64,000 nt of DNA, taken from a virus. A model generated the notes under the pieces. The model saw nothing but the letters and a program-made list of their open reading frames with translations. It ran no database searches and was not told the DNA's origin. Where the stretch lies: IMG/VR virus record IMGVR_UViG_3300023179_000069, positions 1 through 64,000 of that record; one strand, 5' to 3'. Of the stretch, positions 1 to 64,000 are shown piece after piece; position 1 is the first letter of the stretch, and every line of letters starts with the position of its first letter. Position numbers and translations under genes: made by a program.

Positions 1-885
1 TACACTGCACCCGGTGGAGGATTTGGCGCAGACGCGCTTGATAATCTTTTTACCGCATCAGATGGAATCAGTTTTATTGCAGCCTCAGGCGGAGGTGGAG
101 GTGGAGGAACATATGTTGTTGATTCCCTAAATGGCAATTATAGAATTTTACCGGGTGTGGGAAAACAGGCATACGGCGGAGGTTCCGCAATAGCAACAGC
201 AGGATATTCAGGCGGAGGAGGTGGTGCTGGATCTGCTGGAAATCCAAGTCAGTCCGGCAGTTCCGGAGCAGGTGGAGCAGGCGTTACAGGATATTTTCCG
301 GGATTTCTTCCTTCCTCTTTATATTTTTCTGCGGGCGGCGGAGGAGGATACGCGAATGCACTCGGAGCAGGATCGGCTTATTTCGGAGGAGGAAAGGGTG
401 GACCTTATGCAGACTATATAGATTATTCTAATTTATATTTCTGGAAGTATGAATCTACCGTTACTACATCTCCCCTTCAAACATCAGGATCACTTACTTT
501 AATCTTTACAGGTTCTGCATCTGAATGGATGCAAGGAGAGTTTTTCAACATACCCTCTCTTGTGAGTGTAGCACTGGCAAGCATCACATATGCCACAACA
601 TCAACTCAAAAGTGGCAACTAATAAATGTTAATTCTTCAAGTTATACATTCTATAGTGGAATATTAGGTGGTCGGAATTTTAATTCAAGTGGTTCATTGC
701 TTGCTCAAAACTCAGCTTCCACGACTCCAATTTCAGGAAAGGGGCAAAATGCTCAGTATAATCCTGTTGCGGGAGGATATGGAGCCGGAGGGGGAGGCGC
801 TGGAAGACCAACTGAATCCACACAAACATCATATCCCGGAAAAGGCGCACCCGGAATAGTTATAGTAAAATGGTCAGCATCATAA
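1..885 (+). CDS. Glycine-rich tail adhesin (5' end outside window)
   Basis: The frame is open from base 1, so the start lies upstream; a GTG at 157 is only internal. The product is dominated by runs of Gly with Ala/Ser (for example GGGGGAGSAG) on both sides of a less glycine-rich stretch near bases 430-720. It ends with GAPGIVIVKW, an ending typical of glycine-rich phage fibre tips. Known glycine-rich tip proteins of tailed phages form polyglycine-II helices that carry receptor-binding loops. I infer a receptor-binding or adhesin tip role here. The stop at 883-885 is followed at once by the RBS of the next fibre gene, so the two are probably co-transcribed. Host receptor unknown. Confidence 0.7.
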   Translation, partial: YTAPGGGFGADALDNLFTASDGISFIAASGGGGGGGTYVVDSLNGNYRILPGVGKQAYGGGSAIATAGYSGGGGGAGSAGNPSQSGSSGAGGAGVTGYFPGFLPSSLYFSAGGGGGYANALGAGSAYFGGGKGGPYADYIDYSNLYFWKYESTVTTSPLQTSGSLTLIFTGSASEWMQGEFFNIPSLVSVALASITYATTSTQKWQLINVNSSSYTFYSGILGGRNFNSSGSLLAQNSASTTPISGKGQNAQYNPVAGGYGAGGGGAGRPTESTQTSYPGKGAPGIVIVKWSAS

Positions 886-895
886 GGAGAATATA

Positions 896-3367
896 ATGTC
901 ATATAGGTACAGAGTGATATCTGATAATCCTTTAGGTTACTGGGATTTATCTAATATAAACAGCAGTAGTAATTATGATATTACTACTGCTAGTAATCAT
1001 GCTTTTGTTTCTAGTAATGTTATTTTTTCTACCCCACCACTTATATTAAATTCTGGGTCGGTGGCAAGAATAACCTCACCAACAGCAAGTATTAGAATAA
1101 ACAATACATATGATGCATTTAATGCTAATTCAGTAAACTCAACATATTCATTAGAATTTTGGTTTCATTTTAATGGATTATTTAATGGAAATGGCTACGA
1201 ATTAAACAACACAGCATCTGGATATTTCAATAATAATCAATTAGATATTTTAAAAGCAATAAATACCAGCACTGGCTCAACAATATCAAAAATATACTAT
1301 GACTACAATTCAAATACTTTAAGATATGGATATCCCGGAACGGGAAATTCAGAAGCCTATTATTATTTAAAAAATCTTGATACACCATTGCACATTGTTG
1401 CAACATACAATGGTGGAGCAATAAGCTTAAAAGTTAATAATGATCAGGGTTATAGTGCTATTTTATACAATAATGCTTTAATTAATTCAGCTTCAAGATT
1501 AAATATGGTTCAATATGTAATTGATGGTTCATCAATTAATACAAATTATTCAGGTAGTACAAGCTTTTTGATATCTAATTTAGCAATATATAATTATGAA
1601 TTAAGTTCTAATACAATAAAAAATCATCTCGTCTGGGCCGGATATCAAAATGATCCAGAATATTTTTCAAATAATAATCAAAATGTAGATTATTTTAATT
1701 TAATATATGATTCAAATAATTTTTTGTATTATAGAAAATATGATAAGTTTGATTTAAAAAATTACAAAGAAGAATATAAAACTGCAATAGATGAAAATGG
1801 TATAGGAATAAAATATCTAAGTCCATTACAATTTATTTCTAATTCCGGTGGAACATTAACAGTAAATTCTTCAAGTGGAATGAATTGGTCTTCATCTGCA
1901 GACTATTTATATTTTCCAGATTTTGGTCAATATGTTCAAAATTCATTCTCTATTTTTGTTCAAACATCATCTAGTGTTACAGCGAGCAATCAATATTTAT
2001 TTTCAATTAATTCTGTAGATGGATCAAATATTTTATTTTTGCAAAAAAATCCATTACCGGCATCAGGATATTATTTATATTATTATAATTCTTCAAATGC
2101 ACAATATACTTTATTTGCATCTATAGTTAATCCAACATCGGTTTTGGCGGGCAAAGAAAATGTAGGAATATCATATGATGGATACAACATCTATCTTTAT
2201 GCATCAACATCCTCTGTTGTTAAATCAGTAAATCCTTTTAATATTAATTCAAATAGTACATTGATTCTTGGAAAAAGTAATTCAGCATCAAATATGCCAA
2301 ACAATACAACTTTTTATTCAAATTTAAGTATTTTTGATTACGAAGCAAAAAATTATGCTACTGCGTCTTCTGCTTTTAATTCAAATAAAATGTTATTTGG
2401 ACCACTCACAAGTAGTCTTACATTAAATCAATATGCTTATGTCATTTATGAATATCCAGTGGCTACGATTAATAAAAAAATTGGCGGGTCGTACATAAAT
2501 TGGACATCACCAGACAACATTACTGCCAAAATATCTTATGATGATGGAGATTCTTGGATCAACGCATCTTGGAATTCATATTTAAAAAATCATGACAACA
2601 CAGTATTTCAAGAAAATGTATTAGTTAAATTTGAATTTAATCAAAAATATAATGATTTTTATCCTTTAAGATTAAATAATTTTGAATTTGGAATTTATGA
2701 TAATGATTCATTTGTTTCAGATTTTAAAAATTATCAATTATTTTTTAATTCTGCATCATCTTATAGCACTCAATCCTATAGAAATGTAAATAATAAAATT
2801 GTATTTAGACCAGAAAATTTTGGAGTTACTTTTAAAACAAATTCATCAGAAATAGTTCCGGGATATGCAACGGCATATTCTGCATCAACAGATGCCTACG
2901 GTTTAGATTTTTGGCTAAGAATTGATGATTTACAAACAAATAGAAGTAGTTCTCCAGTTTATTTATTAAATACATCAAGTTATTCCTTATACTACACCGC
3001 CTCAAATCCGGTATTACAATGGGCAAGTGCAGGACCAATATTTATTTATATTAATGGTGCATCTGTGTCAAGAGGATCATATAGTTTATTGCAAAATGAA
3101 TATTATCATGTTGCAATTTCATCAATATCTCCCGTTTCTGGAAACATAAATATAAATGGAGGAGTAGCGAATAGTGGTTCATATAATGCTAATGCTACAT
3201 ATGGATATTTATCACTATGGAACACTCAACCAACGCCAACAGACATTCAAAATAGATATACTTTATTTACATCTAATTTTATTCAAACTGCTTCAACTCA
3301 AGATAATACTTTGTTTTTACGCAATTCTAGTTACTATGATAGCGCTTCTGCATATAAAATTGGTTAG
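896..3367 (+). CDS. Tail fibre/adhesin with LamG-like lectin modules
   Basis: 823 residues, with an AAGGAG box 8 bases before the ATG. At least three stretches look like concanavalin/LamG folds. The first (about residues 75-235) contains YSLEFWFHF and LHIVATYNGG. The second (about 340-480) contains VGISYDGYNIYLYAS. The third (about 660-800) contains YGLDFWLRI and YYHVAIS. LamG-like modules usually bind carbohydrates. Codon use is very AT-rich, with much Asn, Ser and Tyr, as in the other fibre genes. It follows the glycine-rich adhesin and precedes the head genes. I infer a surface-exposed, sugar-binding fibre; the ligand is unknown. No enzymatic motif was seen. Confidence 0.7.
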   Translation: MSYRYRVISDNPLGYWDLSNINSSSNYDITTASNHAFVSSNVIFSTPPLILNSGSVARITSPTASIRINNTYDAFNANSVNSTYSLEFWFHFNGLFNGNGYELNNTASGYFNNNQLDILKAINTSTGSTISKIYYDYNSNTLRYGYPGTGNSEAYYYLKNLDTPLHIVATYNGGAISLKVNNDQGYSAILYNNALINSASRLNMVQYVIDGSSINTNYSGSTSFLISNLAIYNYELSSNTIKNHLVWAGYQNDPEYFSNNNQNVDYFNLIYDSNNFLYYRKYDKFDLKNYKEEYKTAIDENGIGIKYLSPLQFISNSGGTLTVNSSSGMNWSSSADYLYFPDFGQYVQNSFSIFVQTSSSVTASNQYLFSINSVDGSNILFLQKNPLPASGYYLYYYNSSNAQYTLFASIVNPTSVLAGKENVGISYDGYNIYLYASTSSVVKSVNPFNINSNSTLILGKSNSASNMPNNTTFYSNLSIFDYEAKNYATASSAFNSNKMLFGPLTSSLTLNQYAYVIYEYPVATINKKIGGSYINWTSPDNITAKISYDDGDSWINASWNSYLKNHDNTVFQENVLVKFEFNQKYNDFYPLRLNNFEFGIYDNDSFVSDFKNYQLFFNSASSYSTQSYRNVNNKIVFRPENFGVTFKTNSSEIVPGYATAYSASTDAYGLDFWLRIDDLQTNRSSSPVYLLNTSSYSLYYTASNPVLQWASAGPIFIYINGASVSRGSYSLLQNEYYHVAISSISPVSGNININGGVANSGSYNANATYGYLSLWNTQPTPTDIQNRYTLFTSNFIQTASTQDNTLFLRNSSYYDSASAYKIG

Positions 3368-3402
3368 TGTATGTCAATATTTTTCAGTTTAGAACAATAA
3401 AA

Positions 3403-3411
3403 TGGTAAAAT
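3403..3411 (+). promoter_or_regulatory. Extended -10 promoter for the portal-region transcript
   Basis: TGG-TAAAAT lies 6 bases before the ATG at 3418, with no Shine-Dalgarno in between. A transcript starting about 7 bases after the box would begin at or next to the start codon, so it would be leaderless. No good -35 is visible. Confidence 0.55.
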
Positions 3412-3417
3412 TTATTT

Positions 3418-3756
3418 ATGTCTAAAATGAAAATTACACCATTAGAAGAAGTAAATTACGGACTTTACATTTGGCATACTTCAGACGGTAAAGTTGTAAA
3501 AGATGAAGATGGCAACTATCTTTGTATTCCCGCCACAAAAGGCAGTGTTTCTAAAATTAAAAGACTAAAAGAAGTAGCAACACATTACGGATTGGGTGAC
3601 GGAGTAGCTGTATGGTTTTCGGGCCATAGACAAATAACCGATGAAGAATATGAAGATCAAAAACAAAGACTTGAATGGGGTTTAATTCCCGATGAATATG
3701 ATCTTCCAGCATTAAAGGAAGATTTAGAACAAAAAAGGAAGATGAAGATTGTCTAA
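3418..3756 (+). CDS. Hypothetical protein upstream of portal
   Basis: 112 residues, soluble and charged, with no membrane segment and no motif I can name. The C-terminal third is rich in Glu/Lys/Arg and likely helical. It starts without an RBS, just after a TGGTAAAAT box, and its last 8 bases overlap the TTG start of the portal gene. Coupled translation with portal is likely. The position at the head of the morphogenesis operon suggests a packaging or head role, but that is inference from location only. Confidence 0.65.
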   Translation: MSKMKITPLEEVNYGLYIWHTSDGKVVKDEDGNYLCIPATKGSVSKIKRLKEVATHYGLGDGVAVWFSGHRQITDEEYEDQKQRLEWGLIPDEYDLPALKEDLEQKRKMKIV

Positions 3757-5326
3757 TTTAACAATAGCTGACGACTCAGATGATTTTGATGTAATTAAAA
3801 TTAAGTCAAATACAGATATTTATGGATATCAGTCAGAAACTACCTTTGAAGATCCATTTTCCAAAAGCTGGGATGATCTGCAAAAGCTAGATGGACTAAG
3901 TGCCAATTTTAAAAGAAGAGTTTCTAGGATGCAAAAATCATTTACTGGCGTAGATGATGCAAAATCTAAGAAGCTTGACCCTCTTGATTTAACAGGATAT
4001 TCTCTTTTCCAGATTGTTCAGCCACCATACAACATGCTTTATCTTGCCCAACTTTTTGATCTTTCACCATTCCACCACGCAGCAGTCAATGCAAAGGTTG
4101 CAAATGTCATTGGGCTTGGATATAGGTTTGAAGAAACACAAAAAGTTCTTGATAAAGTTGAAGATGTAATGGGTGAAGATGAAAAACTTGACAAATTAAG
4201 AAGAAAAATTTCTCGCGGTAAAAGAGATTTACAAGACTATCTAGAGTCTATGAATTCAGACGACACCTTCTTGGAGACTATGAAGAAGATTTATACAGAC
4301 CTTGAAACCACAGGAAATGCCTACATGGAAATTGGTAGAACCTCATCTGGAAGAATTGGATATATTGGACATATTCCAACTATTACAATGCGTATTCGCC
4401 GTCACAGAGATGGCTTTGTTCAGGTTGTATATAACCGCTACACATTCTTTAGAAATTATGGGGATACAACAACAGAAGATCAAATTGGTACAGATCCTCG
4501 TCCAAATGAAGTGATTCACTTTAAAAAGTATGCGCCTACTAATACATACTATGGAATTCCAGATGTTCTTTCAGCAAAGAATGCTGTTGCAGGTGACGAA
4601 TTTGCATCCCGTTTCAACTTGGATTACTTTGAGAATAAAGCAGTTCCAAGATACATTATCACAGTAAAGGGTGCAAGATTGTCTGCAGATTCTGAGCGCA
4701 AACTTCTTGAATTCTTCCAGACAGGATTAAGAGGAAGAAATCACCGCTCACTTTACATCCCGCTTCCATCCGATGGAGAAAATTCTCGCGTAGAATTTAA
4801 GATGGAGCCCGTAGAGGCTGGAGTTCAAGATTCTTCATTCAAGAATTACTCAGTAGAAAACCGTGACCGTATTTTTATTTCCCACCGTGTACCAATCTCT
4901 AAGGTCGGAATTCCACAAGGAGTTTCTTTGGCGGGAGCAAAAGATGCGGACAAAACATTCAAAGAGCAAGTATGTAAGCCAAATCAACAGTACTTGGAAG
5001 AAAGAATTAATAAGTTTATTAAAGAGATTACTGATGCATTTACACTTAAGTTTAATGAACTTACGCTTACAGATGAAGAAACACAGAGTAGAATTGATGA
5101 AGTTTACTTAAGAAATAAGGTTTTTGTTCCTAACGATGTTAGATCACGCAAGGGTCTTGCGCCAAGACCTGAAGGTGATGAGCCAATTGAATTAAAGCCA
5201 CAACAGGCAGCAGAGGCAAGAACACAAATGACAGGAAATAGAACTAGAGATCAAAAAAGAACTACAAATGCCCCAGATAAGCAGGGTGATGCAAGAAATG
5301 CAAAGGGAGAAGGCAGAAAAGTATAA
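3749..5326 (+). CDS. Portal protein
   Basis: 525 residues. The portal forms the ring at one capsid vertex through which DNA is packaged and to which the neck attaches. The middle of the protein (about residues 170-350) has the phage-portal pattern: TTGNAYMEI, then NEVIHFKKYAP, YYGIPDVLSA and a following FNLDYF stretch. The C-terminus (about 450-525) is charged and low in complexity. The start is TTG, chosen because the reading frame fits and a GGAAGATGAAG-type RBS precedes it; it overlaps the upstream gene by 8 bases. Protease/scaffold and capsid follow in the usual order. Codon use is less AT-biased than in the fibre genes, as expected for a well-expressed, conserved gene. Confidence 0.9.
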   Translation: MSNLTIADDSDDFDVIKIKSNTDIYGYQSETTFEDPFSKSWDDLQKLDGLSANFKRRVSRMQKSFTGVDDAKSKKLDPLDLTGYSLFQIVQPPYNMLYLAQLFDLSPFHHAAVNAKVANVIGLGYRFEETQKVLDKVEDVMGEDEKLDKLRRKISRGKRDLQDYLESMNSDDTFLETMKKIYTDLETTGNAYMEIGRTSSGRIGYIGHIPTITMRIRRHRDGFVQVVYNRYTFFRNYGDTTTEDQIGTDPRPNEVIHFKKYAPTNTYYGIPDVLSAKNAVAGDEFASRFNLDYFENKAVPRYIITVKGARLSADSERKLLEFFQTGLRGRNHRSLYIPLPSDGENSRVEFKMEPVEAGVQDSSFKNYSVENRDRIFISHRVPISKVGIPQGVSLAGAKDADKTFKEQVCKPNQQYLEERINKFIKEITDAFTLKFNELTLTDEETQSRIDEVYLRNKVFVPNDVRSRKGLAPRPEGDEPIELKPQQAAEARTQMTGNRTRDQKRTTNAPDKQGDARNAKGEGRKV

Positions 5327-5353
5327 CACTAATTTTGCCTTAATCAAGAAAGT

Positions 5354-5362
5354 TGATATTAT
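5354..5362 (+). promoter_or_regulatory. Extended -10 promoter before protease gene
   Basis: TGA-TATTAT ends 9 bases before the ATG at 5372, and no Shine-Dalgarno lies between them. Predicted leaderless or near-leaderless start. Confidence 0.5.
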
Positions 5363-5371
5363 TTATTTAAT

Positions 5372-6997
5372 ATGAGTATTCAAAAAGCAAATTGGCAGAA
5401 TAGTAGTGACAAAATTAATTTTGCTCTACCATTTGCTAAGGTAAACAAGGAAAAAAGAACAGTGTCTGGATTTGCTACATTAGACAATGTAGACAGACAG
5501 GGCGATTTAGTTTTGGCTGACGCTTCTCAAGTTGCTTTTGACAAATTTCGCGGCAATTTAAGAGAAATGCATCAGCCTATTGCAGTAGGCAAGGTTGTTT
5601 CCTTTAATACAGAAGATTTTTATGATCCCAATACAAAAAAGAATCACAAAGGTATTTTTGTTGAAGCCTATATCTCAAAAGGCGCACAAGATACTTGGGA
5701 AAAAGTTCTTGACGGAACATTAACAGGATTTTCAATTGGTGGCAATATCGTTAAAGCATCTATGGAGCCCGGCGAAGAAGATGTCACAGAAAAAAGAAGA
5801 GTTATTAAAGAATATGAATTAATGGAACTTTCACTTGTAGACAATCCAGCAAACCCACTGGCAAACATATTCTCCATTCAAAAGAATGGGGATTCCTTTA
5901 TGTTCAAAGGTATGGCTACAGAAGTAGAAATTGAAAACATTTTTTGGTGCAATACAGATCAAATTGCATCTTCTTATGCAGGAGAAGCAAAAGATTGTCT
6001 AGTTTGCGACACATCAATGTCAAACATCGGATGGGTTGAAAAGAATGATATTGAAAAATCTGAAATTATCCAAAAAGCAGTAGTTTCTTATATGACAAAA
6101 GATGATGCTCCAACATCAGAACATGGTCCAAATAATATTGCTGGAGAATCAGAATCTCGTTCTATCAGCACAGATGATACAATTAACATGTATCCAGATC
6201 AAAATCCTATTGGTGTTACAAAAAATGGAATCAAAGTTGGATCATTTGTAAAGTGGAATTCAAGCGGTGGAACCGCTTACGGAAAAGTTTTAAAGATTGT
6301 TTCAAAGGGCTCAATCAAAGTTCCAAATAGCTCATTTACAATCAAGGCTGAAGAAGGAAACCCAGCCGTACTAATTAAGGTTTACAAGAAAACAGATAAA
6401 GGATTTGTGCCGACAGAAACTACTGTCGGACACAAAGCAGATACACTCAAAGTTGCAAAAATGCGTGTGTCTACAATCAATAAAACATTTTTAAGTGAAG
6501 GAGGGACAGAAATGGCTATTGACCCAGAAGATACAGTAGAATCTACAACAATTGATGAATTTGAAGAAATTGTTGAAGAAGTAGTAGAAGCTACTGAAGT
6601 TGCTACAGCAATTGAAGAAATTGCTACAGAAGATGTTGATTTTACAAAAATGGCATCCGATCTAAAGACCTACTTTGGTAGTGCTTTAAAAAAGAGCGCA
6701 GAAGCTCTTAAAGAAGCAAATGACAATATTGAGGGGAAGATTGAGAAATCGTATAAAGATCTGCAAGGTAATCTTGAAAATTTATCTAACGATTACTCTT
6801 CCCTCCTACAAAAAAGTGCTTCTCTTGAAGCAGAATTAACAGATTTGAAAAAGTCTTTTGATAATGTTGCTGAAAGACTCGCAAAATACGAGAATGATAC
6901 AGCAATCAGAAAGTCTGGAGAAGTTGAACAGGCTCAAGAGACAAAGATTCAAAAAAGTATATGGCAAGGACACTTCCTCGGTGTTTCAGACCTATAA
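5372..6997 (+). CDS. Prohead protease fused to scaffold-like C-terminus
   Basis: 541 residues, longer than a plain protease. Residues 15-165 match the XkdF/HK97 prohead serine protease pattern: His67 in REMHQP, Ser121 in FSIGG and the ELSLVDNPANP strand at 152-162. The His and Ser are the expected catalytic pair. Residues about 285-370 form a small beta domain (VGSFVKWNSSGG, then KVPNSSFTI) that I have seen fused to actinophage proteases. Residues about 420-541 are acidic, then coiled-coil, with Lys/Glu/Leu heptads, and should act as internal scaffold. The protease would cut the scaffold after head assembly. It lies between portal and capsid, as expected. Confidence 0.85.
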   Translation: MSIQKANWQNSSDKINFALPFAKVNKEKRTVSGFATLDNVDRQGDLVLADASQVAFDKFRGNLREMHQPIAVGKVVSFNTEDFYDPNTKKNHKGIFVEAYISKGAQDTWEKVLDGTLTGFSIGGNIVKASMEPGEEDVTEKRRVIKEYELMELSLVDNPANPLANIFSIQKNGDSFMFKGMATEVEIENIFWCNTDQIASSYAGEAKDCLVCDTSMSNIGWVEKNDIEKSEIIQKAVVSYMTKDDAPTSEHGPNNIAGESESRSISTDDTINMYPDQNPIGVTKNGIKVGSFVKWNSSGGTAYGKVLKIVSKGSIKVPNSSFTIKAEEGNPAVLIKVYKKTDKGFVPTETTVGHKADTLKVAKMRVSTINKTFLSEGGTEMAIDPEDTVESTTIDEFEEIVEEVVEATEVATAIEEIATEDVDFTKMASDLKTYFGSALKKSAEALKEANDNIEGKIEKSYKDLQGNLENLSNDYSSLLQKSASLEAELTDLKKSFDNVAERLAKYENDTAIRKSGEVEQAQETKIQKSIWQGHFLGVSDL

Positions 6998-7030
6998 AAA
7001 TCCAAAAAAGAAAGAAGGTGAAATAAAAAT

Positions 7031-8287
7031 ATGAGTAACGAACTACTACAAAAGGTTATTGACACAACAAACCTTGGACAGAACGCAGGTGCTACAAATG
7101 TTCCTTCAGGAGATACCGCAACATATAGCGGTGTTGGTCTACTTTACCCAGATCAGGCTAATAGATTCCTTGACTACATGTGGGATGCAACAATTCTTGC
7201 CAAAACAGCTCGTACAATCCGTATGCGCTCAAACACAACAGAAATTGACCGTACATATGTAAATCAGAGAATTATGACAGTTGCTACAGAAGATCAGCCA
7301 GCAAACTACACAACTGGTTTTACAAATTCAGATGCTAAATTTGCTAAGGTTTCTCTTACAACTCGCAAGCTTCGCCTCGACTGGGAGCTTTCCGCTGAAT
7401 CACTTGAGGACAACATTGAAGGTCCAGATCTAGAGGATCACATTGCTCGCCTCATGGCAACACAAGCCGGTAACGATGTTGAGGATGTTCTCATTAACGG
7501 AGATGGTACATCTTCAGGTCTAATGGGTGCATTCAAAGGTTTCCGCCAGCTTGCTATTGATAACGCACATGTTCTTGACGCAGGTGGCTATGGTCTTGAC
7601 AAGGCTGTATTCAATGCAGCTATCAAGCAGCTACCCCGTAAGTACAAGCAACGCCGTAACCAGTTAAGATTCTTCACAGGTTCCAACTTGGTTCAGGATT
7701 ACCTATACAACCTAACAGCCATGTCACAGACAGGCTTTACACCATTTGACATTGCTTCTAGCATTGTTCGTGGTGATGTTGCAGCCAACGATGGAGGTCC
7801 CGGAACGGTTACACCATTCGCATTCGGAATTCCAGTTGTCAATGTTCCTCTAATTGATGAAAACTCAAGACTAATTCGTGGACTAAGCAACACCGTATCT
7901 AACCTAGGCTCTGCCTCAGTTAACAACGGTTTGCCATCAGGTGATGTTCACTTGACATTCCCACAGAACTTCATCATTGGTATTAAGCGCGATGTTGTTG
8001 TATACCGTTTGTTCCAACCAAAAAAGGACACAATTGAGTATACACTTTTCATCCGTGTTGGATGTCAGCTTGAAAACTATGACGCACATGTTATCGTAAG
8101 AAACATTGCAGTAGGTGGTACAGTCGGAGCATTCGCAACACCATCAACAGGTGGTATCGGAAACTTCGGTGCTTCAGCAGGACCAAGTGTTACATTCTTT
8201 GGAACAGCATCATACTCTGGTGCAACAGCTTCTATTGGTGGAACACCAACAGCCTCAGCAATCAATATTGCTGCTACAACATACTAA
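7031..8287 (+). CDS. Major capsid protein
   Basis: 418 residues with an HK97-like profile. There is a flexible N-terminus and a long helix (FLDYMWDATILAKTARTIRM). KLRLDWELSAESLED, then a helix ending in EDVLINGD, give the E-loop/spine-helix pattern. The C-terminal ~50 residues are a Gly/Ser/Thr/Ala tail, possibly exposed. Expression should be very high: codons shift towards C-ending forms compared with the neighbours, and a strong AAGAAGGTGAAATAAAAATATG-type ribosome site, shared in form with the major tail protein, precedes the ATG. An intrinsic terminator follows at 8306-8329, so this is the last gene of its transcript. Confidence 0.9.
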   Translation: MSNELLQKVIDTTNLGQNAGATNVPSGDTATYSGVGLLYPDQANRFLDYMWDATILAKTARTIRMRSNTTEIDRTYVNQRIMTVATEDQPANYTTGFTNSDAKFAKVSLTTRKLRLDWELSAESLEDNIEGPDLEDHIARLMATQAGNDVEDVLINGDGTSSGLMGAFKGFRQLAIDNAHVLDAGGYGLDKAVFNAAIKQLPRKYKQRRNQLRFFTGSNLVQDYLYNLTAMSQTGFTPFDIASSIVRGDVAANDGGPGTVTPFAFGIPVVNVPLIDENSRLIRGLSNTVSNLGSASVNNGLPSGDVHLTFPQNFIIGIKRDVVVYRLFQPKKDTIEYTLFIRVGCQLENYDAHVIVRNIAVGGTVGAFATPSTGGIGNFGASAGPSVTFFGTASYSGATASIGGTPTASAINIAATTY

Positions 8288-8305
8288 TATTTTTAGTATT
8301 GGGTC

Positions 8306-8329
8306 AAGGGGAGCAGAAATGCTCCCCTT
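8306..8329 (+). terminator. Intrinsic terminator after major capsid gene
   Basis: A perfect 10-bp stem (AAGGGGAGCA/TGCTCCCCTT) with a GAAA tetraloop. The downstream tract is T-rich but interrupted (CTCATTTTCTG). It separates capsid from the next promoter. Confidence 0.75.
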
Positions 8330-8339
8330 ACTCATTTTC

Positions 8340-8348
8340 TGATATAAT
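8340..8348 (+). promoter_or_regulatory. Extended -10 promoter for neck operon
   Basis: TGA-TATAAT lies directly downstream of the capsid terminator and 23 bases before the ATG at 8372. An AAAGGA ribosome site lies between them, so this transcript has a leader. Confidence 0.65.
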
Positions 8349-8371
8349 CTTATACAAAGAAAGGATTAAAA

Positions 8372-8779
8372 ATGTCTTTTAATGATATGACTCTTATTGA
8401 TCTCAAAAGGATTGCCGATGATTTCGGAGTAGAATCACCCACAAAAATTACAAAACAAAAACTAATTGATTTATTATTTGAAGAAGGCGTTACATATGAT
8501 GTTTATGCACATTTTGATAAATTAAGCAAAGATGCAAGTGAAAAACAGGAGGAAGAGATGCAGTTTGTACCAGCACCACAAATAATTAATAGTTTTATGC
8601 AGAACACAATTTTAGTTAAAATGGATAGAGCAAATCTTAGCTATCAAGTTGGAAGATATATTTTTACTCAAGATCATCCATTTGTTGCTATGACTCAAGA
8701 AGATGCAAATGTTTTATTTAGCACAGAACAGGGGTTTAGGGTAGCAAATCCAATTGAAGCCCAACAATTTTATTCATAA
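8372..8779 (+). CDS. Head-associated hypothetical with Rho-N/SAP-like motif
   Basis: 135 residues. Residues 6-36 (LIDLKRIADDFGVE, then KQKLIDLLFEEG) look like the short helix-extended-helix motif of the Rho N-terminal/SAP/HeH group. That motif often binds nucleic acid or sits at the start of phage head-fibre proteins. The rest (QFVPAPQII, then GRYIFTQDHPFVAMTQEDA) looks like a small beta domain. It is the first gene after the capsid terminator. I infer a head or neck accessory protein, but the exact role is unknown. Confidence 0.6.
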   Translation: MSFNDMTLIDLKRIADDFGVESPTKITKQKLIDLLFEEGVTYDVYAHFDKLSKDASEKQEEEMQFVPAPQIINSFMQNTILVKMDRANLSYQVGRYIFTQDHPFVAMTQEDANVLFSTEQGFRVANPIEAQQFYS

Positions 8780-8793
8780 TGGAGGCAGTTTAG

Positions 8794-9741
8794 TTGCAAG
8801 AAATTCATAAAGGTACTAGTCAAAATGTAGAGCTATACATTTATGACAAAAATGGAAGCCTTACAAATGCTGATTCTACTGTTTTAGTTGATATATATGA
8901 CATGAACAGCGGAAGCACACTTTTAACTTCCGGTTCTGCAATTAATGATTCAAGGTTGGGGCTATACACATTTAATATATCCCCAACCTATACATCTGCA
9001 GCAGATACTGTTTTAAGATTAAATTGGAGATATAGTGTATCTTCAGCATCATATTCTCAATACAGTTATTATTCAGTAGTAACCCCATATGCCAATTTAA
9101 GCGAAATTATAGATTTTAATAATTATGGGGCAAGGCCACAAGATCCAAATTATAAAACACCAGAGCAAATTACATATGCTGAACAAATAGCTAGAATGCA
9201 AATTAATAATTACACAGGCATTAATTTTGGTAAAAGATATGGTTCTCAAGAGGTTTTTGCAATAGGATCAGATGCTGTTGAGTTAACAGAAAGAATGATA
9301 ACGCTAGATAAAGTATATGGCAATGGTGTTTTAATTATTGATAACACAGTTTCTCCACAATATAATATTGCTAATTGGGATGTAGAATTAACTCCAACAG
9401 GAAAAGCTGTAAGAATTGTAAACAATGGCTGGGATGTAAGATATGATAATCAGGTTGACCCTACAATTCTTTATTATGGTCAATTTAGAAAAAATGAAAG
9501 ATATTCATTTACTGGATATATCGGCTATGAATATGTACCTCAAGATATTAAACTTTGCACAATGCTTCTTGCAAATGATTTGCTTTCCAATGACGCGGCA
9601 TGGAGAGTGAAATATTTGAAATCAATTAAATTAAGTGAAACTCAATTTACTCTGGCATCCGGGGCATTTAATGGAACAGGAAATGTTATTGTTGACTCTA
9701 TTCTGGATTCATATAGAAATGTCGGCATTGTGGTGATTTAA
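8794..9741 (+). CDS. Putative head-tail connector (adaptor) protein
   Basis: 315 residues from a TTG start at 8794. TTG was chosen because GGAGG lies 8 bases upstream and no in-frame ATG follows nearby. Residues 1-105 look like an Ig-like beta sandwich (VELYIYDKNGS, LGLYTFNISP). Residues about 115-315 look like a mainly helical neck-adaptor domain, with PEQITYAEQIARMQINNYTG at its start and a C-terminal DSILDSYRNVG. Position between capsid and head-closure genes supports a connector. The N-terminal sandwich is extra compared with simple adaptors and may be surface-exposed. Confidence 0.6.
   Translation: MQEIHKGTSQNVELYIYDKNGSLTNADSTVLVDIYDMNSGSTLLTSGSAINDSRLGLYTFNISPTYTSAADTVLRLNWRYSVSSASYSQYSYYSVVTPYANLSEIIDFNNYGARPQDPNYKTPEQITYAEQIARMQINNYTGINFGKRYGSQEVFAIGSDAVELTERMITLDKVYGNGVLIIDNTVSPQYNIANWDVELTPTGKAVRIVNNGWDVRYDNQVDPTILYYGQFRKNERYSFTGYIGYEYVPQDIKLCTMLLANDLLSNDAAWRVKYLKSIKLSETQFTLASGAFNGTGNVIVDSILDSYRNVGIVVI
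8953..8989 (+). other. Intragenic GC-rich hairpin
   Basis: A perfect 9-bp inverted repeat (AGGTTGGGG/CCCCAACCT) around a 19-base AT-rich loop inside the connector gene. No T-run follows. Function unknown; it may be a chance result of the Leu-Gly and Ser-Pro codons. Confidence 0.45.
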
Positions 9742-9742
9742 T

Positions 9743-10171
9743 ATGTTTAAATCATATGCAGCATCACACATGAATATGAAAGCAGATATTTATATACAAA
9801 AACCAGAACAAAGTGCAACTGGAGTAATTACAAGAAAATGGTTATATGAAAAAACTGTTGATTGCAGAGCAGAAGCAGTTGATCAATTTAGATTTTTTAA
9901 AAAAATTGATAGAACAGTAGATGGATTTTTTGACGAAACATATGTAAGACTTAAAACTATAGAACCTATTTCTAGAAGATGGAGAATTTCAACAATTCGT
10001 GGAAATAATGGAAAAGATGTTTTTCAAGAATTAGATAAAATTTCTCAAGATAATACAATTTTTGAAGTAAGAGAAAGTCATGCCGTAACTGATCCGTTTG
10101 GCAATATATCTTATTATGAAACCTTGTTAAGAAGAGCGGTGGTACAAGAAAATGATATCTATTCGGGTTGA
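9743..10171 (+). CDS. Putative head closure (stopper) protein
   Basis: 142 residues. Size, order and pattern (DIYIQKPEQSATGVITRKW at the N-terminus, then a beta-rich body) fit the head-closure proteins that sit under the adaptor ring. The ATG is one base past the previous stop. The last 20 bases overlap the next gene. Function is assigned by position and general shape, not by a unique motif. Confidence 0.55.
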   Translation: MFKSYAASHMNMKADIYIQKPEQSATGVITRKWLYEKTVDCRAEAVDQFRFFKKIDRTVDGFFDETYVRLKTIEPISRRWRISTIRGNNGKDVFQELDKISQDNTIFEVRESHAVTDPFGNISYYETLLRRAVVQENDIYSG

Positions 10172-10877
10172 TGAAACAGCAATTAAAAACATGGAGCTTC
10201 AGGTAAAAAGAAAAATTGCCGGAATAGAAGAAATTGTTTTACCCAGATCTTTAACAGAAATATCAAAAGCAATTTTTACTATTACCGGAAAACAATTTAT
10301 TAGAAATATTAATAGAGATGCCAAAGCAAATAAAAATCTTTCTCATATGTATGAATGGAAAAATTCAGGAATTAATACAAAAAGATTATTTTTGCTTAAT
10401 AGAAATTCAGTTCAAAATGGTAATTTAATAATATCTACAAAATTTTTAAAATCTAAAGATTTTGTTCCAATCAAAAAACAACTCTCTAAACCCGGAGCTA
10501 CAGGAAAGTCAGTTACTGCTAAAAATATTTTTAAAGATAAAGCAAAAATTATGGAAGCGGGAACTCCTGTAACAATTAATCCTAAAAAATATTTAGTTTT
10601 TCCCGGCAAAAGTGGAAGACTTGTGTTTATCAAAAAGCCAAATTCTGTTATTGTAAGAAATCCCGGTGGAAAAGGAACAACTAATGCTTATAAAAAATAT
10701 CTCAATGCTTGGTATAAAAAAAATGGTGCTGTTGTAATAGAAAAATCAATGTTATTTAAAAAAATTGAAAAAAGAGTAGGCGTTGAACTTAATAAAAATA
10801 GTGGTGGGCCAGTGGAAGCAAGAAAGGCCATTGCAGAAATATCTCAAAAATATTCTGAAGGATTAACAACATTATGA
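10152..10877 (+). CDS. Putative tail completion protein (HK97 gp10-like)
   Basis: 241 residues, very Lys/Asn-rich and basic. It begins with a short beta strand (ISIRVDETAI) followed by a helix. That opening is typical of HK97 gp10-type proteins, which join the tail to the neck. The middle (about residues 95-185) is a basic beta region containing NPKKYLVFPGKSGR. It overlaps the previous gene by 20 bases and the next by 4 (ATGA). Assignment rests mostly on gene order. Confidence 0.5.
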   Translation: MISIRVDETAIKNMELQVKRKIAGIEEIVLPRSLTEISKAIFTITGKQFIRNINRDAKANKNLSHMYEWKNSGINTKRLFLLNRNSVQNGNLIISTKFLKSKDFVPIKKQLSKPGATGKSVTAKNIFKDKAKIMEAGTPVTINPKKYLVFPGKSGRLVFIKKPNSVIVRNPGGKGTTNAYKKYLNAWYKKNGAVVIEKSMLFKKIEKRVGVELNKNSGGPVEARKAIAEISQKYSEGLTTL

Positions 10878-11386
10878 CAGAAAATAAATATGACAAATTA
10901 GCATCTAGAGATATTAGATATTTTTTGTGGGAAGCATTCAAAACCAGTGGTCTTTTTAATGAAAACGACTACATAGCAGATGGATTTGATGTACCTTTAG
11001 TTCCAATTATTCCATCTCAACAAATTCCAGAATTTAATAATTTGTTACCCGGAAAACCATATATTTATTATGACTTTGAAGTTTTACCATCAGAAGAAAA
11101 TTGGTGGGTAACAGAAGAAATGATGACTCTTTATGTTGTTTCTTCAAATTATGATTTTATAAATAAAGTAAATAATTTTATTTTAGATATATTTAGAAGA
11201 TATGATGAATCTGCCTTGTGGATAAATTATTCTTTTACAGAACAAAATGGATTTAAATTTCATTTCATCAGAATTGAATCAATTAGTTCACCATTTCCAT
11301 TTGAAAGCGAAGGTGGACTCCTTGGATCAGAAATTAAAATTAATTATTCGTATAGTAGAGTAACAAACTACTTTGGAATGTTTTAG
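10874..11386 (+). CDS. Putative tail terminator protein
   Basis: 170 residues, acidic and aromatic. It sits directly before the major tail protein, where tail terminator genes usually lie in siphoviruses. The alternating beta/helix pattern (PYIYYDFEVLPS, MTLYVVSSNYDFINKVNNFI) fits the small alpha/beta terminator fold that caps the tail tube. It starts in an ATGA overlap with the upstream gene. No unique motif was seen, so the call is positional. Confidence 0.5.
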   Translation: MTENKYDKLASRDIRYFLWEAFKTSGLFNENDYIADGFDVPLVPIIPSQQIPEFNNLLPGKPYIYYDFEVLPSEENWWVTEEMMTLYVVSSNYDFINKVNNFILDIFRRYDESALWINYSFTEQNGFKFHFIRIESISSPFPFESEGGLLGSEIKINYSYSRVTNYFGMF

Positions 11387-11401
11387 TTTTGCTAAATAGT
11401 A

Positions 11402-11410
11402 TGTTATTAT
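11402..11410 (+). promoter_or_regulatory. Extended -10 promoter for major tail protein
   Basis: TGT-TATTAT lies 16 bases past the stop of the tail terminator gene and 56 bases before the major tail ATG. It gives the tail tube gene its own start site, which fits its need for high expression. Confidence 0.5.
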
Positions 11411-11429
11411 TTATTTTGAGGAAGTGATT

Positions 11430-11474
11430 TTGCCAATTCTAAAAAGGAAGGTGGTGAATAAAAAATATGGCTAA
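11430..11474 (+). CDS. Possible 14-residue leader peptide
   Basis: A TTG at 11430 follows GAGGAAG by 5 bases and opens a short basic reading frame (MPILKRKVVNKKYG). Its stop at 11472-11474 overlaps the start of the major tail gene by 8 bases. It might couple translation into the tail tube gene, or simply be an RBS-rich leader read by chance. Low confidence. Confidence 0.25.
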   Translation: MPILKRKVVNKKYG

Positions 11475-12363
11475 TGTTAGAAATGTTATCGTTGGTGCCG
11501 CACAGGTTTTTGTTAGTAGAGGTTCAAATGAATTAAGACCAGCAACTTACTACAAGGCACAGTATTACGGTACAGCCCCAGCAGTAAACTGGTCAGACTC
11601 TCAATCAGCAAGAGGCTGGCTTATGGGTACAACAGGTGCTTCTCAGTGGAGAGATGTCGGTTATACAAACAATGGACTTGAAGTTTCATATGAGCCCGGT
11701 TATGGCGATGTAATGGTTGATCAACTACTTGATGCCGCTAGACTATTCAAGCAATCAATTAGAATTACTTTAAGAACAGAGCTTGCAGAAGGAACACTAG
11801 AAAATATGGCTCTTGCTTTTGGTCAGCCAGATCCATCACTAGAGTTCTCAGCTTCAACAGGAAGCATCACAGCAGCCTCTGTTCTTCAGACACTTACAGG
11901 TGCAACTACTTCAGCTACAAGCGGATACGCACAGCTTGGACTTGCAGCCGGATCTCTTGGAGATCAGCCAGTAGAGCGTTCAATTATTGCTGTTGGTCAG
12001 GCTCCAGAACAATTTGGTTCAAACTTAAGAACTGGTGCGTCAACATTTACACAAACATCTACACAATCAGCAACAGGCTCTGCAGCATTTTCTTTGCTTT
12101 CGGCAGCTGCTCTTGCCAATGTTGGATCTGCTTCATCAGGTTCAACTGTCTATGGAAACAATGAGGCAGGAACATATGGCTCAATGCGTGAGCGTGTTTA
12201 CATTGCTCGTAGAGTTGTACAGATGGATGCATCTACACACTCTCTAAAGCGTGATACAGGTGTTACATTCCCCGTTACATTCCGTTGTCTACCAGACGAC
12301 AATGATGTATATGACGCTGCAGAATACGGTGTTGTTATTGATCGTATCTACTCAGTATTCTAA
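11467..12363 (+). CDS. Major tail (tube) protein
   Basis: 298 residues. It forms the repeating rings of the tail tube. Several points support this. It lies between tail terminator and tail chaperones. It has a compact beta-rich N-terminal part (VIVGAAQVFVSRG, GLEVSYEPGYGDVMVDQLLD). Its codon use is as C-rich as that of the capsid gene. It has its own promoter, a strong AAGGAAGGTGGTGAATAAAAA ribosome region like that of the capsid, and its own terminator. Residues about 130-235 are a Ser/Ala/Thr/Gly-rich insertion that is probably surface-exposed on the tail. Confidence 0.85.
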   Translation: MANVRNVIVGAAQVFVSRGSNELRPATYYKAQYYGTAPAVNWSDSQSARGWLMGTTGASQWRDVGYTNNGLEVSYEPGYGDVMVDQLLDAARLFKQSIRITLRTELAEGTLENMALAFGQPDPSLEFSASTGSITAASVLQTLTGATTSATSGYAQLGLAAGSLGDQPVERSIIAVGQAPEQFGSNLRTGASTFTQTSTQSATGSAAFSLLSAAALANVGSASSGSTVYGNNEAGTYGSMRERVYIARRVVQMDASTHSLKRDTGVTFPVTFRCLPDDNDVYDAAEYGVVIDRIYSVF

Positions 12364-12383
12364 TTTTAAATAATTAGCATAAG

Positions 12384-12406
12384 AACCCCCAGCAATGGGG
12401 GTTTTT
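12384..12406 (+). terminator. Intrinsic terminator after major tail gene
   Basis: A perfect 7-bp stem (AACCCCC/GGGGGTT) with a 6-base AGCAAT loop runs into a T-tract (GGGGGTTTTTATGTTTTT). Classic Rho-independent form. Confidence 0.85.
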
Positions 12407-12425
12407 ATGTTTTTATTACAAACTT

Positions 12426-12434
12426 TGATATAAT
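12426..12434 (+). promoter_or_regulatory. Extended -10 promoter for tail chaperone/tape measure operon
   Basis: TGA-TATAAT sits just after the terminator and 26 bases before the ATG at 12461. AGGAGGA is the ribosome site in the short leader. Confidence 0.65.
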
Positions 12435-12460
12435 TTAATGAAACCACTATAGGAGGAAAA

Positions 12461-12796
12461 ATGGCAAATACAGTTTATGATGTTTTAGAAATCAAGCTGT
12501 CAAATGGTGAAGAAATTATAATTAAACCTTTATCCATTAAAAATTTAAGAAAATTTATGGAAATTATAAAAAAACTAGATTCTGATAAAATTAAAACAGA
12601 AGAAGATGCTATGGAAGTTTTTATTGAAGCTGGAATGCTTTGTTTGAGTCAATTTAAACCAGAGCTTGCTGAAGATAGAGATAAGTTTGAGGAAGTCATT
12701 GAGATTCCAACCTTAATGAAAATCCTTGAAATTGCTGGAGGAATGAAAACTACTGACCCAAATCTCCTAGCGGCGGGTCTAGATGGGATGATCTAG
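12461..12796 (+). CDS. Tail assembly chaperone (G-like, short product)
   Basis: 111 residues, small, acidic and helical (IKNLRKFMEIIKKLD, then FEEVIEIPTLMKILEIAGGM). It lies between the major tail protein and the tape measure, the fixed place of the G/GT chaperones of siphoviruses. AGGAGGA lies 3 bases before the ATG. The chaperone keeps the tape measure soluble and recruits tube subunits. A -1 slippery site near its end yields the longer GT form (see 12757). Confidence 0.8.
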   Translation: MANTVYDVLEIKLSNGEEIIIKPLSIKNLRKFMEIIKKLDSDKIKTEEDAMEVFIEAGMLCLSQFKPELAEDRDKFEEVIEIPTLMKILEIAGGMKTTDPNLLAAGLDGMI

Positions 12797-13077
12797 ATTT
12801 AGTCGCTTTAGAATCCGAAATTTTCCTATTAGGACACTGGAAAAATTATGAAGATTTAGAAACTAATTTGTCTGTAGAAGAATTGATTGTTACGCTAAAT
12901 GCAATCAATGAAAAAGAAAAAAGACAGCAACATTTTGCAGCAGCATTAAAAGGAATAAATCTAGAGGATAATGCTGAAAAGGATGAAGATGATATTACAT
13001 CACTCAAGGGCTGGCAAGCAGATAAAGAAGGGTTCGGAATTGGAATGGGTCTAGGACACATTGTTGATGGAGGCTAA
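12461..13077 (+). CDS. Tail assembly chaperone GT fusion by -1 frameshift
   Basis: Ribosomes that slip at CCCAAAT read 101 codons of the first frame, then 104 codons of the -1 frame, giving about 205 residues. The -1 frame is closed just upstream (TGA at 12754-12756) and opens exactly at the slippery heptamer, running to TAA at 13075. The added part is acidic and helical (ESEIFLLGHWKNYEDLETN, then ELIVTLNAINEKEKRQ), as in T domains that contact the tape measure. The frameshift is inferred from sequence; no ribosome site for separate translation was seen. Confidence 0.8.
12757..12763 (+). promoter_or_regulatory. Programmed -1 frameshift slippery site
   Basis: C-CCA-AAT fits the X-XXY-YYZ rule in the zero frame (codons gaC CCA AAT). 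After slipping, both tRNAs re-pair at CCC AAA. The -1 frame begins right here, after a stop at 12754. Confidence 0.8.
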
Positions 13078-13087
13078 CACTTATTAG

Positions 13088-16000
13088 ATGAGTACAATTA
13101 TTGACTTTAAGCTCATAGCTAATGCTAACTTTGCACCAGTTTATAGCGAATTGGCAAAGATTAGAGCATCTATGGCTTCTTTGTCACAAAGTACAGTTAC
13201 AAGTGGCATTACAAAAGGCATGACTGCAGGATTAAAAGCCGCAGAAGAACAAATGCTCAGAAACATTTCCGGTGTTAAAGGTTTTCAAACAGAAACCGTC
13301 AAGCTTTCATCTGCTACAGATAGACTTACCAAAAGCTTGGTACAAAGTAAATTTACGCTTGGTCAATATATGTCCATGTGGGGCAAGCAAAAATCAATAA
13401 TTCCAGAATTAAATGCAATTGCTGAAGCACAATCAAGAGTTGCACAATCAATGGTTGTTCCATCTGCAACAAGGCAGGGAATGGCACATGTTATTACTGC
13501 TATGAATGGAATGAAGAATGCAACACTTCAAACAAAAATTTATCAACAAGCATTGAATACTGCTCTCAGAGATGGTGCAACTTCTTTAATTAATTTTGGT
13601 AAAAATACTCAATGGGCTGGTCGTCAGCTGACTGCTGGTTTTACTATGCCATTAACAATTGCTGCCGGACTTATTTCAAAAATGTTTTATGATGTTGATA
13701 AGAATCTTACCAGATTATCTAGAGTTTATGGTGCAGGATTAGCAAAACCAACAGAAGAAACAATAAGAAACATTAAAAAACAAATTATGGATGTTTCAAA
13801 AGAATTATCTAAAACGCTGGGAATTTCAGCAAAAGAAGTAACAGATACAGCAGCAGAATTAGCAGCAGCAGGTCTTTCAGGAAAAACTCTTGTTGAAGCA
13901 ACACGACAAGCATCAAGAATTGTGGTCCTCGGAGAAACAGATAAACAAGAAGCAGTCAAGGCAACTATTGCTTTACAAACCGCATACAGATTAAATACTG
14001 AAGAATTAACTGAATCTGTAAACTTTTTCAATGCTGCTCAAGCAGCAACATCAACAAACATGCAAGATCTAATTGAAGCCGTTCCAAGAGTTGGTCCAGT
14101 TGTTAAAGGTCTGGGTGGAACATATAAAGATATGGTTGCATTGCTGACAGCAATGAAAGAAGGTGGTGTTCCCGCAGGCGAAGCTGCAAACGCAATTAAA
14201 AACTCTCTTGCTAGAATTATTAATCCCACTGAAGCCGCTCAGAAAAGACTAAAATCTTTCGGCATAGATATTAAAGAAATTGTTGCAAAAAATGCCGGGA
14301 ATTTAACAGGAACAATAGTTTCTCTTCAAAGTCAACTAGATAATTTATCATCAACACAAAGACAACAAGCAATTGCTGAATTGTTTGGAAAGTTCCAGTT
14401 TGCTCGTATGGTTGCTCTTATGGATAATTTTGGAAAAGTTGGAACACAATCTGCCAAAGTAATTCAAATGATGGGTCTTTCTGCAAGAGATCTTGCCAAA
14501 ATTGCTGATGAACAGACAAAGAAAATTCAACAATCAGCATCAGGTAAATTTAAGATTGCTATTGAATCTATTAAAACAGAATTAATTCCAATCGGCGAAC
14601 AATTTCTTAAAGTCTTTACATTTATTATTGACAAAGTAGATTCAGTTATTAAATTTTTTAATAAACTTGGACCAATGAAAAATATTATTTTGTCAATATT
14701 GGGTGGCGCAGCCATCGTTGGTCCAATTACAATGGTCATCGGTTTGTTTGCTAACTTGGCAGGACAAATTTTAAAATCAGTAAATAACATTAGAATGTTT
14801 AAACAAGGATTTATGAGCGCGATTGGGCAAGGACCAATTGCTGGTATTATGGCAGGACTTAAAGGATTAAATAACTATTTTATTCAAATTGATAAAGCCC
14901 AATTAGCATCAAAGGCTTTATCAGGCGAAGTTCATGGATTAGTTGTGAGAGAAGAACAAGCTATTGCTTCTTTGACTAAAGCAATAGCAATGTATAGAAC
15001 TGAAGTAGAAAGATTAATTGCAACACAATCAGGAGTTAGAGTTGCAGGCAATGTTCCATTTTTCCCAACATCTGCACCAACAACATCCGGTCAAATTATT
15101 GGCGCAACAGGAAGATATTCATCTCCATTAGTAACACCAATTTCTTCAGCTATGAGATCAAGACAAGGTTTTGAATCTGAAGGAAGATTTGTTGAAATGA
15201 TGCATTATAGTCCATATATGGATACAGCAAGAGGTACAGATGTTTTAGGTCAAGGCGGAAATTGGCAAGAAAGAAACGCCTTGGGCTCAGCAGCAATTTT
15301 TCCTGCAATTATGGCAAGACAAGGATCAGACATACAAGCATTAAATCAAATATATGGTTCAAAACAAACTCCAACATTATCTCCAAGAATGATGACACCA
15401 CAAAATCTTCAAGCAGTTATGGCAGCTATGAATATTCCATTAAATGCCGCTAATATAACAGCAGCACAAAAAGCATTTTCTCTTGAAACAATTGCTTCTC
15501 ATGAAACAGGAAGAATGGGAAGCCTTCTTGCAATGCAAGCTTTATCAACCAGTCAAAGAGCAGAATTAAAAACAATTGCTGGAACTCATGGAGCAGATAG
15601 CGCACAAGTAACAGCATATCTTAAATCCGCACTTGGACCAGAATATCAAAGAATTATGCAATCTGTTGGAGCCAATGTTTTATCACTTTATGAAAAAGCA
15701 GAAAAAGAAGTTCTTTCTCATTCTAAATTTGCCACCGCTCCAATTGCAGAACAGGTTAGAGGAATTTCTACAAGATTTGGTGAATTATTAAGAAGTCAAT
15801 ATAAAATAATTTTTGAAACTCTTGACAATGATATTCTTAATTCAATTATGGTTTCAATTAAAGTTCCACTTGAAGAGGCAAAAACAACAATTCTTGAAGC
15901 AGCAAGAAAAAATGCTCTTGCTAGAATTCCCAATCTTGTTTCATCTGCACAAGAATCAGCAAATGTAATTATTGCTGCATTTGAACAATTAGTTGCAAGA

Positions 16001-19000
16001 ATAAGAGCAGCATCAATTGAAATAGCAGCAACAACGGCAAGAGGCGCTATTGGAATGCCAATGCCAACCCGCCTAGGAAGAATGGCAAATGCCGGAACAA
16101 TTTCTCGTGGTCCGTTCATGCTCAATACTGGAGGAAAAATTACAGGTCCGGGAGGACCAAAAGACGATGTTATTCCGGCAATGCTTTCAGATGGCGAATA
16201 TGTAATTAAAGCATCATCAGTAGCAAAATATGGAACAGGATTCATGGATGCCATTAATGCTGGAAAATATGCTACCGGAGGCCTTGTAAAAGGCTATGAA
16301 GATGGATCTTTAATATCAAAAACAATTAATAATATTAAGTTTAATTCTTCACAATTAGAGGCCGGAATGCTAGACTCTATGGGTCTAAAATGGCTTGAAA
16401 AAATGATAGCTGAAGGAGCTTTCAATTCAGGTTTTGAAAGAAGTCATAAAGTTGGACAAGGAATATTAAGTGGAATAAGCGGAGCTGGAAAATGGGCATC
16501 AGGGTGGCATTACATTTCTCCATCAACACACAACCAACTACTTGGTCAATTATATCGTGTATATAAAAATAAAAAATTTCAAGGTGCATTTACAGGATAC
16601 AACAATGTAATAAGAATGATGAAGACAAATGGAGACATTGTTTCATATCAAGATGCCAAAGAATTATTAAAATTTTTAAATAGTGGAAGATTAGACGGAA
16701 TTGTTGAAAGAAGCAAAGATATTAAAGGACAATGGCATAGTTTTAGCACTAGAGGAGGTACCACATCCGGAAGAATTTCTGAATCAAAAGCGTGGTTGAG
16801 TTCATTAATTGAAGGTGGGGAAGCAAAATTTAATGCAAAAATGTCACTTTTGACAGGAATTTCTACAATGAGCAGATCTAGAAATCTTGCATCTACTCAA
16901 TCAGGATTTTCAAGATTTATGTCAATTTTTGAAAATACTCCTAAAAAATTTGTTGGATTTAGAGGAATTCGTGCAGTTGCAGCAAATGGCGGATTAGTAA
17001 GAGGATTTAATGCCGGTGGAATGGAAGGTTCATTTATTCCCTATCCAGAAATTGATGGTGTAAAAGTAACTCCATTTATTGAAGCTAATTTGAAAAAAGC
17101 TTTACAAAGTCCAATGTATAAAGAAAGAATGAGCAAGATTCTACAAACTCCCGGAGAATTTGCAAAATGGGTAGCCAGACTTGAAGAAGCATTTTTAACA
17201 TATAGACCAAAACAATGGGCTAGACAAGCAGAATTTTTTGATCCATATAGAATGACAACCCCTCAAGAACAAGCAAGACTTGATCAATCTTTAATGTTAA
17301 ATGCAAAAAGAAGTCTTGAGCATGAGCAAACAAGAAAAAGAATAGAAGCACAAATAGCAGAAGGAGTAAGACCTAGATACTACACAGATATTCTTGGAAA
17401 TGATACTCCTTATAGAAAATGGCTTGCAGAATTTGGATCAGAAGAAGAAGTTGCCAGATATTGGAAAAATATGGGAGGTAGAAGATTAAGATTTATAATT
17501 CCTCCATTAGCATCCGGTGGAAAAATTTATGGAGCCGGTGGTCCCACAGACGATAAAATTCCAGCTCTTCTTTCAAATGGAGAATATGTAGTTAAAGCAG
17601 ACTCTGTTGCTAAATATGGAACAGGTTTTATGGATGCTCTCAATGCTGGTAAATTTGCAAATGGAGGAATTGCTAGATTTGCAAAAGGTACCCCCGAACA
17701 AAGAATGAATACATATTTAGGCGGAAAAGATCCAATTCTTGCAGAAAAAATTATTGGATTTAGATCAAGTGTTCAAGACACATTGGGAAATTTTGCCACA
17801 AGTTTGAAAGCTGGACTATTAAATGGATTAAATCCAATTAAAGAATCATTAGCTACAACCTCAACACAATTTAAAAAAATGGCTATTTCTGCACAAAACA
17901 ATTTTAATCAGCTTTCCATTTTTAATAGACCTACACAAGTTCCAATTGGAACTGGATCAGGAAGTAATACTTTTACAAAAGATCAATATAAGTCTGTTTA
18001 TCAAAATTATAAATCACAATATATGAGGCAAGGCTTAACATCCGAAGAAGCTTCTGCACAGGCTCATCAGTCAGCTCAACAACATATTAGAGGAATAACT
18101 GGATCACAACCTTCATCTTACTCTACTTCTGGAGTTGGTGCAAGCGAAAAAGAATATAGATTACAAACAAGAAATATGAATAGGGGCAGAATTTCAAAAT
18201 TCTTTAAACCAAATTTGTCTCCCGAAGAAATGCAAAGCAGATCTATGAGGGGGATGGGGCTTGGAATGGGAATTTCAATGGGCTCTATGATGGCTGCAGG
18301 AGCAATTCATGGACAGGGAGCAGGTTCTGAAGCTGCAAGATCGGGATTAATGTCAGCGGGAATGGTGGGAGGAATTCTTCCAATGCTAGCTCCGGGAATG
18401 GGTATACCGGGAATTGGAGCTGTCCTTGCAGGGGTAGCAGCATTATCCGTAGGATTTACTTTTCTTTCTAAACATCTTAAAGATGTAAAAGAAAGAGCAT
18501 TAGATGCCGATGCCGCGTTTAAAGAATCTTTTACAATTCCAAAAGATGAAGCCGCTGCCCTAGGAATTAAATTAAAAGATTTAAGTAAAGTTATAAGTTA
18601 TGCAGGAAAAGATACAGATAAAGCAAAAACATCAATTGACATATATGCACAATCTATTTTGCAACAAGCAGAATCCAGCGACAGCATGAAAAGATTTCTT
18701 AAAACAATTAAAAATGCAGGAGATGACCCAGAAAAATTAAATAAAATATTAAATGATAGATATCAAACAGAAATCATGCTTGGTCAAACAATGCAAGATG
18801 CAACTACTCATGTTTTAGCATTTGCTCAAGTTACAGGAACTGCTTTTAATGCTTCTAGCCTTAATAAAATGAGTCCAGTGCAAATATTACTCAAAGCAAA
18901 TAAAGAAAATCTTGGATCATTTGTAGCATCATCATTACAAAATCCAAATTCATCAACAGATCAATTGCAAACATTATTTAAAGCCGGAGGAGTTACACAA

Positions 19001-21718
19001 AGACGAGATTTTGTTCCACAATTGATAAAATCTTTAAAAGATGTGGTTGCTCCAGAAACATATACTAGGCTTATGACAAATGAAGGTTCCATATCTGGCA
19101 AAAATGTATATAGACTTGGTTCTGGTATTGAACAGATGCAGGCTGGTTTCTTAAATGAAAGTCAATTTGTAAAATTTATGCAAAGTGATAAATATGCTAC
19201 AGATGCAATGAAAATTTTTGCTCAAAGACAAACTGATATTACAAATATTAATTCTGACATACAAAAACAAATTAATAAACTTTCTGGTGTTACAAATTTA
19301 GAAGATCAAAAATCAGCAAAAGAAAAACTTATTAAAACACATGAAAATGAAATAAAAGTAAATAATAAAAAAATCTCTCAAGAACAAAAAATGATGGAAG
19401 CAAGAAATAAAGAATATGAAGCTCTTAACAAATCAATTGAACAACAACAAGAAATAAATCAATTAAATGCTGATGTGTCAAAAGCAAAAGCCGGTGGAAA
19501 TTTAATTGATATTGCAATGGCTGAACAAGCAAGAATTTCCGGACTTTCAAAAATAGACAGAGAAAGAGCAAAAGATGCAGCAGATGCCAAAAATCAAGCT
19601 GTTATTGAAAAATTAACAAATAAAAATGAAACTCTTACAACATCTATTGATAATTTAAATACACAAATTCAAGCAATAGATGAAAAAATTGCAAAAGGTG
19701 TCGGAACAGGTAATAAAAAAGTTGAAGAAGCAATTATAAATCTTCAAAATATTCAACAGGCTGCTTCTATAGACGCATTTACACCGGAGGCCTTCCGAAA
19801 TTGGCAAAAACAAAATCCATTACAAAAGCTGGGAGAATTTCCTTCAATAGATGCTTATCTTAGAAGTTTAGGAATTTCAACTAGCGGAGTTAATACAAAA
19901 GCAATTTCAGCAGTAATTGGTGGTCGAACTGCTCCAACAGCAACAGCTTTGTCGGGAACAGCAGAAAGCAAAAAAATACAATATTACATGTATATTGATG
20001 AATCTTATCAACAACAATATGTTGCTCAAAAGGGTGGCGTATGGTATCCTGCACAATATTCAACAGCCAATAATCGCTTATATATTGCTCAAGGAGCCAA
20101 ACCTTTATCAAATACAATAATTTCTAAAATAAAAAATACTTTAACCCCTTGGCAAAATAAAGCAGACGGAGGATACATTTCCGGTCCCGGAGGTCCAACA
20201 TCAGATTCAATTCCTGTCAGATTATCCAATGGAGAATATGTAGTAAAAGCAGATTCTGTTAACAAATATGGAACGGAATTTCTTGATTCAGTTAATGCAG
20301 GTAAATATGCAGAAGGCGGTATTGTAAAAGAAGACACTTCTCCATTAGATAAAATATTAAAAAATCCACCTTCTAAATTCAGCGGCAGAAATTATCCAAG
20401 ACCTGCTAATCCTATGACTAATGATTCTAGTTATTTAAATAAAGCATATCAAATTTATAAAAAAATTCCATATTCAGAATCTAAAATGGGGCTAAGCACA
20501 GGACTCGGTTGTTCTCCCTTCACATCGTTTCTTTATTCACTTTTTGGTTATGATATTTCTGGAAATGCAAATCAACAAGCAAGATTAAAAAATGGCAGCC
20601 TTGATATTTTAAATGCTAAAAATTTAAAATCTGGAGATTTAATTTTAATAGCTTTTCCCGCTTTTAAAAAAGTTGATGAAAAAGAAATAAATGAAAGTAT
20701 CAATGATTATTTAAAAATGATGAACAAAATAAATCGTAGCAATAAATCTGAGGTTTCAAAAAAACACTGGACAGAATATTATTCAAGAAGAATTGAAAAC
20801 TTGAAATCAAGATTAAAAAAGGGTTACGAAGTTGACCCATATGAATTGCCTATGGGAGTGAATCTAGATTCATTAAAAAATATAAAAGATGAGTTTGATT
20901 CAAATTCGTTTTTTCATGCAAAAACTTGGAAGCCATATATAATGTCAGATCCATACAGTAAAAGAAAAGATAAATCTGGTAATTATATTTCTACATGGTT
21001 AGATCCAAATGCCAAGAAAGAAAAGGGCTGGAAAAGATTTAAAGATAAATCTAGAAGATTTAAAGATTATGAATTTCATCATTCAGCAATAATTTCTAAA
21101 GTTTTTAATTCATCCATGAACAGACATTCCTTAGCTTCTCTAATTGAAGCAGGCACCGATGGTCATATGGAAGATGTAGGCGCTTGGATTGGAGAGCAAC
21201 AATGGAATAACTCTCCATTAGTTTTTGATGATGGAACTATTGCAAATTTCTTAGCAGTAAAAAGATTCTTTGGCACATCATATCCTAGAAAAAAAATAGA
21301 TCCAAATAATTATCCGAAAGGAACTGTGAAATTTGCCGATGGTGGACATATAACAGGACCCGGAAGCACAACATCAGATTCAATTCCAGCCATGCTTTCA
21401 AATGGTGAGTATGTAGTTCGTGCATCATCTGTAGCTAAATATGGTGCAGATTTTATGAATTCTATTAATGAAGGAAAATATGGATTTGCAATGGGTGGGC
21501 TAGTGCCATCTAAGTTTTATGTTCCATCCATGAATACATCTGTTGCAAAATTTGCTGAAGGCGGCTTAGTTGATGGTGGTTCATATAATATTAATATAAC
21601 TGTAAATGCATCTACAATGTCTTCTGCAGATGAAATAGCATCTGCAATTAAAAAAGAATTTGGTAAAATAGAAATTAAGAAACAAATGATGTCTACATCT
21701 AGAACGGTGACTGTATAA
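13088..21718 (+). CDS. Tape measure protein with NlpC/P60-like module
   Basis: 2,876 residues; sets tail length and is ejected with the DNA. Residues about 170-560 match the TP901/phage tail tape-measure core (NFGKNTQWAGRQLTAGFTMP; EVTDTAAELAAAGLSG). Hydrophobic stretches lie near 183-207, 533-560 and 1718-1795. Residues about 2050-2230 are coiled coil. Four copies of a ~50-residue GPGGP..D.IP..LS.GEYV linker occur. Between copies 3 and 4 lies a peptidase-like module: Cys2475 in GLGCSPFTSF, LKSGDLILIA after it, and His2664/His2665 in EFHHSAIIS. That is the NlpC/P60 order Cys-then-His with a ~150-residue charged insert. I infer local peptidoglycan cutting at entry. The last codon overlaps the next ATG. 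Confidence 0.9.
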   Translation: MSTIIDFKLIANANFAPVYSELAKIRASMASLSQSTVTSGITKGMTAGLKAAEEQMLRNISGVKGFQTETVKLSSATDRLTKSLVQSKFTLGQYMSMWGKQKSIIPELNAIAEAQSRVAQSMVVPSATRQGMAHVITAMNGMKNATLQTKIYQQALNTALRDGATSLINFGKNTQWAGRQLTAGFTMPLTIAAGLISKMFYDVDKNLTRLSRVYGAGLAKPTEETIRNIKKQIMDVSKELSKTLGISAKEVTDTAAELAAAGLSGKTLVEATRQASRIVVLGETDKQEAVKATIALQTAYRLNTEELTESVNFFNAAQAATSTNMQDLIEAVPRVGPVVKGLGGTYKDMVALLTAMKEGGVPAGEAANAIKNSLARIINPTEAAQKRLKSFGIDIKEIVAKNAGNLTGTIVSLQSQLDNLSSTQRQQAIAELFGKFQFARMVALMDNFGKVGTQSAKVIQMMGLSARDLAKIADEQTKKIQQSASGKFKIAIESIKTELIPIGEQFLKVFTFIIDKVDSVIKFFNKLGPMKNIILSILGGAAIVGPITMVIGLFANLAGQILKSVNNIRMFKQGFMSAIGQGPIAGIMAGLKGLNNYFIQIDKAQLASKALSGEVHGLVVREEQAIASLTKAIAMYRTEVERLIATQSGVRVAGNVPFFPTSAPTTSGQIIGATGRYSSPLVTPISSAMRSRQGFESEGRFVEMMHYSPYMDTARGTDVLGQGGNWQERNALGSAAIFPAIMARQGSDIQALNQIYGSKQTPTLSPRMMTPQNLQAVMAAMNIPLNAANITAAQKAFSLETIASHETGRMGSLLAMQALSTSQRAELKTIAGTHGADSAQVTAYLKSALGPEYQRIMQSVGANVLSLYEKAEKEVLSHSKFATAPIAEQVRGISTRFGELLRSQYKIIFETLDNDILNSIMVSIKVPLEEAKTTILEAARKNALARIPNLVSSAQESANVIIAAFEQLVARIRAASIEIAATTARGAIGMPMPTRLGRMANAGTISRGPFMLNTGGKITGPGGPKDDVIPAMLSDGEYVIKASSVAKYGTGFMDAINAGKYATGGLVKGYEDGSLISKTINNIKFNSSQLEAGMLDSMGLKWLEKMIAEGAFNSGFERSHKVGQGILSGISGAGKWASGWHYISPSTHNQLLGQLYRVYKNKKFQGAFTGYNNVIRMMKTNGDIVSYQDAKELLKFLNSGRLDGIVERSKDIKGQWHSFSTRGGTTSGRISESKAWLSSLIEGGEAKFNAKMSLLTGISTMSRSRNLASTQSGFSRFMSIFENTPKKFVGFRGIRAVAANGGLVRGFNAGGMEGSFIPYPEIDGVKVTPFIEANLKKALQSPMYKERMSKILQTPGEFAKWVARLEEAFLTYRPKQWARQAEFFDPYRMTTPQEQARLDQSLMLNAKRSLEHEQTRKRIEAQIAEGVRPRYYTDILGNDTPYRKWLAEFGSEEEVARYWKNMGGRRLRFIIPPLASGGKIYGAGGPTDDKIPALLSNGEYVVKADSVAKYGTGFMDALNAGKFANGGIARFAKGTPEQRMNTYLGGKDPILAEKIIGFRSSVQDTLGNFATSLKAGLLNGLNPIKESLATTSTQFKKMAISAQNNFNQLSIFNRPTQVPIGTGSGSNTFTKDQYKSVYQNYKSQYMRQGLTSEEASAQAHQSAQQHIRGITGSQPSSYSTSGVGASEKEYRLQTRNMNRGRISKFFKPNLSPEEMQSRSMRGMGLGMGISMGSMMAAGAIHGQGAGSEAARSGLMSAGMVGGILPMLAPGMGIPGIGAVLAGVAALSVGFTFLSKHLKDVKERALDADAAFKESFTIPKDEAAALGIKLKDLSKVISYAGKDTDKAKTSIDIYAQSILQQAESSDSMKRFLKTIKNAGDDPEKLNKILNDRYQTEIMLGQTMQDATTHVLAFAQVTGTAFNASSLNKMSPVQILLKANKENLGSFVASSLQNPNSSTDQLQTLFKAGGVTQRRDFVPQLIKSLKDVVAPETYTRLMTNEGSISGKNVYRLGSGIEQMQAGFLNESQFVKFMQSDKYATDAMKIFAQRQTDITNINSDIQKQINKLSGVTNLEDQKSAKEKLIKTHENEIKVNNKKISQEQKMMEARNKEYEALNKSIEQQQEINQLNADVSKAKAGGNLIDIAMAEQARISGLSKIDRERAKDAADAKNQAVIEKLTNKNETLTTSIDNLNTQIQAIDEKIAKGVGTGNKKVEEAIINLQNIQQAASIDAFTPEAFRNWQKQNPLQKLGEFPSIDAYLRSLGISTSGVNTKAISAVIGGRTAPTATALSGTAESKKIQYYMYIDESYQQQYVAQKGGVWYPAQYSTANNRLYIAQGAKPLSNTIISKIKNTLTPWQNKADGGYISGPGGPTSDSIPVRLSNGEYVVKADSVNKYGTEFLDSVNAGKYAEGGIVKEDTSPLDKILKNPPSKFSGRNYPRPANPMTNDSSYLNKAYQIYKKIPYSESKMGLSTGLGCSPFTSFLYSLFGYDISGNANQQARLKNGSLDILNAKNLKSGDLILIAFPAFKKVDEKEINESINDYLKMMNKINRSNKSEVSKKHWTEYYSRRIENLKSRLKKGYEVDPYELPMGVNLDSLKNIKDEFDSNSFFHAKTWKPYIMSDPYSKRKDKSGNYISTWLDPNAKKEKGWKRFKDKSRRFKDYEFHHSAIISKVFNSSMNRHSLASLIEAGTDGHMEDVGAWIGEQQWNNSPLVFDDGTIANFLAVKRFFGTSYPRKKIDPNNYPKGTVKFADGGHITGPGSTTSDSIPAMLSNGEYVVRASSVAKYGADFMNSINEGKYGFAMGGLVPSKFYVPSMNTSVAKFAEGGLVDGGSYNINITVNASTMSSADEIASAIKKEFGKIEIKKQMMSTSRTVTV
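16130..16282 (+). repeat. Tape measure linker repeat, copy 1
   Basis: Encodes residues about 1015-1065: GGKITGPGGP, then DDVIPAMLSDGEYV, ASSVAKYGTGFMDAINAGK and a closing GG. Confidence 0.8.
17516..17668 (+). repeat. Tape measure linker repeat, copy 2
   Basis: Encodes residues about 1477-1527: GGKIYGAGGP, then DDKIPALLSNGEYV and YGTGFMDALNAGK. It is the closest in sequence to copy 1. Confidence 0.8.
20168..20320 (+). repeat. Tape measure linker repeat, copy 3
   Basis: Encodes residues about 2361-2411: GGYISGPGGP, then SDSIPVRLSNGEYV. It stands just before the NlpC/P60-like module. Confidence 0.8.
21341..21499 (+). repeat. Tape measure linker repeat, copy 4
   Basis: Encodes residues about 2752-2804: GGHITGPGST, then SDSIPAMLSNGEYV. 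It stands just after the NlpC/P60-like module. Confidence 0.8.
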
Positions 21719-22353
21719 TGGCATGGCCTATTGGTTCAGGAATTAGTATTGGAGTATTTCCAAGTAATAGTATTTCTAATCCCCCCGCTGCTTCAGCGGC
21801 GGGATGGTATGATTTGACAGATCACAATAGACAATCAATAAACATTAGTTTTGAGCCAATTCAAAGAGAAAAAAGAATGGCAAATGGTTATATGAGAAAA
21901 TATGTCATTGCACAAAAAAGAAATGTTTCTGTAAATTGGGACATGGTTCCATCGGTAGCATCTGTTCAAACACAAATAATTACAGGTTCATCAGGATTGG
22001 GAAATGTTATTTCTAATCTTACAGTAGATGGAAGAGCGGGCGGGGCTTGGCTAAAAGAATTCTATGAAAATAATGTATTCATTCCCATCTGGATTAAAAT
22101 AACACATTCAACAGCATCTTCTACTGGTAACTATACAAATGGTTTTATTCCCACCGCTTCTGTCTATACAAGTTTAATGAATAGTGCATCTTACTTTTCC
22201 TATCCGACAGTTTCAAGCAATATTGGAAAACCTTTACTTCCTAAACAACCAGAAATATTCTTTGGATATATGACAGATTTTTCATATAATGTTCAAAAGC
22301 GTTTTAAATATACCGATTATGTTGATATGGGAATAAGGATAACTGAAATATGA
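21718..22353 (+). CDS. Putative distal tail protein (Dit-like)
   Basis: 211 residues. Its ATG shares a base with the tape measure stop (TAATG) and its end overlaps the next gene by 4 bases. Gene order (tape measure, then a protein of this size, then a very large hub protein) matches Dit. Sequence features are a beta-rich pattern (QSINISFEPIQREKRM, then RKYVIAQKRNVSVNWDM) and a Ser/Thr-rich middle. A GC-rich small inverted repeat (CCGCTG/CAGCGG) lies near codons 20-28. The Dit role is inferred from position. Confidence 0.55.
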   Translation: MAWPIGSGISIGVFPSNSISNPPAASAAGWYDLTDHNRQSINISFEPIQREKRMANGYMRKYVIAQKRNVSVNWDMVPSVASVQTQIITGSSGLGNVISNLTVDGRAGGAWLKEFYENNVFIPIWIKITHSTASSTGNYTNGFIPTASVYTSLMNSASYFSYPTVSSNIGKPLLPKQPEIFFGYMTDFSYNVQKRFKYTDYVDMGIRITEI

Positions 22354-25300
22354 TAGGTACATCAACAGATAAGAATTTTTTTTACAATCAAAATGCAATT
22401 GAAATAAAATCAAATGTATGGATGGAGTGGAACTATAACACCATTATTCAACCATTTGTTGTTGCATCAACATATAATAAACCAGAATATATTGGGCCAG
22501 ATAGTGGATGGTCAGCCACTAACTCATCAATATCCAATGGAGTATCTTCTAAAATTTCAAGAAATCAAGCAAGGGCAATACCAACATCAGACTATAATTG
22601 GAATGCAAGGTCAAATGGATCGAACACAGTAACTAATTTTCAAATTAATGGAAATTATTCAGATATAGCTTCTTATACTCATTCATTTTCAACTATAAAG
22701 CCAGCCGGATATTATAAAATAGTTTTTTACGCCAAAGGCAAATTGCCAATTGTAAGTGGAAACTTAGGAAATGTAACAACTACAACCGCTACATACGCCG
22801 GTTCAGCAGGTACAAGTTCTGCTGTGTATGCCGTTCAAGCAGTAGGAAGATATGGACAACTTGCAAATATTTTAAATGCTAATCAATATGAATTAAAAAA
22901 TATAAATGCTATTTCAGCTACAAATCCAGTACAAGTAACTTGGACCGGAGTTGAAGGAGCAATAGGATACAATATATATAGAAAAGCAGTCAATACTTCT
23001 AAAAAATATGATACATTCGCCTATCTTGGAACAGTTCAAAATTCAACTACTACTTATTCCGATAAAGCAACTACCATTGATCCTTTTGCCAATGTTAATG
23101 TAATTGAACAAAATATTATTAATTTTACTCCACGCATTTCTTTAAAAGAAGAATTGGATAATTTAATTCCATTTAGATATGATACATATTCATCTGATAT
23201 AAATAATGGCGGACTGATTGAAGGAGAAAAAACAATTAGATTAGATGGAATAGACTGGCAAAAAATAGAAATATACATTTACTCTCAGCAAGATTTCAAA
23301 AAAATTAATTTTGATTTTATGATAAACTCTTTCTTCTTAGAACCAACAGTTCAAGTAAGTCCAATGTGGATATATGAAATTTCTGAATCAGATTATTATA
23401 ATAGAAAATATTTTCCATTAGAATCAATATTTTCGGGTAAAAGGCCCGGAGAAGCACTTTTAAACCCATTCATAAACAATTTTGACAATAGTGATAATTT
23501 TAATTATTACAGAGATGTTTCTAGTGTAGATACTGCTTATAGTAGAAGAAAATTATCATATTCTTTTATGAATGTTTCTAATATTTATGAACAGGCAACA
23601 GATCAAAGCGGAATGTTTCAAATTATTCCTGATAGAGAAAGCAAGTATAAATATTATATTTCTGATATTTCCGGCGACGACAAAGGAATTTCTGCTTATT
23701 ACGATCAATACCTATCAGTAAATAAAATATACATTAAGACAAATAATGTATTTTCTCAATATTCAACTGCATTAAATACATCTTCTTTTACAATTTATTT
23801 TAATAAATCAGATGGAACAGCATCTTCATATTTATACACAAACGCTTTAAATTTTGATTCAAATGGCATATCAGTATTTTATTATAAAGACAACACTTGG
23901 TACAACACATCTGGAAGCGCATTTAGTGCATGCATTCAATATGCAGCATCTGTAAATTCTACAGCCAACGGCGGCTGGCTACCCCCAACAATAGGAAATA
24001 ATGGGCAAATAGATTCTGCACAAATTCTTACTCAAATGACTGGCCTAGCATTTAAATATGATACTAAATCATTAATGGGCGAAACCGAAGATAATAGATT
24101 ACACCTAGTAGAAATATCACCAAGACTTGAAATAGACATTACAGATTATGTTGAATCATATAATATTTCAAAAGAAATGTCGAATGAAGATTCAGGAAAT
24201 GATTTCCCATTAGGATTTATCACATCAAATTCTGGTGAAATTGTTATAAATAATTTTCCAGTGTACTATAACAATAAACCATTTTCTATTTTTGAAAATA
24301 GAAATTCACAAACATTTTTATATGATCTATTGACTCAAAATGTAAAATTTACGGGATATTTTAGATCAACAGTTGATAGAGCAGATTTTACAAAAATTAT
24401 TCCATCTTTTGTTATGTATGCAGAAAATTGGTCAGCGGAAGACATTAATAATCTTACTGTTACTATTTTTGATGCCATGAAACCATATTTACAATCTAAT
24501 GAATCTGCTCAATATGTGGCTTCATCCGAAAGTCTTGATACCGTTATTAATCATCTTTTTGCAATTTCTGGATTTAGTGATTATAGTAGAGCTGAATTAA
24601 ATAAAGTATGTAAAAATAAAACACAATCAGGGTACTTCTGGACAGAAGAATCAAAAACAGTTGCTCAATGTTTACAGGAATTATTTATATCAAATCAAAT
24701 AGGATGCTATTTAGATGAAACAGGATTTATGAGATTTATTGATATAGATTCAATTATTGATAAAAAAATAAATGATAGTTTAACAACAAATTTTGATATT
24801 TCAGATATAAAATCTTCAAACTTTCCTTACTTGCCAAACCTTATAGATAATTCATATCAAGAAACATTAGGTACAACAATTGGAAAAATTATTATAAATT
24901 ATAGACTTCCAAATTCTTTTACAAGTCCCGCTGTTTTGCCAAATCAAAGTTCTTTTTCAGAACAATTAAAAAACATCTCTGGTGTGTTTTCTGAAGAATC
25001 TAATTTAGCATTAGGTCATACTCTTTTAAGCGCAAGTTTTTCAAGTTCAGATCTTGATCTTCAAATTAATAATACATATCTTGAAAAACCAAGAAATAAT
25101 CCGGGAACGCAAACGGGAGACTTCTTTGTTGGTTGTGAAGCAGTAAAATTAGATGGGCATAAATATTCATTTGTAGTATCAGGAAGTCCCGGATATAATT
25201 TCCAAAAAATAATTAGATATGATTCTGATATCAATAATGCAGTACAAGAAGTTGTGGGTCAATTTGGCAAGTTGGGTTCTAATGTAAAATATTCTCCAAC

Positions 25301-26813
25301 TGGTTATTTCCCATCAGTAATTCGTGGATGCTATGGAACTGCAGTATTGGATCATCCAATAATTAAAGATAATAATGCATCTACATATTTTACAAAATAT
25401 CCTAATGCAACTTTTAAAAAGGGTGCTTGTGAAATAACCCTATCCGATGGTACAAGTTTTATTGTTCCAAATTTGAGTGCAAAATTAACTAATTCCGGCA
25501 ACACGGGAATTCATAATCATTTTTCTTTTACATTTCAAGCGTTGGATACAAATTCTAAATCTGGCGCGGTAGGAATTGCATATTATTATGATCCAGACAA
25601 TTCAAATAGTGATTATTTATTATTTTTAATTGAAAAAAATATTGGTTCTGACAATAAAGAACAAAGTTCAAAATTTTATATTAAAACAAAAATTAATGGA
25701 AAGGTTAAACTTATTTCATTAAACAATTCATTGCCATTTATTTCATTGCAAAAAAAATTATTTGATAAAAATGAACATAGATTTTCAATATGGCTAAATG
25801 ACAATGAAATAATAATTAGAACAGATGATAGTAGTAGTGTAATAAAAGTAAAAGTTGATAAAAGCTTATATTCAGTATATAATGGATCTTACAAGCCAGC
25901 ATTTTTCTTTTCTACGCAAAACGCTTACGGCACAAGCTTAGATAAAAAATCACAATCTATAAGATTTAAAGAATTTTATGCAGCAGACTGGCCCAAGATT
26001 TTAAAACCTAAAGAATCTGGAATTTTTGATTTAAAAAATAATCCAAAATATCATATTCAAACTGAAACATTTTTATCAAATATTATGAAAGGTGTTAATA
26101 ATGAGCCAGCCTATTATTTGTGGCAAGATTATCCTAAATTGATCGGCATGAAAGCATACAAAAATGAAAAATTTCAATCTGCACCAGCCCTGAATGAAAT
26201 AATTCAATCAGATTTTAATGGATATTCGATGGGCTGGACAAAATCATCTTTAACTCAAGATCCTGTTTTAAGTGTAGGAAGTAAAGCTTTGGCAACATCT
26301 ATAATTGAATCTTATCCCTTTATGTTTAGTCAAATGCTTGTTAATAATACAAGCCCACTAAATAGATTTAGAACGGTTATTTTTTTAAAAGCTAATGGAG
26401 ATAGTGTTCCGGGAGAAGAAGGAAACTCAATTTCAGTAAGTCCATATCAAATAAGAAGCCAAAGATTATTTTTTACATCTGATAAAAAGTATGAAAGAGT
26501 TATTGATTTCAACCATATTAATAATAGTATTGTTATGAATACTAGATGGATTCAAAGTGAAAAAGATGCAAAACAATTAACCAAAAAGATTTCTGCAATT
26601 CTTCCACAATTTAATTCTACCTTACAGCTCGAAATATTTGGTAATCCATTATTACAAGTTGGAGATGTCGTTGGACTATGGTATTCATTAAAAAATTTAG
26701 GATTTGATGCTAATGGCAATTCAGCAGATTCTTTAAAATATTTAGTTGTTGGAGTAAGACAATTTTGGGATGGGGGGCTGAATACACAATTATCATTGAA
26801 ACCCATAAAATGA
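22350..26813 (+). CDS. Large baseplate hub/tail-associated protein (Tal-like)
   Basis: 1,487 residues. Residues about 190-240 look like a fibronectin type III unit (PVQVTWTGVEGAIGYNIYRK). Residues about 590-830 look like the gp27/Tal-type hub fold (LEIDITDYVESYNISKEMS, then TVTIFDAMKPYL and GCYLDETGFMRFID). Residues about 1030-1200 look like a LamG/lectin insertion (HFSFTFQALDTNS, SIWLNDNEIIIRT). Residues about 1390-1487 return to the hub-type beta pattern. It should form the tail tip, and the lectin-like part may touch sugars. Its TGA stop doubles as the TGA of the next promoter. Confidence 0.65.
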   Translation: MIGTSTDKNFFYNQNAIEIKSNVWMEWNYNTIIQPFVVASTYNKPEYIGPDSGWSATNSSISNGVSSKISRNQARAIPTSDYNWNARSNGSNTVTNFQINGNYSDIASYTHSFSTIKPAGYYKIVFYAKGKLPIVSGNLGNVTTTTATYAGSAGTSSAVYAVQAVGRYGQLANILNANQYELKNINAISATNPVQVTWTGVEGAIGYNIYRKAVNTSKKYDTFAYLGTVQNSTTTYSDKATTIDPFANVNVIEQNIINFTPRISLKEELDNLIPFRYDTYSSDINNGGLIEGEKTIRLDGIDWQKIEIYIYSQQDFKKINFDFMINSFFLEPTVQVSPMWIYEISESDYYNRKYFPLESIFSGKRPGEALLNPFINNFDNSDNFNYYRDVSSVDTAYSRRKLSYSFMNVSNIYEQATDQSGMFQIIPDRESKYKYYISDISGDDKGISAYYDQYLSVNKIYIKTNNVFSQYSTALNTSSFTIYFNKSDGTASSYLYTNALNFDSNGISVFYYKDNTWYNTSGSAFSACIQYAASVNSTANGGWLPPTIGNNGQIDSAQILTQMTGLAFKYDTKSLMGETEDNRLHLVEISPRLEIDITDYVESYNISKEMSNEDSGNDFPLGFITSNSGEIVINNFPVYYNNKPFSIFENRNSQTFLYDLLTQNVKFTGYFRSTVDRADFTKIIPSFVMYAENWSAEDINNLTVTIFDAMKPYLQSNESAQYVASSESLDTVINHLFAISGFSDYSRAELNKVCKNKTQSGYFWTEESKTVAQCLQELFISNQIGCYLDETGFMRFIDIDSIIDKKINDSLTTNFDISDIKSSNFPYLPNLIDNSYQETLGTTIGKIIINYRLPNSFTSPAVLPNQSSFSEQLKNISGVFSEESNLALGHTLLSASFSSSDLDLQINNTYLEKPRNNPGTQTGDFFVGCEAVKLDGHKYSFVVSGSPGYNFQKIIRYDSDINNAVQEVVGQFGKLGSNVKYSPTGYFPSVIRGCYGTAVLDHPIIKDNNASTYFTKYPNATFKKGACEITLSDGTSFIVPNLSAKLTNSGNTGIHNHFSFTFQALDTNSKSGAVGIAYYYDPDNSNSDYLLFLIEKNIGSDNKEQSSKFYIKTKINGKVKLISLNNSLPFISLQKKLFDKNEHRFSIWLNDNEIIIRTDDSSSVIKVKVDKSLYSVYNGSYKPAFFFSTQNAYGTSLDKKSQSIRFKEFYAADWPKILKPKESGIFDLKNNPKYHIQTETFLSNIMKGVNNEPAYYLWQDYPKLIGMKAYKNEKFQSAPALNEIIQSDFNGYSMGWTKSSLTQDPVLSVGSKALATSIIESYPFMFSQMLVNNTSPLNRFRTVIFLKANGDSVPGEEGNSISVSPYQIRSQRLFFTSDKKYERVIDFNHINNSIVMNTRWIQSEKDAKQLTKKISAILPQFNSTLQLEIFGNPLLQVGDVVGLWYSLKNLGFDANGNSADSLKYLVVGVRQFWDGGLNTQLSLKPIK

Positions 26814-26819
26814 TATAAT
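26811..26819 (+). promoter_or_regulatory. Extended -10 promoter built on a stop codon
   Basis: TGA-TATAAT, where TGA is also the stop codon of the hub gene. The box ends 10 bases before the ATG at 26830 and no Shine-Dalgarno is present, so the transcript would have almost no leader. Confidence 0.6.
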
Positions 26820-26829
26820 GTGAATAATC

Positions 26830-27213
26830 ATGTCAACATATAATATACCAAATCCAGATAAATATATTAATCCTAATACGGTCAATTTTACTAAATTTAT
26901 TAAAATTTTTGCAGATGACCCTAGGAATAATCCCGCATTTTTATCTGCTAATCCCAATGTTGTTGTTATTGATGTACCATATGATCCTGATAATGAAAAC
27001 AATGTATTCTATGATGATTATGATATAGATTTTGATAATACAAACTCAGATAATTCAAATAGTACAACCATTGAATCTCCTAAAAATTTATCAATTGGTA
27101 ATTTTGAAACAAAAATTTCTAATGATGGTAATGTTTACTATACCGCAACTCTAACATTTGATGATATAGATTATGCTGTGGATTATGAATATGTTTTGGA
27201 GATTTCACAATGA
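26830..27213 (+). CDS. Tail protein ending in the first half of an FN3 domain
   Basis: 127 residues, very Asn/Asp-rich. Residues about 80-127 look like the first strands of a fibronectin type III domain: ESPKNLSIGNFE, then YYTATLTFDD and YAVDYEYVLEIS. The domain stops after strand C. The missing half seems to be at the start of the gene at 28109 (LTGLKPNVTYNVSVRA). The stop overlaps the next start as ATGA. It could be a genuine short tail protein or the front part of an interrupted fibre gene. Confidence 0.6.
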   Translation: MSTYNIPNPDKYINPNTVNFTKFIKIFADDPRNNPAFLSANPNVVVIDVPYDPDNENNVFYDDYDIDFDNTNSDNSNSTTIESPKNLSIGNFETKISNDGNVYYTATLTFDDIDYAVDYEYVLEISQ

Positions 27214-28109
27214 TAAATGGATATTATGTATTAAAATCAGGTGAAGATTTTGTTGCAAGTTCTAAAAATGTCATTACAACAAATGGTTATTTAATGATGA
27301 ATAAATATCTTGCCAATTCTACACAAGATTGGTCGGCGGGAATAGCAATTGGAGTATTAAATAGAAATTCTGCCTCAGCATCAGATACAGCACTAGAATA
27401 TGAAATAGCAAGATATCCAGTAACATTAAAATCATATAGAACAATAAGTGGTTCAAATCAAATTTTACTTAAAGCAACAGTAGATCCAACATTATCAGCA
27501 TCAATTACTGAAATAGGAGTTTTTCCATCAATCGTGATTGGAAAAGATCAGTATATAGTTAGTGATTTTTCTGAAAGTTCTAATTCAATTAATACATGGA
27601 CAGCATCAGGCTCTACAAGTTCATTGCAATTTGCCCCATATTCAAGATATGGCGCAAGCAACACATTCTTTTTTGCTTCTAATAGTTTTCTTGTTAATAA
27701 CAATATTTCTTTTGATATGTCTCAATATGTTTATACAGATTATGCAGATCTTCTTATCTATACCCCTGCAAGTTCATCGGGAACATTTCAAATTTCCTTC
27801 GGAGATGTAAATGGAAATATTTGGAGAAGTGGGTCAGGAACAGCTAGCATTTCCGGTGCAGGATATTATTCAGTAAAAATGCCATTAAGTGGTTCATATA
27901 ACTCTTCTTTTAATTATTCTATTAATTCAGTATCAATTAGTTTTTTGACAACATCAACTGCTAGTTTACATTTTGATGCGCTTAAATTTATATCCGGAGA
28001 TGTAAAACCAGAAACTTTAAAATTAACAAGTAGAAGCATTTTTAGTACACCAATTGCTAAAATTGCTAATCAACCAATGCAATTAGAATATTATATGCAG
28101 GTGACTTAA
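27210..28109 (+). CDS. Tail fibre-associated protein of unknown fold
   Basis: 299 residues. The N-terminal half (about 1-110) has MINGYYVLKSGEDF, an opening I cannot name, then TEIGVFPSI, the kind of phrase found in baseplate/tail-fibre proteins. The C-terminal half (about 115-270) is a Ser-rich beta sandwich (SFDMSQYVYTDYADLLIYTP, then LHFDALKFISG) like carbohydrate-binding modules. ATGA overlap at its start and TAATG at its end. It lies exactly between two halves of an FN3-like domain. Possibly an inserted adhesin module. Confidence 0.6.
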   Translation: MINGYYVLKSGEDFVASSKNVITTNGYLMMNKYLANSTQDWSAGIAIGVLNRNSASASDTALEYEIARYPVTLKSYRTISGSNQILLKATVDPTLSASITEIGVFPSIVIGKDQYIVSDFSESSNSINTWTASGSTSSLQFAPYSRYGASNTFFFASNSFLVNNNISFDMSQYVYTDYADLLIYTPASSSGTFQISFGDVNGNIWRSGSGTASISGAGYYSVKMPLSGSYNSSFNYSINSVSISFLTTSTASLHFDALKFISGDVKPETLKLTSRSIFSTPIAKIANQPMQLEYYMQVT

Positions 28110-30616
28110 TGGCACAATTACAATTGACCGGATTAAAACCAAATGTTACTTATAATGTATCCGTCAGAGCAATAGGAGAAGATGGAGAATCTGAATTATC
28201 TGAAGTTTTAACATTTACAACACCTTCTTCAATTATTGATACTATAAATAAAAATACTACAATTAAATTAGAAGGTGGATCTATATATGCGGGAGCAAAA
28301 ACAGGTCCCGGAGTATTATTTAATCAAAATGGTCTTATAGGTCTTTTCTCTCCAACTGCTTGTTCATTTTATCTTAGTTCACAAACAGGTGATGCATATT
28401 TTGCCGGAAGTATAACGGCAGCAGCAGGAACAATAGGTGGATTTAGAATTGGACCTACAAGTCTATCTGCCACAAACATTGTTTTATCTTCAACTGGTGG
28501 ATTTGCCTTAGGCTCAGCTTCACAATTTTCTGTCAGCTTAAACGGAAATATGGTTGCACAAAATGCCTCAATAACAGGATATATTAATGCCACAAGTGGT
28601 TCATTTAGCGGGGCGGTATCAGGAGCATCAGTAATTGGTGGCTTTATTTCAGGAGCATCCATATCTGGAGGACAATTAAATATAAACGGAAATGCTTCCA
28701 TTTCTGGCTATATTAATGCTACATCAGGATCATTCACAGGTGGAATATATGGAGCATCCATTTCCGGTGGTCAATTAAATATTAATGGAAATGCCTCAAT
28801 AACAGGATACATTAATGCCACAAGTGGTTCATTTAGTGCTGGAATATATGCATCTGTAGGAACAATTGGTGGATTTAACATTTCATCTTCATCTTTATCG
28901 GCGGGAACAGGAACAAATACAGTAGGTCTACTTCCCGGTTCTTATCCATTTTTTGCAGGAAATGCTACACCAGCATTAGCTACATTTAGAGTAAATAATT
29001 TAGGTGCAGCATCAGCATTAAGTTTATATGCATCCAGCGGTTTTATTGCAGGAGATTTTCAAATAACTGGAAGAGTTTATGGTGGTGCAATAAGGGGCGC
29101 GGGAACTCCGGGAGTAGAAATATCCTCATCTGGAATATATGGATATTATGGAAATCTAACTAGATTTTATTTGCCAACAGACCCACTGGAAACCCCAGTT
29201 ATGGCATCATTTACTTTGCTTGAAAGTAGGTATACCGGAAGCGGTGCAAATGCTGTAATTATTGCAGGAGACATTATAAATAATAATGTAACTATAAAGG
29301 GAGATAAAACTGCTGGAAGTCCAGCAATGATATATAATACTAAATCCGGAGTGCAGACAACCTTTACCGCTGGAGAAGGATTTTATTTAGACGATACAGG
29401 AAAATTTAAATTTGGTGACGCAAACAATTACATCTCTGGTTCATCCGGCAACTTATTTGTAACAGGAACAATTGTTGCAAAATCTGGTTCATTTAATGGA
29501 GCAATATATGCACAATCAGGCTCATTTACAGGAAATATTAATTCAACTGCATCAATATATGGTGCAGCATTATATGGTGGTATTTTTCAAACTTTAAATA
29601 CATCCGGCAGTTATATTAAAATTGACGGTACTAATAATGCTATTTCATTTTTTAATGGAAATACCACATTTGGACATATAACTCCATATGTTTCCGGAAG
29701 CGGAATTTCATTAACCTATGGGGGTTCTCCCGATCCGGGTGACACTGTATTCCCTGCAATAAGACTTGGAAAAGTTTATTCAGCCATGTATGGACAAAAT
29801 GCGGGAAACAAAATAGCAGTTGGAGCCGGAGTCACAATTGATGCGGGATCAAATGATATTAATATTAATAATGTATCCGGTTCCGATGGTAAAATTTATA
29901 TTGGATCAGGAACCTCATCTGGACAACATTTATATTTTAGCGGAGGAATTTTTTATACAAATCAAGTTTCTCCTTATAAAAATCTTATGCAATTACAAAA
30001 TAATGGAACAAATATTGTTGTGTTTACTTCAGTTAACGATGCCACATTATCAACAACCGGGAAAATGTATGCCGCAACCGGAACAAATCTATGGATAGAT
30101 ACCAGTGACAATAATGGATCAGTAAGGCTGGGACATGGATCAGCATCAACTAATAATAATTCCATCTTGTCTCCCGCAATTTTTTGGAGTATAGGTAGTG
30201 GAGGTGCAAATACAGTAAGCGTAGCAACTTCAGCATCTGATTATATAATGTATAGAAATGTTTCACGACAGGCATATAAAACTGAAATATCTCCAATTTC
30301 TCTATATTCTAATTTATCGAATAGCATTAGTAAAGAAAAAATTATTGCCCCCCTTATAGATTCAAATAAAGTTCTTGATATTACTCCTGTATTTTTTAAA
30401 TCTATTTTGCCAATTGATGAAAATAAAAAATTCTTAGGATTTATTGCTGAAGATATATATGATAAATTCCCAGAACTTTCGATTCTTGATGAAAATGGAA
30501 TTCCAGATTATTATAATATTAATGGTATAGTGGCAGCAATGCTTGCTGTTCTTCAAGGTCAAAAAGTAAAAATTGATGAATTAGAAACAAGAATTGCAGC
30601 ATTAGAAAATAAATAG
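28109..30616 (+). CDS. Tail fibre with S74 self-cleaving chaperone domain
   Basis: 835 residues. Residues 1-42 look like the second half of an FN3 domain. Residues about 150-260 hold three near-identical ~30-residue units (ASITGYINATSGSF), which suggest a repetitive trimeric shaft. Residues about 719-835 match the peptidase S74 intramolecular chaperone: Ser719 and Lys724 keep the S-x4-K dyad, followed by FLGFIAEDIYDKFPEL and a C-terminal coiled coil (VKIDELETRIAALENK). In the family the domain helps trimer folding, then cuts itself off before the Ser. I infer a trimeric fibre shortened to about 718 residues. Confidence 0.85.
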   Translation: MAQLQLTGLKPNVTYNVSVRAIGEDGESELSEVLTFTTPSSIIDTINKNTTIKLEGGSIYAGAKTGPGVLFNQNGLIGLFSPTACSFYLSSQTGDAYFAGSITAAAGTIGGFRIGPTSLSATNIVLSSTGGFALGSASQFSVSLNGNMVAQNASITGYINATSGSFSGAVSGASVIGGFISGASISGGQLNINGNASISGYINATSGSFTGGIYGASISGGQLNINGNASITGYINATSGSFSAGIYASVGTIGGFNISSSSLSAGTGTNTVGLLPGSYPFFAGNATPALATFRVNNLGAASALSLYASSGFIAGDFQITGRVYGGAIRGAGTPGVEISSSGIYGYYGNLTRFYLPTDPLETPVMASFTLLESRYTGSGANAVIIAGDIINNNVTIKGDKTAGSPAMIYNTKSGVQTTFTAGEGFYLDDTGKFKFGDANNYISGSSGNLFVTGTIVAKSGSFNGAIYAQSGSFTGNINSTASIYGAALYGGIFQTLNTSGSYIKIDGTNNAISFFNGNTTFGHITPYVSGSGISLTYGGSPDPGDTVFPAIRLGKVYSAMYGQNAGNKIAVGAGVTIDAGSNDININNVSGSDGKIYIGSGTSSGQHLYFSGGIFYTNQVSPYKNLMQLQNNGTNIVVFTSVNDATLSTTGKMYAATGTNLWIDTSDNNGSVRLGHGSASTNNNSILSPAIFWSIGSGGANTVSVATSASDYIMYRNVSRQAYKTEISPISLYSNLSNSISKEKIIAPLIDSNKVLDITPVFFKSILPIDENKKFLGFIAEDIYDKFPELSILDENGIPDYYNINGIVAAMLAVLQGQKVKIDELETRIAALENK
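28562..28840 (+). repeat. Shaft repeats in the S74 fibre gene
   Basis: Three ~50-base units begin at 28562, 28691 and 28791. The first and third are almost identical in DNA, while the second differs mainly at wobble positions. This suggests recent duplication or gene conversion between units one and three. Confidence 0.7.
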
Positions 30617-30622
30617 TATAAT
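30617..30622 (+). promoter_or_regulatory. -10 promoter after fibre gene
   Basis: TATAAT starts right after the TAG stop (30614-30616). AAAGAAAGG lies before the ATG at 30651, so there is a short leader. Confidence 0.5.
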
Positions 30623-30650
30623 AATAATCTAACTAAAGAAAGGTTAAAAA

Positions 30651-30887
30651 ATGACAGAAACATCATTTACCCCCCCGGCTCAGCAGCAGCCAAATATGCT
30701 TGAACTTATGATTCAGGAGCTTCAAAACCGTATTGGTCAAATAACAAGTCAGTACGAAACACAGCTTGCTGCACTTAAGGCGCAGGCAATGCAGGAAATT
30801 CAGCAGCGCGATTCACAAATTCAGGAACTTCGTATTGCTGTAATTAATGCTAGAAAGACTGACAGTGACAAGAAGGAAGAGAACTGA
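30651..30887 (+). CDS. Small coiled-coil protein
   Basis: 78 residues. After a Pro/Gln-rich start, residues 14-68 form one long predicted coiled coil (ELMIQELQNRIGQITSQYE, then QAMQEIQQRDSQIQELR). Codon use is richer in GC than in neighbouring fibre genes, which suggests strong expression. It lies right behind the S74 fibre gene with its own promoter. It may be a fibre or tail assembly chaperone; that is inference from place and shape. Confidence 0.65.
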   Translation: MTETSFTPPAQQQPNMLELMIQELQNRIGQITSQYETQLAALKAQAMQEIQQRDSQIQELRIAVINARKTDSDKKEEN

Positions 30888-31254
30888 GATAGCACCTTTT
30901 GTTCCCAGTGGTCTTATAGCTAAGACAGAAAAGGGTTACTTTTATGTTAAGGGAAACAAAAGGTATAAAATTGTTTCCTCAAGAGCAGTAAATTCGTGGG
31001 AACTAAAAGTTGTCAACACTTCAGAGTCATGCATGAAAAATATACAAATATCTGGAATATTAGGCTTTAGAGATGGAACATTGATTAGAGATGTTTCAAA
31101 TCAAAGACTTTATTTGATTTCTGATAATAAAAAAAGAAATATATCTGATCCCGACTTTTTTAAAATATTTAATTATAAAAAAGATGATATTATTCTTGTA
31201 AGTTCAAAAGAAGCGGGATGCCATAAAGAAGGAGAACCAATAAATGTCTACTAA
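30847..31254 (+). CDS. Hypothetical protein with short beta repeats
   Basis: 135 residues if the ATG at 30847 is used. That start overlaps the previous gene by 41 bases and has no good RBS, while AAGGAAGAG sits further down at 30873 without an ATG, GTG or TTG after it. The true start is therefore uncertain. The body shows two similar units (KGYFYVKGNKRYKIVSSRAV and NQRLYLISDNKKRNISDPDFF). This is the pattern of small beta repeats found in secreted and phage tail proteins. Function unknown. Confidence 0.5.
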   Translation: MLERLTVTRRKRTEIAPFVPSGLIAKTEKGYFYVKGNKRYKIVSSRAVNSWELKVVNTSESCMKNIQISGILGFRDGTLIRDVSNQRLYLISDNKKRNISDPDFFKIFNYKKDDIILVSSKEAGCHKEGEPINVY

Positions 31255-31687
31255 TGTGACAATTACTTATAATGATATTTCAACTATGAAATCAGATATA
31301 TCAGTTTTACAAGGCAAGTTAGATAGGGCTGCCGCTATTTTCCAAAAGAGGACAGGATCAAGCTCAACAAAAACACTAAATGATTTAAATTTCATTCTTT
31401 TCCAAACAGATCTTGTGATGAAAAAGGGTGCCACATCTGTAGACATTGTAATTCCTAACGCCGCATTTGCAAATAATTTAAACAACTCTAAATTTATTGC
31501 TATTTGTTCAACAAGGCAAGAACAAGGAGATACGGGAATTTATTCTTCATATCTATATCAATCCATTAATGACGGTAAAATTTTTTCTACAAGTGGTTCA
31601 AAAATTGGAAAAGTTTTAAGAAGTGTAAAAGCAGATGACAAATATTCATTAACCGTTGATATTCTTTTTATATCTCTAAACCCATAA
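31244..31687 (+). CDS. Hypothetical tail-region protein
   Basis: 147 residues; overlaps the previous gene by 11 bases. Residues 10-35 are helical (ISTMKSDISVLQGKLDRAAAI) and the rest is beta-rich (KKGATSVDIVIPNAAFAN, then YSLTVDILFISL). No motif I can name. Its position between fibre genes and lysis-like genes suggests a virion-tip or assembly role, without proof. Confidence 0.55.
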   Translation: MSTNVTITYNDISTMKSDISVLQGKLDRAAAIFQKRTGSSSTKTLNDLNFILFQTDLVMKKGATSVDIVIPNAAFANNLNNSKFIAICSTRQEQGDTGIYSSYLYQSINDGKIFSTSGSKIGKVLRSVKADDKYSLTVDILFISLNP

Positions 31688-31695
31688 GGAAAATA

Positions 31696-32451
31696 ATGAC
31701 AAATGATATTAAATGGATGATGGTGTCCGATGTTCACTTTCCGCGCCATGACCCCAGAAAAGTAGAACTATTTTTAAAGGTAATGAAAGCATGGAAGCCT
31801 GATGCTGTTGATTTGCTAGGTGATATTGATGATGCAGATTCAACAAGTAGATGGGCTTCTGAGTATCCCGCCGAATTTTCTGTTCCAGTAGGTGATGGCG
31901 GAGTTGAGGGAACTAAACAATTTCTAAAAGAAATTAATAAAATTGTTCCCAAAGCAGACAAGCATTTTCATGATGGAAATCATGGATGGACACGACATGG
32001 AGATTATTTAGCAAAGAAGGCCCCGGCATTTCTTGATGTTATTACTCCAGAAACACTATATGATTATAAAAATGCTGGCTTTGAATGGCATTATTATGAT
32101 CAAGCACCAGTACATCGTTTTGGAGATATGTATGCACATCATGGAGAATCTATCTCTAAACATGCAGGAGAATCTGTAAGAAATGATGTAAACAACTGGG
32201 GTGTATCGTTAGTAAGAGGACATTCTCATAGAATGGGTTCTTATTTTCAAACATACAACATCACTGGGCAGGAATTGCGTGGATTTGAAATTGGTCATCT
32301 TTGTGATGAAACTAAAATGGACTACACAATTCAAAAAAATTGGCAGCCGGGATTTGCAATAGCAAATGTTGTTAATGGATATCCACATATCCAACTAATT
32401 CAAATTCACGATTATACTTGTGTCGTGGATGGAAAAGTATTTAAAGCATAA
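31696..32451 (+). CDS. Calcineurin-like metallophosphoesterase
   Basis: 251 residues with the full set of family metal motifs: Asp12-x-His14 (SDVHF), Gly42-Asp43 (GDIDD), Gly94-Asn95-His96 (GNHGW), His148/His149 (AHHGES) and Gly175-His176-Ser-His178 (GHSH). These bind two metal ions and cut phosphoesters. The substrate (nucleotide, DNA end or cell-wall phosphodiester) cannot be told. GGAAAATA precedes the ATG. It lies between tail and membrane-protein genes, where some phages keep cell-wall or DNA-processing esterases. Confidence 0.85.
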   Translation: MTNDIKWMMVSDVHFPRHDPRKVELFLKVMKAWKPDAVDLLGDIDDADSTSRWASEYPAEFSVPVGDGGVEGTKQFLKEINKIVPKADKHFHDGNHGWTRHGDYLAKKAPAFLDVITPETLYDYKNAGFEWHYYDQAPVHRFGDMYAHHGESISKHAGESVRNDVNNWGVSLVRGHSHRMGSYFQTYNITGQELRGFEIGHLCDETKMDYTIQKNWQPGFAIANVVNGYPHIQLIQIHDYTCVVDGKVFKA

Positions 32452-32460
32452 GGAGAAAAT

Positions 32461-32778
32461 ATGTCTTTAACAAGCACACAAACACAATCGTTGACCTTTC
32501 TGGTACTAGGTATTTTTGTATCTATTACAACATCTTTTGTTAAAAATATAGATTGGTCAAGAAAAACAAAACACTCTATTTCTATAATTCTTAGTTCACT
32601 AGGAGCCATTGTAAGCTCTTACTTTCAAAAAAATGGTATTACAGACCTAGAAGATATTGCTAAGCACTTTACATATTTATATGCTGTGTCACAAATATTC
32701 TATGCTTATGGTATAAAAAATACGCAATTTAATTCATGGTTGACAAAATTTAATTTATTTGCGACAAGAAGTGTGTAA
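32461..32778 (+). CDS. Membrane protein, possible holin
   Basis: 105 residues with AAGGAG before the ATG. Hydrophobic stretches at about 10-28 (LTFLVLGIFVSITTSFV), 40-57 (ISIILSSLGAIVSSYF) and 70-86 (YLYAVSQIFYAYG) suggest two or three membrane spans. Size and topology suit a holin. No endolysin lies next to it; the M15 lysin is at 55815, near another holin candidate. Could be any small membrane protein. Confidence 0.5.
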   Translation: MSLTSTQTQSLTFLVLGIFVSITTSFVKNIDWSRKTKHSISIILSSLGAIVSSYFQKNGITDLEDIAKHFTYLYAVSQIFYAYGIKNTQFNSWLTKFNLFATRSV

Positions 32779-32784
32779 TTTTAA

Positions 32785-32970
32785 ATGACCTGCAAAAAAT
32801 GTAGTGGCAGGATATTTGTAGATAGAATGTTTGAGCAAAATTTAAGAATAGAGTTATTTTGCATAATGTGTGGCAAAAGATGGTTTATAAAAAAGGATAG
32901 TTCAGGATTTGCACAATGGTTAGCAAAAAAAGAAAAAGCCCTGAAGAAAGATTTGTGTATTTCTACCTGA
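32785..32970 (+). CDS. Small zinc-ribbon protein
   Basis: 61 residues. Two CxxC pairs (TCKKCSGR, Cys3/Cys6, and FCIMCGKR, Cys26/Cys29) should bind one zinc. The tail is Lys-rich. It overlaps the next gene by 55 bases, which is unusual but plausible, since both frames give sensible proteins. Likely a nucleic-acid or protein contact factor; function unknown. Confidence 0.6.
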   Translation: MTCKKCSGRIFVDRMFEQNLRIELFCIMCGKRWFIKKDSSGFAQWLAKKEKALKKDLCIST

Positions 32971-33431
32971 ATGGTAATTTGCATAAAACTTTAAAAAGGA
33001 AAAGATCTGAAGACTTATTAATAGCTTGGGATTATCCAAATGAAAAGCGTGTTGCCTATGTGTTATCACATGTTCAAAAAAGCAGACAACGCGCTTATTC
33101 TGTACCCCAAGTTGCAAAATTTATGAGCAGAGACCCTGAAACAATAAAAAGACATATGAATAATGGAGAAATTAAAAAGCCACAATATTCTTATTCTCTT
33201 GAGAATCGCACTAGACCAATAAAATATTTTTTTAGTGAGGATGAAGTAAGAGAAATTCATGAATTTTTTAAAACTATTCATCGGGGAAGACCAAGAATAG
33301 ATGGAGAAGTAACAACATCAAAAATTCCTAGTAGTGCAGAACTAGAAGCTATGATGAGAAATGAAAAAATTCTATATGTAAAAAATGATAGCGGTGACTT
33401 TGTTCCCGTGTGGAAACAGCCAGAATGGTAG
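32916..33431 (+). CDS. Helix-turn-helix DNA-binding protein
   Basis: 171 residues, basic at the N-terminus (SKKRKSPEERF). Residues about 60-115 look like a MerR/excisionase-type helix-turn-helix with wing (YSVPQVAKFMSRDPETIKRHM, then FSEDEVREIHEFF). The C-terminus is acidic and ends in VWKQPEW. It begins inside the zinc-ribbon gene (AGGA about 10 bases upstream). Probably a phage transcription factor for the next (replication) genes; target unknown. Confidence 0.65.
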   Translation: MVSKKRKSPEERFVYFYLNGNLHKTLKRKRSEDLLIAWDYPNEKRVAYVLSHVQKSRQRAYSVPQVAKFMSRDPETIKRHMNNGEIKKPQYSYSLENRTRPIKYFFSEDEVREIHEFFKTIHRGRPRIDGEVTTSKIPSSAELEAMMRNEKILYVKNDSGDFVPVWKQPEW

Positions 33432-33436
33432 GATTT

Positions 33437-33649
33437 ATGCCAAAAGAAAACCCAAATAAAGATTTATTATTTGATTTATCACTACAAATGTTGCAAGATA
33501 TTTATGATATTGCTAAAATGAAACAGGACACAGAAACTATGACTTCTGTATCTGATAGAATTTGTTTGTTATATGAAAAGCAAGTTGATATTGAAATGGA
33601 TAAAAAAAGTCCGTTAGGCTTTAAATTGAAAGAAGATGATGATGAGTGA
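33437..33649 (+). CDS. Small acidic hypothetical protein
   Basis: 70 residues from ATG 33437. In-frame ATGs at 33410 and 33425 would overlap the HTH gene; I prefer 33437 because AGGA precedes it and the overlap vanishes. The product is helical and ends in EDDDE. No motif I know. Confidence 0.5.
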   Translation: MPKENPNKDLLFDLSLQMLQDIYDIAKMKQDTETMTSVSDRICLLYEKQVDIEMDKKSPLGFKLKEDDDE

Positions 33650-33866
33650 ATTAAAAACTAAAGAAGTTAAGCCAACAATTGTCAAAGTTGATTTGCAATA
33701 TGTCCGCAATCTTGGCAATTTTGAAAGCATTCGCGTCGCTATTGGTATTGAAGACAATGTGCGAGCAGATGAAACTGTAAATCAAGCTACTGAAAGAATT
33801 TATAAGTTTGTTGAAGATAAACTTATTGAAAAAATGGGCGAGATTGAAAAGGAACTCAAAGGGTGA
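33636..33866 (+). CDS. Small hypothetical protein
   Basis: 76 residues; three successive ATGs (33636, 33639, 33642) overlap the previous gene's end. It has a beta strand region (IVKVDLQYVRNLGNF, SIRVAIGIEDNV) and a C-terminal helix (RIYKFVEDKLIEKMGEIEKE). The pattern is common among small conserved phage proteins, with no known role. Its stop overlaps the GTG of the next small gene. Confidence 0.6.
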   Translation: MMMSELKTKEVKPTIVKVDLQYVRNLGNFESIRVAIGIEDNVRADETVNQATERIYKFVEDKLIEKMGEIEKELKG

Positions 33867-33973
33867 CTTGCGATCATTTATGGAAAGTGCTAGAATGGCA
33901 TGTGAATAAGGAAACTTTTGAATTTCAACCAAGTTATATTTGTAAAAAGTGTGATGCTATTAGAGAGAAGTGA
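33863..33973 (+). CDS. 36-residue zinc-binding mini-protein
   Basis: A GTG start overlaps the previous TGA (GTGA). The product is 36 residues: Cys3-Asp-His5 at the start and Cys27-Lys-Lys-Cys30 near the end can hold a zinc. Trp, His and charged residues are spaced as in other phage zinc minis. Length and coupling make it likely to be real. It ends 2 bases before the next ATG. Confidence 0.55.
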   Translation: MTCDHLWKVLEWHVNKETFEFQPSYICKKCDAIREK

Positions 33974-33975
33974 TT

Positions 33976-34302
33976 ATGACAAAGGATGATGCAAGCAAGG
34001 CTTACCAGTTGGTAAGCCTTTATCTATCTTTATATAAAGAAAAATATAATAAATCCATTGTTATAAATAAGCATAAAGAAAAATGGGGAATGGCAGAAGT
34101 TGTAGATAGTGTTGGATTTGATAGAGCCAAAGAACTTTTGATATACTATTTTAATACCAGCCGGTCTTCTCATCCTTTACAATGGTTTTTGTATAATTTT
34201 GAAAGACTGGATGCCGTATTAACTGCTAAATCAGAAGACAATGCTCGCAGAAAAATGTTACTAGAACAAACTAAGAGAATGGTATTAGAGAATGAACAAT
34301 GA
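33976..34302 (+). CDS. Hypothetical protein before helicase (possible loader)
   Basis: 108 residues from ATG 33976; a GTG at 33970 would add two residues. Helical throughout (AYQLVSLYLSLYKEKYN, AKELLIYYFNTS, LLEQTKRMVLENE). It ends in an 11-base overlap with the DnaB-like helicase gene. Small helical proteins at this place can be helicase loaders, so that is a fair guess, but no loader motif is visible. A perfect 10-bp hairpin sits in its first codons. Confidence 0.5.
   Translation: MTKDDASKAYQLVSLYLSLYKEKYNKSIVINKHKEKWGMAEVVDSVGFDRAKELLIYYFNTSRSSHPLQWFLYNFERLDAVLTAKSEDNARRKMLLEQTKRMVLENEQ
33997..34020 (+). other. Perfect hairpin inside the first codons of a gene
   Basis: AAGGCTTACC / GGTAAGCCTT with an AGTT loop, 21 bases after the ATG at 33976, followed by TATCTTTATAT. 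The stem is exact. It could act as an attenuator, a transcription terminator for upstream early genes or an RNase site in front of the helicase. No experimental hint in the sequence. Confidence 0.6.
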
Positions 34303-35512
34303 AGCAGCACTGATTTCTTCAGTATGTAAAAATAAAGATATTTCTGTTGTTATGGCAGAAGATGTTGATTCTATTTTTACTTCCCATAAAGATATTTGGG
34401 ATGGATTAAAATCTTATTATTACAAATTCAGATCCGTTCCAGATGTATCTATTCTTTTAGAAAAGTTCCCTGACTTTGAGCCGGTAGAAACTAAAGGCGA
34501 AACAGGCTACTACTTGGACCAAGTAAGAAATGAATATCTTACTGCAAAGATTAGAAATGTACTTTTAAGTGCAGGAACTAGCCTCAAGGGTCATTCTGCC
34601 GCTAAGGTTATTTCAGATATGCAAAAGGAATTGAATACTCTTAGTCGTATGACTAACAATGTTCGTGACCTTGACCTTACAGATTACGAATTGGCAGAAA
34701 AGCATTTTGAGGCTGTTCGTGAGCGTTCAGATATGATGGGCGGAAGTCCCGGAATCATGACAGGACTTAAAGCAATTGATTATGCATACCCAACAGGTAT
34801 GGCTCCCGGTCATTTAATTGTTATGATTGGCTGGCCCGGAAGAGGAAAGACTTGGCTAAGTTCCTATCTAGCATGCAAGGCTTGGGAACAGGGTTTTAAG
34901 CCTATGATTATTTCTCTTGAAATGACTCCTGAGAATATGCGTGACCGTATTTATACCATGATGGGAAGCGGTCTATTTAGGGCATCAGATTTCTCTAAGG
35001 GCGCTGTAAATATTGATACATTCGGTTCATGGGCTAAGGAAAAATTTAAGGATAAGAATAGCTTTATTCTTATTTCTAACGAGGGTACAAGCGATGTAAC
35101 TCCACAGACAGTGCAGGCAAAGATTGATCAATATAAACCAGATTTAGTTATTCTTGATTATCACCAATTGTTTAATGATACTAAGAAATCAAACTCTGAG
35201 GTTGAGCGTAACCGCAATATTTCGCGGGAATTCAAACTGCTTGCAGTAAGAAACAACATTCCTGTAATTGATATTACTGCTGCAACTGCTGATGATATTT
35301 CAGATCATGATGATCCACCCATGTTATCCCAAGTGGCATGGTCAAAAGCTATTGAATATGATGCAGACATGGCTATGGCTGTACATCGTAACCCAGATTC
35401 AAATATTATTGAGGTGGTGAGCAGAAAGAATCGTCATGGATCTGAATTCGCTTTTTATCTTGATTGGGATATCAATCGCGGTATCATTAATGAAATTTAT
35501 GATAACTCTTAG
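34292..35512 (+). CDS. DnaB-like replicative helicase
   Basis: 406 residues. DnaB helicases unwind the fork in hexamers using ATP. Walker A is G180-W-P-G-R-G-K186-T187; Walker B is LVILD289; SLEMTPENM (about 209-217) is the usual DnaB helicase stretch. The C-terminal Arg/Lys pattern (VSRKNRHG) fits too. The N-terminal ~140 residues are helical and shorter than in bacterial DnaB, as usual in phages. Followed by primase and ssDNA-binding genes. Codon use is less AT-rich than in the small neighbours. Confidence 0.9.
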   Translation: MNNEAALISSVCKNKDISVVMAEDVDSIFTSHKDIWDGLKSYYYKFRSVPDVSILLEKFPDFEPVETKGETGYYLDQVRNEYLTAKIRNVLLSAGTSLKGHSAAKVISDMQKELNTLSRMTNNVRDLDLTDYELAEKHFEAVRERSDMMGGSPGIMTGLKAIDYAYPTGMAPGHLIVMIGWPGRGKTWLSSYLACKAWEQGFKPMIISLEMTPENMRDRIYTMMGSGLFRASDFSKGAVNIDTFGSWAKEKFKDKNSFILISNEGTSDVTPQTVQAKIDQYKPDLVILDYHQLFNDTKKSNSEVERNRNISREFKLLAVRNNIPVIDITAATADDISDHDDPPMLSQVAWSKAIEYDADMAMAVHRNPDSNIIEVVSRKNRHGSEFAFYLDWDINRGIINEIYDNS

Positions 35513-35828
35513 TTCCGAAAAAGTTCGTAGTCTTGGTATAATTTTAACTAAGATGAGAAAGAATATACATAATTTCACAATATCGGGAACCATCAAAGAT
35601 GATTCACAAATTATTAAAGCAAGAGAGCATTATGAAAGATTACTTGTTCAACAAATGCGTGATGGTGGTTATGTTCCAATTCTTGACATGTCGCCGCAAT
35701 TTAATATAAAATATATAGAACGAACAAGTGGTTTTTATTTTATACTTACTATGTTTGGAGTATTTGTTGGAAAGAAAAAGTCTCAACAAATAGAAGGTTT
35801 TTCAGGACAAGAGTTTGTACCTAGATAG
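35490..35828 (+). CDS. Hypothetical protein between helicase and primase
   Basis: 112 residues from ATG 35490, overlapping the helicase end; an ATG at 35499 is equally possible, and one further up (35436) would overlap much more. It has a helix (IIKAREHYERLLVQQMRDGGY), a beta region (FNIKYIERTSGFYFILTMFG) and a short hydrophobic stretch. No recognised domain. Location suggests a replication accessory. Confidence 0.5.
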   Translation: MKFMITLSSEKVRSLGIILTKMRKNIHNFTISGTIKDDSQIIKAREHYERLLVQQMRDGGYVPILDMSPQFNIKYIERTSGFYFILTMFGVFVGKKKSQQIEGFSGQEFVPR

Positions 35829-35834
35829 GAAATA

Positions 35835-36794
35835 ATGAATAAGAAATATACTAAATCGGACATTCGATCAATTTTGCATGCCTTAAAAATAGAAATTTTA
35901 TCAGAAACATCTAAAGATTTTTTATGCCTGTGTCCATTTCACAATAATCGCAATACTCCTTCATTTGAAGTGAATTATTACAATGGGTTGTTTCTATGCT
36001 TTAATCCCGTTTGTGGAGAAAGAGGAACACTTAATGATTTAATTGCTAGGCTAACAGGCAAAAATGAATTTGAGGCGCTTAGATTTATTTATCAAACCAT
36101 AGGTAATAAATCTCAAGATATTGATTTAGAATTACAGGATATTTTAAATGAAAAACAAGATTTTGTTAAATTTCCCGCTGATAAAATTGTAGAATTATAT
36201 GAAAATCTACGAATAAACAGCAAGGCAATTGAATATTTGAAATCAAGAGGGATTAACAATAATTCAATTCTTTCCTTTACTATTGGATATTCTGAGGCGC
36301 AGAACATGATTACAGTTCCATTAACATCCCCAGATGGTACATGGGTGGGAATCATTGGAAGGTCTATTGACAGCAAAGAATTTAAGAATAGTCGCAACCT
36401 TCCTAGAAATAAAACATTGTTTAATTTAAGTAATGCCAAAAAATATGGAGGAAGGATTATAGTTTGTGAGTCGTCATTTGATGCTATTAGGATTCATCAG
36501 TCTGGGTTTCCAAATGTTGTTGCTACTCTTGGGGGTAATATATCTAATGAAAACATTCAAAATTTAAATAAATATGCATCGTCAATTATTATTATGACAG
36601 ATTCAGATGCAGCAGGAAGAAAGCTAGGCGAAGATATTGCTAAAAAACTTCCTAACAAAGAAATATTGTGGGCATCATATGAATATGGTATGATTTATCC
36701 TCATGAAGCAAAAGATGCTGGTGATATGACAGATGAAGAAATTCGTCAATGCATAATTAATGCGGTTCACCACTACGAATATGCAATGGTATAA
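35835..36794 (+). CDS. DnaG-like primase
   Basis: 319 residues. A CHC2 zinc finger lies at Cys33-x2-His36 with Cys55-x4-Cys60 (LCPFH, LCFNPVC). The TOPRIM catalytic parts follow: Glu212 in VCESSFDA, Asp256-x-Asp258 in TDSDAAGRK. Primases lay down RNA primers for the polymerase. It is shorter than bacterial DnaG because the C-terminal helicase-binding domain is missing, as in many phages. GGAAATA precedes the ATG. Its TAA stop lies inside the -10 box of the next promoter. Confidence 0.88.
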   Translation: MNKKYTKSDIRSILHALKIEILSETSKDFLCLCPFHNNRNTPSFEVNYYNGLFLCFNPVCGERGTLNDLIARLTGKNEFEALRFIYQTIGNKSQDIDLELQDILNEKQDFVKFPADKIVELYENLRINSKAIEYLKSRGINNNSILSFTIGYSEAQNMITVPLTSPDGTWVGIIGRSIDSKEFKNSRNLPRNKTLFNLSNAKKYGGRIIVCESSFDAIRIHQSGFPNVVATLGGNISNENIQNLNKYASSIIIMTDSDAAGRKLGEDIAKKLPNKEILWASYEYGMIYPHEAKDAGDMTDEEIRQCIINAVHHYEYAMV

Positions 36795-36795
36795 T
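36787..36795 (+). promoter_or_regulatory. Extended -10 promoter overlapping primase stop
   Basis: TGG-TATAAT; the primase TAA stop (36792-36794) lies inside the box. A leader of about 40 bases with AAGGAG leads to the ATG at 36843. It should give the ssDNA-binding gene its own strong transcript. Confidence 0.65.
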
Positions 36796-36842
36796 AGTAT
36801 AAGAAGGGCATCCTATAGCCCACTACACTAAGGAGATATAAT

Positions 36843-37505
36843 ATGGGTATCGTAAAGGGTTTATCCCAAATGAATAAGGCACTGGACAAGCCTACAGTCT
36901 CATCAGCAGACGGTCCAAAAGGGCGTTGGCTAAAGCTTAATGATGGTCAGAGCGTCAAGATTCGTTTCCTTCAGGAATTAGATCCCGATTCACAAAATTA
37001 CAATCCAAAACTAGGTGTTGGATTTATTGCTATTGAACATACAAACCCCAAAGATTACCGCCGAAAGGCGCTTTGCAGCATTGATGATCAAGGTCGTTGC
37101 TATGGCTGCGAAATGCATCGTCGTGACATGAAGGCGGGATGGAAGGGTCGTTCCAGACTGTACATTAATATTCTAGTTGATGATGGTACTGAAGAACCCT
37201 ATGTCGCTATTTTTTCTCAAGGTGCAGGTCCTAAATCTGCTACACCTGAAGTAATTCAATACGCAGGAGAAACAGGAAGCATTACAAATGTTGTATGGAG
37301 GCTAAAGCGCACAGGCGAGAAAACAGATACTAATTACAGTATTATTCCTTTACCAGCTTCCAACACAGAGCCAATTGATCCAAATCTAGAGCTATTTGAT
37401 TTGGAAAAAATGGCAGTTCGTGATGTTCCATATGCTGATCAAGAGTCATTTTACAATGGTACAAATGATGAACAGGAATCAACTTCTTCTGCCGTTGAGT
37501 GGTAA
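36843..37505 (+). CDS. ssDNA-binding protein (gp32-like)
   Basis: 220 residues. It coats single-stranded DNA at the fork. The order and features match phage gp32-type proteins: a basic N-terminal part, an OB-like core (VKIRFLQEL, RLYINILVDDG, YVAIFSQG), an embedded zinc site (Cys78, Cys86, Cys89, His92) and an acidic tail after residue 185 (DEQESTSSAVEW) that usually recruits partners. It has its own promoter and C-richer codons, so high expression is likely. A strong hairpin follows the stop. Confidence 0.75.
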   Translation: MGIVKGLSQMNKALDKPTVSSADGPKGRWLKLNDGQSVKIRFLQELDPDSQNYNPKLGVGFIAIEHTNPKDYRRKALCSIDDQGRCYGCEMHRRDMKAGWKGRSRLYINILVDDGTEEPYVAIFSQGAGPKSATPEVIQYAGETGSITNVVWRLKRTGEKTDTNYSIIPLPASNTEPIDPNLELFDLEKMAVRDVPYADQESFYNGTNDEQESTSSAVEW

Positions 37506-37518
37506 TAGTTGACATAAA

Positions 37519-37556
37519 TAGTGGTGTGGTGGTAGTATGAGTACTACCACCCACTA
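37519..37556 (+). terminator. Hairpin after ssDNA-binding gene, likely terminator
   Basis: An inner 10-bp perfect stem (37528-37537/37542-37551, loop TGAG) is extended by an outer 5-bp stem (TAGTG/CACTA) across a 4-base bulge. CTGTTTTAG follows, a weak T-run. Likely termination or 3' end protection. A TTGACA (37509) and TAGTAT (37533) also lie here with 18-bp spacing, but the second is buried in the stem. Confidence 0.55.
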
Positions 37557-37593
37557 CTGTTTTAGCAAAAATATACAAATTGTTTTCATTTTA

Positions 37594-37602
37594 TGATATA
37601 AT
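37594..37602 (+). promoter_or_regulatory. Extended -10 promoter for HNH gene
   Basis: TGA-TATAAT ends 6 bases before the ATG at 37609 with no RBS; leaderless start predicted. Confidence 0.65.
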
Positions 37603-37608
37603 ATAATT

Positions 37609-38220
37609 ATGACAAAAAAATGTTTATTTGAAAAATGCGAAAATGCATTATATGCAAAAGGATTATGTTCTGCACATTATTCTCAAAAAAGAAGAAATAC
37701 AGAATTAAGACCAATTGTTATTAAAACAAATCAATCTATTTATCCCTGCACTTTTGAGGGGTGTGTAAATACAATACAGGCAAAAGGACTTTGCGGAGCG
37801 CATTGGAGACAAGCCCACCTTGGTAAAAAATTAACAAAATTAAAAAATCAAGAAAGCATTATGGAAAGAATTATGAGTAATGTTTTAGTTTATAATGATA
37901 CCCCCGATGGATGCTGGATATGGACTGGAAGACTTGGTGGAAAAAGGGGATACCCTCAAATTTCATTGGGTGGTAGACAAACAATGGTTCATAGAATAGT
38001 TTTTGAAGAAATAGTTTCTGAATTAGAACCGGGGCAAACAATAGATCATTTATGTAGAAATAGATTATGCGTAAATCCTGAACATTTAGAGGCAATTACA
38101 CTAAGAGAAAATGTTAAAAGAATGCATGCCTACAAATCTTTAGAAAAAGAAAACAAAAAACTTATTGATTTTATTGAATCAATAGGATATGATTATCAAA
38201 CTCTACAAAAGAAAGGATAG
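37609..38220 (+). CDS. HNH endonuclease with tandem zinc repeats
   Basis: 203 residues. Two N-terminal zinc repeats (Cys5-x4-Cys10..Cys20-x2-His23 and Cys47-x4-Cys52..Cys62-x2-His65) are followed by an HNH nuclease core (Asp146-His147 in TIDHLCRN, then His159 in NPEHLEAI). This is typical of free-standing phage homing endonucleases. It lies between replication genes, carries its own leaderless promoter and is more AT-rich than the genes beside it. It probably is a mobile insertion. Next to it is a gene broken by an amber codon, which may be unrelated. Confidence 0.85.
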   Translation: MTKKCLFEKCENALYAKGLCSAHYSQKRRNTELRPIVIKTNQSIYPCTFEGCVNTIQAKGLCGAHWRQAHLGKKLTKLKNQESIMERIMSNVLVYNDTPDGCWIWTGRLGGKRGYPQISLGGRQTMVHRIVFEEIVSELEPGQTIDHLCRNRLCVNPEHLEAITLRENVKRMHAYKSLEKENKKLIDFIESIGYDYQTLQKKG

Positions 38221-38228
38221 GTGGTTTT

Positions 38229-38780
38229 ATGCAGACTTTTATCGTTAGTGCTGATTTTAATGAAACAGCATCATCATTAGATAATCGTCGCCTTTAGCTT
38301 AACAAACAATTGCTTGAGGGTCGTCAGATTCTTAAAATTCTAGCTACAGGTCAACAATCTGGCGGTTGGGTAAATCACCCTGCTACTCGTATGTGGCATG
38401 GTTATGAGCGCATGTTCTATAACTATCTTACTGCCATTAAAGATGAATGTGTTTATCGTGGCATCTCCGTTGATGCCAATTGGCAGGCTATTGAAGAATT
38501 AATGCATATAGGCTCGTATAACTTTGGTCCAAACCTAATTGAGCCTTGGTGGTACGCAGATCAAGAAATGCTATTGCGTATTATTCAAACACATCGGGCT
38601 AATCTATACAAGAAAGACCCTGAATATTATTATGAATATGCTATTAATGCTAAGATGTATGATCAAATGCGTGACAAATTAGTATGTTGTCCAAAATGTA
38701 ATTATTGTTGGGCTAGTCATATTGCAAAACAACGACAGGAGAAATCAGATGATGAATTTAGAATTAGACCACTTCCTTAA
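38229..38780 (+). pseudogene. Pyrimidine dimer glycosylase-like gene with in-frame amber
   Basis: From ATG 38229 the frame reads MQTF, then LDNRRL, TAG at 38295-38297, then LNKQLLEGRQILKIL and on to 38780. The whole matches the small MQTF family (pyrimidine-dimer DNA glycosylase/endonuclease V-like), whose usual text is LD.RRL.KQ..E..QIL; later NHPATRMWHGYE also fits. Removing 6 bases (TAGCTT or CTTTAG) would restore LDNRRLNKQ. So this looks like a small insertion that makes a stop. A TTG at 38310 could start a shortened product of 156 residues, but it has no RBS. The C-terminus has a CPKC pair. Confidence 0.65.
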
Positions 38781-39072
38781 AGAAGTTCCCACCGGATGGC
38801 ATGATTTAGTTAAAGATACACATAAAAAAATTATTGCTATTGATCCAGAGTATAGAATTAGACAAATTAAAGAAAAGTTTGGTAATCTAAGATATTATTA
38901 TGAACCTTCACGCTTACATATGACTGTAGATATTGATAAAATTATTAGAACTGCAGAGATTGTTTCTTCAGTAATTTGTCAAGACTGCGGAATAGTGGGA
39001 GCAAGTCTTGTATTTAAAAATGGCTGGTATGCTACGCTATGCGACACACACTTTGAAGAATGGAGTAAGTAA
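38749..39072 (+). CDS. Small zinc protein, conserved phage type
   Basis: 107 residues from ATG 38749, chosen because AGGAG lies 7 bases upstream; an upstream ATG (38722) has no RBS. It has the GWHDLVKDTHKKI, then KEKFGNLRYYY pattern shared by many small phage proteins. A Cys-x2-Cys (CQDCG) plus Cys-x2-His (CDTHF) site near the C-terminus should bind zinc. Function unknown. It overlaps the amber-containing gene's end by 32 bases. Confidence 0.65.
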   Translation: MMNLELDHFLKEVPTGWHDLVKDTHKKIIAIDPEYRIRQIKEKFGNLRYYYEPSRLHMTVDIDKIIRTAEIVSSVICQDCGIVGASLVFKNGWYATLCDTHFEEWSK

Positions 39073-39545
39073 TGAAGAAGTTTATTGCAAGTATTTTTAT
39101 TGTTGGCGGAATTGCATTAACTTCCCCGGCATTTGCAGATGAAACCCCATCTCCAACCGCCTGCGCGATTGATAGCGATGGGCATTCAACCTGCGATGAT
39201 ATTGTTGTAGATGTTACTAATGTACCAGTTGACGAAACATTAATTCCTATTGATGCACCATTATGCACAGAAGACATGTCAGCATGTCAGCGCGGAGAAG
39301 TTATGTATGATAAAAATATTTCTCAAACTGTCATTCATTCTGAAGATACTCATCAGCATGAAACTTGGTGGGACATCTTTACAGACCCACGACACATTGC
39401 AGCAGAACTAGGCTGGACTATTATTCAGGATGTCTTGATTCTTGGATTGCTTTATGGATTTGTATTTAAAAAGTGCATTCTTCCAAAGCTAACCAAGCGT
39501 ATTCACGAAGATATTGATAAGGAGCATGGAATTGAACATGAGTGA
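39072..39545 (+). CDS. Exported protein with C-terminal membrane anchor
   Basis: 157 residues. A clear signal peptide (FIASIFIVGGIALTSPAFA, cleavage likely after Ala22) is followed by an acidic Thr/Pro/Asp region with four Cys. A membrane segment lies at about 118-133 (IIQDVLILGLLYGFVF). A basic cytoplasmic end with Lys, Arg and His follows. Topology: outside domain anchored by one span. Could act in superinfection exclusion, but nothing in the sequence proves it. Stop/start overlap with the gene before it. Confidence 0.7.
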   Translation: MKKFIASIFIVGGIALTSPAFADETPSPTACAIDSDGHSTCDDIVVDVTNVPVDETLIPIDAPLCTEDMSACQRGEVMYDKNISQTVIHSEDTHQHETWWDIFTDPRHIAAELGWTIIQDVLILGLLYGFVFKKCILPKLTKRIHEDIDKEHGIEHE

Positions 39546-39918
39546 AGGTATTCTTGAGAATACAGATATTGTTCTTGTTTGTCATAGTCCAGAAAAATGC
39601 ATTGGTGAATATTGTACAATGCACAATAGAAGCAATCATTCCATGCGTTCATTTCCACAACATTGGCGTGGAGATAGAGGAATCATGGAAAGAACTTGTC
39701 CTCATGGAGTAGGGCATCCAGATCCTGATGATCCCAAAACAACAAATTGGGCGGAGTGTGTTCATGGTTGCGATGGTTGTTGTAAAGGCGCATATGACAA
39801 TATTGAAATTGTGAAGAAGTCCTTCATTGATGAGGACTGGAAACTTGGGAAATGGGATAGAGTTCCTTCAATAGTTTGGGACTACATGGAAAGATTGAAT
39901 GGTAAGAAAGAAAAATAA
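39538..39918 (+). CDS. Cys/His-rich small phage protein
   Basis: 126 residues from ATG 39538; TTG 39532 sits at a better distance from AAGGAG and is also possible. It contains CPHGVGHPDPDDPKT and HGCDGCC, a Cys/His-rich signature I associate with small proteins of actinophages. Metal binding is likely. Function unknown. It overlaps the exported-protein gene by 8 bases. Confidence 0.65.
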   Translation: MSEGILENTDIVLVCHSPEKCIGEYCTMHNRSNHSMRSFPQHWRGDRGIMERTCPHGVGHPDPDDPKTTNWAECVHGCDGCCKGAYDNIEIVKKSFIDEDWKLGKWDRVPSIVWDYMERLNGKKEK

Positions 39919-39919
39919 A

Positions 39920-40231
39920 ATGAAGCGAAAACATTCTTATAAACAACTTTATCGCATGGTCTATGGCGGTGAGCATGAAGGCGATAAAGGATTGTTACGC
40001 GAATACAACTTTATGCTAGAAGTGTTGAGTGGTTGGCGCTCTCATGCTGATTTTCTTGCAGAGTTGATGAAACAAGACCGCGCCGCTATTCAGCGTATTC
40101 GTGACTTGCACAAGCCAGTCCACAAAGGCGGCTGGATGGAAGCTGAAGGAGGGGATTTCTATTGTTTCTCATGCGTAGATGTGTTGTACCCCTGTTCGAC
40201 CCGCAAAGCATTGAACAGTGAGCAGGGGTGA
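39920..40231 (+). CDS. Small basic hypothetical protein
   Basis: 103 residues from ATG 39920, just after the previous stop; a start at 39899 would overlap it. Basic N-terminus (KRKHSYKQLYR), helix in the middle, and a C-terminal zinc-like cluster (FYCFSCVDVLYPC). No known family. The stop overlaps the GTG of the next small gene. Confidence 0.55.
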   Translation: MKRKHSYKQLYRMVYGGEHEGDKGLLREYNFMLEVLSGWRSHADFLAELMKQDRAAIQRIRDLHKPVHKGGWMEAEGGDFYCFSCVDVLYPCSTRKALNSEQG

Positions 40232-40386
40232 AAATTTATGCTCATAAATGTACAGGCTCACCATCAGAAATTGGTCTTGCGTTACAATGGTGGAAAGAGG
40301 AAGACGAAAAAAATATTTCATTGCGGCTAGGAATTAGCTCTATTGTATTTCGTGTAGGTATTTATTTAGGAGATAGTAAAAAATGA
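40228..40386 (+). CDS. 52-residue hypothetical protein
   Basis: GTG start in a GTGA overlap with the previous gene, preceded by AGCAGGGG. The product has 52 residues, with an amphipathic helix (SEIGLALQWWKEEDEKN) and a beta-like end (SSIVFRVGIYLGD). It ends in an ATGA overlap with the polymerase gene, so translation is coupled on both sides. That coupling is the main support for it being real. Confidence 0.55.
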   Translation: MKIYAHKCTGSPSEIGLALQWWKEEDEKNISLRLGISSIVFRVGIYLGDSKK

Positions 40387-43300
40387 CAGACTTAGTACAT
40401 TTGCATGTCCATTCACATTATAGTCTCATGGATGGACTATGTTCACCCCACGAGTTAATGCAGGCTGCAAAAAATCTAGGTCATACTGCTCTTGCCATTA
40501 CAGATCATGGAACATTGTCAAGTCACCGCGATATGCAAAAGGCAGGGCGGGAATTAGGGGTGAAACCAATCCTTGGCTTGGAAGCATATATCTCAGAAAC
40601 AGATAGATTCGACAAGCGTGATATTAAGAATCGTGACGATAATACTCAGGTATACAATCACATCATTCTGCTTGCTAAGAATCAGACAGGTCTTAGAAAC
40701 TTGCAAACAATGTCTGAGATTGCTTGGACTGAAGGTTTCTATCGAAAGCCTAGAATTGATATGGAATTGCTTACCGAATATGGTGAGGGTATTATTGTAT
40801 TGTCCGGCTGCTTAAATGGTCTTATTTCAAAAGCTATTGAGCGTGGAGACATGGCAAAGGCTGAGAGCATTGCCAAGTGGTTCAAAGATAGATTTGGTGA
40901 TGATTTTTACATTGAGGTACAACCACACAATCCCATTGAAATTAATAAGCCTTTGCTAGATATCGCGGATAAATTAAATATCAAGCCTGTAACCACTTCT
41001 GACTGCCATTTTGCCACCTCTAGCCAGAGGGCGCTGGAAGAAGTGTTGCTTATTCTATCTACCAAGCCCAATATCAATCGTGAATTCAATTATGAAAATA
41101 CCAAAAAGATGAGTATGTTTGAGCGGTTGAATTCTATCTATCCAGATAGACCAATCAGTTTTCAGGATATTGATGTGTATCTGCAGAATCGTTCAGAAGC
41201 TCAGGAATGGTATAATAATTCAGGAATTAGTAGAACGGACATTTACGACAATACTCTTGAGATTGCTGACAAAATTGAAGAATATGAGTATTATGAAAAC
41301 CTTTCACTCCTTCCAGTTCCTAAGAAAAGTGCAATTATCCAGCTTGAAGAGATGTGCAATGCAAAGCTTTCTGAAATGGGATTGTCTAGTAAAATCTACA
41401 ACACAAGATTGATGGAAGAACTAGAAGTTATCCGTAATAAAGATTTTGCATCATACTTCCTAATTGTTGCCGACATGGTTAATTGGGCAAAAGAAAATGA
41501 CATTTTGGTGGGACCGGGAAGAGGTTCGGCTGCTGGTTCACTAGTCTGCTATTTGTTAGGAATTACTAATGTTGATCCGATTGAATACGATTTGCTGTTC
41601 TTCCGATTTATTAATCCAGATCGGAATGATTTTCCAGATATTGACACAGACTTTATGGACCGTAGGCGTAGTGAAGTAAAAGAATATCTACGCAAAAAAT
41701 TTAAAAATGTAGCATCTATTTCTACATTCCAATACTTTAAAGATAAAGGGGTGATTAGAGATGTTGCTAGAGTTTTTTCAGTCCCACTGGCAGAAGTTGA
41801 CAAATCACTTAAAAACATTGAGACTTTTGAGGATTTTGAAAATAGCCCCAATACGCTGGAATTCAGGCAAAAGTATCCCGAAGTACTTGAGTTTGCCTCT
41901 CAGTTACGCGGAAGAATTCGTGGTGTTGGCATGCATGCTGCTGGTGTGGTTGTGTCTAAAGAGCCTATTAGTAATATCGCGCCAATTGAAACTAGAAATG
42001 ATACAAATGATAGCGTTTCTGGTCGCGTTCCTGTTGTTGCTTACGATATGGATAATTGTGCAGAATTAGGTCTTATTAAACTCGACGCCTTGGGTTTAAA
42101 AACATTATCAGTTATTTATGATGCTTTAAAATCAATTGAAAAAAGAAGTGGAAAATCAATTGATTTAAATAAAATTAAATTTAACGATAAGGTAATTTTT
42201 GAAGATTTAAGTCAAGGATTTACCAAGGGTGTATTTCAAGCTGAAGCAACTCCATATACTAATTTGTTAATTAAAATGGGTGTGGATAACTTTGAAGATT
42301 TAGTTGCATCTAATGCTCTTGTTCGTCCCGGTGCCATGAATACTGTTGGTAAATCATATGTTGATAGAAAGCATGGCAAGGAAGATATTACCTTTGTGCA
42401 TGAAATTATGAAGCCGTTTACATCTAGAACTTATGGTGTCATCATTTATCAAGAGCAAGTTATGCAGGCATGCGTACACTTGGGCGGTATGTCATGGTCT
42501 GAGGCCGACAAGGTTCGTAAAATTATTGGTAAGAAAAAAGATGCAAAAGAATTTGATGTATTTAGAGATAAGTTCATTGAAGGCGCTTCCCAACATATTA
42601 CAAAAAAACAAGCAGAAACACTTTGGCATGATTTTGAAGCGCATGCTGGATATTCTTTTAATCGTAGTCATGCTGTTGCTTATTCCATGTTGTCATATTA
42701 TTGTGCTTGGATTAAACATTATTATCCAATTGATTTTGTATTTGCATTGCTTAAGAATGAAAATGATAAAGATACAAGAACAGAATATTTATTGGAAGCC
42801 AAGCGTTTAGGAATTAAAGTACTTTTGCCACATGTTAATGAATCCGATTTGGATTTTACTGTTAAAGGTGATTCAATTAGATTTGGTTTAAATAATATTA
42901 AATATATTTCAGATAATATTGCAAGCAAATTAATATCTCAAGGTCCATATAAAAATTATTCACATTTAATTGAAGTATCAAAAACAAAAGGAAGTGGTAT
43001 TAATTCTAGAGCAATTCAAGCTTTAAATGCAATCGGTGCTGCTGCTTTTGATGACAATCCTAGAACGGGTAATGAATCTGAAAATTTGTATGAATATCTT
43101 AATGTTCCTAAATTTGATACTCGCGGCATCACTCCATATTTAAGAGCACAAATAAATCCCATTAGTGACTTCTTGGAAACAGGATGTTTTATTATTATGG
43201 CTATGGTTAAATCAATTAAAAAAGGAAAAGGCTGGTCAAGAGTAGAACTTGTGGATGACACGGGAACGATTGGTATTTTTCATGATGAAAACACTAAAAT

Positions 43301-43655
43301 AGAATCAAACAATATGTATATGTTTCTGGTGGGAGACAATAGAATTCATCATTATGTTACAATTAATGATGTTATTGATAAAAAAGATGATGTTTTTATT
43401 AACTGGATTTATGGCATGGGAGATAAAGATAAGCCATATAATGAAAAGTTTGTATTAGACTTTACCAATTATAAAACAAAGCAGGGAAAAATGATGGCAC
43501 ATGTCATATTGTCTAATGCAGACAAAGAACTTGAAAGAGTCATTGTATTTCCTAAAACATACACTTTGGCACTAGGCAAAATGAAGCCGGGAACTTGGTG
43601 TAAACCCACAATAAGCAAATTAGATGATGGTACAGTATTTATTAAGGAGGTATAA
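40383..43655 (+). CDS. dnaE: DNA polymerase III alpha subunit (DnaE-like)
   Basis: 1,090 residues; copies phage DNA. The N-terminal PHP domain has HLHVHSHYS (His6/8/10/12), then AITDHGTL and GLEAYI. The polymerase core holds GPGRGSAAGSLV (about 378) and the catalytic Asp419-Ile-Asp421-Thr-Asp423. RSHAVAYSMLSYYCAW (about 765) is also typical. The C-terminal part has an OB-like domain, and the length is slightly below E. coli DnaE. RBS TTTAGGAGATAG precedes the ATG. Base use changes inside the gene: up to about 42080 codons are mixed, later codons are very AT-rich. This may mark a recombination joint. Confidence 0.92.
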   Translation: MTDLVHLHVHSHYSLMDGLCSPHELMQAAKNLGHTALAITDHGTLSSHRDMQKAGRELGVKPILGLEAYISETDRFDKRDIKNRDDNTQVYNHIILLAKNQTGLRNLQTMSEIAWTEGFYRKPRIDMELLTEYGEGIIVLSGCLNGLISKAIERGDMAKAESIAKWFKDRFGDDFYIEVQPHNPIEINKPLLDIADKLNIKPVTTSDCHFATSSQRALEEVLLILSTKPNINREFNYENTKKMSMFERLNSIYPDRPISFQDIDVYLQNRSEAQEWYNNSGISRTDIYDNTLEIADKIEEYEYYENLSLLPVPKKSAIIQLEEMCNAKLSEMGLSSKIYNTRLMEELEVIRNKDFASYFLIVADMVNWAKENDILVGPGRGSAAGSLVCYLLGITNVDPIEYDLLFFRFINPDRNDFPDIDTDFMDRRRSEVKEYLRKKFKNVASISTFQYFKDKGVIRDVARVFSVPLAEVDKSLKNIETFEDFENSPNTLEFRQKYPEVLEFASQLRGRIRGVGMHAAGVVVSKEPISNIAPIETRNDTNDSVSGRVPVVAYDMDNCAELGLIKLDALGLKTLSVIYDALKSIEKRSGKSIDLNKIKFNDKVIFEDLSQGFTKGVFQAEATPYTNLLIKMGVDNFEDLVASNALVRPGAMNTVGKSYVDRKHGKEDITFVHEIMKPFTSRTYGVIIYQEQVMQACVHLGGMSWSEADKVRKIIGKKKDAKEFDVFRDKFIEGASQHITKKQAETLWHDFEAHAGYSFNRSHAVAYSMLSYYCAWIKHYYPIDFVFALLKNENDKDTRTEYLLEAKRLGIKVLLPHVNESDLDFTVKGDSIRFGLNNIKYISDNIASKLISQGPYKNYSHLIEVSKTKGSGINSRAIQALNAIGAAAFDDNPRTGNESENLYEYLNVPKFDTRGITPYLRAQINPISDFLETGCFIIMAMVKSIKKGKGWSRVELVDDTGTIGIFHDENTKIESNNMYMFLVGDNRIHHYVTINDVIDKKDDVFINWIYGMGDKDKPYNEKFVLDFTNYKTKQGKMMAHVILSNADKELERVIVFPKTYTLALGKMKPGTWCKPTISKLDDGTVFIKEV

Positions 43656-43876
43656 TGTCATCACAAGATCAAGGAATTGATTTAACAATTGAGCAGATTC
43701 TTGCTGCAATTCTTAGTACAACAGGAAGAATTGTTGTAACAAAGGAAACATTTTTAAAAGACTACACTAATGCAAATATTAGATTTGAAGAATTAGATGG
43801 TGATTCCGTTGCCATTGAACTAACAAAATTGGAGGTAGCAGATGATTCTGGAACGACTAGCGAAGTTGATGCATGA
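43655..43876 (+). CDS. Small hypothetical protein after polymerase
   Basis: 73 residues, acidic; TAATG overlap with the polymerase stop and AAGGAGG upstream. Pattern DLTIEQILAAILSTTGRIVV, then IRFEELDGDSVAIEL. This looks like a small alpha/beta protein common beside phage replication genes. Role unknown; co-translated with polymerase, so perhaps a partner. Confidence 0.6.
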   Translation: MSSQDQGIDLTIEQILAAILSTTGRIVVTKETFLKDYTNANIRFEELDGDSVAIELTKLEVADDSGTTSEVDA

Positions 43877-44162
43877 TACTGCTAAAGAAAAAGGTTTTTG
43901 GGATGGCGAATATAATTATGATAAAATCGGAAATAAGCTTGCACTTGTACATTCAGAGGTTACAGAAGTATTAGAAGCAATCAGAAAAGATAAAGGACAA
44001 ATAGCAATCGTAGAAGAAATGTCTGATGTAATCATAAGAATATTAGATATTTATCAGGCAATGTATGAACATGGAGATATTACAATTTCTATTGAAAAAG
44101 TATTAAAAGAAAAAATGGAAACTAACAGAAAAAGAGAAAAACTTCACGGAAATAAATTTTAA
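43842..44162 (+). CDS. MazG-like nucleotide pyrophosphohydrolase
   Basis: 106 residues with GGAGG 6 bases before the ATG. The MazG metal site is clear: Glu39-x2-Glu42 (SEVTEVLEAI) and Glu59-x2-Asp62 (EEMSDVIIRI). MazG-type enzymes split NTPs to NMPs and are common in phages, where they may clean damaged nucleotides or alter the host stress signal. It overlaps the previous gene by 35 bases and lies in the replication cluster. Confidence 0.8.
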   Translation: MILERLAKLMHDTAKEKGFWDGEYNYDKIGNKLALVHSEVTEVLEAIRKDKGQIAIVEEMSDVIIRILDIYQAMYEHGDITISIEKVLKEKMETNRKREKLHGNKF

Positions 44163-44170
44163 GGATAATT

Positions 44171-45169
44171 ATGATTGCAGAAGAAATTTTAGCAAAGCTG
44201 GACCCGAAAACTAGACAAAGAGTTCAGCTTGCAACACAAGTAGAAATAGAAAAACAAAAAACTCCAAGTATTGGTCTTAACATTGCACTCAAGGGCGGTT
44301 TAGGCTTTGGTCGTCAGATTCTTATCTGGGGTAATAAATCAGCAGGTAAATCATCATTTTGCCTACAAATGATTGCTGAAGCTCAAAAAAATGGTAAGAC
44401 TTGTGCATGGATTGATGCAGAAGCATCATATTCTGCAGAATGGGCAGAAAAACTTGGAGTAGATTCTTCTACACTTATTTATTCATCTGCTAAAACAATT
44501 AATGATATGGTTGATGTTGCAGTTCAGTTAATGGAAGCAGAAGTTGATGTCATTGTTGTTGATTCTATTTCAGCATTGCTTCCTGCCATTTACTTTGAGA
44601 AAGATGGCGAGGAATTAAAGAATCTACAAGACACCAAACAAATTGGTGCAGAGGCAAAGGATATGACACATGCAGTCAAAATGCTCAACTATGCAAACAA
44701 AAAAACATTACTTGTTCTCATCTCACAACAACGAAATCAATTTGGCAGCATGCATGCTTCCCACATCCCCACTGGAGGAATGGCGGTCAAATTCTTTTCA
44801 TCCACTGTCATTAAACTCTGGTCGTCTGAGGCTGAGGCTAATGCTATTAAAAATGGCGTTCAAGTGGGTGACAAGATTATCGAACAAAAGGTTGGCAGAC
44901 CTGTCAATTGGATTATTGATTACAACAAACTTGGACCCCCAAATCTCTCTGGGCAATATGATTTCTATTACCAAGGCTCCCAGATTGGTGTTGACCAAAC
45001 AGGAGAAGTCCTAGATGTTGCAGAAATGATGGGTATAATACAAAGAGGTGGCTCTTGGTATACAATAGAAGAAGAGCGTTTTCAGGGTAGAGTGAAAGCT
45101 ATTGAATATCTTAGAGAAAATCCTAAAATTGTAAATATTTTAAAGGAGAAAATTTATGGGAAAATATAG
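44171..45169 (+). CDS. recA: RecA-like recombinase
   Basis: 332 residues. Walker A is G54-N-K-S-A-G-K60-S61; the catalytic glutamate region is WIDAE84; Walker B is VIVVD131. The L1/L2 region holds ISQQRNQFG, then PTGGMAVKFFSS. It binds ssDNA and pairs homologous strands for repair and recombination. A patch near 44630-45020 uses many C-ending codons (ATC, GTC, CCC), unlike both flanks, which suggests a mosaic gene. AAGGATAATT precedes the ATG. Confidence 0.9.
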   Translation: MIAEEILAKLDPKTRQRVQLATQVEIEKQKTPSIGLNIALKGGLGFGRQILIWGNKSAGKSSFCLQMIAEAQKNGKTCAWIDAEASYSAEWAEKLGVDSSTLIYSSAKTINDMVDVAVQLMEAEVDVIVVDSISALLPAIYFEKDGEELKNLQDTKQIGAEAKDMTHAVKMLNYANKKTLLVLISQQRNQFGSMHASHIPTGGMAVKFFSSTVIKLWSSEAEANAIKNGVQVGDKIIEQKVGRPVNWIIDYNKLGPPNLSGQYDFYYQGSQIGVDQTGEVLDVAEMMGIIQRGGSWYTIEEERFQGRVKAIEYLRENPKIVNILKEKIYGKI

Positions 45170-45344
45170 TAATTTTATTAATCCCAAAATTTCTAATAAT
45201 AATAAATTTGAATTAATTGTAGGAAATTATGGATGTCAAACCTGTCCAAAAGAAACAGAAGAAGCGTGGTTTGATGAAAAACATAATTTAATTTTTTGGA
45301 TATGTTCAGAGGGGCATAGATCGGAGATAAGAGTAGGTGTCTGA
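45156..45344 (+). CDS. Small zinc-binding protein
   Basis: 62 residues; AAAGGAG upstream and a 14-base overlap with recA. Cys-x2-Cys (GCQTCPK) and a later Cys with His (ICSEGHRSE) could bind zinc. Similar small zinc genes are spread across this genome. Function unknown. Confidence 0.6.
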   Translation: MGKYSNFINPKISNNNKFELIVGNYGCQTCPKETEEAWFDEKHNLIFWICSEGHRSEIRVGV

Positions 45345-45642
45345 AAGAGGTGAAGCTAAAAGAGATGGGGCCAAACTACAAAAAAATAGTGGGCGTGGTA
45401 AGTACCAAAAGGGTGATGCCCAATGGAATAATTTCGTGGTTGATTACAAAGAATATGAAAAATCAATTTCAATCACCCCCGACATTTGGAGCAAAATTTG
45501 TACGGATACTTTTAAAGTTGATAGGAATAAATTTCCGGCGCTTAAGCTAATATTAGGAAGTAAAAGTAAAACAAGATTAGCTGTTATTGAATGGTCATTA
45601 TTTGAAGAATTAGTAGAATGTTGGGAGAAAAATAATGAATAG
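45337..45642 (+). CDS. Hypothetical protein of the recombination cluster
   Basis: 101 residues from GTG 45337, overlapping the previous gene by 8 bases. Basic start (SERGEAKRDGAKLQKNSGRG), then an acidic/aromatic body (FVVDYKEYEKSISITPDIWSK) and TRLAVIEWSLFEELVE. The mix suggests a nucleic-acid-binding protein, but I know no family. Sits between recA and a nuclease. Confidence 0.55.
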   Translation: MSERGEAKRDGAKLQKNSGRGKYQKGDAQWNNFVVDYKEYEKSISITPDIWSKICTDTFKVDRNKFPALKLILGSKSKTRLAVIEWSLFEELVECWEKNNE

Positions 45643-45802
45643 TTTTGACGAGTGGTATCAATATGGAATTGATAAAGGATGGATTACTCCCGGCTTTTGT
45701 TATACCCATGATGGTGATCCTTACATGAATGATGAAGAGGCAAAAGAATGGGAAGATGGCGGAGATCCATGTGTTCCCGTAGTTAAGGTTTTAGCAGTAT
45801 GA
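45635..45802 (+). CDS. 55-residue conserved small protein (CxTHDG type)
   Basis: 55 residues. The pattern W..YG...GW....FCYTHDGDPY, then EE...WEDGGDPCVPVV, is one I associate with small proteins of actinobacteriophages; this is recalled, not checked. Two Cys, one His and many Asp/Glu may bind a metal. It overlaps both neighbours (8 bases at its start, ATGA at its end). Role unknown, but the pattern is one support for an actinobacterial host. Confidence 0.65.
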   Translation: MNSFDEWYQYGIDKGWITPGFCYTHDGDPYMNDEEAKEWEDGGDPCVPVVKVLAV

Positions 45803-46122
45803 ATGAAACACCATTAGAAGTTGTAAGTAAAATAACTGAATTCAATGATATGTCTGAATTTATGCAAGACAAAGATTTAGACAAAGCATTGGAATTTGTG
45901 ATAAAATTAATACTAAAGCCTGATGTTCCTGCTGCAAAAGCCCCAGAACTTATTGTTCAATTACAGGCTTTAAGTGCTAAATTTGCAATGCTTGCAAGAC
46001 ACTATACAACTCTTGAAAAAGGTGGGGATGCGGCAAAGAAAAAGAATATCTATTACACGGCAAATGATGCCGTAGATAAGCTAGTAGATGCTCTCAAATA
46101 TTCAGCAAAGTTTGGTGTTTAA
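45799..46122 (+). CDS. Hypothetical helical protein
   Basis: 107 residues, all helical and charged (EFMQDKDLDKALEFVIKLI, then ELIVQLQALSAKFAMLARHY). ATGA overlap before and TAATG overlap after it, so co-translated with the nuclease gene that follows. May be a nuclease partner; no family known. Confidence 0.6.
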   Translation: MNETPLEVVSKITEFNDMSEFMQDKDLDKALEFVIKLILKPDVPAAKAPELIVQLQALSAKFAMLARHYTTLEKGGDAAKKKNIYYTANDAVDKLVDALKYSAKFGV

Positions 46123-46901
46123 TGGGAAGAAAAATTGTAGGCAATCTTAAATTTAAGAAAGCAGACGCAGAAGGATTTAATGCAAATGAATTTGCATCTT
46201 TACTTGAAAAAGTATATGAAGGTGATGGAAATCAAAATGGATTTAAACAAAAAACAACATTTAGCCCTAGCACTATTGGTTATGGACATGGCAGCTGCGG
46301 AAGATATTGGTTTATCGCCTTTGAAGGAGCGGAATTTGAAGAGAAATTTGATGCAATGGCTAGAGCCAACATGGATAATGGCAAGGCTGCACATGATAGA
46401 ATTCAATCTAAAATGCAACTTACAGGAAAAGTTAAATTCCTTGAAAAAGAAGTAAAAAGTGAAGATCCTCCAATTCGTGGATTCATTGACCTTGGTTTAG
46501 ACTGGAATGGCGAAGAAGTTATTGGAGAAATTAAAACTACAAAAGAAGAAGTTTATGCACATAAACAATCAAGCATGAAACCATCTCCAAACCATTTATT
46601 ACAAATTCTTACTTATATGAAATTGCGTGGAGCAAAACAAGGATTTATGTTTTATGAAAATAAAAACGATCAAAGTTTTCTTATTATTCCAGTAAATATG
46701 ACTGAATCAAATGAATCATTAATTAATTATGTATTTGATTGGATGAGAGAAGTAAGAAAGAATTGGGAAAATAAAACATTGCCAACAAGACCATTTACAA
46801 AATCTGGCTCACCATGCACATATTGTCCAGTAAAGAAGGTATGTTGGAAAGAACTCGGCGAAGGAGAAGTTGATATAGAGGTTTTAAAGGTTCCAAAATG
46901 A
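46122..46901 (+). CDS. Cas4/RecB-like PD-(D/E)xK nuclease
   Basis: 259 residues. The nuclease core has Asp123 in GFIDLGLD and Glu136-x-Lys138 in IGEIKTT, with His91 upstream. Cys59 near the N-terminus plus Cys232, Cys235 and Cys241 near the C-terminus (PCTYCPVKKVC) match the one-plus-three cysteine plan of Cas4/AddB-type iron-sulphur nucleases. QILTYMKLRGAKQGFMFYE is the usual region after the core. It likely trims DNA ends for recombination next to RecA and a RuvC-like resolvase. No CRISPR array or Cas1 is nearby. Confidence 0.82.
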   Translation: MGRKIVGNLKFKKADAEGFNANEFASLLEKVYEGDGNQNGFKQKTTFSPSTIGYGHGSCGRYWFIAFEGAEFEEKFDAMARANMDNGKAAHDRIQSKMQLTGKVKFLEKEVKSEDPPIRGFIDLGLDWNGEEVIGEIKTTKEEVYAHKQSSMKPSPNHLLQILTYMKLRGAKQGFMFYENKNDQSFLIIPVNMTESNESLINYVFDWMREVRKNWENKTLPTRPFTKSGSPCTYCPVKKVCWKELGEGEVDIEVLKVPK

Positions 46902-47185
46902 TTTGTGCCTATGAAGAATGTAAAAAAGAGTTTGAGCCTAAAACTCATAATCAAAAATATTGTTGCGATGAATGTTGCAGAACTGCCACAAATTTAAAAA
47001 TTAAAGAAAAATATTATAATAATAAAGACAGATTAAAGGGTAAAATTAGATATTGCAAAACTAAATCTTGTGGTACAAAACTTAGCAGATACAATGAATC
47101 TGATGTTTGCACAGTTTGTGAAGCTAAAAAAATAGCAAAAGAAAGACAACAGTTGCTGGATGTGTTAAAAAATGTCGTTGGCTAA
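46898..47185 (+). CDS. Zinc-finger protein with several CxxC/CC clusters
   Basis: 95 residues. Cysteines come as CAYEEC, KYCCDECC, YCKTKSC and VCTVC; at least two zinc sites are likely. The middle is basic (KIKEKYYNNKDRLKGKIR), which suggests nucleic-acid contact. ATGA overlap with the Cas4-like gene and 14-base overlap with the resolvase gene. Possibly a targeting subunit for either nuclease; inference only. Confidence 0.6.
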   Translation: MICAYEECKKEFEPKTHNQKYCCDECCRTATNLKIKEKYYNNKDRLKGKIRYCKTKSCGTKLSRYNESDVCTVCEAKKIAKERQQLLDVLKNVVG

Positions 47186-47747
47186 ATTAAAAAAAAAATA
47201 TTCTGGCAGAGTAATTGGAGTTGATGCAAGTACAAATAGCTTTGCTTTTTGCGTTATAGATCAAGACAAAATAATTAAATATGGAGAAATATTTTTTGAA
47301 GGCTCTGATATTTATGAAAGAATATTGGATGCAAAAAATAAAATGGGGGCGCTCAAAAAAGAAAAATTCTTTGATGATATTGATTTTATGGCAATAGAAG
47401 CAGCAGTATCAGTAAAGAGTGTGCATACAGGAATTAAAATGGCTTATGTATTCGGAGCAATTATGGGCGAAATCCTATCAAAAAATATTAAGGTTGTAGA
47501 AATACACCCGCTAACTTGGCAGTCTTTTATTGGAAACAATAATTTTACCAAAGAGCAAAAGCAGGAAGTCAAAAAACAATTTCCGGGCAAAAGTGAAAAT
47601 TGGTACAAAGCAAAAATAAGAGAAATACGAAAGGGAAAAACTAATGAGTTCGCAAGAAGTAAAGGTGTACGCACTAGCTCTGATAATGTTTCTGATGCTC
47701 TGGGCATTGGATGGTATTTTTCACACTCGTTAATGGAGAACAAATGA
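47172..47747 (+). CDS. RuvC-like Holliday junction resolvase
   Basis: 191 residues. The RNase H-like catalytic acids are Asp18 (IGVDAST), Glu76 (MAIEAAV), Asp171 and Asp175 (DNVSDALGIG). It cuts four-way junctions in replicating or recombining phage DNA. A basic region lies at 125-165, including WYKAKIREIRKGK. It overlaps the previous gene by 14 bases and the next by ATGA. Confidence 0.8.
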   Translation: MSLAKLKKKYSGRVIGVDASTNSFAFCVIDQDKIIKYGEIFFEGSDIYERILDAKNKMGALKKEKFFDDIDFMAIEAAVSVKSVHTGIKMAYVFGAIMGEILSKNIKVVEIHPLTWQSFIGNNNFTKEQKQEVKKQFPGKSENWYKAKIREIRKGKTNEFARSKGVRTSSDNVSDALGIGWYFSHSLMENK

Positions 47748-47890
47748 AAGTTTACGAATCTAAATCTTGGCTATATCAAAGATATATAGTAGAAAGAAAA
47801 AATATTATTGAAATAGCAAAAGAAGCTGGTTGCAGCCATATGACAATTCAGCGATATTTAGAAAAGTTTGGAATGATTAAAAAAAGATGA
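47744..47890 (+). CDS. 48-residue HTH protein
   Basis: 48 residues in an ATGA/ATGA-coupled chain. The text is WLYQRYIVERKNIIEIAKEAG, then CSHMTIQRYLEKFGMI, a classic homeodomain-like helix-turn-helix of the kind used by resolvases or small phage regulators. Too short to carry another function. It may act as a small DNA-binding regulator. Confidence 0.65.
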   Translation: MKVYESKSWLYQRYIVERKNIIEIAKEAGCSHMTIQRYLEKFGMIKKR

Positions 47891-48645
47891 CAAAATATTA
47901 TTCAATAAATGATGCAGTAAAAAGTTTTAATGATTCAGATATTCCTATTTTTATTCCTGTATTTGAACAGGTTTCTTATGCTAAGCATATGGTAGATCAA
48001 CTTACTAGTTTAGGAATTTCAAATTTTATTTTATGCGATAACAATTCCACCTATGGTCCCATGATTGATTATTTGCATAAAATTTCTCAAGAACATAAAG
48101 TTCTATATTTAAATTTTAATTTTGGACCAAGAATATATTCCGAAATAGCTGAAGTATATAATCAAATGCCAGATTGGTTTATTGTCACAGATCCAGATTT
48201 AATATTTAATAAAAATCTTCCGGCTAATTTTATTGATAATATGGTTGAAGCCGCTTCATATTATCAACTTCCCAAAATTGGCTTTGCTGTAGAAATTTTT
48301 GATGCAGAAGCATCAAGTAAATTTTTCAATAAAGATTTAGTGCATAGATGGGAATCAAGATACTGGGAGACCCCAATGGGAACAATGCAAGATGGCAGTC
48401 TAATTTATTCTGCAGCAATTGATACAACATTTGCTTTGCATAATACTTCAATGATTAGTGCAGATATTCCCAAAGTGCATGGAACTCCTATGTTAAGGGC
48501 TGGAAGAATTGCAGGAAATTATACTTGTGAGCATATGGGATGGTGGAAAGATCAACCATTAGAGTCAGAAGAGCTTGAATATTATAAAAAAGTGCAAACT
48601 TGGGGAAGCACAGAAAATGAAAAGAAAAGAATGGGTTATGCATAG
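47887..48645 (+). CDS. GT-A-type glycosyltransferase-like protein
   Basis: 252 residues. The N-terminal half reads like a nucleotide-sugar-binding Rossmann fold (DIPIFIPVFEQ, then LGISNFILCDNNS), followed by a DxD-like metal site (TDPDLIF, about 97-103). It should transfer a sugar from an NDP-sugar. Neighbouring glycosyltransferase and dehydratase genes suggest a shared glycan. Acceptor unknown. ATGA overlap at its start. Confidence 0.65.
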   Translation: MTKYYSINDAVKSFNDSDIPIFIPVFEQVSYAKHMVDQLTSLGISNFILCDNNSTYGPMIDYLHKISQEHKVLYLNFNFGPRIYSEIAEVYNQMPDWFIVTDPDLIFNKNLPANFIDNMVEAASYYQLPKIGFAVEIFDAEASSKFFNKDLVHRWESRYWETPMGTMQDGSLIYSAAIDTTFALHNTSMISADIPKVHGTPMLRAGRIAGNYTCEHMGWWKDQPLESEELEYYKKVQTWGSTENEKKRMGYA

Positions 48646-49243
48646 ACCAAAATTTTCTATTATTGCTGTAGATTATGAATTTCATGTTCCCCGCGATGGA
48701 ATGCGCCGGGGTTTAGAGTCATTAGCCAATCAAACATTTAAAGATTTTGAGTTAATTATTTGTCACGATGGTCCAAAGTCAATTCCTTATGAAGAAGAAG
48801 TAGATTTTAAATCATTGGGCTTGAACCCAATTATTATTAATACTGATGAATGGAAAGGCGATTGGGGCCACTGGTCAAGAGATAAAGCTATGCGTATGGC
48901 AAATGGTCAATATTTTTTTCAATTTAATATTGATAATTTACTTTATGATAATTGTCTTGAAGAATTATCTAATCATATAGATAAGACATCGGCAATTGTA
49001 ACTGTTTTTCATATCAAGCATTTTAAAGTTCCTTGGTTCCCTTGGGCAACAGAAAGATTTACAGGAACTCCACCAATTGCAAGACACATTGATGCAATGC
49101 AGCTTGTAGCGCATAGACGGGTCTGGGAAGAAATGGGATATTGGTACGATAAATCTTTTTGTGGAGATGGCTTTATATATGAAGAAATATGTAAAAAATA
49201 CCCTTGGACAGAGTTACCAATAATTCTAGGAGAAAATTATTAA
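48638..49243 (+). CDS. Family 2-like glycosyltransferase
   Basis: 201 residues from ATG 48638. Upstream in-frame ATGs (48575, 48617) lie deeper in the previous gene and lack an RBS. It has FSIIAVDYEF, then RGLESLANQTFKDFELIICHDG, the usual opening of GT2 enzymes, and FQFNIDNLLY as a DxD-like site. It overlaps the previous gene by 8 bases. Likely works on the same glycan as the previous enzyme. Confidence 0.7.
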   Translation: MHRPKFSIIAVDYEFHVPRDGMRRGLESLANQTFKDFELIICHDGPKSIPYEEEVDFKSLGLNPIIINTDEWKGDWGHWSRDKAMRMANGQYFFQFNIDNLLYDNCLEELSNHIDKTSAIVTVFHIKHFKVPWFPWATERFTGTPPIARHIDAMQLVAHRRVWEEMGYWYDKSFCGDGFIYEEICKKYPWTELPIILGENY

Positions 49244-49245
49244 TA

Positions 49246-49254
49246 TGATATTAT
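49246..49254 (+). promoter_or_regulatory. Extended -10 promoter before RmlB-like gene
   Basis: TGA-TATTAT, two bases after the TAA stop of the glycosyltransferase gene. CGGAG lies between it and the ATG at 49276. Confidence 0.5.
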
Positions 49255-49275
49255 TAGGTGTTGATCGGAGATAAA

Positions 49276-50286
49276 ATGAAAAGAGTATTGCTGACAGGTG
49301 CCAGTGGATTTGTGGGAAGCCATGTATTGCGTCACCTTATTGTAAACACAGATTGGTTTATTGTTTGTCCCACCACATTTACTCATAAGGGATTACAAGA
49401 TAGAATTCGTGTAGCCCTTGATGATATTCCAAATGCTTACAAGCGTGTCAAAGTAATTCGTTGCGATTTCACATCACCAATTTCACCTATTACTGCACAT
49501 GAGTTTGGCAAAATTGATTATGTAATTAATGTTGCAAGTGAGTCACATGTTGATCGAAGCATTGAATATCCAGCTTCTTTTATTATTAATAATGTTTCTC
49601 TTATTTGTCATTTATTGGATTGGGCTAAAATTGCTCAACCAGAAAAGTTTTTGCAGGTATCAACTGATGAAGTTTATGGTCCTGCCCCAGCTGGGTATGC
49701 ACATCAAGAATGGGTAGATCAGCATTTCCCAAGCAATCCATATTCTGCTAGTAAAGCAGCACAAGAAGATATTTGTTTTTCCTATTGGCGTACATATGGA
49801 ATTCCTATGGCTATTACTAATACTATGAATATTATTGGTGAGACACAAGATCCAGAAAAATTTATGCCAATGGTTATTAAGCGTGTTTTGAATGGTGAAA
49901 AGATGAGCATTCACTCATCCCCCACAGGACAGATTGGAAGCCGTTTTTATTTACATGCCCGTAACCAAGCAGACGGATTATTGCATGTTTTAAATCAACC
50001 ATTTAGACCTTATGGTGAGGTTGATACTCCAGAGCGTTTTCATATTGTCGGAGAGCGTGAAGTTGATAATCTTGAAATGGCACAATTAATTGCTTCAGCA
50101 GTTGGTAAGCCATTGAATTATGAACTTGTTGATTTTCATTCTTCTCGTCCCGGTCATGATTTGCGTTACGCTCTTGATGGAAAAAAGATGGCTGATTCTG
50201 GCTGGAGTCTTCCAATACCTTTAGAAGAATCTATTAATAGAACAGTTAAGTGGACACTTGACCATCAAGAGTGGCTAAACATCTAA
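49276..50286 (+). CDS. NAD-dependent sugar epimerase/dehydratase (RmlB-like)
   Basis: 336 residues from ATG 49276, 6 bases after GGAG. The NAD-binding GASGFVGSH lies at the N-terminus. STDEVYGPAP is the typical dTDP-glucose 4,6-dehydratase phrase, and YSASKAAQE holds the catalytic Tyr-x3-Lys. The family turns NDP-glucose into a 4-keto-6-deoxy sugar. The exact sugar is uncertain: UDP-sugar decarboxylases and epimerases share the fold. It follows two glycosyltransferases and overlaps no gene. Confidence 0.8.
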   Translation: MKRVLLTGASGFVGSHVLRHLIVNTDWFIVCPTTFTHKGLQDRIRVALDDIPNAYKRVKVIRCDFTSPISPITAHEFGKIDYVINVASESHVDRSIEYPASFIINNVSLICHLLDWAKIAQPEKFLQVSTDEVYGPAPAGYAHQEWVDQHFPSNPYSASKAAQEDICFSYWRTYGIPMAITNTMNIIGETQDPEKFMPMVIKRVLNGEKMSIHSSPTGQIGSRFYLHARNQADGLLHVLNQPFRPYGEVDTPERFHIVGEREVDNLEMAQLIASAVGKPLNYELVDFHSSRPGHDLRYALDGKKMADSGWSLPIPLEESINRTVKWTLDHQEWLNI

Positions 50287-50294
50287 GGAGAAAA

Positions 50295-51341
50295 ATGCAG
50301 CTTTATAAAATTCAGACACAAATTTGTTTTGATGATATCTTACTTGTTCCACAAGCATCAGAAGTGATATCTAGAAAAGATATCCATCTCGGCACACAAA
50401 TTGGTTATGGCAAATATGAAATTGATTTACCTTTTCCAATAATTGCCTCGCCAATGGATACTGTTTGTGAAGCAGAGATGGCAATAGAAATTGGTAAATT
50501 CGGCGGACTTGGAATTATTCATAGATATATGGATATTGAAAAACAAAAATCAGAAGTGTATAAAGTTGCCAGTCAAGGTTTACTTGTCGGAGCAGCGGTA
50601 TCCATAAAGGACGCAGAAGGAAAACAAGAAAACATAGAGAAACTAATTAATTCAGGAGCATCTATGATTCTTCTTGATGTTGCAAATGGTCATAGTGTGT
50701 ATGCCATAGATGCTGTAAGAAAAATAAAACAAAAATTCAAGGTACATGTCATGGCTGGGAATGTTTCAACATGGGATGGATTTTTGGGTTTATCTATGGC
50801 AGGCGCAGACTCTATCCGTGTTGGAATCGGTGGTGGTTCATGTTGTACTACAAGAATAGTAACTGGTCATGGAATGCCAACACTTTCATCTATTTTAGAT
50901 GTAAGGGAAATGCTTGAGCGTATGGATTTGCCAACATCAATTATTGCTGATGGTGGAATTAGAAACACTGGCGACATGATAAAATCTTTTGCAGCAGGAT
51001 CAGATGCAGTAATGCTAGGCTCAATGCTTGCAGGTCATGAAGAATCTCCGGGACAAAAGGAATATACTGAAAGTGGAACATTCAAAGTATTTCGTGGTAT
51101 GGCTAGTGAAGATGCTCAAATTGATTGGCGTGGAGAAGTTTCTGTTGCAGAGGGAATTTCAACAAAAATTAATTATAAGGGTAGCGTTATTGATACATTT
51201 AAAGAAATCAAGGGCGGTCTATCCAGTGGTTGTTCCTATTCTGGCGTAACTAGTCTTCACGATTTGATGTATAATTCACAATATATTTTAATTTCACAAA
51301 ATACAATAAAGGAGAGTTTGCCTCATGGGAAAAATGCCTAA
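50295..51341 (+). CDS. IMP dehydrogenase/GMP reductase-like, lacking CBS domains
   Basis: 348 residues from ATG 50295 (AAGGAG 4 bases upstream); an earlier ATG at 50271 lies inside the previous gene. The TIM barrel carries FDDILLVP, MDTVCEAEMA, VGIGGGSCCTTR (catalytic Cys184), ADGGIRNTGD and GGLSSGCSYSG. No CBS pair is inserted after the first strands, so the length is close to GMP reductase. The C-terminal ESLPHG looks more like IMPDH. It either makes XMP from IMP or IMP from GMP. It could shift the host guanine pool for phage DNA. Confidence 0.85.
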   Translation: MQLYKIQTQICFDDILLVPQASEVISRKDIHLGTQIGYGKYEIDLPFPIIASPMDTVCEAEMAIEIGKFGGLGIIHRYMDIEKQKSEVYKVASQGLLVGAAVSIKDAEGKQENIEKLINSGASMILLDVANGHSVYAIDAVRKIKQKFKVHVMAGNVSTWDGFLGLSMAGADSIRVGIGGGSCCTTRIVTGHGMPTLSSILDVREMLERMDLPTSIIADGGIRNTGDMIKSFAAGSDAVMLGSMLAGHEESPGQKEYTESGTFKVFRGMASEDAQIDWRGEVSVAEGISTKINYKGSVIDTFKEIKGGLSSGCSYSGVTSLHDLMYNSQYILISQNTIKESLPHGKNA

Positions 51342-51714
51342 TATAAATATTGAAAGTCATATGATGAATATTAATAGAAATATGCCAGTTGCTCCATCAG
51401 GAGAAGCTATTTTTGAAAGATGTATGCGTCTAGCTGATAATCTTATTGCTAAGAATGTTTCGTATGGAGATTCAGCATTAAATCCCCGACCCATTTTTTC
51501 TAAGGGCGGGCAAAATGAAAGTCTTGCATCACGCATTGATGATAAACTAAATCGTATTGCAAATAATCAATCATATCCCGGAGATAATGACCTTGACGAT
51601 TTACTAGGATATCTGGTATTATATAGTATATATAGAGAACGAGAAGATGAAAATGGATACACAGAGCTTGGCAAGGAGAGAAGAGCATGCCCACCTACAC
51701 ATTTAATTGTATAA
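51325..51714 (+). CDS. DUF1599/nucleotide-modification-associated-like protein
   Basis: 129 residues; AAGGAG precedes the ATG, with a 17-base overlap upstream. ADNLIAKNVSYGDSAL, then RIDDKLNRI and LDDLLGYLVLYS, match the all-helical pattern of DUF1599 (described as nucleotide modification associated). That helical fold resembles the MazG/dUTPase groups. Next to the IMPDH-like gene it could act on modified purine nucleotides, but the substrate is unknown. Confidence 0.6.
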   Translation: MGKMPNINIESHMMNINRNMPVAPSGEAIFERCMRLADNLIAKNVSYGDSALNPRPIFSKGGQNESLASRIDDKLNRIANNQSYPGDNDLDDLLGYLVLYSIYREREDENGYTELGKERRACPPTHLIV

Positions 51715-51854
51715 ACTGTGATATAACTTTTGAAAAAGTTGTAAAGATGGACGATAGAGACAGCCAAGTTTGTGAAAAATGCGGTGAAATTCTTACAAGG
51801 TCTATTGATCGCCCCGGACTCGTATGGGCTCCTACGGCTGGAGGATATAGGTGA
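51687..51854 (+). CDS. FmdB-like zinc ribbon protein, 55 residues
   Basis: 55 residues with AAGGAG 7 bases before the ATG, overlapping the previous gene by 28 bases. MPTYTFNCINC, then VKMDDRD, CEKCGE and a PGLVWAPTAGGYR end match the FmdB-type zinc ribbon seen in many phage small proteins. Two CxxC pairs (Cys8/Cys11, Cys29/Cys32) bind the zinc. Function of the family in phages is unclear, perhaps transcription or assembly. Confidence 0.8.
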   Translation: MPTYTFNCINCDITFEKVVKMDDRDSQVCEKCGEILTRSIDRPGLVWAPTAGGYR

Positions 51855-51858
51855 TTTT

Positions 51859-52155
51859 ATGTCTAAAAAAAAGGCAAAAAAGACAGAACTTAAGCCTTAC
51901 TGGAACAATCCAAATATTTCCGTTTTTTATGAATTAGAATTTGGCAAAGAAATCATTGTTCCGGGAACAAATATAAAAATAAAAAATGCTCGTGGTTCAT
52001 TTAAATTTATTAAAATGGTTCATAATTCTAATAAAGATGTTACTTGGATTGATTGTGTGGATAATTCAACTGGTGAATTTAAATCTTTTTATATTGATAG
52101 ATTAAAAAGTATTATAAAAAATAAAAGAAGTAGGGATAAAGTTGTCGGAACTTGA
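51859..52155 (+). CDS. Hypothetical basic protein before terminase
   Basis: 98 residues from ATG 51859, directly after the FmdB stop; earlier in-frame ATGs overlap it. Very Lys-rich start (SKKKAKKTELK) and a beta-rich body (EIIVPGTNIKIKNARG, DVTWIDCVDNSTGEFKSFY). No named family. Its last 14 bases overlap the small terminase start. May bind DNA or RNA. Confidence 0.6.
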   Translation: MSKKKAKKTELKPYWNNPNISVFYELEFGKEIIVPGTNIKIKNARGSFKFIKMVHNSNKDVTWIDCVDNSTGEFKSFYIDRLKSIIKNKRSRDKVVGT

Positions 52156-52663
52156 AATTATTGATAATTTTGAAAGAATGAATAAGGTTGTTTCTGAAAT
52201 GTTAAAAGGAAACAATCCATCAATTATTGCAAAAAATCTTGATATGCCACGCGCACAAGTTTTAACATTAATTGATGAATGGAAAAATATTGTACATTCT
52301 GACAATAGAATTCAAGATAGAGCAAGGGAAGCGTTAAGCGCAGCAGATCAACATTATGCCATGATTATTAATGAAGCGTGGGATACAGTAGAAGAAGCAG
52401 GAGCCAATTCACAATTAAACATTAAAGCACAAGCACTTAAACTTATTGCTGATGTAGAAGGCAAAAGAATTGATATGCTTCAAAAAGCTGGTTTGCTAGA
52501 GAATGCCGACATTGGAAATCAAATTATTGAAACTGAAAGAAAACAAAAAATTCTTATTGATATTCTAAAAGATATATCTTCTCGTTGCGAATCATGTAAA
52601 ATTGAAGTAACTAAAAGAATCTCTGAAGTGACGGGAAAAGTAGAGGCAATTAAAATTGATTGA
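52142..52663 (+). CDS. Putative terminase small subunit
   Basis: 173 residues from TTG 52142, inside the end of the previous gene. An N-terminal helix-turn-helix (NPSIIAKNLDMPRAQVLTLID) is followed by a long helical region with QALKLIADVEGKRIDM, and a C-terminal part with a CxxC pair. Small terminases bind the phage packaging site and hand it to the large subunit, whose gene follows with an 8-base overlap. The assignment uses position plus the HTH. Confidence 0.75.
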   Translation: MSELEIIDNFERMNKVVSEMLKGNNPSIIAKNLDMPRAQVLTLIDEWKNIVHSDNRIQDRAREALSAADQHYAMIINEAWDTVEEAGANSQLNIKAQALKLIADVEGKRIDMLQKAGLLENADIGNQIIETERKQKILIDILKDISSRCESCKIEVTKRISEVTGKVEAIKID

Positions 52664-54491
52664 TTTAAATGAGTTTTTAGATGTTTTGGATGAAGACGAA
52701 TTTGAAGAAAAGCCAGTTTCTATTGAAGAATTTGTTACATCTAAAAACTTTTTAAATCTTCCGCCATTGTCAAAATATCAATATATAATGCTTAGCGCAA
52801 TGACACAAATTTACAAGCGTGAAACATTAGAAAAATTATATGGAAAAGAGGAAGGGTTAAAAAGATATAAGCAAACTTGTAATGAAGTTATTTTTCAATT
52901 AGGCAAAGGTTCTGGAAAAGACTACACATCAACCATTGCTTGTGCCTATGTTGTTTATTTGTTGTTATGTTTAAAAGATCCAGCCAGATATTATGGAAAA
53001 CCCTCAGGCGATGCTATTGACATTATTAACATTGCTATTAACGCTGAGCAGGCTAAGCAAGTATTCTTCAAAGGTTTTTTAGCTCGTATTAAAAAAAGCC
53101 CTTGGTTTTCTGGAAAATTTGATGATAAGGTGGCTAAGGTAGAGTTTGATAAGGAAATCACTGTACATTCAGGTCACTCTCAAAGAGAATCTTGGGAGGG
53201 ATACAATGTTATTGTTGTTGTACTTGACGAGATTTCAGGCTTTGAATTAGATTCAACTTCAGGAAATGAACAGGCAAAAACAGCAGATGCAATTTATAAA
53301 ATGTATAGGGCTTCCGTTGCATCTCGTTTCCCAGATTTTGGTAAACTAATTCTTCTATCATTTCCTAGATTTAAAAATGATTATATTCAGCAAAAATACA
53401 ATGAAGCAGTTGCTGAAAAAGAAACTGTAATTAGAACACATACATTTAAAATTGATCCAGATTTACCGGATGAACTTGAAGAAAATAAATTTACTATTGA
53501 ATGGGAAGAAGATCACATTGTTTCTTATTCTGTTCCAAAAGTATTTGCACTAAAAAGACCCACTTGGGAAATTAATCCAACAAGAAAAATTGAAGATTTT
53601 ACAATTGATTTTTACAAAGACCCAATAGATTCATTATCAAGATTTGCTTGTATGCCACCGGACGCTGTAGATGCATTCTTTAAGTCCAGAGAAAAAATTG
53701 AAAGAGCTTTTGTTACCAGAAATGGTGTTGATGAATATGGAAGGTTCGCTGACGGATTTCAGCCAGAAGAAGGCAAAACATATTTCGTACATGTGGACTT
53801 GGCGCAAAAGCATGACCATTGTGCAGTAGCAATTGCTCATGTTGATAAATGGACTATCTTAAAAGTTGGCGGACAGATGAGAGATGCTGCCCCTGAAGTT
53901 GTTGTAGATGCAGTAAGATGGTGGACTCCAACATCCGATAAAAGCGTAAACTTTCAAGATGTTAAAGATTATATTCTTAGTCTTAGGTCTCGTGGATTTA
54001 ATATTAAAACTGTTACATTTGATCGCTGGAATTCACATGACCTTATGGCACAACTTAATGCTTATGGAATGAATGCTGAAATTTTATCGGTTGCCAAAAA
54101 ACATTATGATGACATGGCACTTGTTGTAACAGAAGAAAGATTAAAGGGTCCAAATATTAAATTGCTTATTGATGAACTTTTACAATTAAGAATTATTAAA
54201 GATAAGGTTGACCACCCAAGAAAGGGTTCAAAAGACTTGTCTGATGCGGTTTGTGGAGCAATATATAATGCTGTAAGTTTAACCCCTAGAGGTGAATCAG
54301 AAATTACAATTAAAGATTATTATAATTTTGCAGATATTGATGAAGATGATGACGCAAAGATGAGACAACATTTAAGCATTACAAGAATTCCAACTGATAA
54401 AGTTATGCCGGATAACATTAGAGACTATTTAAGTTCTGAAATTACTAGATCAGAAGAGCAAAGGTTTCTTGACAATTTCCAAATTATATAG
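52656..54491 (+). CDS. Terminase large subunit
   Basis: 611 residues from TTG 52656 (8-base overlap with the small subunit). The packaging ATPase has Walker A G83-K-G-S-G-K88-D and Walker B VVVLD191-E192. The RNase H-like nuclease has Asp381 in HVDLAQKHDH, then TFDRWNSHDLM, and a final SKDLSDAVCGAIYN acid motif. It pumps DNA into the prohead and cuts the concatemer. It lies far from portal, which starts at 3749. The gene ends at a TAG that forms part of the next promoter. Confidence 0.92.
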   Translation: MIDLNEFLDVLDEDEFEEKPVSIEEFVTSKNFLNLPPLSKYQYIMLSAMTQIYKRETLEKLYGKEEGLKRYKQTCNEVIFQLGKGSGKDYTSTIACAYVVYLLLCLKDPARYYGKPSGDAIDIINIAINAEQAKQVFFKGFLARIKKSPWFSGKFDDKVAKVEFDKEITVHSGHSQRESWEGYNVIVVVLDEISGFELDSTSGNEQAKTADAIYKMYRASVASRFPDFGKLILLSFPRFKNDYIQQKYNEAVAEKETVIRTHTFKIDPDLPDELEENKFTIEWEEDHIVSYSVPKVFALKRPTWEINPTRKIEDFTIDFYKDPIDSLSRFACMPPDAVDAFFKSREKIERAFVTRNGVDEYGRFADGFQPEEGKTYFVHVDLAQKHDHCAVAIAHVDKWTILKVGGQMRDAAPEVVVDAVRWWTPTSDKSVNFQDVKDYILSLRSRGFNIKTVTFDRWNSHDLMAQLNAYGMNAEILSVAKKHYDDMALVVTEERLKGPNIKLLIDELLQLRIIKDKVDHPRKGSKDLSDAVCGAIYNAVSLTPRGESEITIKDYYNFADIDEDDDAKMRQHLSITRIPTDKVMPDNIRDYLSSEITRSEEQRFLDNFQII

Positions 54492-54498
54492 GTATAAT
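54490..54498 (+). promoter_or_regulatory. -10 promoter for the tRNA strip
   Basis: AGG-TATAAT sits on the terminase TAG stop. The box ends 9 bases before the first base of the tRNA-Ile gene, so the RNA would start just before the mature 5' end. Confidence 0.6.
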
Positions 54499-54507
54499 AA
54501 GTTTTAC

Positions 54508-54582
54508 CGGGCGTGGGTGAGCTGGTTGACCACCGCAGGCTTATATCCTGCTATTTGATGGGTTCGATTCCCATACGCCCGA
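54508..54582 (+). tRNA. tRNA-Ile(UAU)
   Basis: Perfect 7-bp acceptor stem (CGGGCGT/ACGCCCG). Anticodon stem GCAGG/CCTGC with loop CTTATAT gives anticodon UAU, which reads AUA. The T arm is canonical (ATGGG, TTCGATT, CCCAT). The variable loop seems to have 6 bases, slightly long. No CCA encoded. Bacteria usually read AUA with a modified CAU anticodon, so UAU is notable; AUA is very common in this AT-rich genome. Confidence 0.8.
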
Positions 54583-54584
54583 CT

Positions 54585-54699
54585 GAGTGGTAGGTAGCGC
54601 ATCTTAGGATGGATTAGTTACCCAAGCCGGATGAGTCCAAGTGTGAGATAGTTCTCCGACCCATTTGATGCAGGACTCGGCAAGTTCTACCTACCACTC
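54585..54699 (+). ncRNA. Structured RNA of unknown class
   Basis: A 12-bp perfect closing stem (54585-54596/54688-54699) encloses about 91 bases. Inside, GAGTCC (54633-54638) pairs with GGACTC (54673-54678), and GCATC (54599-54603) with GATGC (54667-54671). The last two cross and would form a pseudoknot if both exist. GAGA/TCTC makes a small hairpin at 54645-54656. No open reading frame fills it. It directly follows tRNA-Ile and ends before the next promoter. I cannot assign it to any RNA family. Confidence 0.6.
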
Positions 54700-54706
54700 T
54701 CAAGTA

Positions 54707-54715
54707 TGGTAAAAT
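54707..54715 (+). promoter_or_regulatory. Extended -10 promoter for HNH gene
   Basis: TGG-TAAAAT ends 14 bases before the ATG at 54730. GAGGA lies between them. Confidence 0.55.
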
Positions 54716-54729
54716 ATGAATGAGGACAT

Positions 54730-55227
54730 ATGCGAACTATAACGAAACAGCAAATAGTAGAAACATTAAAGAGTCGTGATGGTGACTCTTGTTTTATTTG
54801 CAAGGAAGAGTTCGTTGATGAATCACCTACTTTAGACCATTGGATTCCATTAGCTCATGGCGGTAGGGATGAAATAGAAAATCTTAGGCTTGCACATAGA
54901 AAATGCAATACGGAAAAAGCAGATAGAATTCCTAATGAAGATGGTACTATTCCTGAGCGGGGAATAAATAGTTTTGATAGACATAGAATGAAAAGAATGA
55001 ATAAAAAAAAACTAAAAGAAAAAATATGTCGCGTATGCGAAGATGGAAGACTTTTAGCAAAAGATAATTTATGTCGTGTTTGTGGAGCAAGGCCCGGACC
55101 AGAACATGCACCACATTACTTAAAAAGACCGTCTAATATTTGTGACCACAATTTAAATTGGTGCTGGGCTTGCTCAATTGGAATTGTTGATAGAAAATCA
55201 GCGTTAGCAAATTTAATGACAGGATGA
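54730..55227 (+). CDS. HNH endonuclease with C-terminal zinc domain
   Basis: 165 residues. The HNH core has CFICKEEF, then LDHWIPLAHGG and LAHRKCNTEKA (catalytic His in DHW; Asn and His/Cys in the last part). After about residue 95 a basic stretch and a Cys-rich region (CRVCEDG, CRVCGARPG, CWAC) should bind one or two zincs. It likely nicks or cuts DNA; it could be a packaging helper (HNH genes often lie near terminase) or a homing enzyme. Its TGA stop is part of the next promoter. Confidence 0.8.
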   Translation: MRTITKQQIVETLKSRDGDSCFICKEEFVDESPTLDHWIPLAHGGRDEIENLRLAHRKCNTEKADRIPNEDGTIPERGINSFDRHRMKRMNKKKLKEKICRVCEDGRLLAKDNLCRVCGARPGPEHAPHYLKRPSNICDHNLNWCWACSIGIVDRKSALANLMTG

Positions 55228-55233
55228 TATAAT
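55225..55233 (+). promoter_or_regulatory. Extended -10 promoter built on a stop codon
   Basis: TGA-TATAAT, where TGA is the HNH stop codon. The box ends 6 bases before the ATG at 55240 with no RBS, so the transcript should be leaderless. Confidence 0.6.
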
Positions 55234-55239
55234 AATAAG

Positions 55240-55764
55240 ATGCCATACGAAATTAAGCATGATATTGAGGGATGCAGTGGTTATGCCGTAGTTCTTAAAA
55301 CTACAGGCAAAATTGTTGGTTGTCACAAAACCAAAGATGATGCGACTAAACATCTTATTGCTCTCAAAATAAATGTAGAAGAAGCAGAAAAAGTAGAAAA
55401 AATGCAATTTGGTCATGGGGCAAAAGTACCTTTTAAAATTGAATATAATGTTCCAGATTGTCAGGGTGGATGGGGCGTACTTAAAGAAAATAATGGTCAG
55501 GTTGTCGGATGCTATACAAGTGAAGAGGAAGCTAAAAAAGCAATTGAAGCACTTGTTGTTCAAGTAGAAGGATATGAAGAAAAAGGGCAGGAAGAAAAAG
55601 GCATAGAACCACTATCATTTTGGAATGGTTCATTTGCTCCAGTACTTGGCTCAAAAGATCAAGATTCTAGATATGTATCAACTTATAATAGTCCACCGCA
55701 AAAAGATGGTAAGCCATCTACCGGATATGGAAATAAATCTGGAAAAGGTTTTAATAACCAATAA
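55240..55764 (+). CDS. Tandem-repeat phage protein
   Basis: 174 residues. Two similar ~40-residue units follow one another: PYEIKHDIEGCSGYAVVLK, then IVGCHKTKDDATKHLIAL, and PFKIEYNVPDCQGGWGVLK, then VVGCYTSEEEAKKAIEAL. The unit resembles small phage head-associated domains that end with a GCH/GCY..A...AL helix. The C-terminal 50 residues are Gly/Ser/Lys-rich and flexible. Predicted leaderless start. Role unknown; maybe capsid or packaging accessory, given similar domains fused to head proteins elsewhere. Confidence 0.65.
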   Translation: MPYEIKHDIEGCSGYAVVLKTTGKIVGCHKTKDDATKHLIALKINVEEAEKVEKMQFGHGAKVPFKIEYNVPDCQGGWGVLKENNGQVVGCYTSEEEAKKAIEALVVQVEGYEEKGQEEKGIEPLSFWNGSFAPVLGSKDQDSRYVSTYNSPPQKDGKPSTGYGNKSGKGFNNQ

Positions 55765-55766
55765 TT

Positions 55767-55775
55767 TGGTATAAT
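55767..55775 (+). promoter_or_regulatory. Extended -10 promoter for endolysin
   Basis: TGG-TATAAT lies 39 bases before the ATG at 55815; the leader holds a strong AAGGAG. Confidence 0.65.
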
Positions 55776-55814
55776 TAATAAGCTCAACAGAGCAAACTAA
55801 GGAGAAACAAAAAA

Positions 55815-56531
55815 ATGACAGATAAATCAATTAATGGCTGGGAAGTTATTACTTCACGCTCAGACAAGCGTTTAAAGATGAAGATTGTTCCCGGTTCGAA
55901 TGTAAAGCTAACAATGAGGGCAGAGATTCTTCCCCTATTCCTAGCTCTTGCAGCAGATTTCCACAAGGAGGTAGCACCACTACGCAATGGAGAATGTGGT
56001 GCTTATGCATTCCGTAAGGCCCGTCAGGGTGGTGGAGCCTATTCAGACCACAGTTCTGGAACAGCAGTTGACCTTAACTGGGGACACGAAGGAGCAATGG
56101 GTCCAAATGGTGGAATGAAGTTTATGAATGACGCACAGATTAAGGCTTGTGCTGAAATTCGTAATCGCTACAAGGTTGTTATCTGGGGTGGAGACAAGGC
56201 CAAGGGTGGGGACTACAAGAGTCCAGCATCTTGGGACCCAATGCATTATGCCCTTAAGCCCGGTGTAACAGTTGCAGATGTTCAGAAGGTTCTTGCAGAA
56301 CTAGGAATTGACGCAAATGGCGTTCGTAAGGGTGCAGGCACAAAGAAGCCCGGTCTTGTAACAAAGATTACTGCTCCAAAACCAGCACCAGTTGTTAAGC
56401 CAGCATATGTAGCGCCTGCAGAAAAGCCAAAGGCAGCAGCTAAGCCTGCTACCGAAAAGCCTGCTGCAGCAAAGCCCGCAGCAAAGACAGTTGCTAAGCC
56501 TGCTGCAAAGCCAAACAAGCCTACTAAGTAG
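55815..56531 (+). CDS. M15-family peptidase, likely endolysin
   Basis: 238 residues. Zinc ligands of the VanY/M15 group: His79 in SDHSSGTAVD86, and His144 in WDPMHYAL with catalytic Asp141. It should cut a peptide bond in peptidoglycan. After residue 150 a long low-complexity tail rich in Lys, Pro and Ala (KPAAAKPAAKTVAKP) follows, which could bind the wall by charge or space the enzyme. Good RBS, own promoter and C-rich codons point to strong late expression. Holin candidates lie 1.1-1.5 kb downstream. Confidence 0.85.
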   Translation: MTDKSINGWEVITSRSDKRLKMKIVPGSNVKLTMRAEILPLFLALAADFHKEVAPLRNGECGAYAFRKARQGGGAYSDHSSGTAVDLNWGHEGAMGPNGGMKFMNDAQIKACAEIRNRYKVVIWGGDKAKGGDYKSPASWDPMHYALKPGVTVADVQKVLAELGIDANGVRKGAGTKKPGLVTKITAPKPAPVVKPAYVAPAEKPKAAAKPATEKPAAAKPAAKTVAKPAAKPNKPTK

Positions 56532-56540
56532 GCTTGTTCC

Positions 56541-56611
56541 GCGACTGTTGCATAATGGTAGTGCCTCTGCCTTCCAAGCAGATAGTGCCAGTTCGATTCT
56601 GGTCAGTCGCT
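56541..56611 (+). tRNA. tRNA-Gly(UCC)
   Basis: Acceptor GCGACTG/CAGTCGC, D arm GCAT..GTGC with GG in the loop, anticodon stem TCTGC/GCAGA with loop CTTCCAA (anticodon UCC, reads GGA) and a T arm with a TTCGATT loop. A normal cloverleaf. GGA is the favoured Gly codon in the AT-rich genes here. Confidence 0.9.
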
Positions 56612-56636
56612 CAAATTTAATTGTTAGGAGGTTAAT

Positions 56637-56993
56637 ATGCCAGAAACATATACACCAACGGATGCTATGGCTTCTGCTGCCAAAAGAGCTCTCAAATGGA
56701 AAGAAGAGGGAAAGGCAACAGGGGCAGGAACAGCCGTAGGATGGACTAGGGCAAACCAGCTTGCTAAAAAGCAACCACTTTCTCTAGATACAGTTAAAAG
56801 AATGTATTCTTTCTTTTCTCGTCATGAAGTAGACAAGAAGGGCAAAGGATTCAATTCCGGAGAAGAAGGTTTTCCATCAAATGGAAGAATCATGTGGGAA
56901 GCTTGGGGTGGAGACGCAGGATATTCTTGGTCAAAGTCCATAGTTAACAGAATGCAAAAAAATTGGGAAGGCTCGGCATTTTCCTTTAAATAA
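56637..56993 (+). CDS. Conserved phage protein of head-associated type
   Basis: 118 residues with GGAGG before the ATG. MASAAKRALKWKEEGKATG, then TRANQLAKK, VKRMYSFFSRHEVDKKGKG and PSNGRIMWEAWGGDAG match a domain I know from actinophages and other phages as free-standing or fused to portal/protease proteins. The function is not known; its fusions suggest a head or DNA-packaging link. Lies between tRNA-Gly and a secreted protein gene. Confidence 0.75.
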   Translation: MPETYTPTDAMASAAKRALKWKEEGKATGAGTAVGWTRANQLAKKQPLSLDTVKRMYSFFSRHEVDKKGKGFNSGEEGFPSNGRIMWEAWGGDAGYSWSKSIVNRMQKNWEGSAFSFK

Positions 56994-57005
56994 GTAATAT
57001 TTCCG

Positions 57006-57014
57006 TGATATAAT
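57006..57014 (+). promoter_or_regulatory. Extended -10 promoter for secreted protein/holin genes
   Basis: TGA-TATAAT ends 12 bases before the ATG at 57027. CCGT/ACGG flank the box as a short inverted repeat. Confidence 0.6.
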
Positions 57015-57026
57015 TAAATTACGGAG

Positions 57027-57656
57027 ATGAAAGGTTTGAAAAAACTATTAAAAACAACACAAATAGCATTGTTTATATCAATGTTATCTGTGTTGTTTTT
57101 TTCTTCTAAGTCGCAAGCAGTTTATTATAAATGTTTCAAAGAAAATATTCAATTAGGAAATGAATTACTTACATGGAATCGTTGTAAAACTATTGAGGAT
57201 TCTGCAACGCCAACTATTTCTGACAGCCCCATTGATCCTGAGCCAGAATATACTGAGTATACGCTCTCTCCCGATCCTTCTCCCAGCCAGTCTTTTCTTT
57301 CTCCTGAACCTTCTGTCTTACCAAGTGTGACATCGCTGCCAACATTAACTGTTCCATCGGAACCCCCTTCTTCAATTCCCATTGTAACACAAGATGTGAA
57401 TTTAGTCACATTGGAAAATGGTGTGGAATTAAATAAAAAAGATGCAGAAAATGTTGAAATTTTACAATCTCCTGAACAATTAGCAGCATTAATTGTTATT
57501 AATCCCATCAAAGCATTAAAAGTTTTAAGTTCCGTTGGAAAAGATTTGCCTCCTAAAAAAAGAAAACAAACACAACAAGTTGTATTTCCAACAATTATAG
57601 TTTCATCAGTAATTGGTAATACAACAAGTATGCTAATAAAGAGGAGAGTAAAATGA
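57027..57656 (+). CDS. Secreted, Pro/Ser-rich protein
   Basis: 209 residues from ATG 57027; GGAG touches this ATG, so TTG at 57036 (9 bases from GGAG) is a real alternative. A signal peptide (IALFISMLSVLFFSSKSQA, cut near residue 31) is followed by a Pro/Ser/Glu-rich linker (about 60-125). A C-terminal part then holds LAALIVINPIKALKVL and a hydrophobic stretch (VVFPTIIVSSVIG) before basic KRRVK. It looks like an envelope or wall-spanning protein in the lysis region. It might be a spanin-like or lysis helper, but that is only by location. Confidence 0.6.
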   Translation: MKGLKKLLKTTQIALFISMLSVLFFSSKSQAVYYKCFKENIQLGNELLTWNRCKTIEDSATPTISDSPIDPEPEYTEYTLSPDPSPSQSFLSPEPSVLPSVTSLPTLTVPSEPPSSIPIVTQDVNLVTLENGVELNKKDAENVEILQSPEQLAALIVINPIKALKVLSSVGKDLPPKKRKQTQQVVFPTIIVSSVIGNTTSMLIKRRVK

Positions 57657-57853
57657 AAAAAATCTGGTCTTGGATAAAAGATATTTTTGTTGAAACTCTT
57701 AATCAAACATTTACACTATTAGGTTTCTTTACAGCATGGGTATTGCTTGAAGGAAGTGCCAGAACCGTTATAGGCTATTCAATATTAATAGCTCTAACAA
57801 TCTGGCTATTAAGTCTTAGAGTAAGGGAGGGTGATGACGATGGAAAGAATTAA
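57653..57853 (+). CDS. Small membrane protein, possible first holin
   Basis: 66 residues; ATGA overlap upstream. Two hydrophobic stretches (TFTLLGFFTAWVLLEG and VIGYSILIALTIWLL) and a charged C-terminus (REGDDDGKN). It overlaps the next small membrane gene by 14 bases. Adjacent pairs of small membrane genes near a lysin are common in actinophages. Holin or antiholin role inferred. Confidence 0.6.
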   Translation: MKKIWSWIKDIFVETLNQTFTLLGFFTAWVLLEGSARTVIGYSILIALTIWLLSLRVREGDDDGKN

Positions 57854-58076
57854 AAAATTTTTGTTAAGAATTCTTGCCACATTTGTTGCTACTGCTTTAA
57901 GCATTGTAGGAGCAGGAGCAATTGCTGGCATTGAAGTGGTAAAATCAGCAATAATTGCAGGAATTGCTGGAGTTGCAACTGTTATTGAAGATTTAGCAAG
58001 AAATTATATGAAAAAGGGAGAATTGACAGATGAAGATATTGATGATGCTTTCAATTCAGTAGACGAAGAAGTATAA
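57840..58076 (+). CDS. Holin, actinophage type
   Basis: 78 residues from ATG 57840, 9 bases after GGAGG (ATG 57834 and GTG 57831 are too close). It has FLLRILATFVATALSIVGAG, then VKSAIIAGIAGVATVIEDLA, two membrane helices, and an acidic end with KKGELTDEDIDDAF. This length, the helix pattern and the GKLT..EID..F-like end match holins of actinophages that I know. It would form the membrane holes that let the M15 lysin out. An intrinsic terminator follows. Confidence 0.75.
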   Translation: MERIKKFLLRILATFVATALSIVGAGAIAGIEVVKSAIIAGIAGVATVIEDLARNYMKKGELTDEDIDDAFNSVDEEV

Positions 58077-58097
58077 TAATGTATAATATATATAAAG

Positions 58098-58121
58098 CAA
58101 GGGGCTTTTGCCCCTTGTTTT
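58098..58121 (+). terminator. Intrinsic terminator after holin gene
   Basis: A perfect 8-bp stem (CAAGGGGC/GCCCCTTG) with a TTTT loop is followed by TTTTA. Ends the lysis transcript. Confidence 0.85.
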
Positions 58122-58138
58122 ATATTAAAGGAGAAAAT

Positions 58139-58270
58139 ATGGGAAAGCATCATGATAAAGTTTTAGCAGCATTAGAAATTAGAAAAAAGAATGCTCCGGA
58201 CAAGCCCGGATTTAATAAGCCGGGTAGCATGAATAAGCGCAAGACTGGTTATGTAAAGCGTAGGAAGTAA
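58139..58270 (+). CDS. Small very basic protein
   Basis: 43 residues from ATG 58139 (AAAGGAG 6 bases before). An earlier in-frame ATG at 58079 would run through the terminator hairpin and is rejected. Lys/Arg make up about a third of it (VKRRK at the end, Pro/Gly in the middle). It probably binds nucleic acid or wall polymers. No promoter is clear between the terminator and this gene, so read-through may supply it. Confidence 0.6.
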   Translation: MGKHHDKVLAALEIRKKNAPDKPGFNKPGSMNKRKTGYVKRRK

Positions 58271-58278
58271 GGTATAAT
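58271..58278 (+). promoter_or_regulatory. -10 promoter for Dps gene, leaderless
   Basis: GG-TATAAT starts right after the TAA stop and ends 7 bases before the ATG at 58286. No RBS. The extended position has AGG, so TG is absent. Confidence 0.55.
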
Positions 58279-58285
58279 ATAAATT

Positions 58286-58735
58286 ATGAATGAATTAATT
58301 ATTAAACTCAGACAACTACAGGCCAATGCCTTTCAAATGTATGCTCAGGCACACGGATACCACTGGAATGTAGAGGGTATGCTGTTTAAAGAACTTCATG
58401 CATTCTTTCTAGAAATTTATGAAGATGTATTTGATTCTATTGATCCAATTTCAGAGAATCTTAGAAAGCTTGATTCATTCGCCCCATTTGGAGCAGCCGC
58501 ATGGCATCACAATGCCACAATTTCTATTAATGATTCAGAGGAACTTGATCCAATTACAATGCTTACTGAATTATATAAGACAAATGATCTTTTGATTACA
58601 GAATTAAAAGACATTTTTAATGTTGCAGATTCAGCAAATGAGCAGGGCATTGCTAATTTTATTGCAGAGCGCATTGATCAGCATCAATTCTGGCGTTGGC
58701 AAATTAAAGCCACGCTTAAAAAAGTCGTAATTTGA
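58286..58735 (+). CDS. dps: Dps-like ferritin
   Basis: 149 residues, all-helical. The ferroxidase ligands have the exact Dps spacing: His26, His38, Asp53 and Glu57 (HGYHWNVEG, ELHAFF, DPISE). Dps proteins form 12-subunit shells, oxidise and store iron using hydrogen peroxide, and can protect DNA. The N-terminus is short with little basic tail, so DNA binding is uncertain. Predicted leaderless. Phage Dps genes are rare, but seen; here it could protect phage DNA from oxidative damage. Confidence 0.88.
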   Translation: MNELIIKLRQLQANAFQMYAQAHGYHWNVEGMLFKELHAFFLEIYEDVFDSIDPISENLRKLDSFAPFGAAAWHHNATISINDSEELDPITMLTELYKTNDLLITELKDIFNVADSANEQGIANFIAERIDQHQFWRWQIKATLKKVVI

Positions 58736-58761
58736 CAAATAAATAATTAATACGCTAATAT
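58732..58761 (+). promoter_or_regulatory. Promoter for tRNA pair
   Basis: TTGACA at 58732-58737 and TAATAT at 58756-58761 with 18-bp spacing. It overlaps the Dps stop codon. The tRNA-like gene starts 11 bases after the -10. Confidence 0.65.
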
Positions 58762-58772
58762 AGTTCTTATAC

Positions 58773-58849
58773 CCCTCCGTATCTCCTGTCGCTTCTAACG
58801 ACTTGAAAGAGTAATTGGATACATGCAGGTTCGATTCCTGTCGGGGGGA
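58773..58849 (+). tRNA. tRNA-like gene without a normal D arm
   Basis: The acceptor stem (CCCTCCG/CGGGGGG, one GU) and T arm (GCAGG, TTCGATT, CCTGT) are complete. The D arm is missing at its usual place. A hairpin GTCG-CTTCTAA-CGAC follows the acceptor at once and would give anticodon UCU (Arg, AGA). A D-like hairpin (GTA..TTGG..TAC) lies after it, before the T arm. Either a scrambled functional tRNA-like RNA or a decayed gene. tRNA-Arg(UCU) is a tentative reading. Confidence 0.5.
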
Positions 58850-58859
58850 CTAAAAACAA

Positions 58860-58931
58860 TGGCGCATAGCTCAACGGCAGAGCATCCGACTGTTAATCGG
58901 AGGGTTGAAAGTTCGAATCTTTCTGTGCCAG
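58860..58931 (+). tRNA. tRNA-Asn(GUU)
   Basis: Full cloverleaf: acceptor TGGCGCA/TGTGCCA, D stem GCTC/GAGC, anticodon stem TCCGA/TCGGA with loop CTGTTAA (GUU) and T arm GAAAG-TTCGAAT-CTTTC. Normal in all arms. Asn is very frequent in the fibre proteins. Confidence 0.92.
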
Positions 58932-58943
58932 CAGGGAGAGCAA

Positions 58944-59120
58944 ATGAAACAAAAAATACTTAGATCGTTGGCTATTGCATCAATAATTTTTATATCTTTT
59001 GAACTTTTGGTAACACCAATACTTCAACAAAGATCTCAAATTATTGGTGCAAATCAACTTTCTAATAGGTTTAAAATTGCCAATTTCGATTCTTGTATCG
59101 CCAACCACTTTGACAAATAA
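58944..59120 (+). CDS. Small protein with N-terminal membrane segment
   Basis: 58 residues from ATG 58944, 3 bases after AGGGAGAG; an upstream frame start lies inside tRNA-Asn and is rejected. One hydrophobic stretch (LAIASIIFISFELLVTPIL) could be a signal or single span; the rest is polar with one Cys. The end overlaps the TTGACA of the next promoter. Unknown role. Confidence 0.5.
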   Translation: MKQKILRSLAIASIIFISFELLVTPILQQRSQIIGANQLSNRFKIANFDSCIANHFDK

Positions 59121-59139
59121 TTAAATATTGTGTTAGAAT
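59110..59139 (+). promoter_or_regulatory. Strong promoter for Hsp20 gene
   Basis: TTGACA at 59110-59115, 18-bp spacer, then TGT-TAGAAT with extended -10 at 59131-59139. The -35 region (TTGACAAATAA) is the same as in the promoter at 58732. The leader holds AAAAGGAG before the ATG at 59197. Confidence 0.7.
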
Positions 59140-59196
59140 ATAACAGCAACGCCGAAATGGGTTGCATTCTAATTACTAGCTGAAAAGGAGTAAATT

Positions 59197-59715
59197 ATGG
59201 TTACATATTATAATGAACATAAAGGTACAGCAGATTACAAGAACCCCAAGGATTGGGGTTCATCAGCATTGAATCCATATGTTAGCTCTAGAGATGATGT
59301 TTTTCCTTCTCTAGCATCAGTAACTTTGCCTAAAATGTTAAATAACTGGTTGGGATTCGATTCTCTTTTCAATCGTTTATTGACTCTTGATGAAGGTACT
59401 ACTTCATATCCACCATTTAATGTTATTAAGATTTCAGACAATGAATTTGAGGTTCAGATTGCTGCGGCGGGATTCGATAAAAATAACTTGACGGTAACAG
59501 AAGAAAATGGTACTCTTATTATATCTGGTGAGAATGATTCTGATAAAGCAGAATATATCTACAAGGGAATTGGCTTGCGTAAGTTCACAAAGCGTTTTGC
59601 ATTGTCAGAGCATATGAGTGTCAAGGAGACATGGTACGATAATGGAATTCTTGTCGTATCAGTTATTCGTGATGTTCCAGAGGCTTTGAAGCCTAAGACA
59701 TTTAAGATTAAGTAA
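59197..59715 (+). CDS. Hsp20-family small heat shock protein
   Basis: 172 residues. The alpha-crystallin core spans about 70-165 (VIKISDNEFEVQIAAAGF, LIISGEND, KRFALSEHMSVKETW, NGILVVSVIRDVP) and ends in the KTFKIK tail typical of these proteins. The N-terminal 65 residues are Pro/Ser/Leu-rich. sHsps hold unfolding proteins; phage versions are known, for example in some cyanophages, and may aid head or tail assembly. The gene has the best promoter of the window and C-richer codons. Confidence 0.88.
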   Translation: MVTYYNEHKGTADYKNPKDWGSSALNPYVSSRDDVFPSLASVTLPKMLNNWLGFDSLFNRLLTLDEGTTSYPPFNVIKISDNEFEVQIAAAGFDKNNLTVTEENGTLIISGENDSDKAEYIYKGIGLRKFTKRFALSEHMSVKETWYDNGILVVSVIRDVPEALKPKTFKIK

Positions 59716-59739
59716 TGGTCAGGTTATAATAATAAGGTC

Positions 59740-59764
59740 ATGGGTTCAAATCCCATCCCCGCCA
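59740..59764 (+). other. tRNA 3'-end remnant
   Basis: A perfect T arm (ATGGG-TTCAAAT-CCCAT) is followed by CCCCGCC and A, as in a tRNA 3' acceptor strand. The matching GGCGGGG is absent upstream; instead TATAAT (59725-59730) and AAGGTC stand there. So only the 3' part of a tRNA is present. It could be a leftover from gene loss or an attachment-site core, but no integrase gene was seen here. Confidence 0.55.
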
Positions 59765-59766
59765 CT

Positions 59767-59876
59767 AGGCGCTGTCCATTCCATTGAATGGTAACAGTCC
59801 CTTGCTGCTGGTAGTAGGGAATGCGCTGTTTAAGCCATGCGAGTGCTTACGCAGACAGCGCCCTACTACCAGCCCC
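59767..59876 (+). ncRNA. Strongly folded RNA element with alternative pairings
   Basis: The 13-bp perfect stem GCTGGTAGTAGGG/CCCTACTACCAGC (59807-59819/59861-59873) encloses a 6-bp stem CGCTGT/ACAGCG (59824-59829/59855-59860) and a TAAGC/GCTTA hairpin. Upstream, CCATTC/GAATGG (59776-59781/59786-59791) folds too. GGCGCTGT at 59768-59775 can pair instead with ACAGCGCC (59855-59862), giving a second, exclusive structure. No convincing coding frame covers it. Unknown class. Confidence 0.6.
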
Positions 59877-59883
59877 AGCTATA

Positions 59884-60036
59884 TCAGGAAATAAAAGAGA
59901 TAATATTTCAAGATTGAAAGCAATTAGTAAAAGTGCAGTAATTGAAGAAATAAAAAAATGTGAAGTAAGATGTGCAAATTGTCATAGAAGAAAAACTGCA
60001 AAACAATTTGGGTGGGACAAAATCTCGCCCCTATAG
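59884..60036 (+). pseudogene. C-terminal remnant of an HNH endonuclease
   Basis: The frame encodes NISRLKAISKSAVIEEIKKC, then EVRCANCHRRKTAKQFGW, which matches the end of many small HNH nucleases (KCEVRCANCHRR). The DH-containing front half is missing; upstream lies the folded RNA. An ATG at 59821 opens the frame, but residues 1-20 are unrelated to the family. The stop (60034-60036) falls inside tRNA-Thr. So this is a 5'-truncated gene. Confidence 0.65.
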
Positions 60037-60097
60037 CATAAAAGAAATGCACCTGTCTTGTAAACAGGAGAAGAGGGAGCGTTACCTTCTAGGGGCT
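60027..60097 (+). tRNA. tRNA-Thr(UGU) with unusual D and T loops
   Basis: Acceptor GCCCCTA/TAGGGGC (7 bp), D stem GCAT/ATGC, anticodon stem CCTGT/ACAGG with loop CTTGTAA (UGU, reads ACA), T stem GAGGG/CCTTC (one GU). All stems form. But the D loop is AAAAGAA without the GG pair, and the T loop is AGCGTTA instead of TTCRANY. These two loops normally contact each other, and both lack their contact bases. Function may need confirmation. Confidence 0.7.
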
Positions 60098-60116
60098 CTT
60101 AGGAAAGAAGGTAAAA

Positions 60117-60350
60117 ATGATTGACCAATATTGGTCATGGATGCTCTCCATACTTGGAGGGTTTTCTATTTATTTGGCTGGAAAAAAAGATTGGCGGGCT
60201 TGGGCAATAACCCTACTCTGCGAATTGCTCTGGTTTATATATGCAGTGACAACAAAACAATATGGTTTTTTTGTTGGAGTTGTAATCTATGGCGTAATCG
60301 GTACTAAAAATTTGGTACAATGGAGACGCGAACATAAGAAAAGAGTTTAA
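60117..60350 (+). CDS. Small membrane protein
   Basis: 77 residues, with GGTAAAA before the ATG. Three hydrophobic stretches ([43 protein letters not shown]) and a basic end (RREHKKRV). The KKDWRAW.....LLW..YAV...QYGF pattern is one I know from small membrane proteins of actinophages. Role unknown; a transport or exclusion protein is possible. Confidence 0.65.
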
Positions 60351-60351
60351 T

Positions 60352-61365
60352 ATGAAAAAAGCTTTGATCACCGGAATCACTGGTCAAGATGGTTCCTACC
60401 TAGCAGAATTATTGCTAGAAAAAGGTTACGAGGTTCACGGAATTAAAAGAAGAAGTTCTCTTTTTAATACAGATAGAGTTGATCATATTTTTGAAAACTC
60501 TCCCAATTTTTATTTGCATTTTGGAGATCTAACAGACTCCACGAATATTATTAGATTAATTAATGAAATTAAACCAGATGAAATTTATAACTTGGGCGCA
60601 CAGTCACATGTGCATGTATCATTTGAAACTCCAGAATATACAGCAAACTCTGATGCTTTAGGTGTACTCAGAGTATTGGAGGCTATAAGAATTTTAGGGA
60701 TGGAAGATAAGGTAAAGTTTTATCAGGCCGCTACATCAGAAATGTATGGTCTTGTTCAGGAAACGCCACAAACTGAGAAAACTCCATTTTATCCCCGCTC
60801 ACCATATGGAGTTGCCAAGTTATATGGATATTGGATTACAAAAAATTATAGAGAATCATACAACATGTATGCCTGTAGTGGAATTCTTTTTAATCACGAA
60901 TCTCCAAGGCGTGGTGAAACATTTGTAACTCAAAAAATTGTAATGGGTCTCAGAACAATTTCTGAAGGAAAACAAAAAGTTTTAGAACTAGGAAATCTTA
61001 ATGCTTTAAGAGACTGGGGACACGCAAAAGATTTTGTTCGCGCAATGTGGCTAATGCTTCAGCAAGAAAAACCAGAGGATTTTGTAATTGCTACGGGAGA
61101 ACAATATTCTGTTAAGCAATTTGTAGAAGCTTGCGCTCCTTATTTTGGAATGAATATTGAATGGCGCGGAGAAGGCTTGGATGAAATCGGATTTGATACA
61201 ATTTCAGGAAAAGAAATAATTAAAGTTAATCCGAAGTATTTTAGGCCAGCGGAGGTTGATACTCTATTGGGAGACCCTTCATATGCAAAAGAAAAAATTG
61301 GCTGGGAGCCGGAAATTACTTTTGATGAACTAGTAAAGGATATGTGTGAAAATGGATCTTTCTAG
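60352..61365 (+). CDS. gmd: GDP-mannose 4,6-dehydratase
   Basis: 337 residues, full length. [15 protein letters not shown] is the NADP-binding site; [13 protein letters not shown] and YNLGAQSHV are specific to Gmd; [12 protein letters not shown] holds the catalytic Tyr-x3-Lys. It makes GDP-4-keto-6-deoxymannose from GDP-mannose. The last 14 bases overlap the next gene, GDP-fucose synthase, so both work in one path. Start 1 base after the previous stop. Confidence 0.93.
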
Positions 61366-62287
61366 TAAAATTTTTGTAGCAGGACACAATGGCATGGTCG
61401 GATCGGCAATTATTAGAAAACTAAAAGCACTAGGGTATAAAAATGTTTTAGGTGTGCCAAAGAGTATTGTTGATTTGAGAAGTCAATCTGCAGTTGAATC
61501 GTGGTTCTCTTATAATAAACCAGAATATGTTTTTCTAGCAGCTGCAAAAGTTGGCGGTATTCTAGCTAATAGTACTTATCCAGCAGATTTTATCCGTGAC
61601 AATATTCTAATTCAAACTAATGTTATTGATGCTGCTTATCGTCATGGTGCTAAAAAACTTTTGTTTTTAGGTTCATCTTGTATTTATCCTAAATTTGCAG
61701 AACAACCAATTAAAGAAGAATATTTATTCTCTAATTATCTTGAATCTACAAACAAAGCCTATGCCATTGCTAAAATCGCGGGCATCGAAATGTGCAACTC
61801 ATACAGAAAACAGCATGGATTTAATGCTATTTCTGCAATGCCTACAAATCTTTATGGACCCAATGACAATTTTGATCCGGAATCAAGTCATGTTATTCCG
61901 GGGTTGATTCGTAAATTTCTAGATGCAAAAGAAAAAAAAGTCAATCCTGAAGTTTGGGGAACTGGAACTCCAATGAGAGAGTTTCTTTATGTTGATGATC
62001 TTGCAGATGCTTGCGTATTCTTAATGAATAATTATGACGAAGAAGAGCATATTAATGTTGGTTCGCCTGATGAAGTATCAATTAAAGAGTTGATAGATAT
62101 GATTCAAGAAAAAATTGGTTGTTCAGAACCCGTATGGAATATTAGCAAGCCCGATGGAACGCCTAGAAAAAAGATGGATACAAGTAAGATAGAATCTATG
62201 GGCTGGCACCGCAAGATTGATCTTAGTACAGGTTTAGATTTAACAATAGATTGGTATTTTAAAAATAAAAAGGAGACGGAAATATGA
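61352..62287 (+). CDS. fcl: GDP-L-fucose synthase
   Basis: 311 residues from ATG 61352; GTG 61346 would add two residues. [11 protein letters not shown] is the NADP site, LGSSCIYPK carries the active Ser/Cys region, and [10 protein letters not shown] holds the Tyr-x3-Lys pair. It turns GDP-4-keto-6-deoxymannose, made by the previous gene, into GDP-L-fucose. The start lies inside gmd. Follows the usual bacterial gene order gmd-fcl. Confidence 0.92.
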
Positions 62288-62835
62288 TTTCAAGGCAAAA
62301 ATTAATTGATGCATTAGATAAGAATTCTGATAAGGTTAAATATCATGGATATCATAATGTTTACGCAGAATCTCTGCCAGAAAAGGTTGATGTTCTATTA
62401 GAAATAGGAATTTCAATTGATGGTAGCAACAAATCTTCACTGAATGGATGGTCTCAAATTTATCCCAAAGCTGAAATTATTGGATTAGACAATGATGATT
62501 CAAAGCTAATAAATAGAGATAACATTAAAAGTTATTTAGTTGATCAATCTAGTGCTGATAGTTTGTCTAAGTTTCTTGATGAATGGTCAGGTCAGGCTGA
62601 TGTAATTATTGATGATGGATCTCATAATATCAATGATTATCTATTAACTTATTCAATGTTTATTTCAAGATTGAAAAAAAATGGAGTATATTTTATTGAA
62701 GATATCTGGAGTGGGAGCGTACTAGAAGAAGTTAAGTCTTTTTTTGCAAATTTTGAAGACATTGAATGTATATATCATGATAGAACATCAACAAATAATC
62801 CAGACTCAATCATATTAGAGATTAGGAAAAAATGA
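62284..62835 (+). CDS. SAM-dependent methyltransferase-like protein
   Basis: 183 residues; ATGA overlap with fcl. DVLLEIGISIDGSNKSSLNGW, then EIIGLDND, ADVIIDDGSHNIND and GVYFIEDIW form the class I methyltransferase strand order, with the IDDGSH type seen in sugar and antibiotic methyltransferases. Probably methylates a sugar or glycan made here. Acceptor unknown. Confidence 0.75.
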   Translation: MISRQKLIDALDKNSDKVKYHGYHNVYAESLPEKVDVLLEIGISIDGSNKSSLNGWSQIYPKAEIIGLDNDDSKLINRDNIKSYLVDQSSADSLSKFLDEWSGQADVIIDDGSHNINDYLLTYSMFISRLKKNGVYFIEDIWSGSVLEEVKSFFANFEDIECIYHDRTSTNNPDSIILEIRKK

Positions 62836-63533
62836 GAATATCATATTGCTCTTTTGCTGATGAAAAATTTAAAGAAATACAAAAAATTCAAGATGTAAAT
62901 GCTAAAGTTGCAAGATTTGATAATAATTTTTTGTACACCAAAGATTGGCTAATTCAAACAGATTTTTATGAAAAAAATAAAAATATTCTAGATAAAAAAA
63001 GAAATGCAGGTCACTGCGCTTGGAAGCCTTACATAATTTTAGATGCTCTAAATAAAATAGAAGATGATGAATATCTAGCATATTTTGATTGTGGAGATTA
63101 TTTTTCAGATAATATAAAAAATTTATTTAAAAATATTCTTTCGGAAAAAGATATAATTCTTGTTTTAAATGGTTTCTCACACTCTTCTTATACAAAAATG
63201 GATTGTTTTTTTTACATGAATTGTTTTGAAGAAAAATATTTTAATGCATTTCAATTAGAAGCAGGAATAATTGTACTAAAAAAAAATAATTTTAATATAA
63301 ATTTGATGAAAGAATGGCTTGAATATTGTTGTGATGAAATAGTTAATGGAGATTATTCAGAAAAAGATGGAAACATTTGTAAGATTAGTAATGATTCAAA
63401 TTTTATTCAACATCAACTTGATCAATCAATTTTAACAAATTTACAAATAAAGTATAACATTCCTACAGTAAGAATAGAAACTTTTGCTGGAGATATATTT
63501 TATAATTTTTATTGTCCGGAAAGTGAGATTTAA
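62832..63533 (+). CDS. Glycosyltransferase-like protein
   Basis: 233 residues; ATGA overlap upstream. AGHCAWKPYIILDAL, then EYLAYFDCGDYF (acidic DxxD-like site) and QHQLDQSILTNL fit the DUF/GT-A-type enzymes found in capsule and glycan clusters. It should transfer a sugar to the glycan of this cluster. Family number cannot be given from sight. Very AT-rich, typical of recently gained sugar genes. Confidence 0.6.
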   Translation: MRISYCSFADEKFKEIQKIQDVNAKVARFDNNFLYTKDWLIQTDFYEKNKNILDKKRNAGHCAWKPYIILDALNKIEDDEYLAYFDCGDYFSDNIKNLFKNILSEKDIILVLNGFSHSSYTKMDCFFYMNCFEEKYFNAFQLEAGIIVLKKNNFNINLMKEWLEYCCDEIVNGDYSEKDGNICKISNDSNFIQHQLDQSILTNLQIKYNIPTVRIETFAGDIFYNFYCPESEI

Positions 63534-63538
63534 ACATA

Positions 63539-64000
63539 ATGATTCCTATATATAAACCTTCAATATCACAAAAAGAAAAAGAATATGTAAATGATTGCTT
63601 GGACACTGCTTGGATATCATCCAGAGGTAAATATGTTAATTTATTCGAAGAAAAATTTGCAAAAATATTAGGAGTAAAGCATGCAACATCTGTGTGTAAT
63701 GGAACTGTAGCTTTACATTTAGCTTTAATATCATTAGGGATAAAAGAGCGAGACGAGGTTATTGTTCCAACATTAACTTATATAGCATCAGTCAATTCAA
63801 TTCTTTATACAGGCGCAACCCCAGTTTTTGTTGATTCTTTAGAAGATTCATGGCAAATGAATCCTGAAGATATAGAAAGAAAAATAACAAGTAAGACAAA
63901 GGCTATAATGGTCGTACATTTATATGGTCAGTCTTGTGACATGAAAAGTATTATGGAAATTGCCAAGCGTTACAATCTTTTTGTCATAGAAGATTGTGCA
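63539..64000 (+). CDS. DegT/DnrJ/EryC1 aminotransferase (3' end outside window)
   Basis: 154 residues are present from ATG 63539 to the window edge. MIPIYKPSIS, then AWISSRGKYV, FEEKFAKILGVKHATSVCNGT, LALISLGI, DEVIVPTLTYIAS and YGQSCDM, FVIEDCA match PLP-dependent sugar aminotransferases. The PLP-binding lysine lies beyond the window. With Gmd product as donor it may be a GDP-perosamine synthase-like enzyme, which adds an amino group at C4. Confidence 0.85.
   Translation, partial: MIPIYKPSISQKEKEYVNDCLDTAWISSRGKYVNLFEEKFAKILGVKHATSVCNGTVALHLALISLGIKERDEVIVPTLTYIASVNSILYTGATPVFVDSLEDSWQMNPEDIERKITSKTKAIMVVHLYGQSCDMKSIMEIAKRYNLFVIEDCA

What the first reader, a model, noticed from the sequence alone, without database searches (positions are those of the whole stretch)
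54585..54699. Unassigned structured RNA between tRNA-Ile and an HNH gene
A perfect 12-bp closing stem holds two further pairings that cross (GCATC/GATGC and GAGTCC/GGACTC), which suggests a pseudoknot. It is in the tRNA transcript and has no coding frame. It is too short for a group I intron and does not look like tmRNA. It may be a new small RNA, ribozyme or decoy.
Basis: partly seen in the sequence, partly recalled or inferred. Interest (0 to 1): 0.68.

Follow-up and report, generated by a model that had tools for sequence, protein, structure and literature searches.

The report
Phage RNA complementary to host ribosomal RNA
A previously undescribed family of small folded RNAs, encoded in the tRNA-gene clusters of viruses that probably infect actinobacteria, carries two stretches complementary to the heart of the host's large ribosomal RNA, so these viruses may grip or block the host ribosome with an RNA instead of a protein.

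Summary
The 115-nt element (54585-54699) is a structured RNA with a 13-bp closing stem. It belongs to a family absent from Rfam 15, found in over 100 IMG/VR phage contigs. The stem covaries in 10 of 10 pairs. A covariance model built without the window or its close relatives finds the element at E=9e-6. Of 74 members, 63 lie within 20 nt of a same-strand tRNA.

The two conserved segments, A and B, are antisense to neighbouring parts of 23S rRNA: helix 69 with its 3' flank (E. coli 1909-1930) and about 1961-1978. In a blind tiling of Streptomyces 23S, A ranked first at its site; B, not used to find the family, ranked first at its own. A fits actinobacterial helix 69 better than E. coli's, and the terminase independently points to an actinobacterial host. 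A circularly permuted version keeps both segments. Two other phage RNA groups carry antisense of the other helix-69 type. The pairing is always broken opposite 1917-1920.

Best reading: a phage RNA that base-pairs with host 23S rRNA, probably disturbing 50S assembly or subunit joining. That effect is inferred.

The parts
54508..54583 (+). tRNA-Ile (anticodon TAT) directly upstream; its 3'-end processing would set the 5' end of the RNA (inferred)
   Evidence: ARAGORN; Rfam tRNA 36.8 bits
54585..54699 (+). Whole structured RNA, class 1 member
   Evidence: covariance model R1, built without window relatives, hits 54586-54698 at E=9e-6
54585..54597 (+). Closing stem P1, 5' strand
   Evidence: compensatory changes
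54687..54699 (+). Closing stem P1, 3' strand
   Evidence: compensatory changes
54598..54623 (+). Antisense segment A (conserved motif CTTAGGATGGATTAGTTAC 54603-54621): pairs 54598-54612 and 54615-54623 with 23S helix 69 and its 3' flank; 2 nt opposite 1917-1919 unpaired
   Evidence: duplex -33.8 kcal/mol with Streptomyces 23S; site ranked first in blind tiling
54657..54674 (+). Antisense segment B (CGACCCATTTGATGCAGG): pairs with 23S about 1961-1978
   Evidence: duplex -20.8 kcal/mol; site ranked first for the family in blind tiling
54633..54638 (+). GAGTCC, pairs with GGACTC 54673-54678 in the predicted free fold
   Evidence: MFE; invariant or wobble only
54645..54656 (+). Possible small hairpin GAGA-TAGT-TCTC in the variable middle part
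   Evidence: sequence only; not tested by covariation

Best explanation
A phage-encoded structured antisense RNA against the host's 23S rRNA. It is transcribed with the phage tRNA cluster and probably freed by tRNA-processing enzymes. Its closing stem presents two antisense segments: A pairs with helix 69 and its 3' flank (E. coli 1909-1930), B with about 1961-1978, so that together they bracket helices 70-71. In class 1 the closing stem lies at the junction opposite helix 71; in class 2 a short linker replaces it and the closing stem joins the other ends, which explains the circular permutation. Helix 69 is part of intersubunit bridge B2a in working 70S ribosomes, so the likely targets are nascent 23S rRNA or free 50S subunits. 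The most likely effect is to hinder 50S maturation or subunit joining while ribosomes already at work serve the phage. Shown here: structure, family, antisense match, fit to host type. Inferred: expression, processing, binding in the cell, and the effect (the effect alone about 0.4).
For: P1 covaries. No conserved pairing in the core, as expected for an exposed antisense. All A and B variants tried have their best 23S site at the same two places. Blind tiling of Streptomyces 23S in 203 windows: A first at 1900 (mean z -7.5), B top three windows 1945, 1960, 1930 (mean z -2.37, spread 0.40), B not used to find the family; B beats its shuffles at p<=0.05 in 20 of 27 representatives. 26 of 27 fit actinobacterial better than E. 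coli 23S, and the terminase is 65% identical to those of Streptomyces phages. Permuted class 2 keeps both segments. Groups X and Y carry antisense of the CGGUCC type of helix 69. A peptide nucleic acid against helix 69 inhibits E. coli (PMC7038079) and several helix 69 point mutations strongly inhibit translation or impair 70S formation (PMC1190176).
Against: No expression, binding or phenotype data. Members are homologous, so counts are not independent. B is weak in some members (L006, L195, L130). Full pairing with a closed P1 needs threading or P1 opening, and nested cofolding of the window element gains only -3.5 kcal/mol. Helix 69 and 1961-1978 are folded in mature 50S. A phage that stops all translation would harm itself, so the effect must be selective. 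The host is inferred from terminase and sequence type only.
Confidence: 0.72

Rival explanations
1. The RNA pairs with 23S rRNA as a guide or chaperone: it holds the helix 69-71 region in a given state, or exposes or masks positions 1917-1920 (Psi1917, and C1920, which TlyA methylates; from my own knowledge) for an enzyme, tuning ribosomes without blocking them.
For: In all members and in groups X and Y the pairing is broken opposite 1917-1920, and the perfect 20-mer antisense occurs in no IMG/VR contig.
Against: No modification enzyme was found linked to it (only a few neighbours were annotated). The break could equally serve to avoid RNase III cutting or to ease threading.
Confidence: 0.2
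2. A structured RNA with another role (self-cleaving ribozyme, ligand sensor or protein decoy) whose core resembles antisense 23S by descent or chance.
For: Circular permutation is typical of small ribozymes; HDV-like theta ribozymes are known next to phage tRNAs (PMC10879173).
Against: Two separate segments match neighbouring 23S sites in both linear orders without helices 70-71 between them; A fits the host type; other phage groups carry the other host type; no Rfam ribozyme matches.
Confidence: 0.06
3. A splint that holds 23S together for repair after a host defence nuclease cuts in helices 70-71, between the two paired segments.
For: Segments A and B bracket exactly 1931-1960; some MazF toxins of actinobacteria are reported to cut there (own knowledge; not found in the held library); a related Streptomyces phage has an RNA ligase gene.
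Against: No RNA ligase of family PF09414 in the window's record (other ligase families not tested); pairing does not reach the cut site.
Confidence: 0.02

Closest known systems
Synthetic peptide nucleic acid against helix 69 (Kulik et al. 2017, cited in PMC7038079)
   Same: Antisense to the same 23S helix; inhibits bacterial growth
   Different: Man-made oligomer; the phage RNA is natural, folded, has two antisense segments and a fixed break opposite 1917-1920
Trans-acting antisense small RNAs of bacteria and phages
   Same: Imperfect antisense pairing, with the pairing stretch held by a structured RNA
   Different: Target is rRNA and not mRNA; two segments bracket one rRNA domain; the core follows host rRNA type
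C/D and H/ACA guide RNAs of archaea and eukaryotes
   Same: Small RNAs antisense to conserved rRNA positions including the helix 69 region
   Different: No C/D or H/ACA layout seen and no bacterial partner proteins known; encoded by phages
HDV-like theta ribozymes next to phage tRNAs (PMC10879173)
   Same: Structured RNA beside tRNA genes in phages
   Different: No Rfam match to any ribozyme; layout is P1 around an open core; no cleavage evidence
PhiKZ014, a phage protein that binds host 50S (PMC10914614)
   Same: Phage factor aimed at the host large subunit
   Different: Protein bound to 5S rRNA, not an RNA paired with 23S

Membership tests
New family (class 1 phage 23S-antisense RNA) | Closing stem P1 kept by compensatory change | tested here: met
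   10 of 10 pairs across the family; 3 pairs in the window's close relatives
New family (class 1 phage 23S-antisense RNA) | Matches a model built without it | tested here: met
   E=9e-6 at 54586-54698
New family (class 1 phage 23S-antisense RNA) | Segments A and B antisense to 23S 1909-1930 and about 1961-1978 | tested here: met
Antisense regulatory RNA | Complementary to its target beyond chance | tested here: met
Antisense regulatory RNA | Expressed, pairs with its target in the cell and changes its function | not testable with these tools
   no infected culture or RNA-seq available
Any Rfam 15 family (ribozymes, tmRNA, group I introns, HEARO, riboswitches) | Score at or near the family's threshold | tested here: not met
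Self-cleaving ribozyme | Cleavage in vitro | not testable with these tools
   needs an in vitro assay
H/ACA or C/D guide RNA | Match to any described guide RNA family | tested here: not met
   no guide RNA family hit over the element; boxes not tested further
Y RNA with Ro protein | TROVE protein in the same genome | tested here: not met
   no PF05731 in the 82-kb record, which may be incomplete

The most novel reading that the evidence does not exclude
Phages of several groups have repeatedly evolved structured RNAs that dock by base pairing on the functional centre of the host ribosome (23S helix 69, about 1961-1978 and, in group Y, the 16S 530 loop), always leaving 1917-1920 unpaired: an RNA-based takeover of ribosome assembly or subunit joining that has not been described.
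Probability: 0.5. Interest if true: 0.95.

Novelty: categorically new. Interest (0 to 1): 0.87.

Why it matters
Phages are known to reach host ribosomes with proteins. I found no described natural viral RNA that targets rRNA itself by base pairing (held open-access library only). If true, the most conserved part of the ribosome is a natural antisense target, there is a natural template for rRNA-directed antisense antibacterials, and it becomes testable how a phage keeps its own translation running while it interferes with 50S formation. Because segment A follows the host's helix 69 type, it also carries host information for uncultured phages.

Tried and rejected
Known Rfam family, tmRNA, group I intron, HEARO: no match. 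Twister-like core: suspected on sight, no support. HNH-linked element: the HNH neighbour is not kept in most relatives. Host-encoded family: 8 pattern hits in one genome for each of 84,980 species, none resembling the family. Ro/Y RNA link: no TROVE gene in the record. rRNA gene in the phage as source: none. Target inside the phage: apart from the element itself, the best complement of motif A in the window has 2 mismatches in 14. Sequenced phages: none found to carry the RNA; 41.7 kb of Streptomyces phage Kenrey has none. An exact pattern from the window's own middle part found nothing. My first B test by best single 23S site was weaker (10 of 27 at the site against 3% of shuffles) and was replaced by tiling. 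Literature precedent: none found.

Full report
1. The observation. The 115-nt stretch lies at 54585-54699, 1 nt after a tRNA-Ile gene. Its closing stem is 13 bp. It folds better than shuffles (z -2.75). No Rfam 15 family matches it even at E<=10, nor do the elements of nine loci holding relatives. The window is part of an 82,471-base virus record of IMG/VR.

2. Relatives. Searching with the neighbouring terminase gave 80 related loci. Four carry close copies (L002-L005, 85-89% identical); others share little beyond CTTAGGATGGTGTAGTTAC. Most viral hits show one plan (class 1): closing stem P1, motif A, variable part, motif B (GUGCA-like), P1'. P1 covaries in all 10 pairs tested and partner columns slid by 1-3 lose the signal. 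A covariance model made without the window or its close relatives finds the window element at E=9e-6 and elements in 30 of 71 terminase-linked loci at E<=1, 27 of them below 1e-4. Of 74 elements, 63 lie within 20 nt of a tRNA on the same strand and none has an opposite-strand tRNA within 3 kb. A few members are only 77-80 nt.

3. A circular permutation. About a dozen contigs (class 2) have motif B before motif A, joined by a short linker, with a covarying 13-bp stem closing the other ends, often just before a tRNA. A third type (L085, L088, L192) also has B before A.

4. What the core matches. The reverse complement of motif A resembles 23S rRNA helix 69. With a real E. coli 23S, all four A variants tried had their best 23S site at 1910, and all nine B variants had theirs starting at about 1957-1964 (numbering shifted by 6 to the usual E. 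coli scheme). Actinobacterial 23S reads GGUAACUAUAACCAUCCUAAGG where E. coli and Azospirillum read CGUAACUAUAACGGUCCUAAGG. The family's AUGG fits the actinobacterial form: 26 of 27 representatives score higher there (mean 40.8 against 36.7). The terminase is 65% identical to those of Streptomyces phages, an independent pointer to an actinobacterial host. A blind tiling of the Streptomyces 23S in 203 windows put A first at 1900 (mean z -7.5) and gave 1945, 1960 and 1930 as the top three for B (mean z -2.37; spread over windows 0.40). B had not been used to find the family. For the window element the predicted duplexes are -33.8 (A) and -20.8 kcal/mol (B). Members are related, so the 27 are not independent trials; the strength lies in two separate segments, in either order, matching adjacent sites, and in the fit to host type.

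5. Other phage groups. Searching for the E. coli-type antisense with a gap gave 16 contigs without detected tRNAs. Group Y (four distinct sequences) has CCTTAGGACCGTT-TAGTTACGG, 22 of 23 nt antisense to the CGGUCC type of helix 69, and a second loop GCGGCTGCTG (CGGCTGCTGGC in one) that is exact antisense of the 16S 530 loop. Group X has a 17-19 bp stem around CTTAGGACCGTAGTTACGG. In all groups the pairing is broken opposite 1917-1920, and the perfect actinobacterial 20-mer occurs in no IMG/VR contig. The hosts of X and Y were not determined.

6. Mechanism. Shown: RNA structure, antisense match, fit to host type, tRNA context. Inferred: the RNA is cut out by tRNA processing; it pairs with nascent 23S or free 50S, since helix 69 forms bridge B2a in 70S; it brackets helices 70-71 and hinders 50S maturation or subunit joining. 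Helix 69 is sensitive: a peptide nucleic acid against it stops E. coli growth (PMC7038079), and A1912G, Psi1917C and A1919G strongly inhibit translation while A1916G impairs 50S or 70S formation (PMC1190176). Difficulties: a closed P1 and a two-turn duplex need threading or P1 opening; nested cofolding gains only -3.5 kcal/mol; motif A is only slightly more open than the rest of the core in predicted free folds (0.49 against 0.41); B is weak in some members; there are no expression data.

7. The crossing pairs exist but hardly vary in close relatives. They overlap segment B and the base of A, so they may be a closed form of the free RNA or a by-product of antisense conservation.

8. Comparison. 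It works most like an antisense RNA with a ribosomal target. It is not a member of any Rfam family. I found no natural viral precedent in the held literature; a phage protein that binds the host 50S is known (PMC10914614).

Noticed in passing
L220, L221, L224, L225, L226, L228, L230, L233, L234 (group Y): Separate structured RNA with three hairpins in contigs without detected tRNAs: loop 1 is 22/23 antisense to CGGUCC-type helix 69, loop 2 exact antisense of the 16S 530 loop, loop 3 a conserved GGAGTCGTGCCC of unknown meaning.
   Followed up: partly
L219, L227, L229, L231 (group X): 17-19 bp stem with differing pairs around CTTAGGACCGTAGTTACGG, a helix 69 antisense lacking the nucleotides opposite 1917-1919; not checked for coding.
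   Followed up: partly
L232 4781-4799: Single CCTTAGGACCGTATAGTTAC without a clear closing stem.
   Followed up: no
L100, L130, L142, L030, L135: Minimal members of 77-80 nt that keep P1 and motif A but have little of motif B.
   Followed up: partly
L085, L088, L192: Third arrangement with B directly before A (GTGCCTTAGGATGATGTAGTTAC) and no tRNA nearby.
   Followed up: partly
window 50271-51341: Phage gene with an IMP dehydrogenase / GMP reductase domain.
   Followed up: no
window 59197-59715: Phage Hsp20-like small heat shock protein gene.
   Followed up: no
L207 (Streptomyces phage Kenrey) 26345-27961 and 40919-41737: Ro-like RNA-binding protein and RNA ligase genes in the tRNA region of a phage with a related terminase; no H69 antisense of this type there.
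   Followed up: partly
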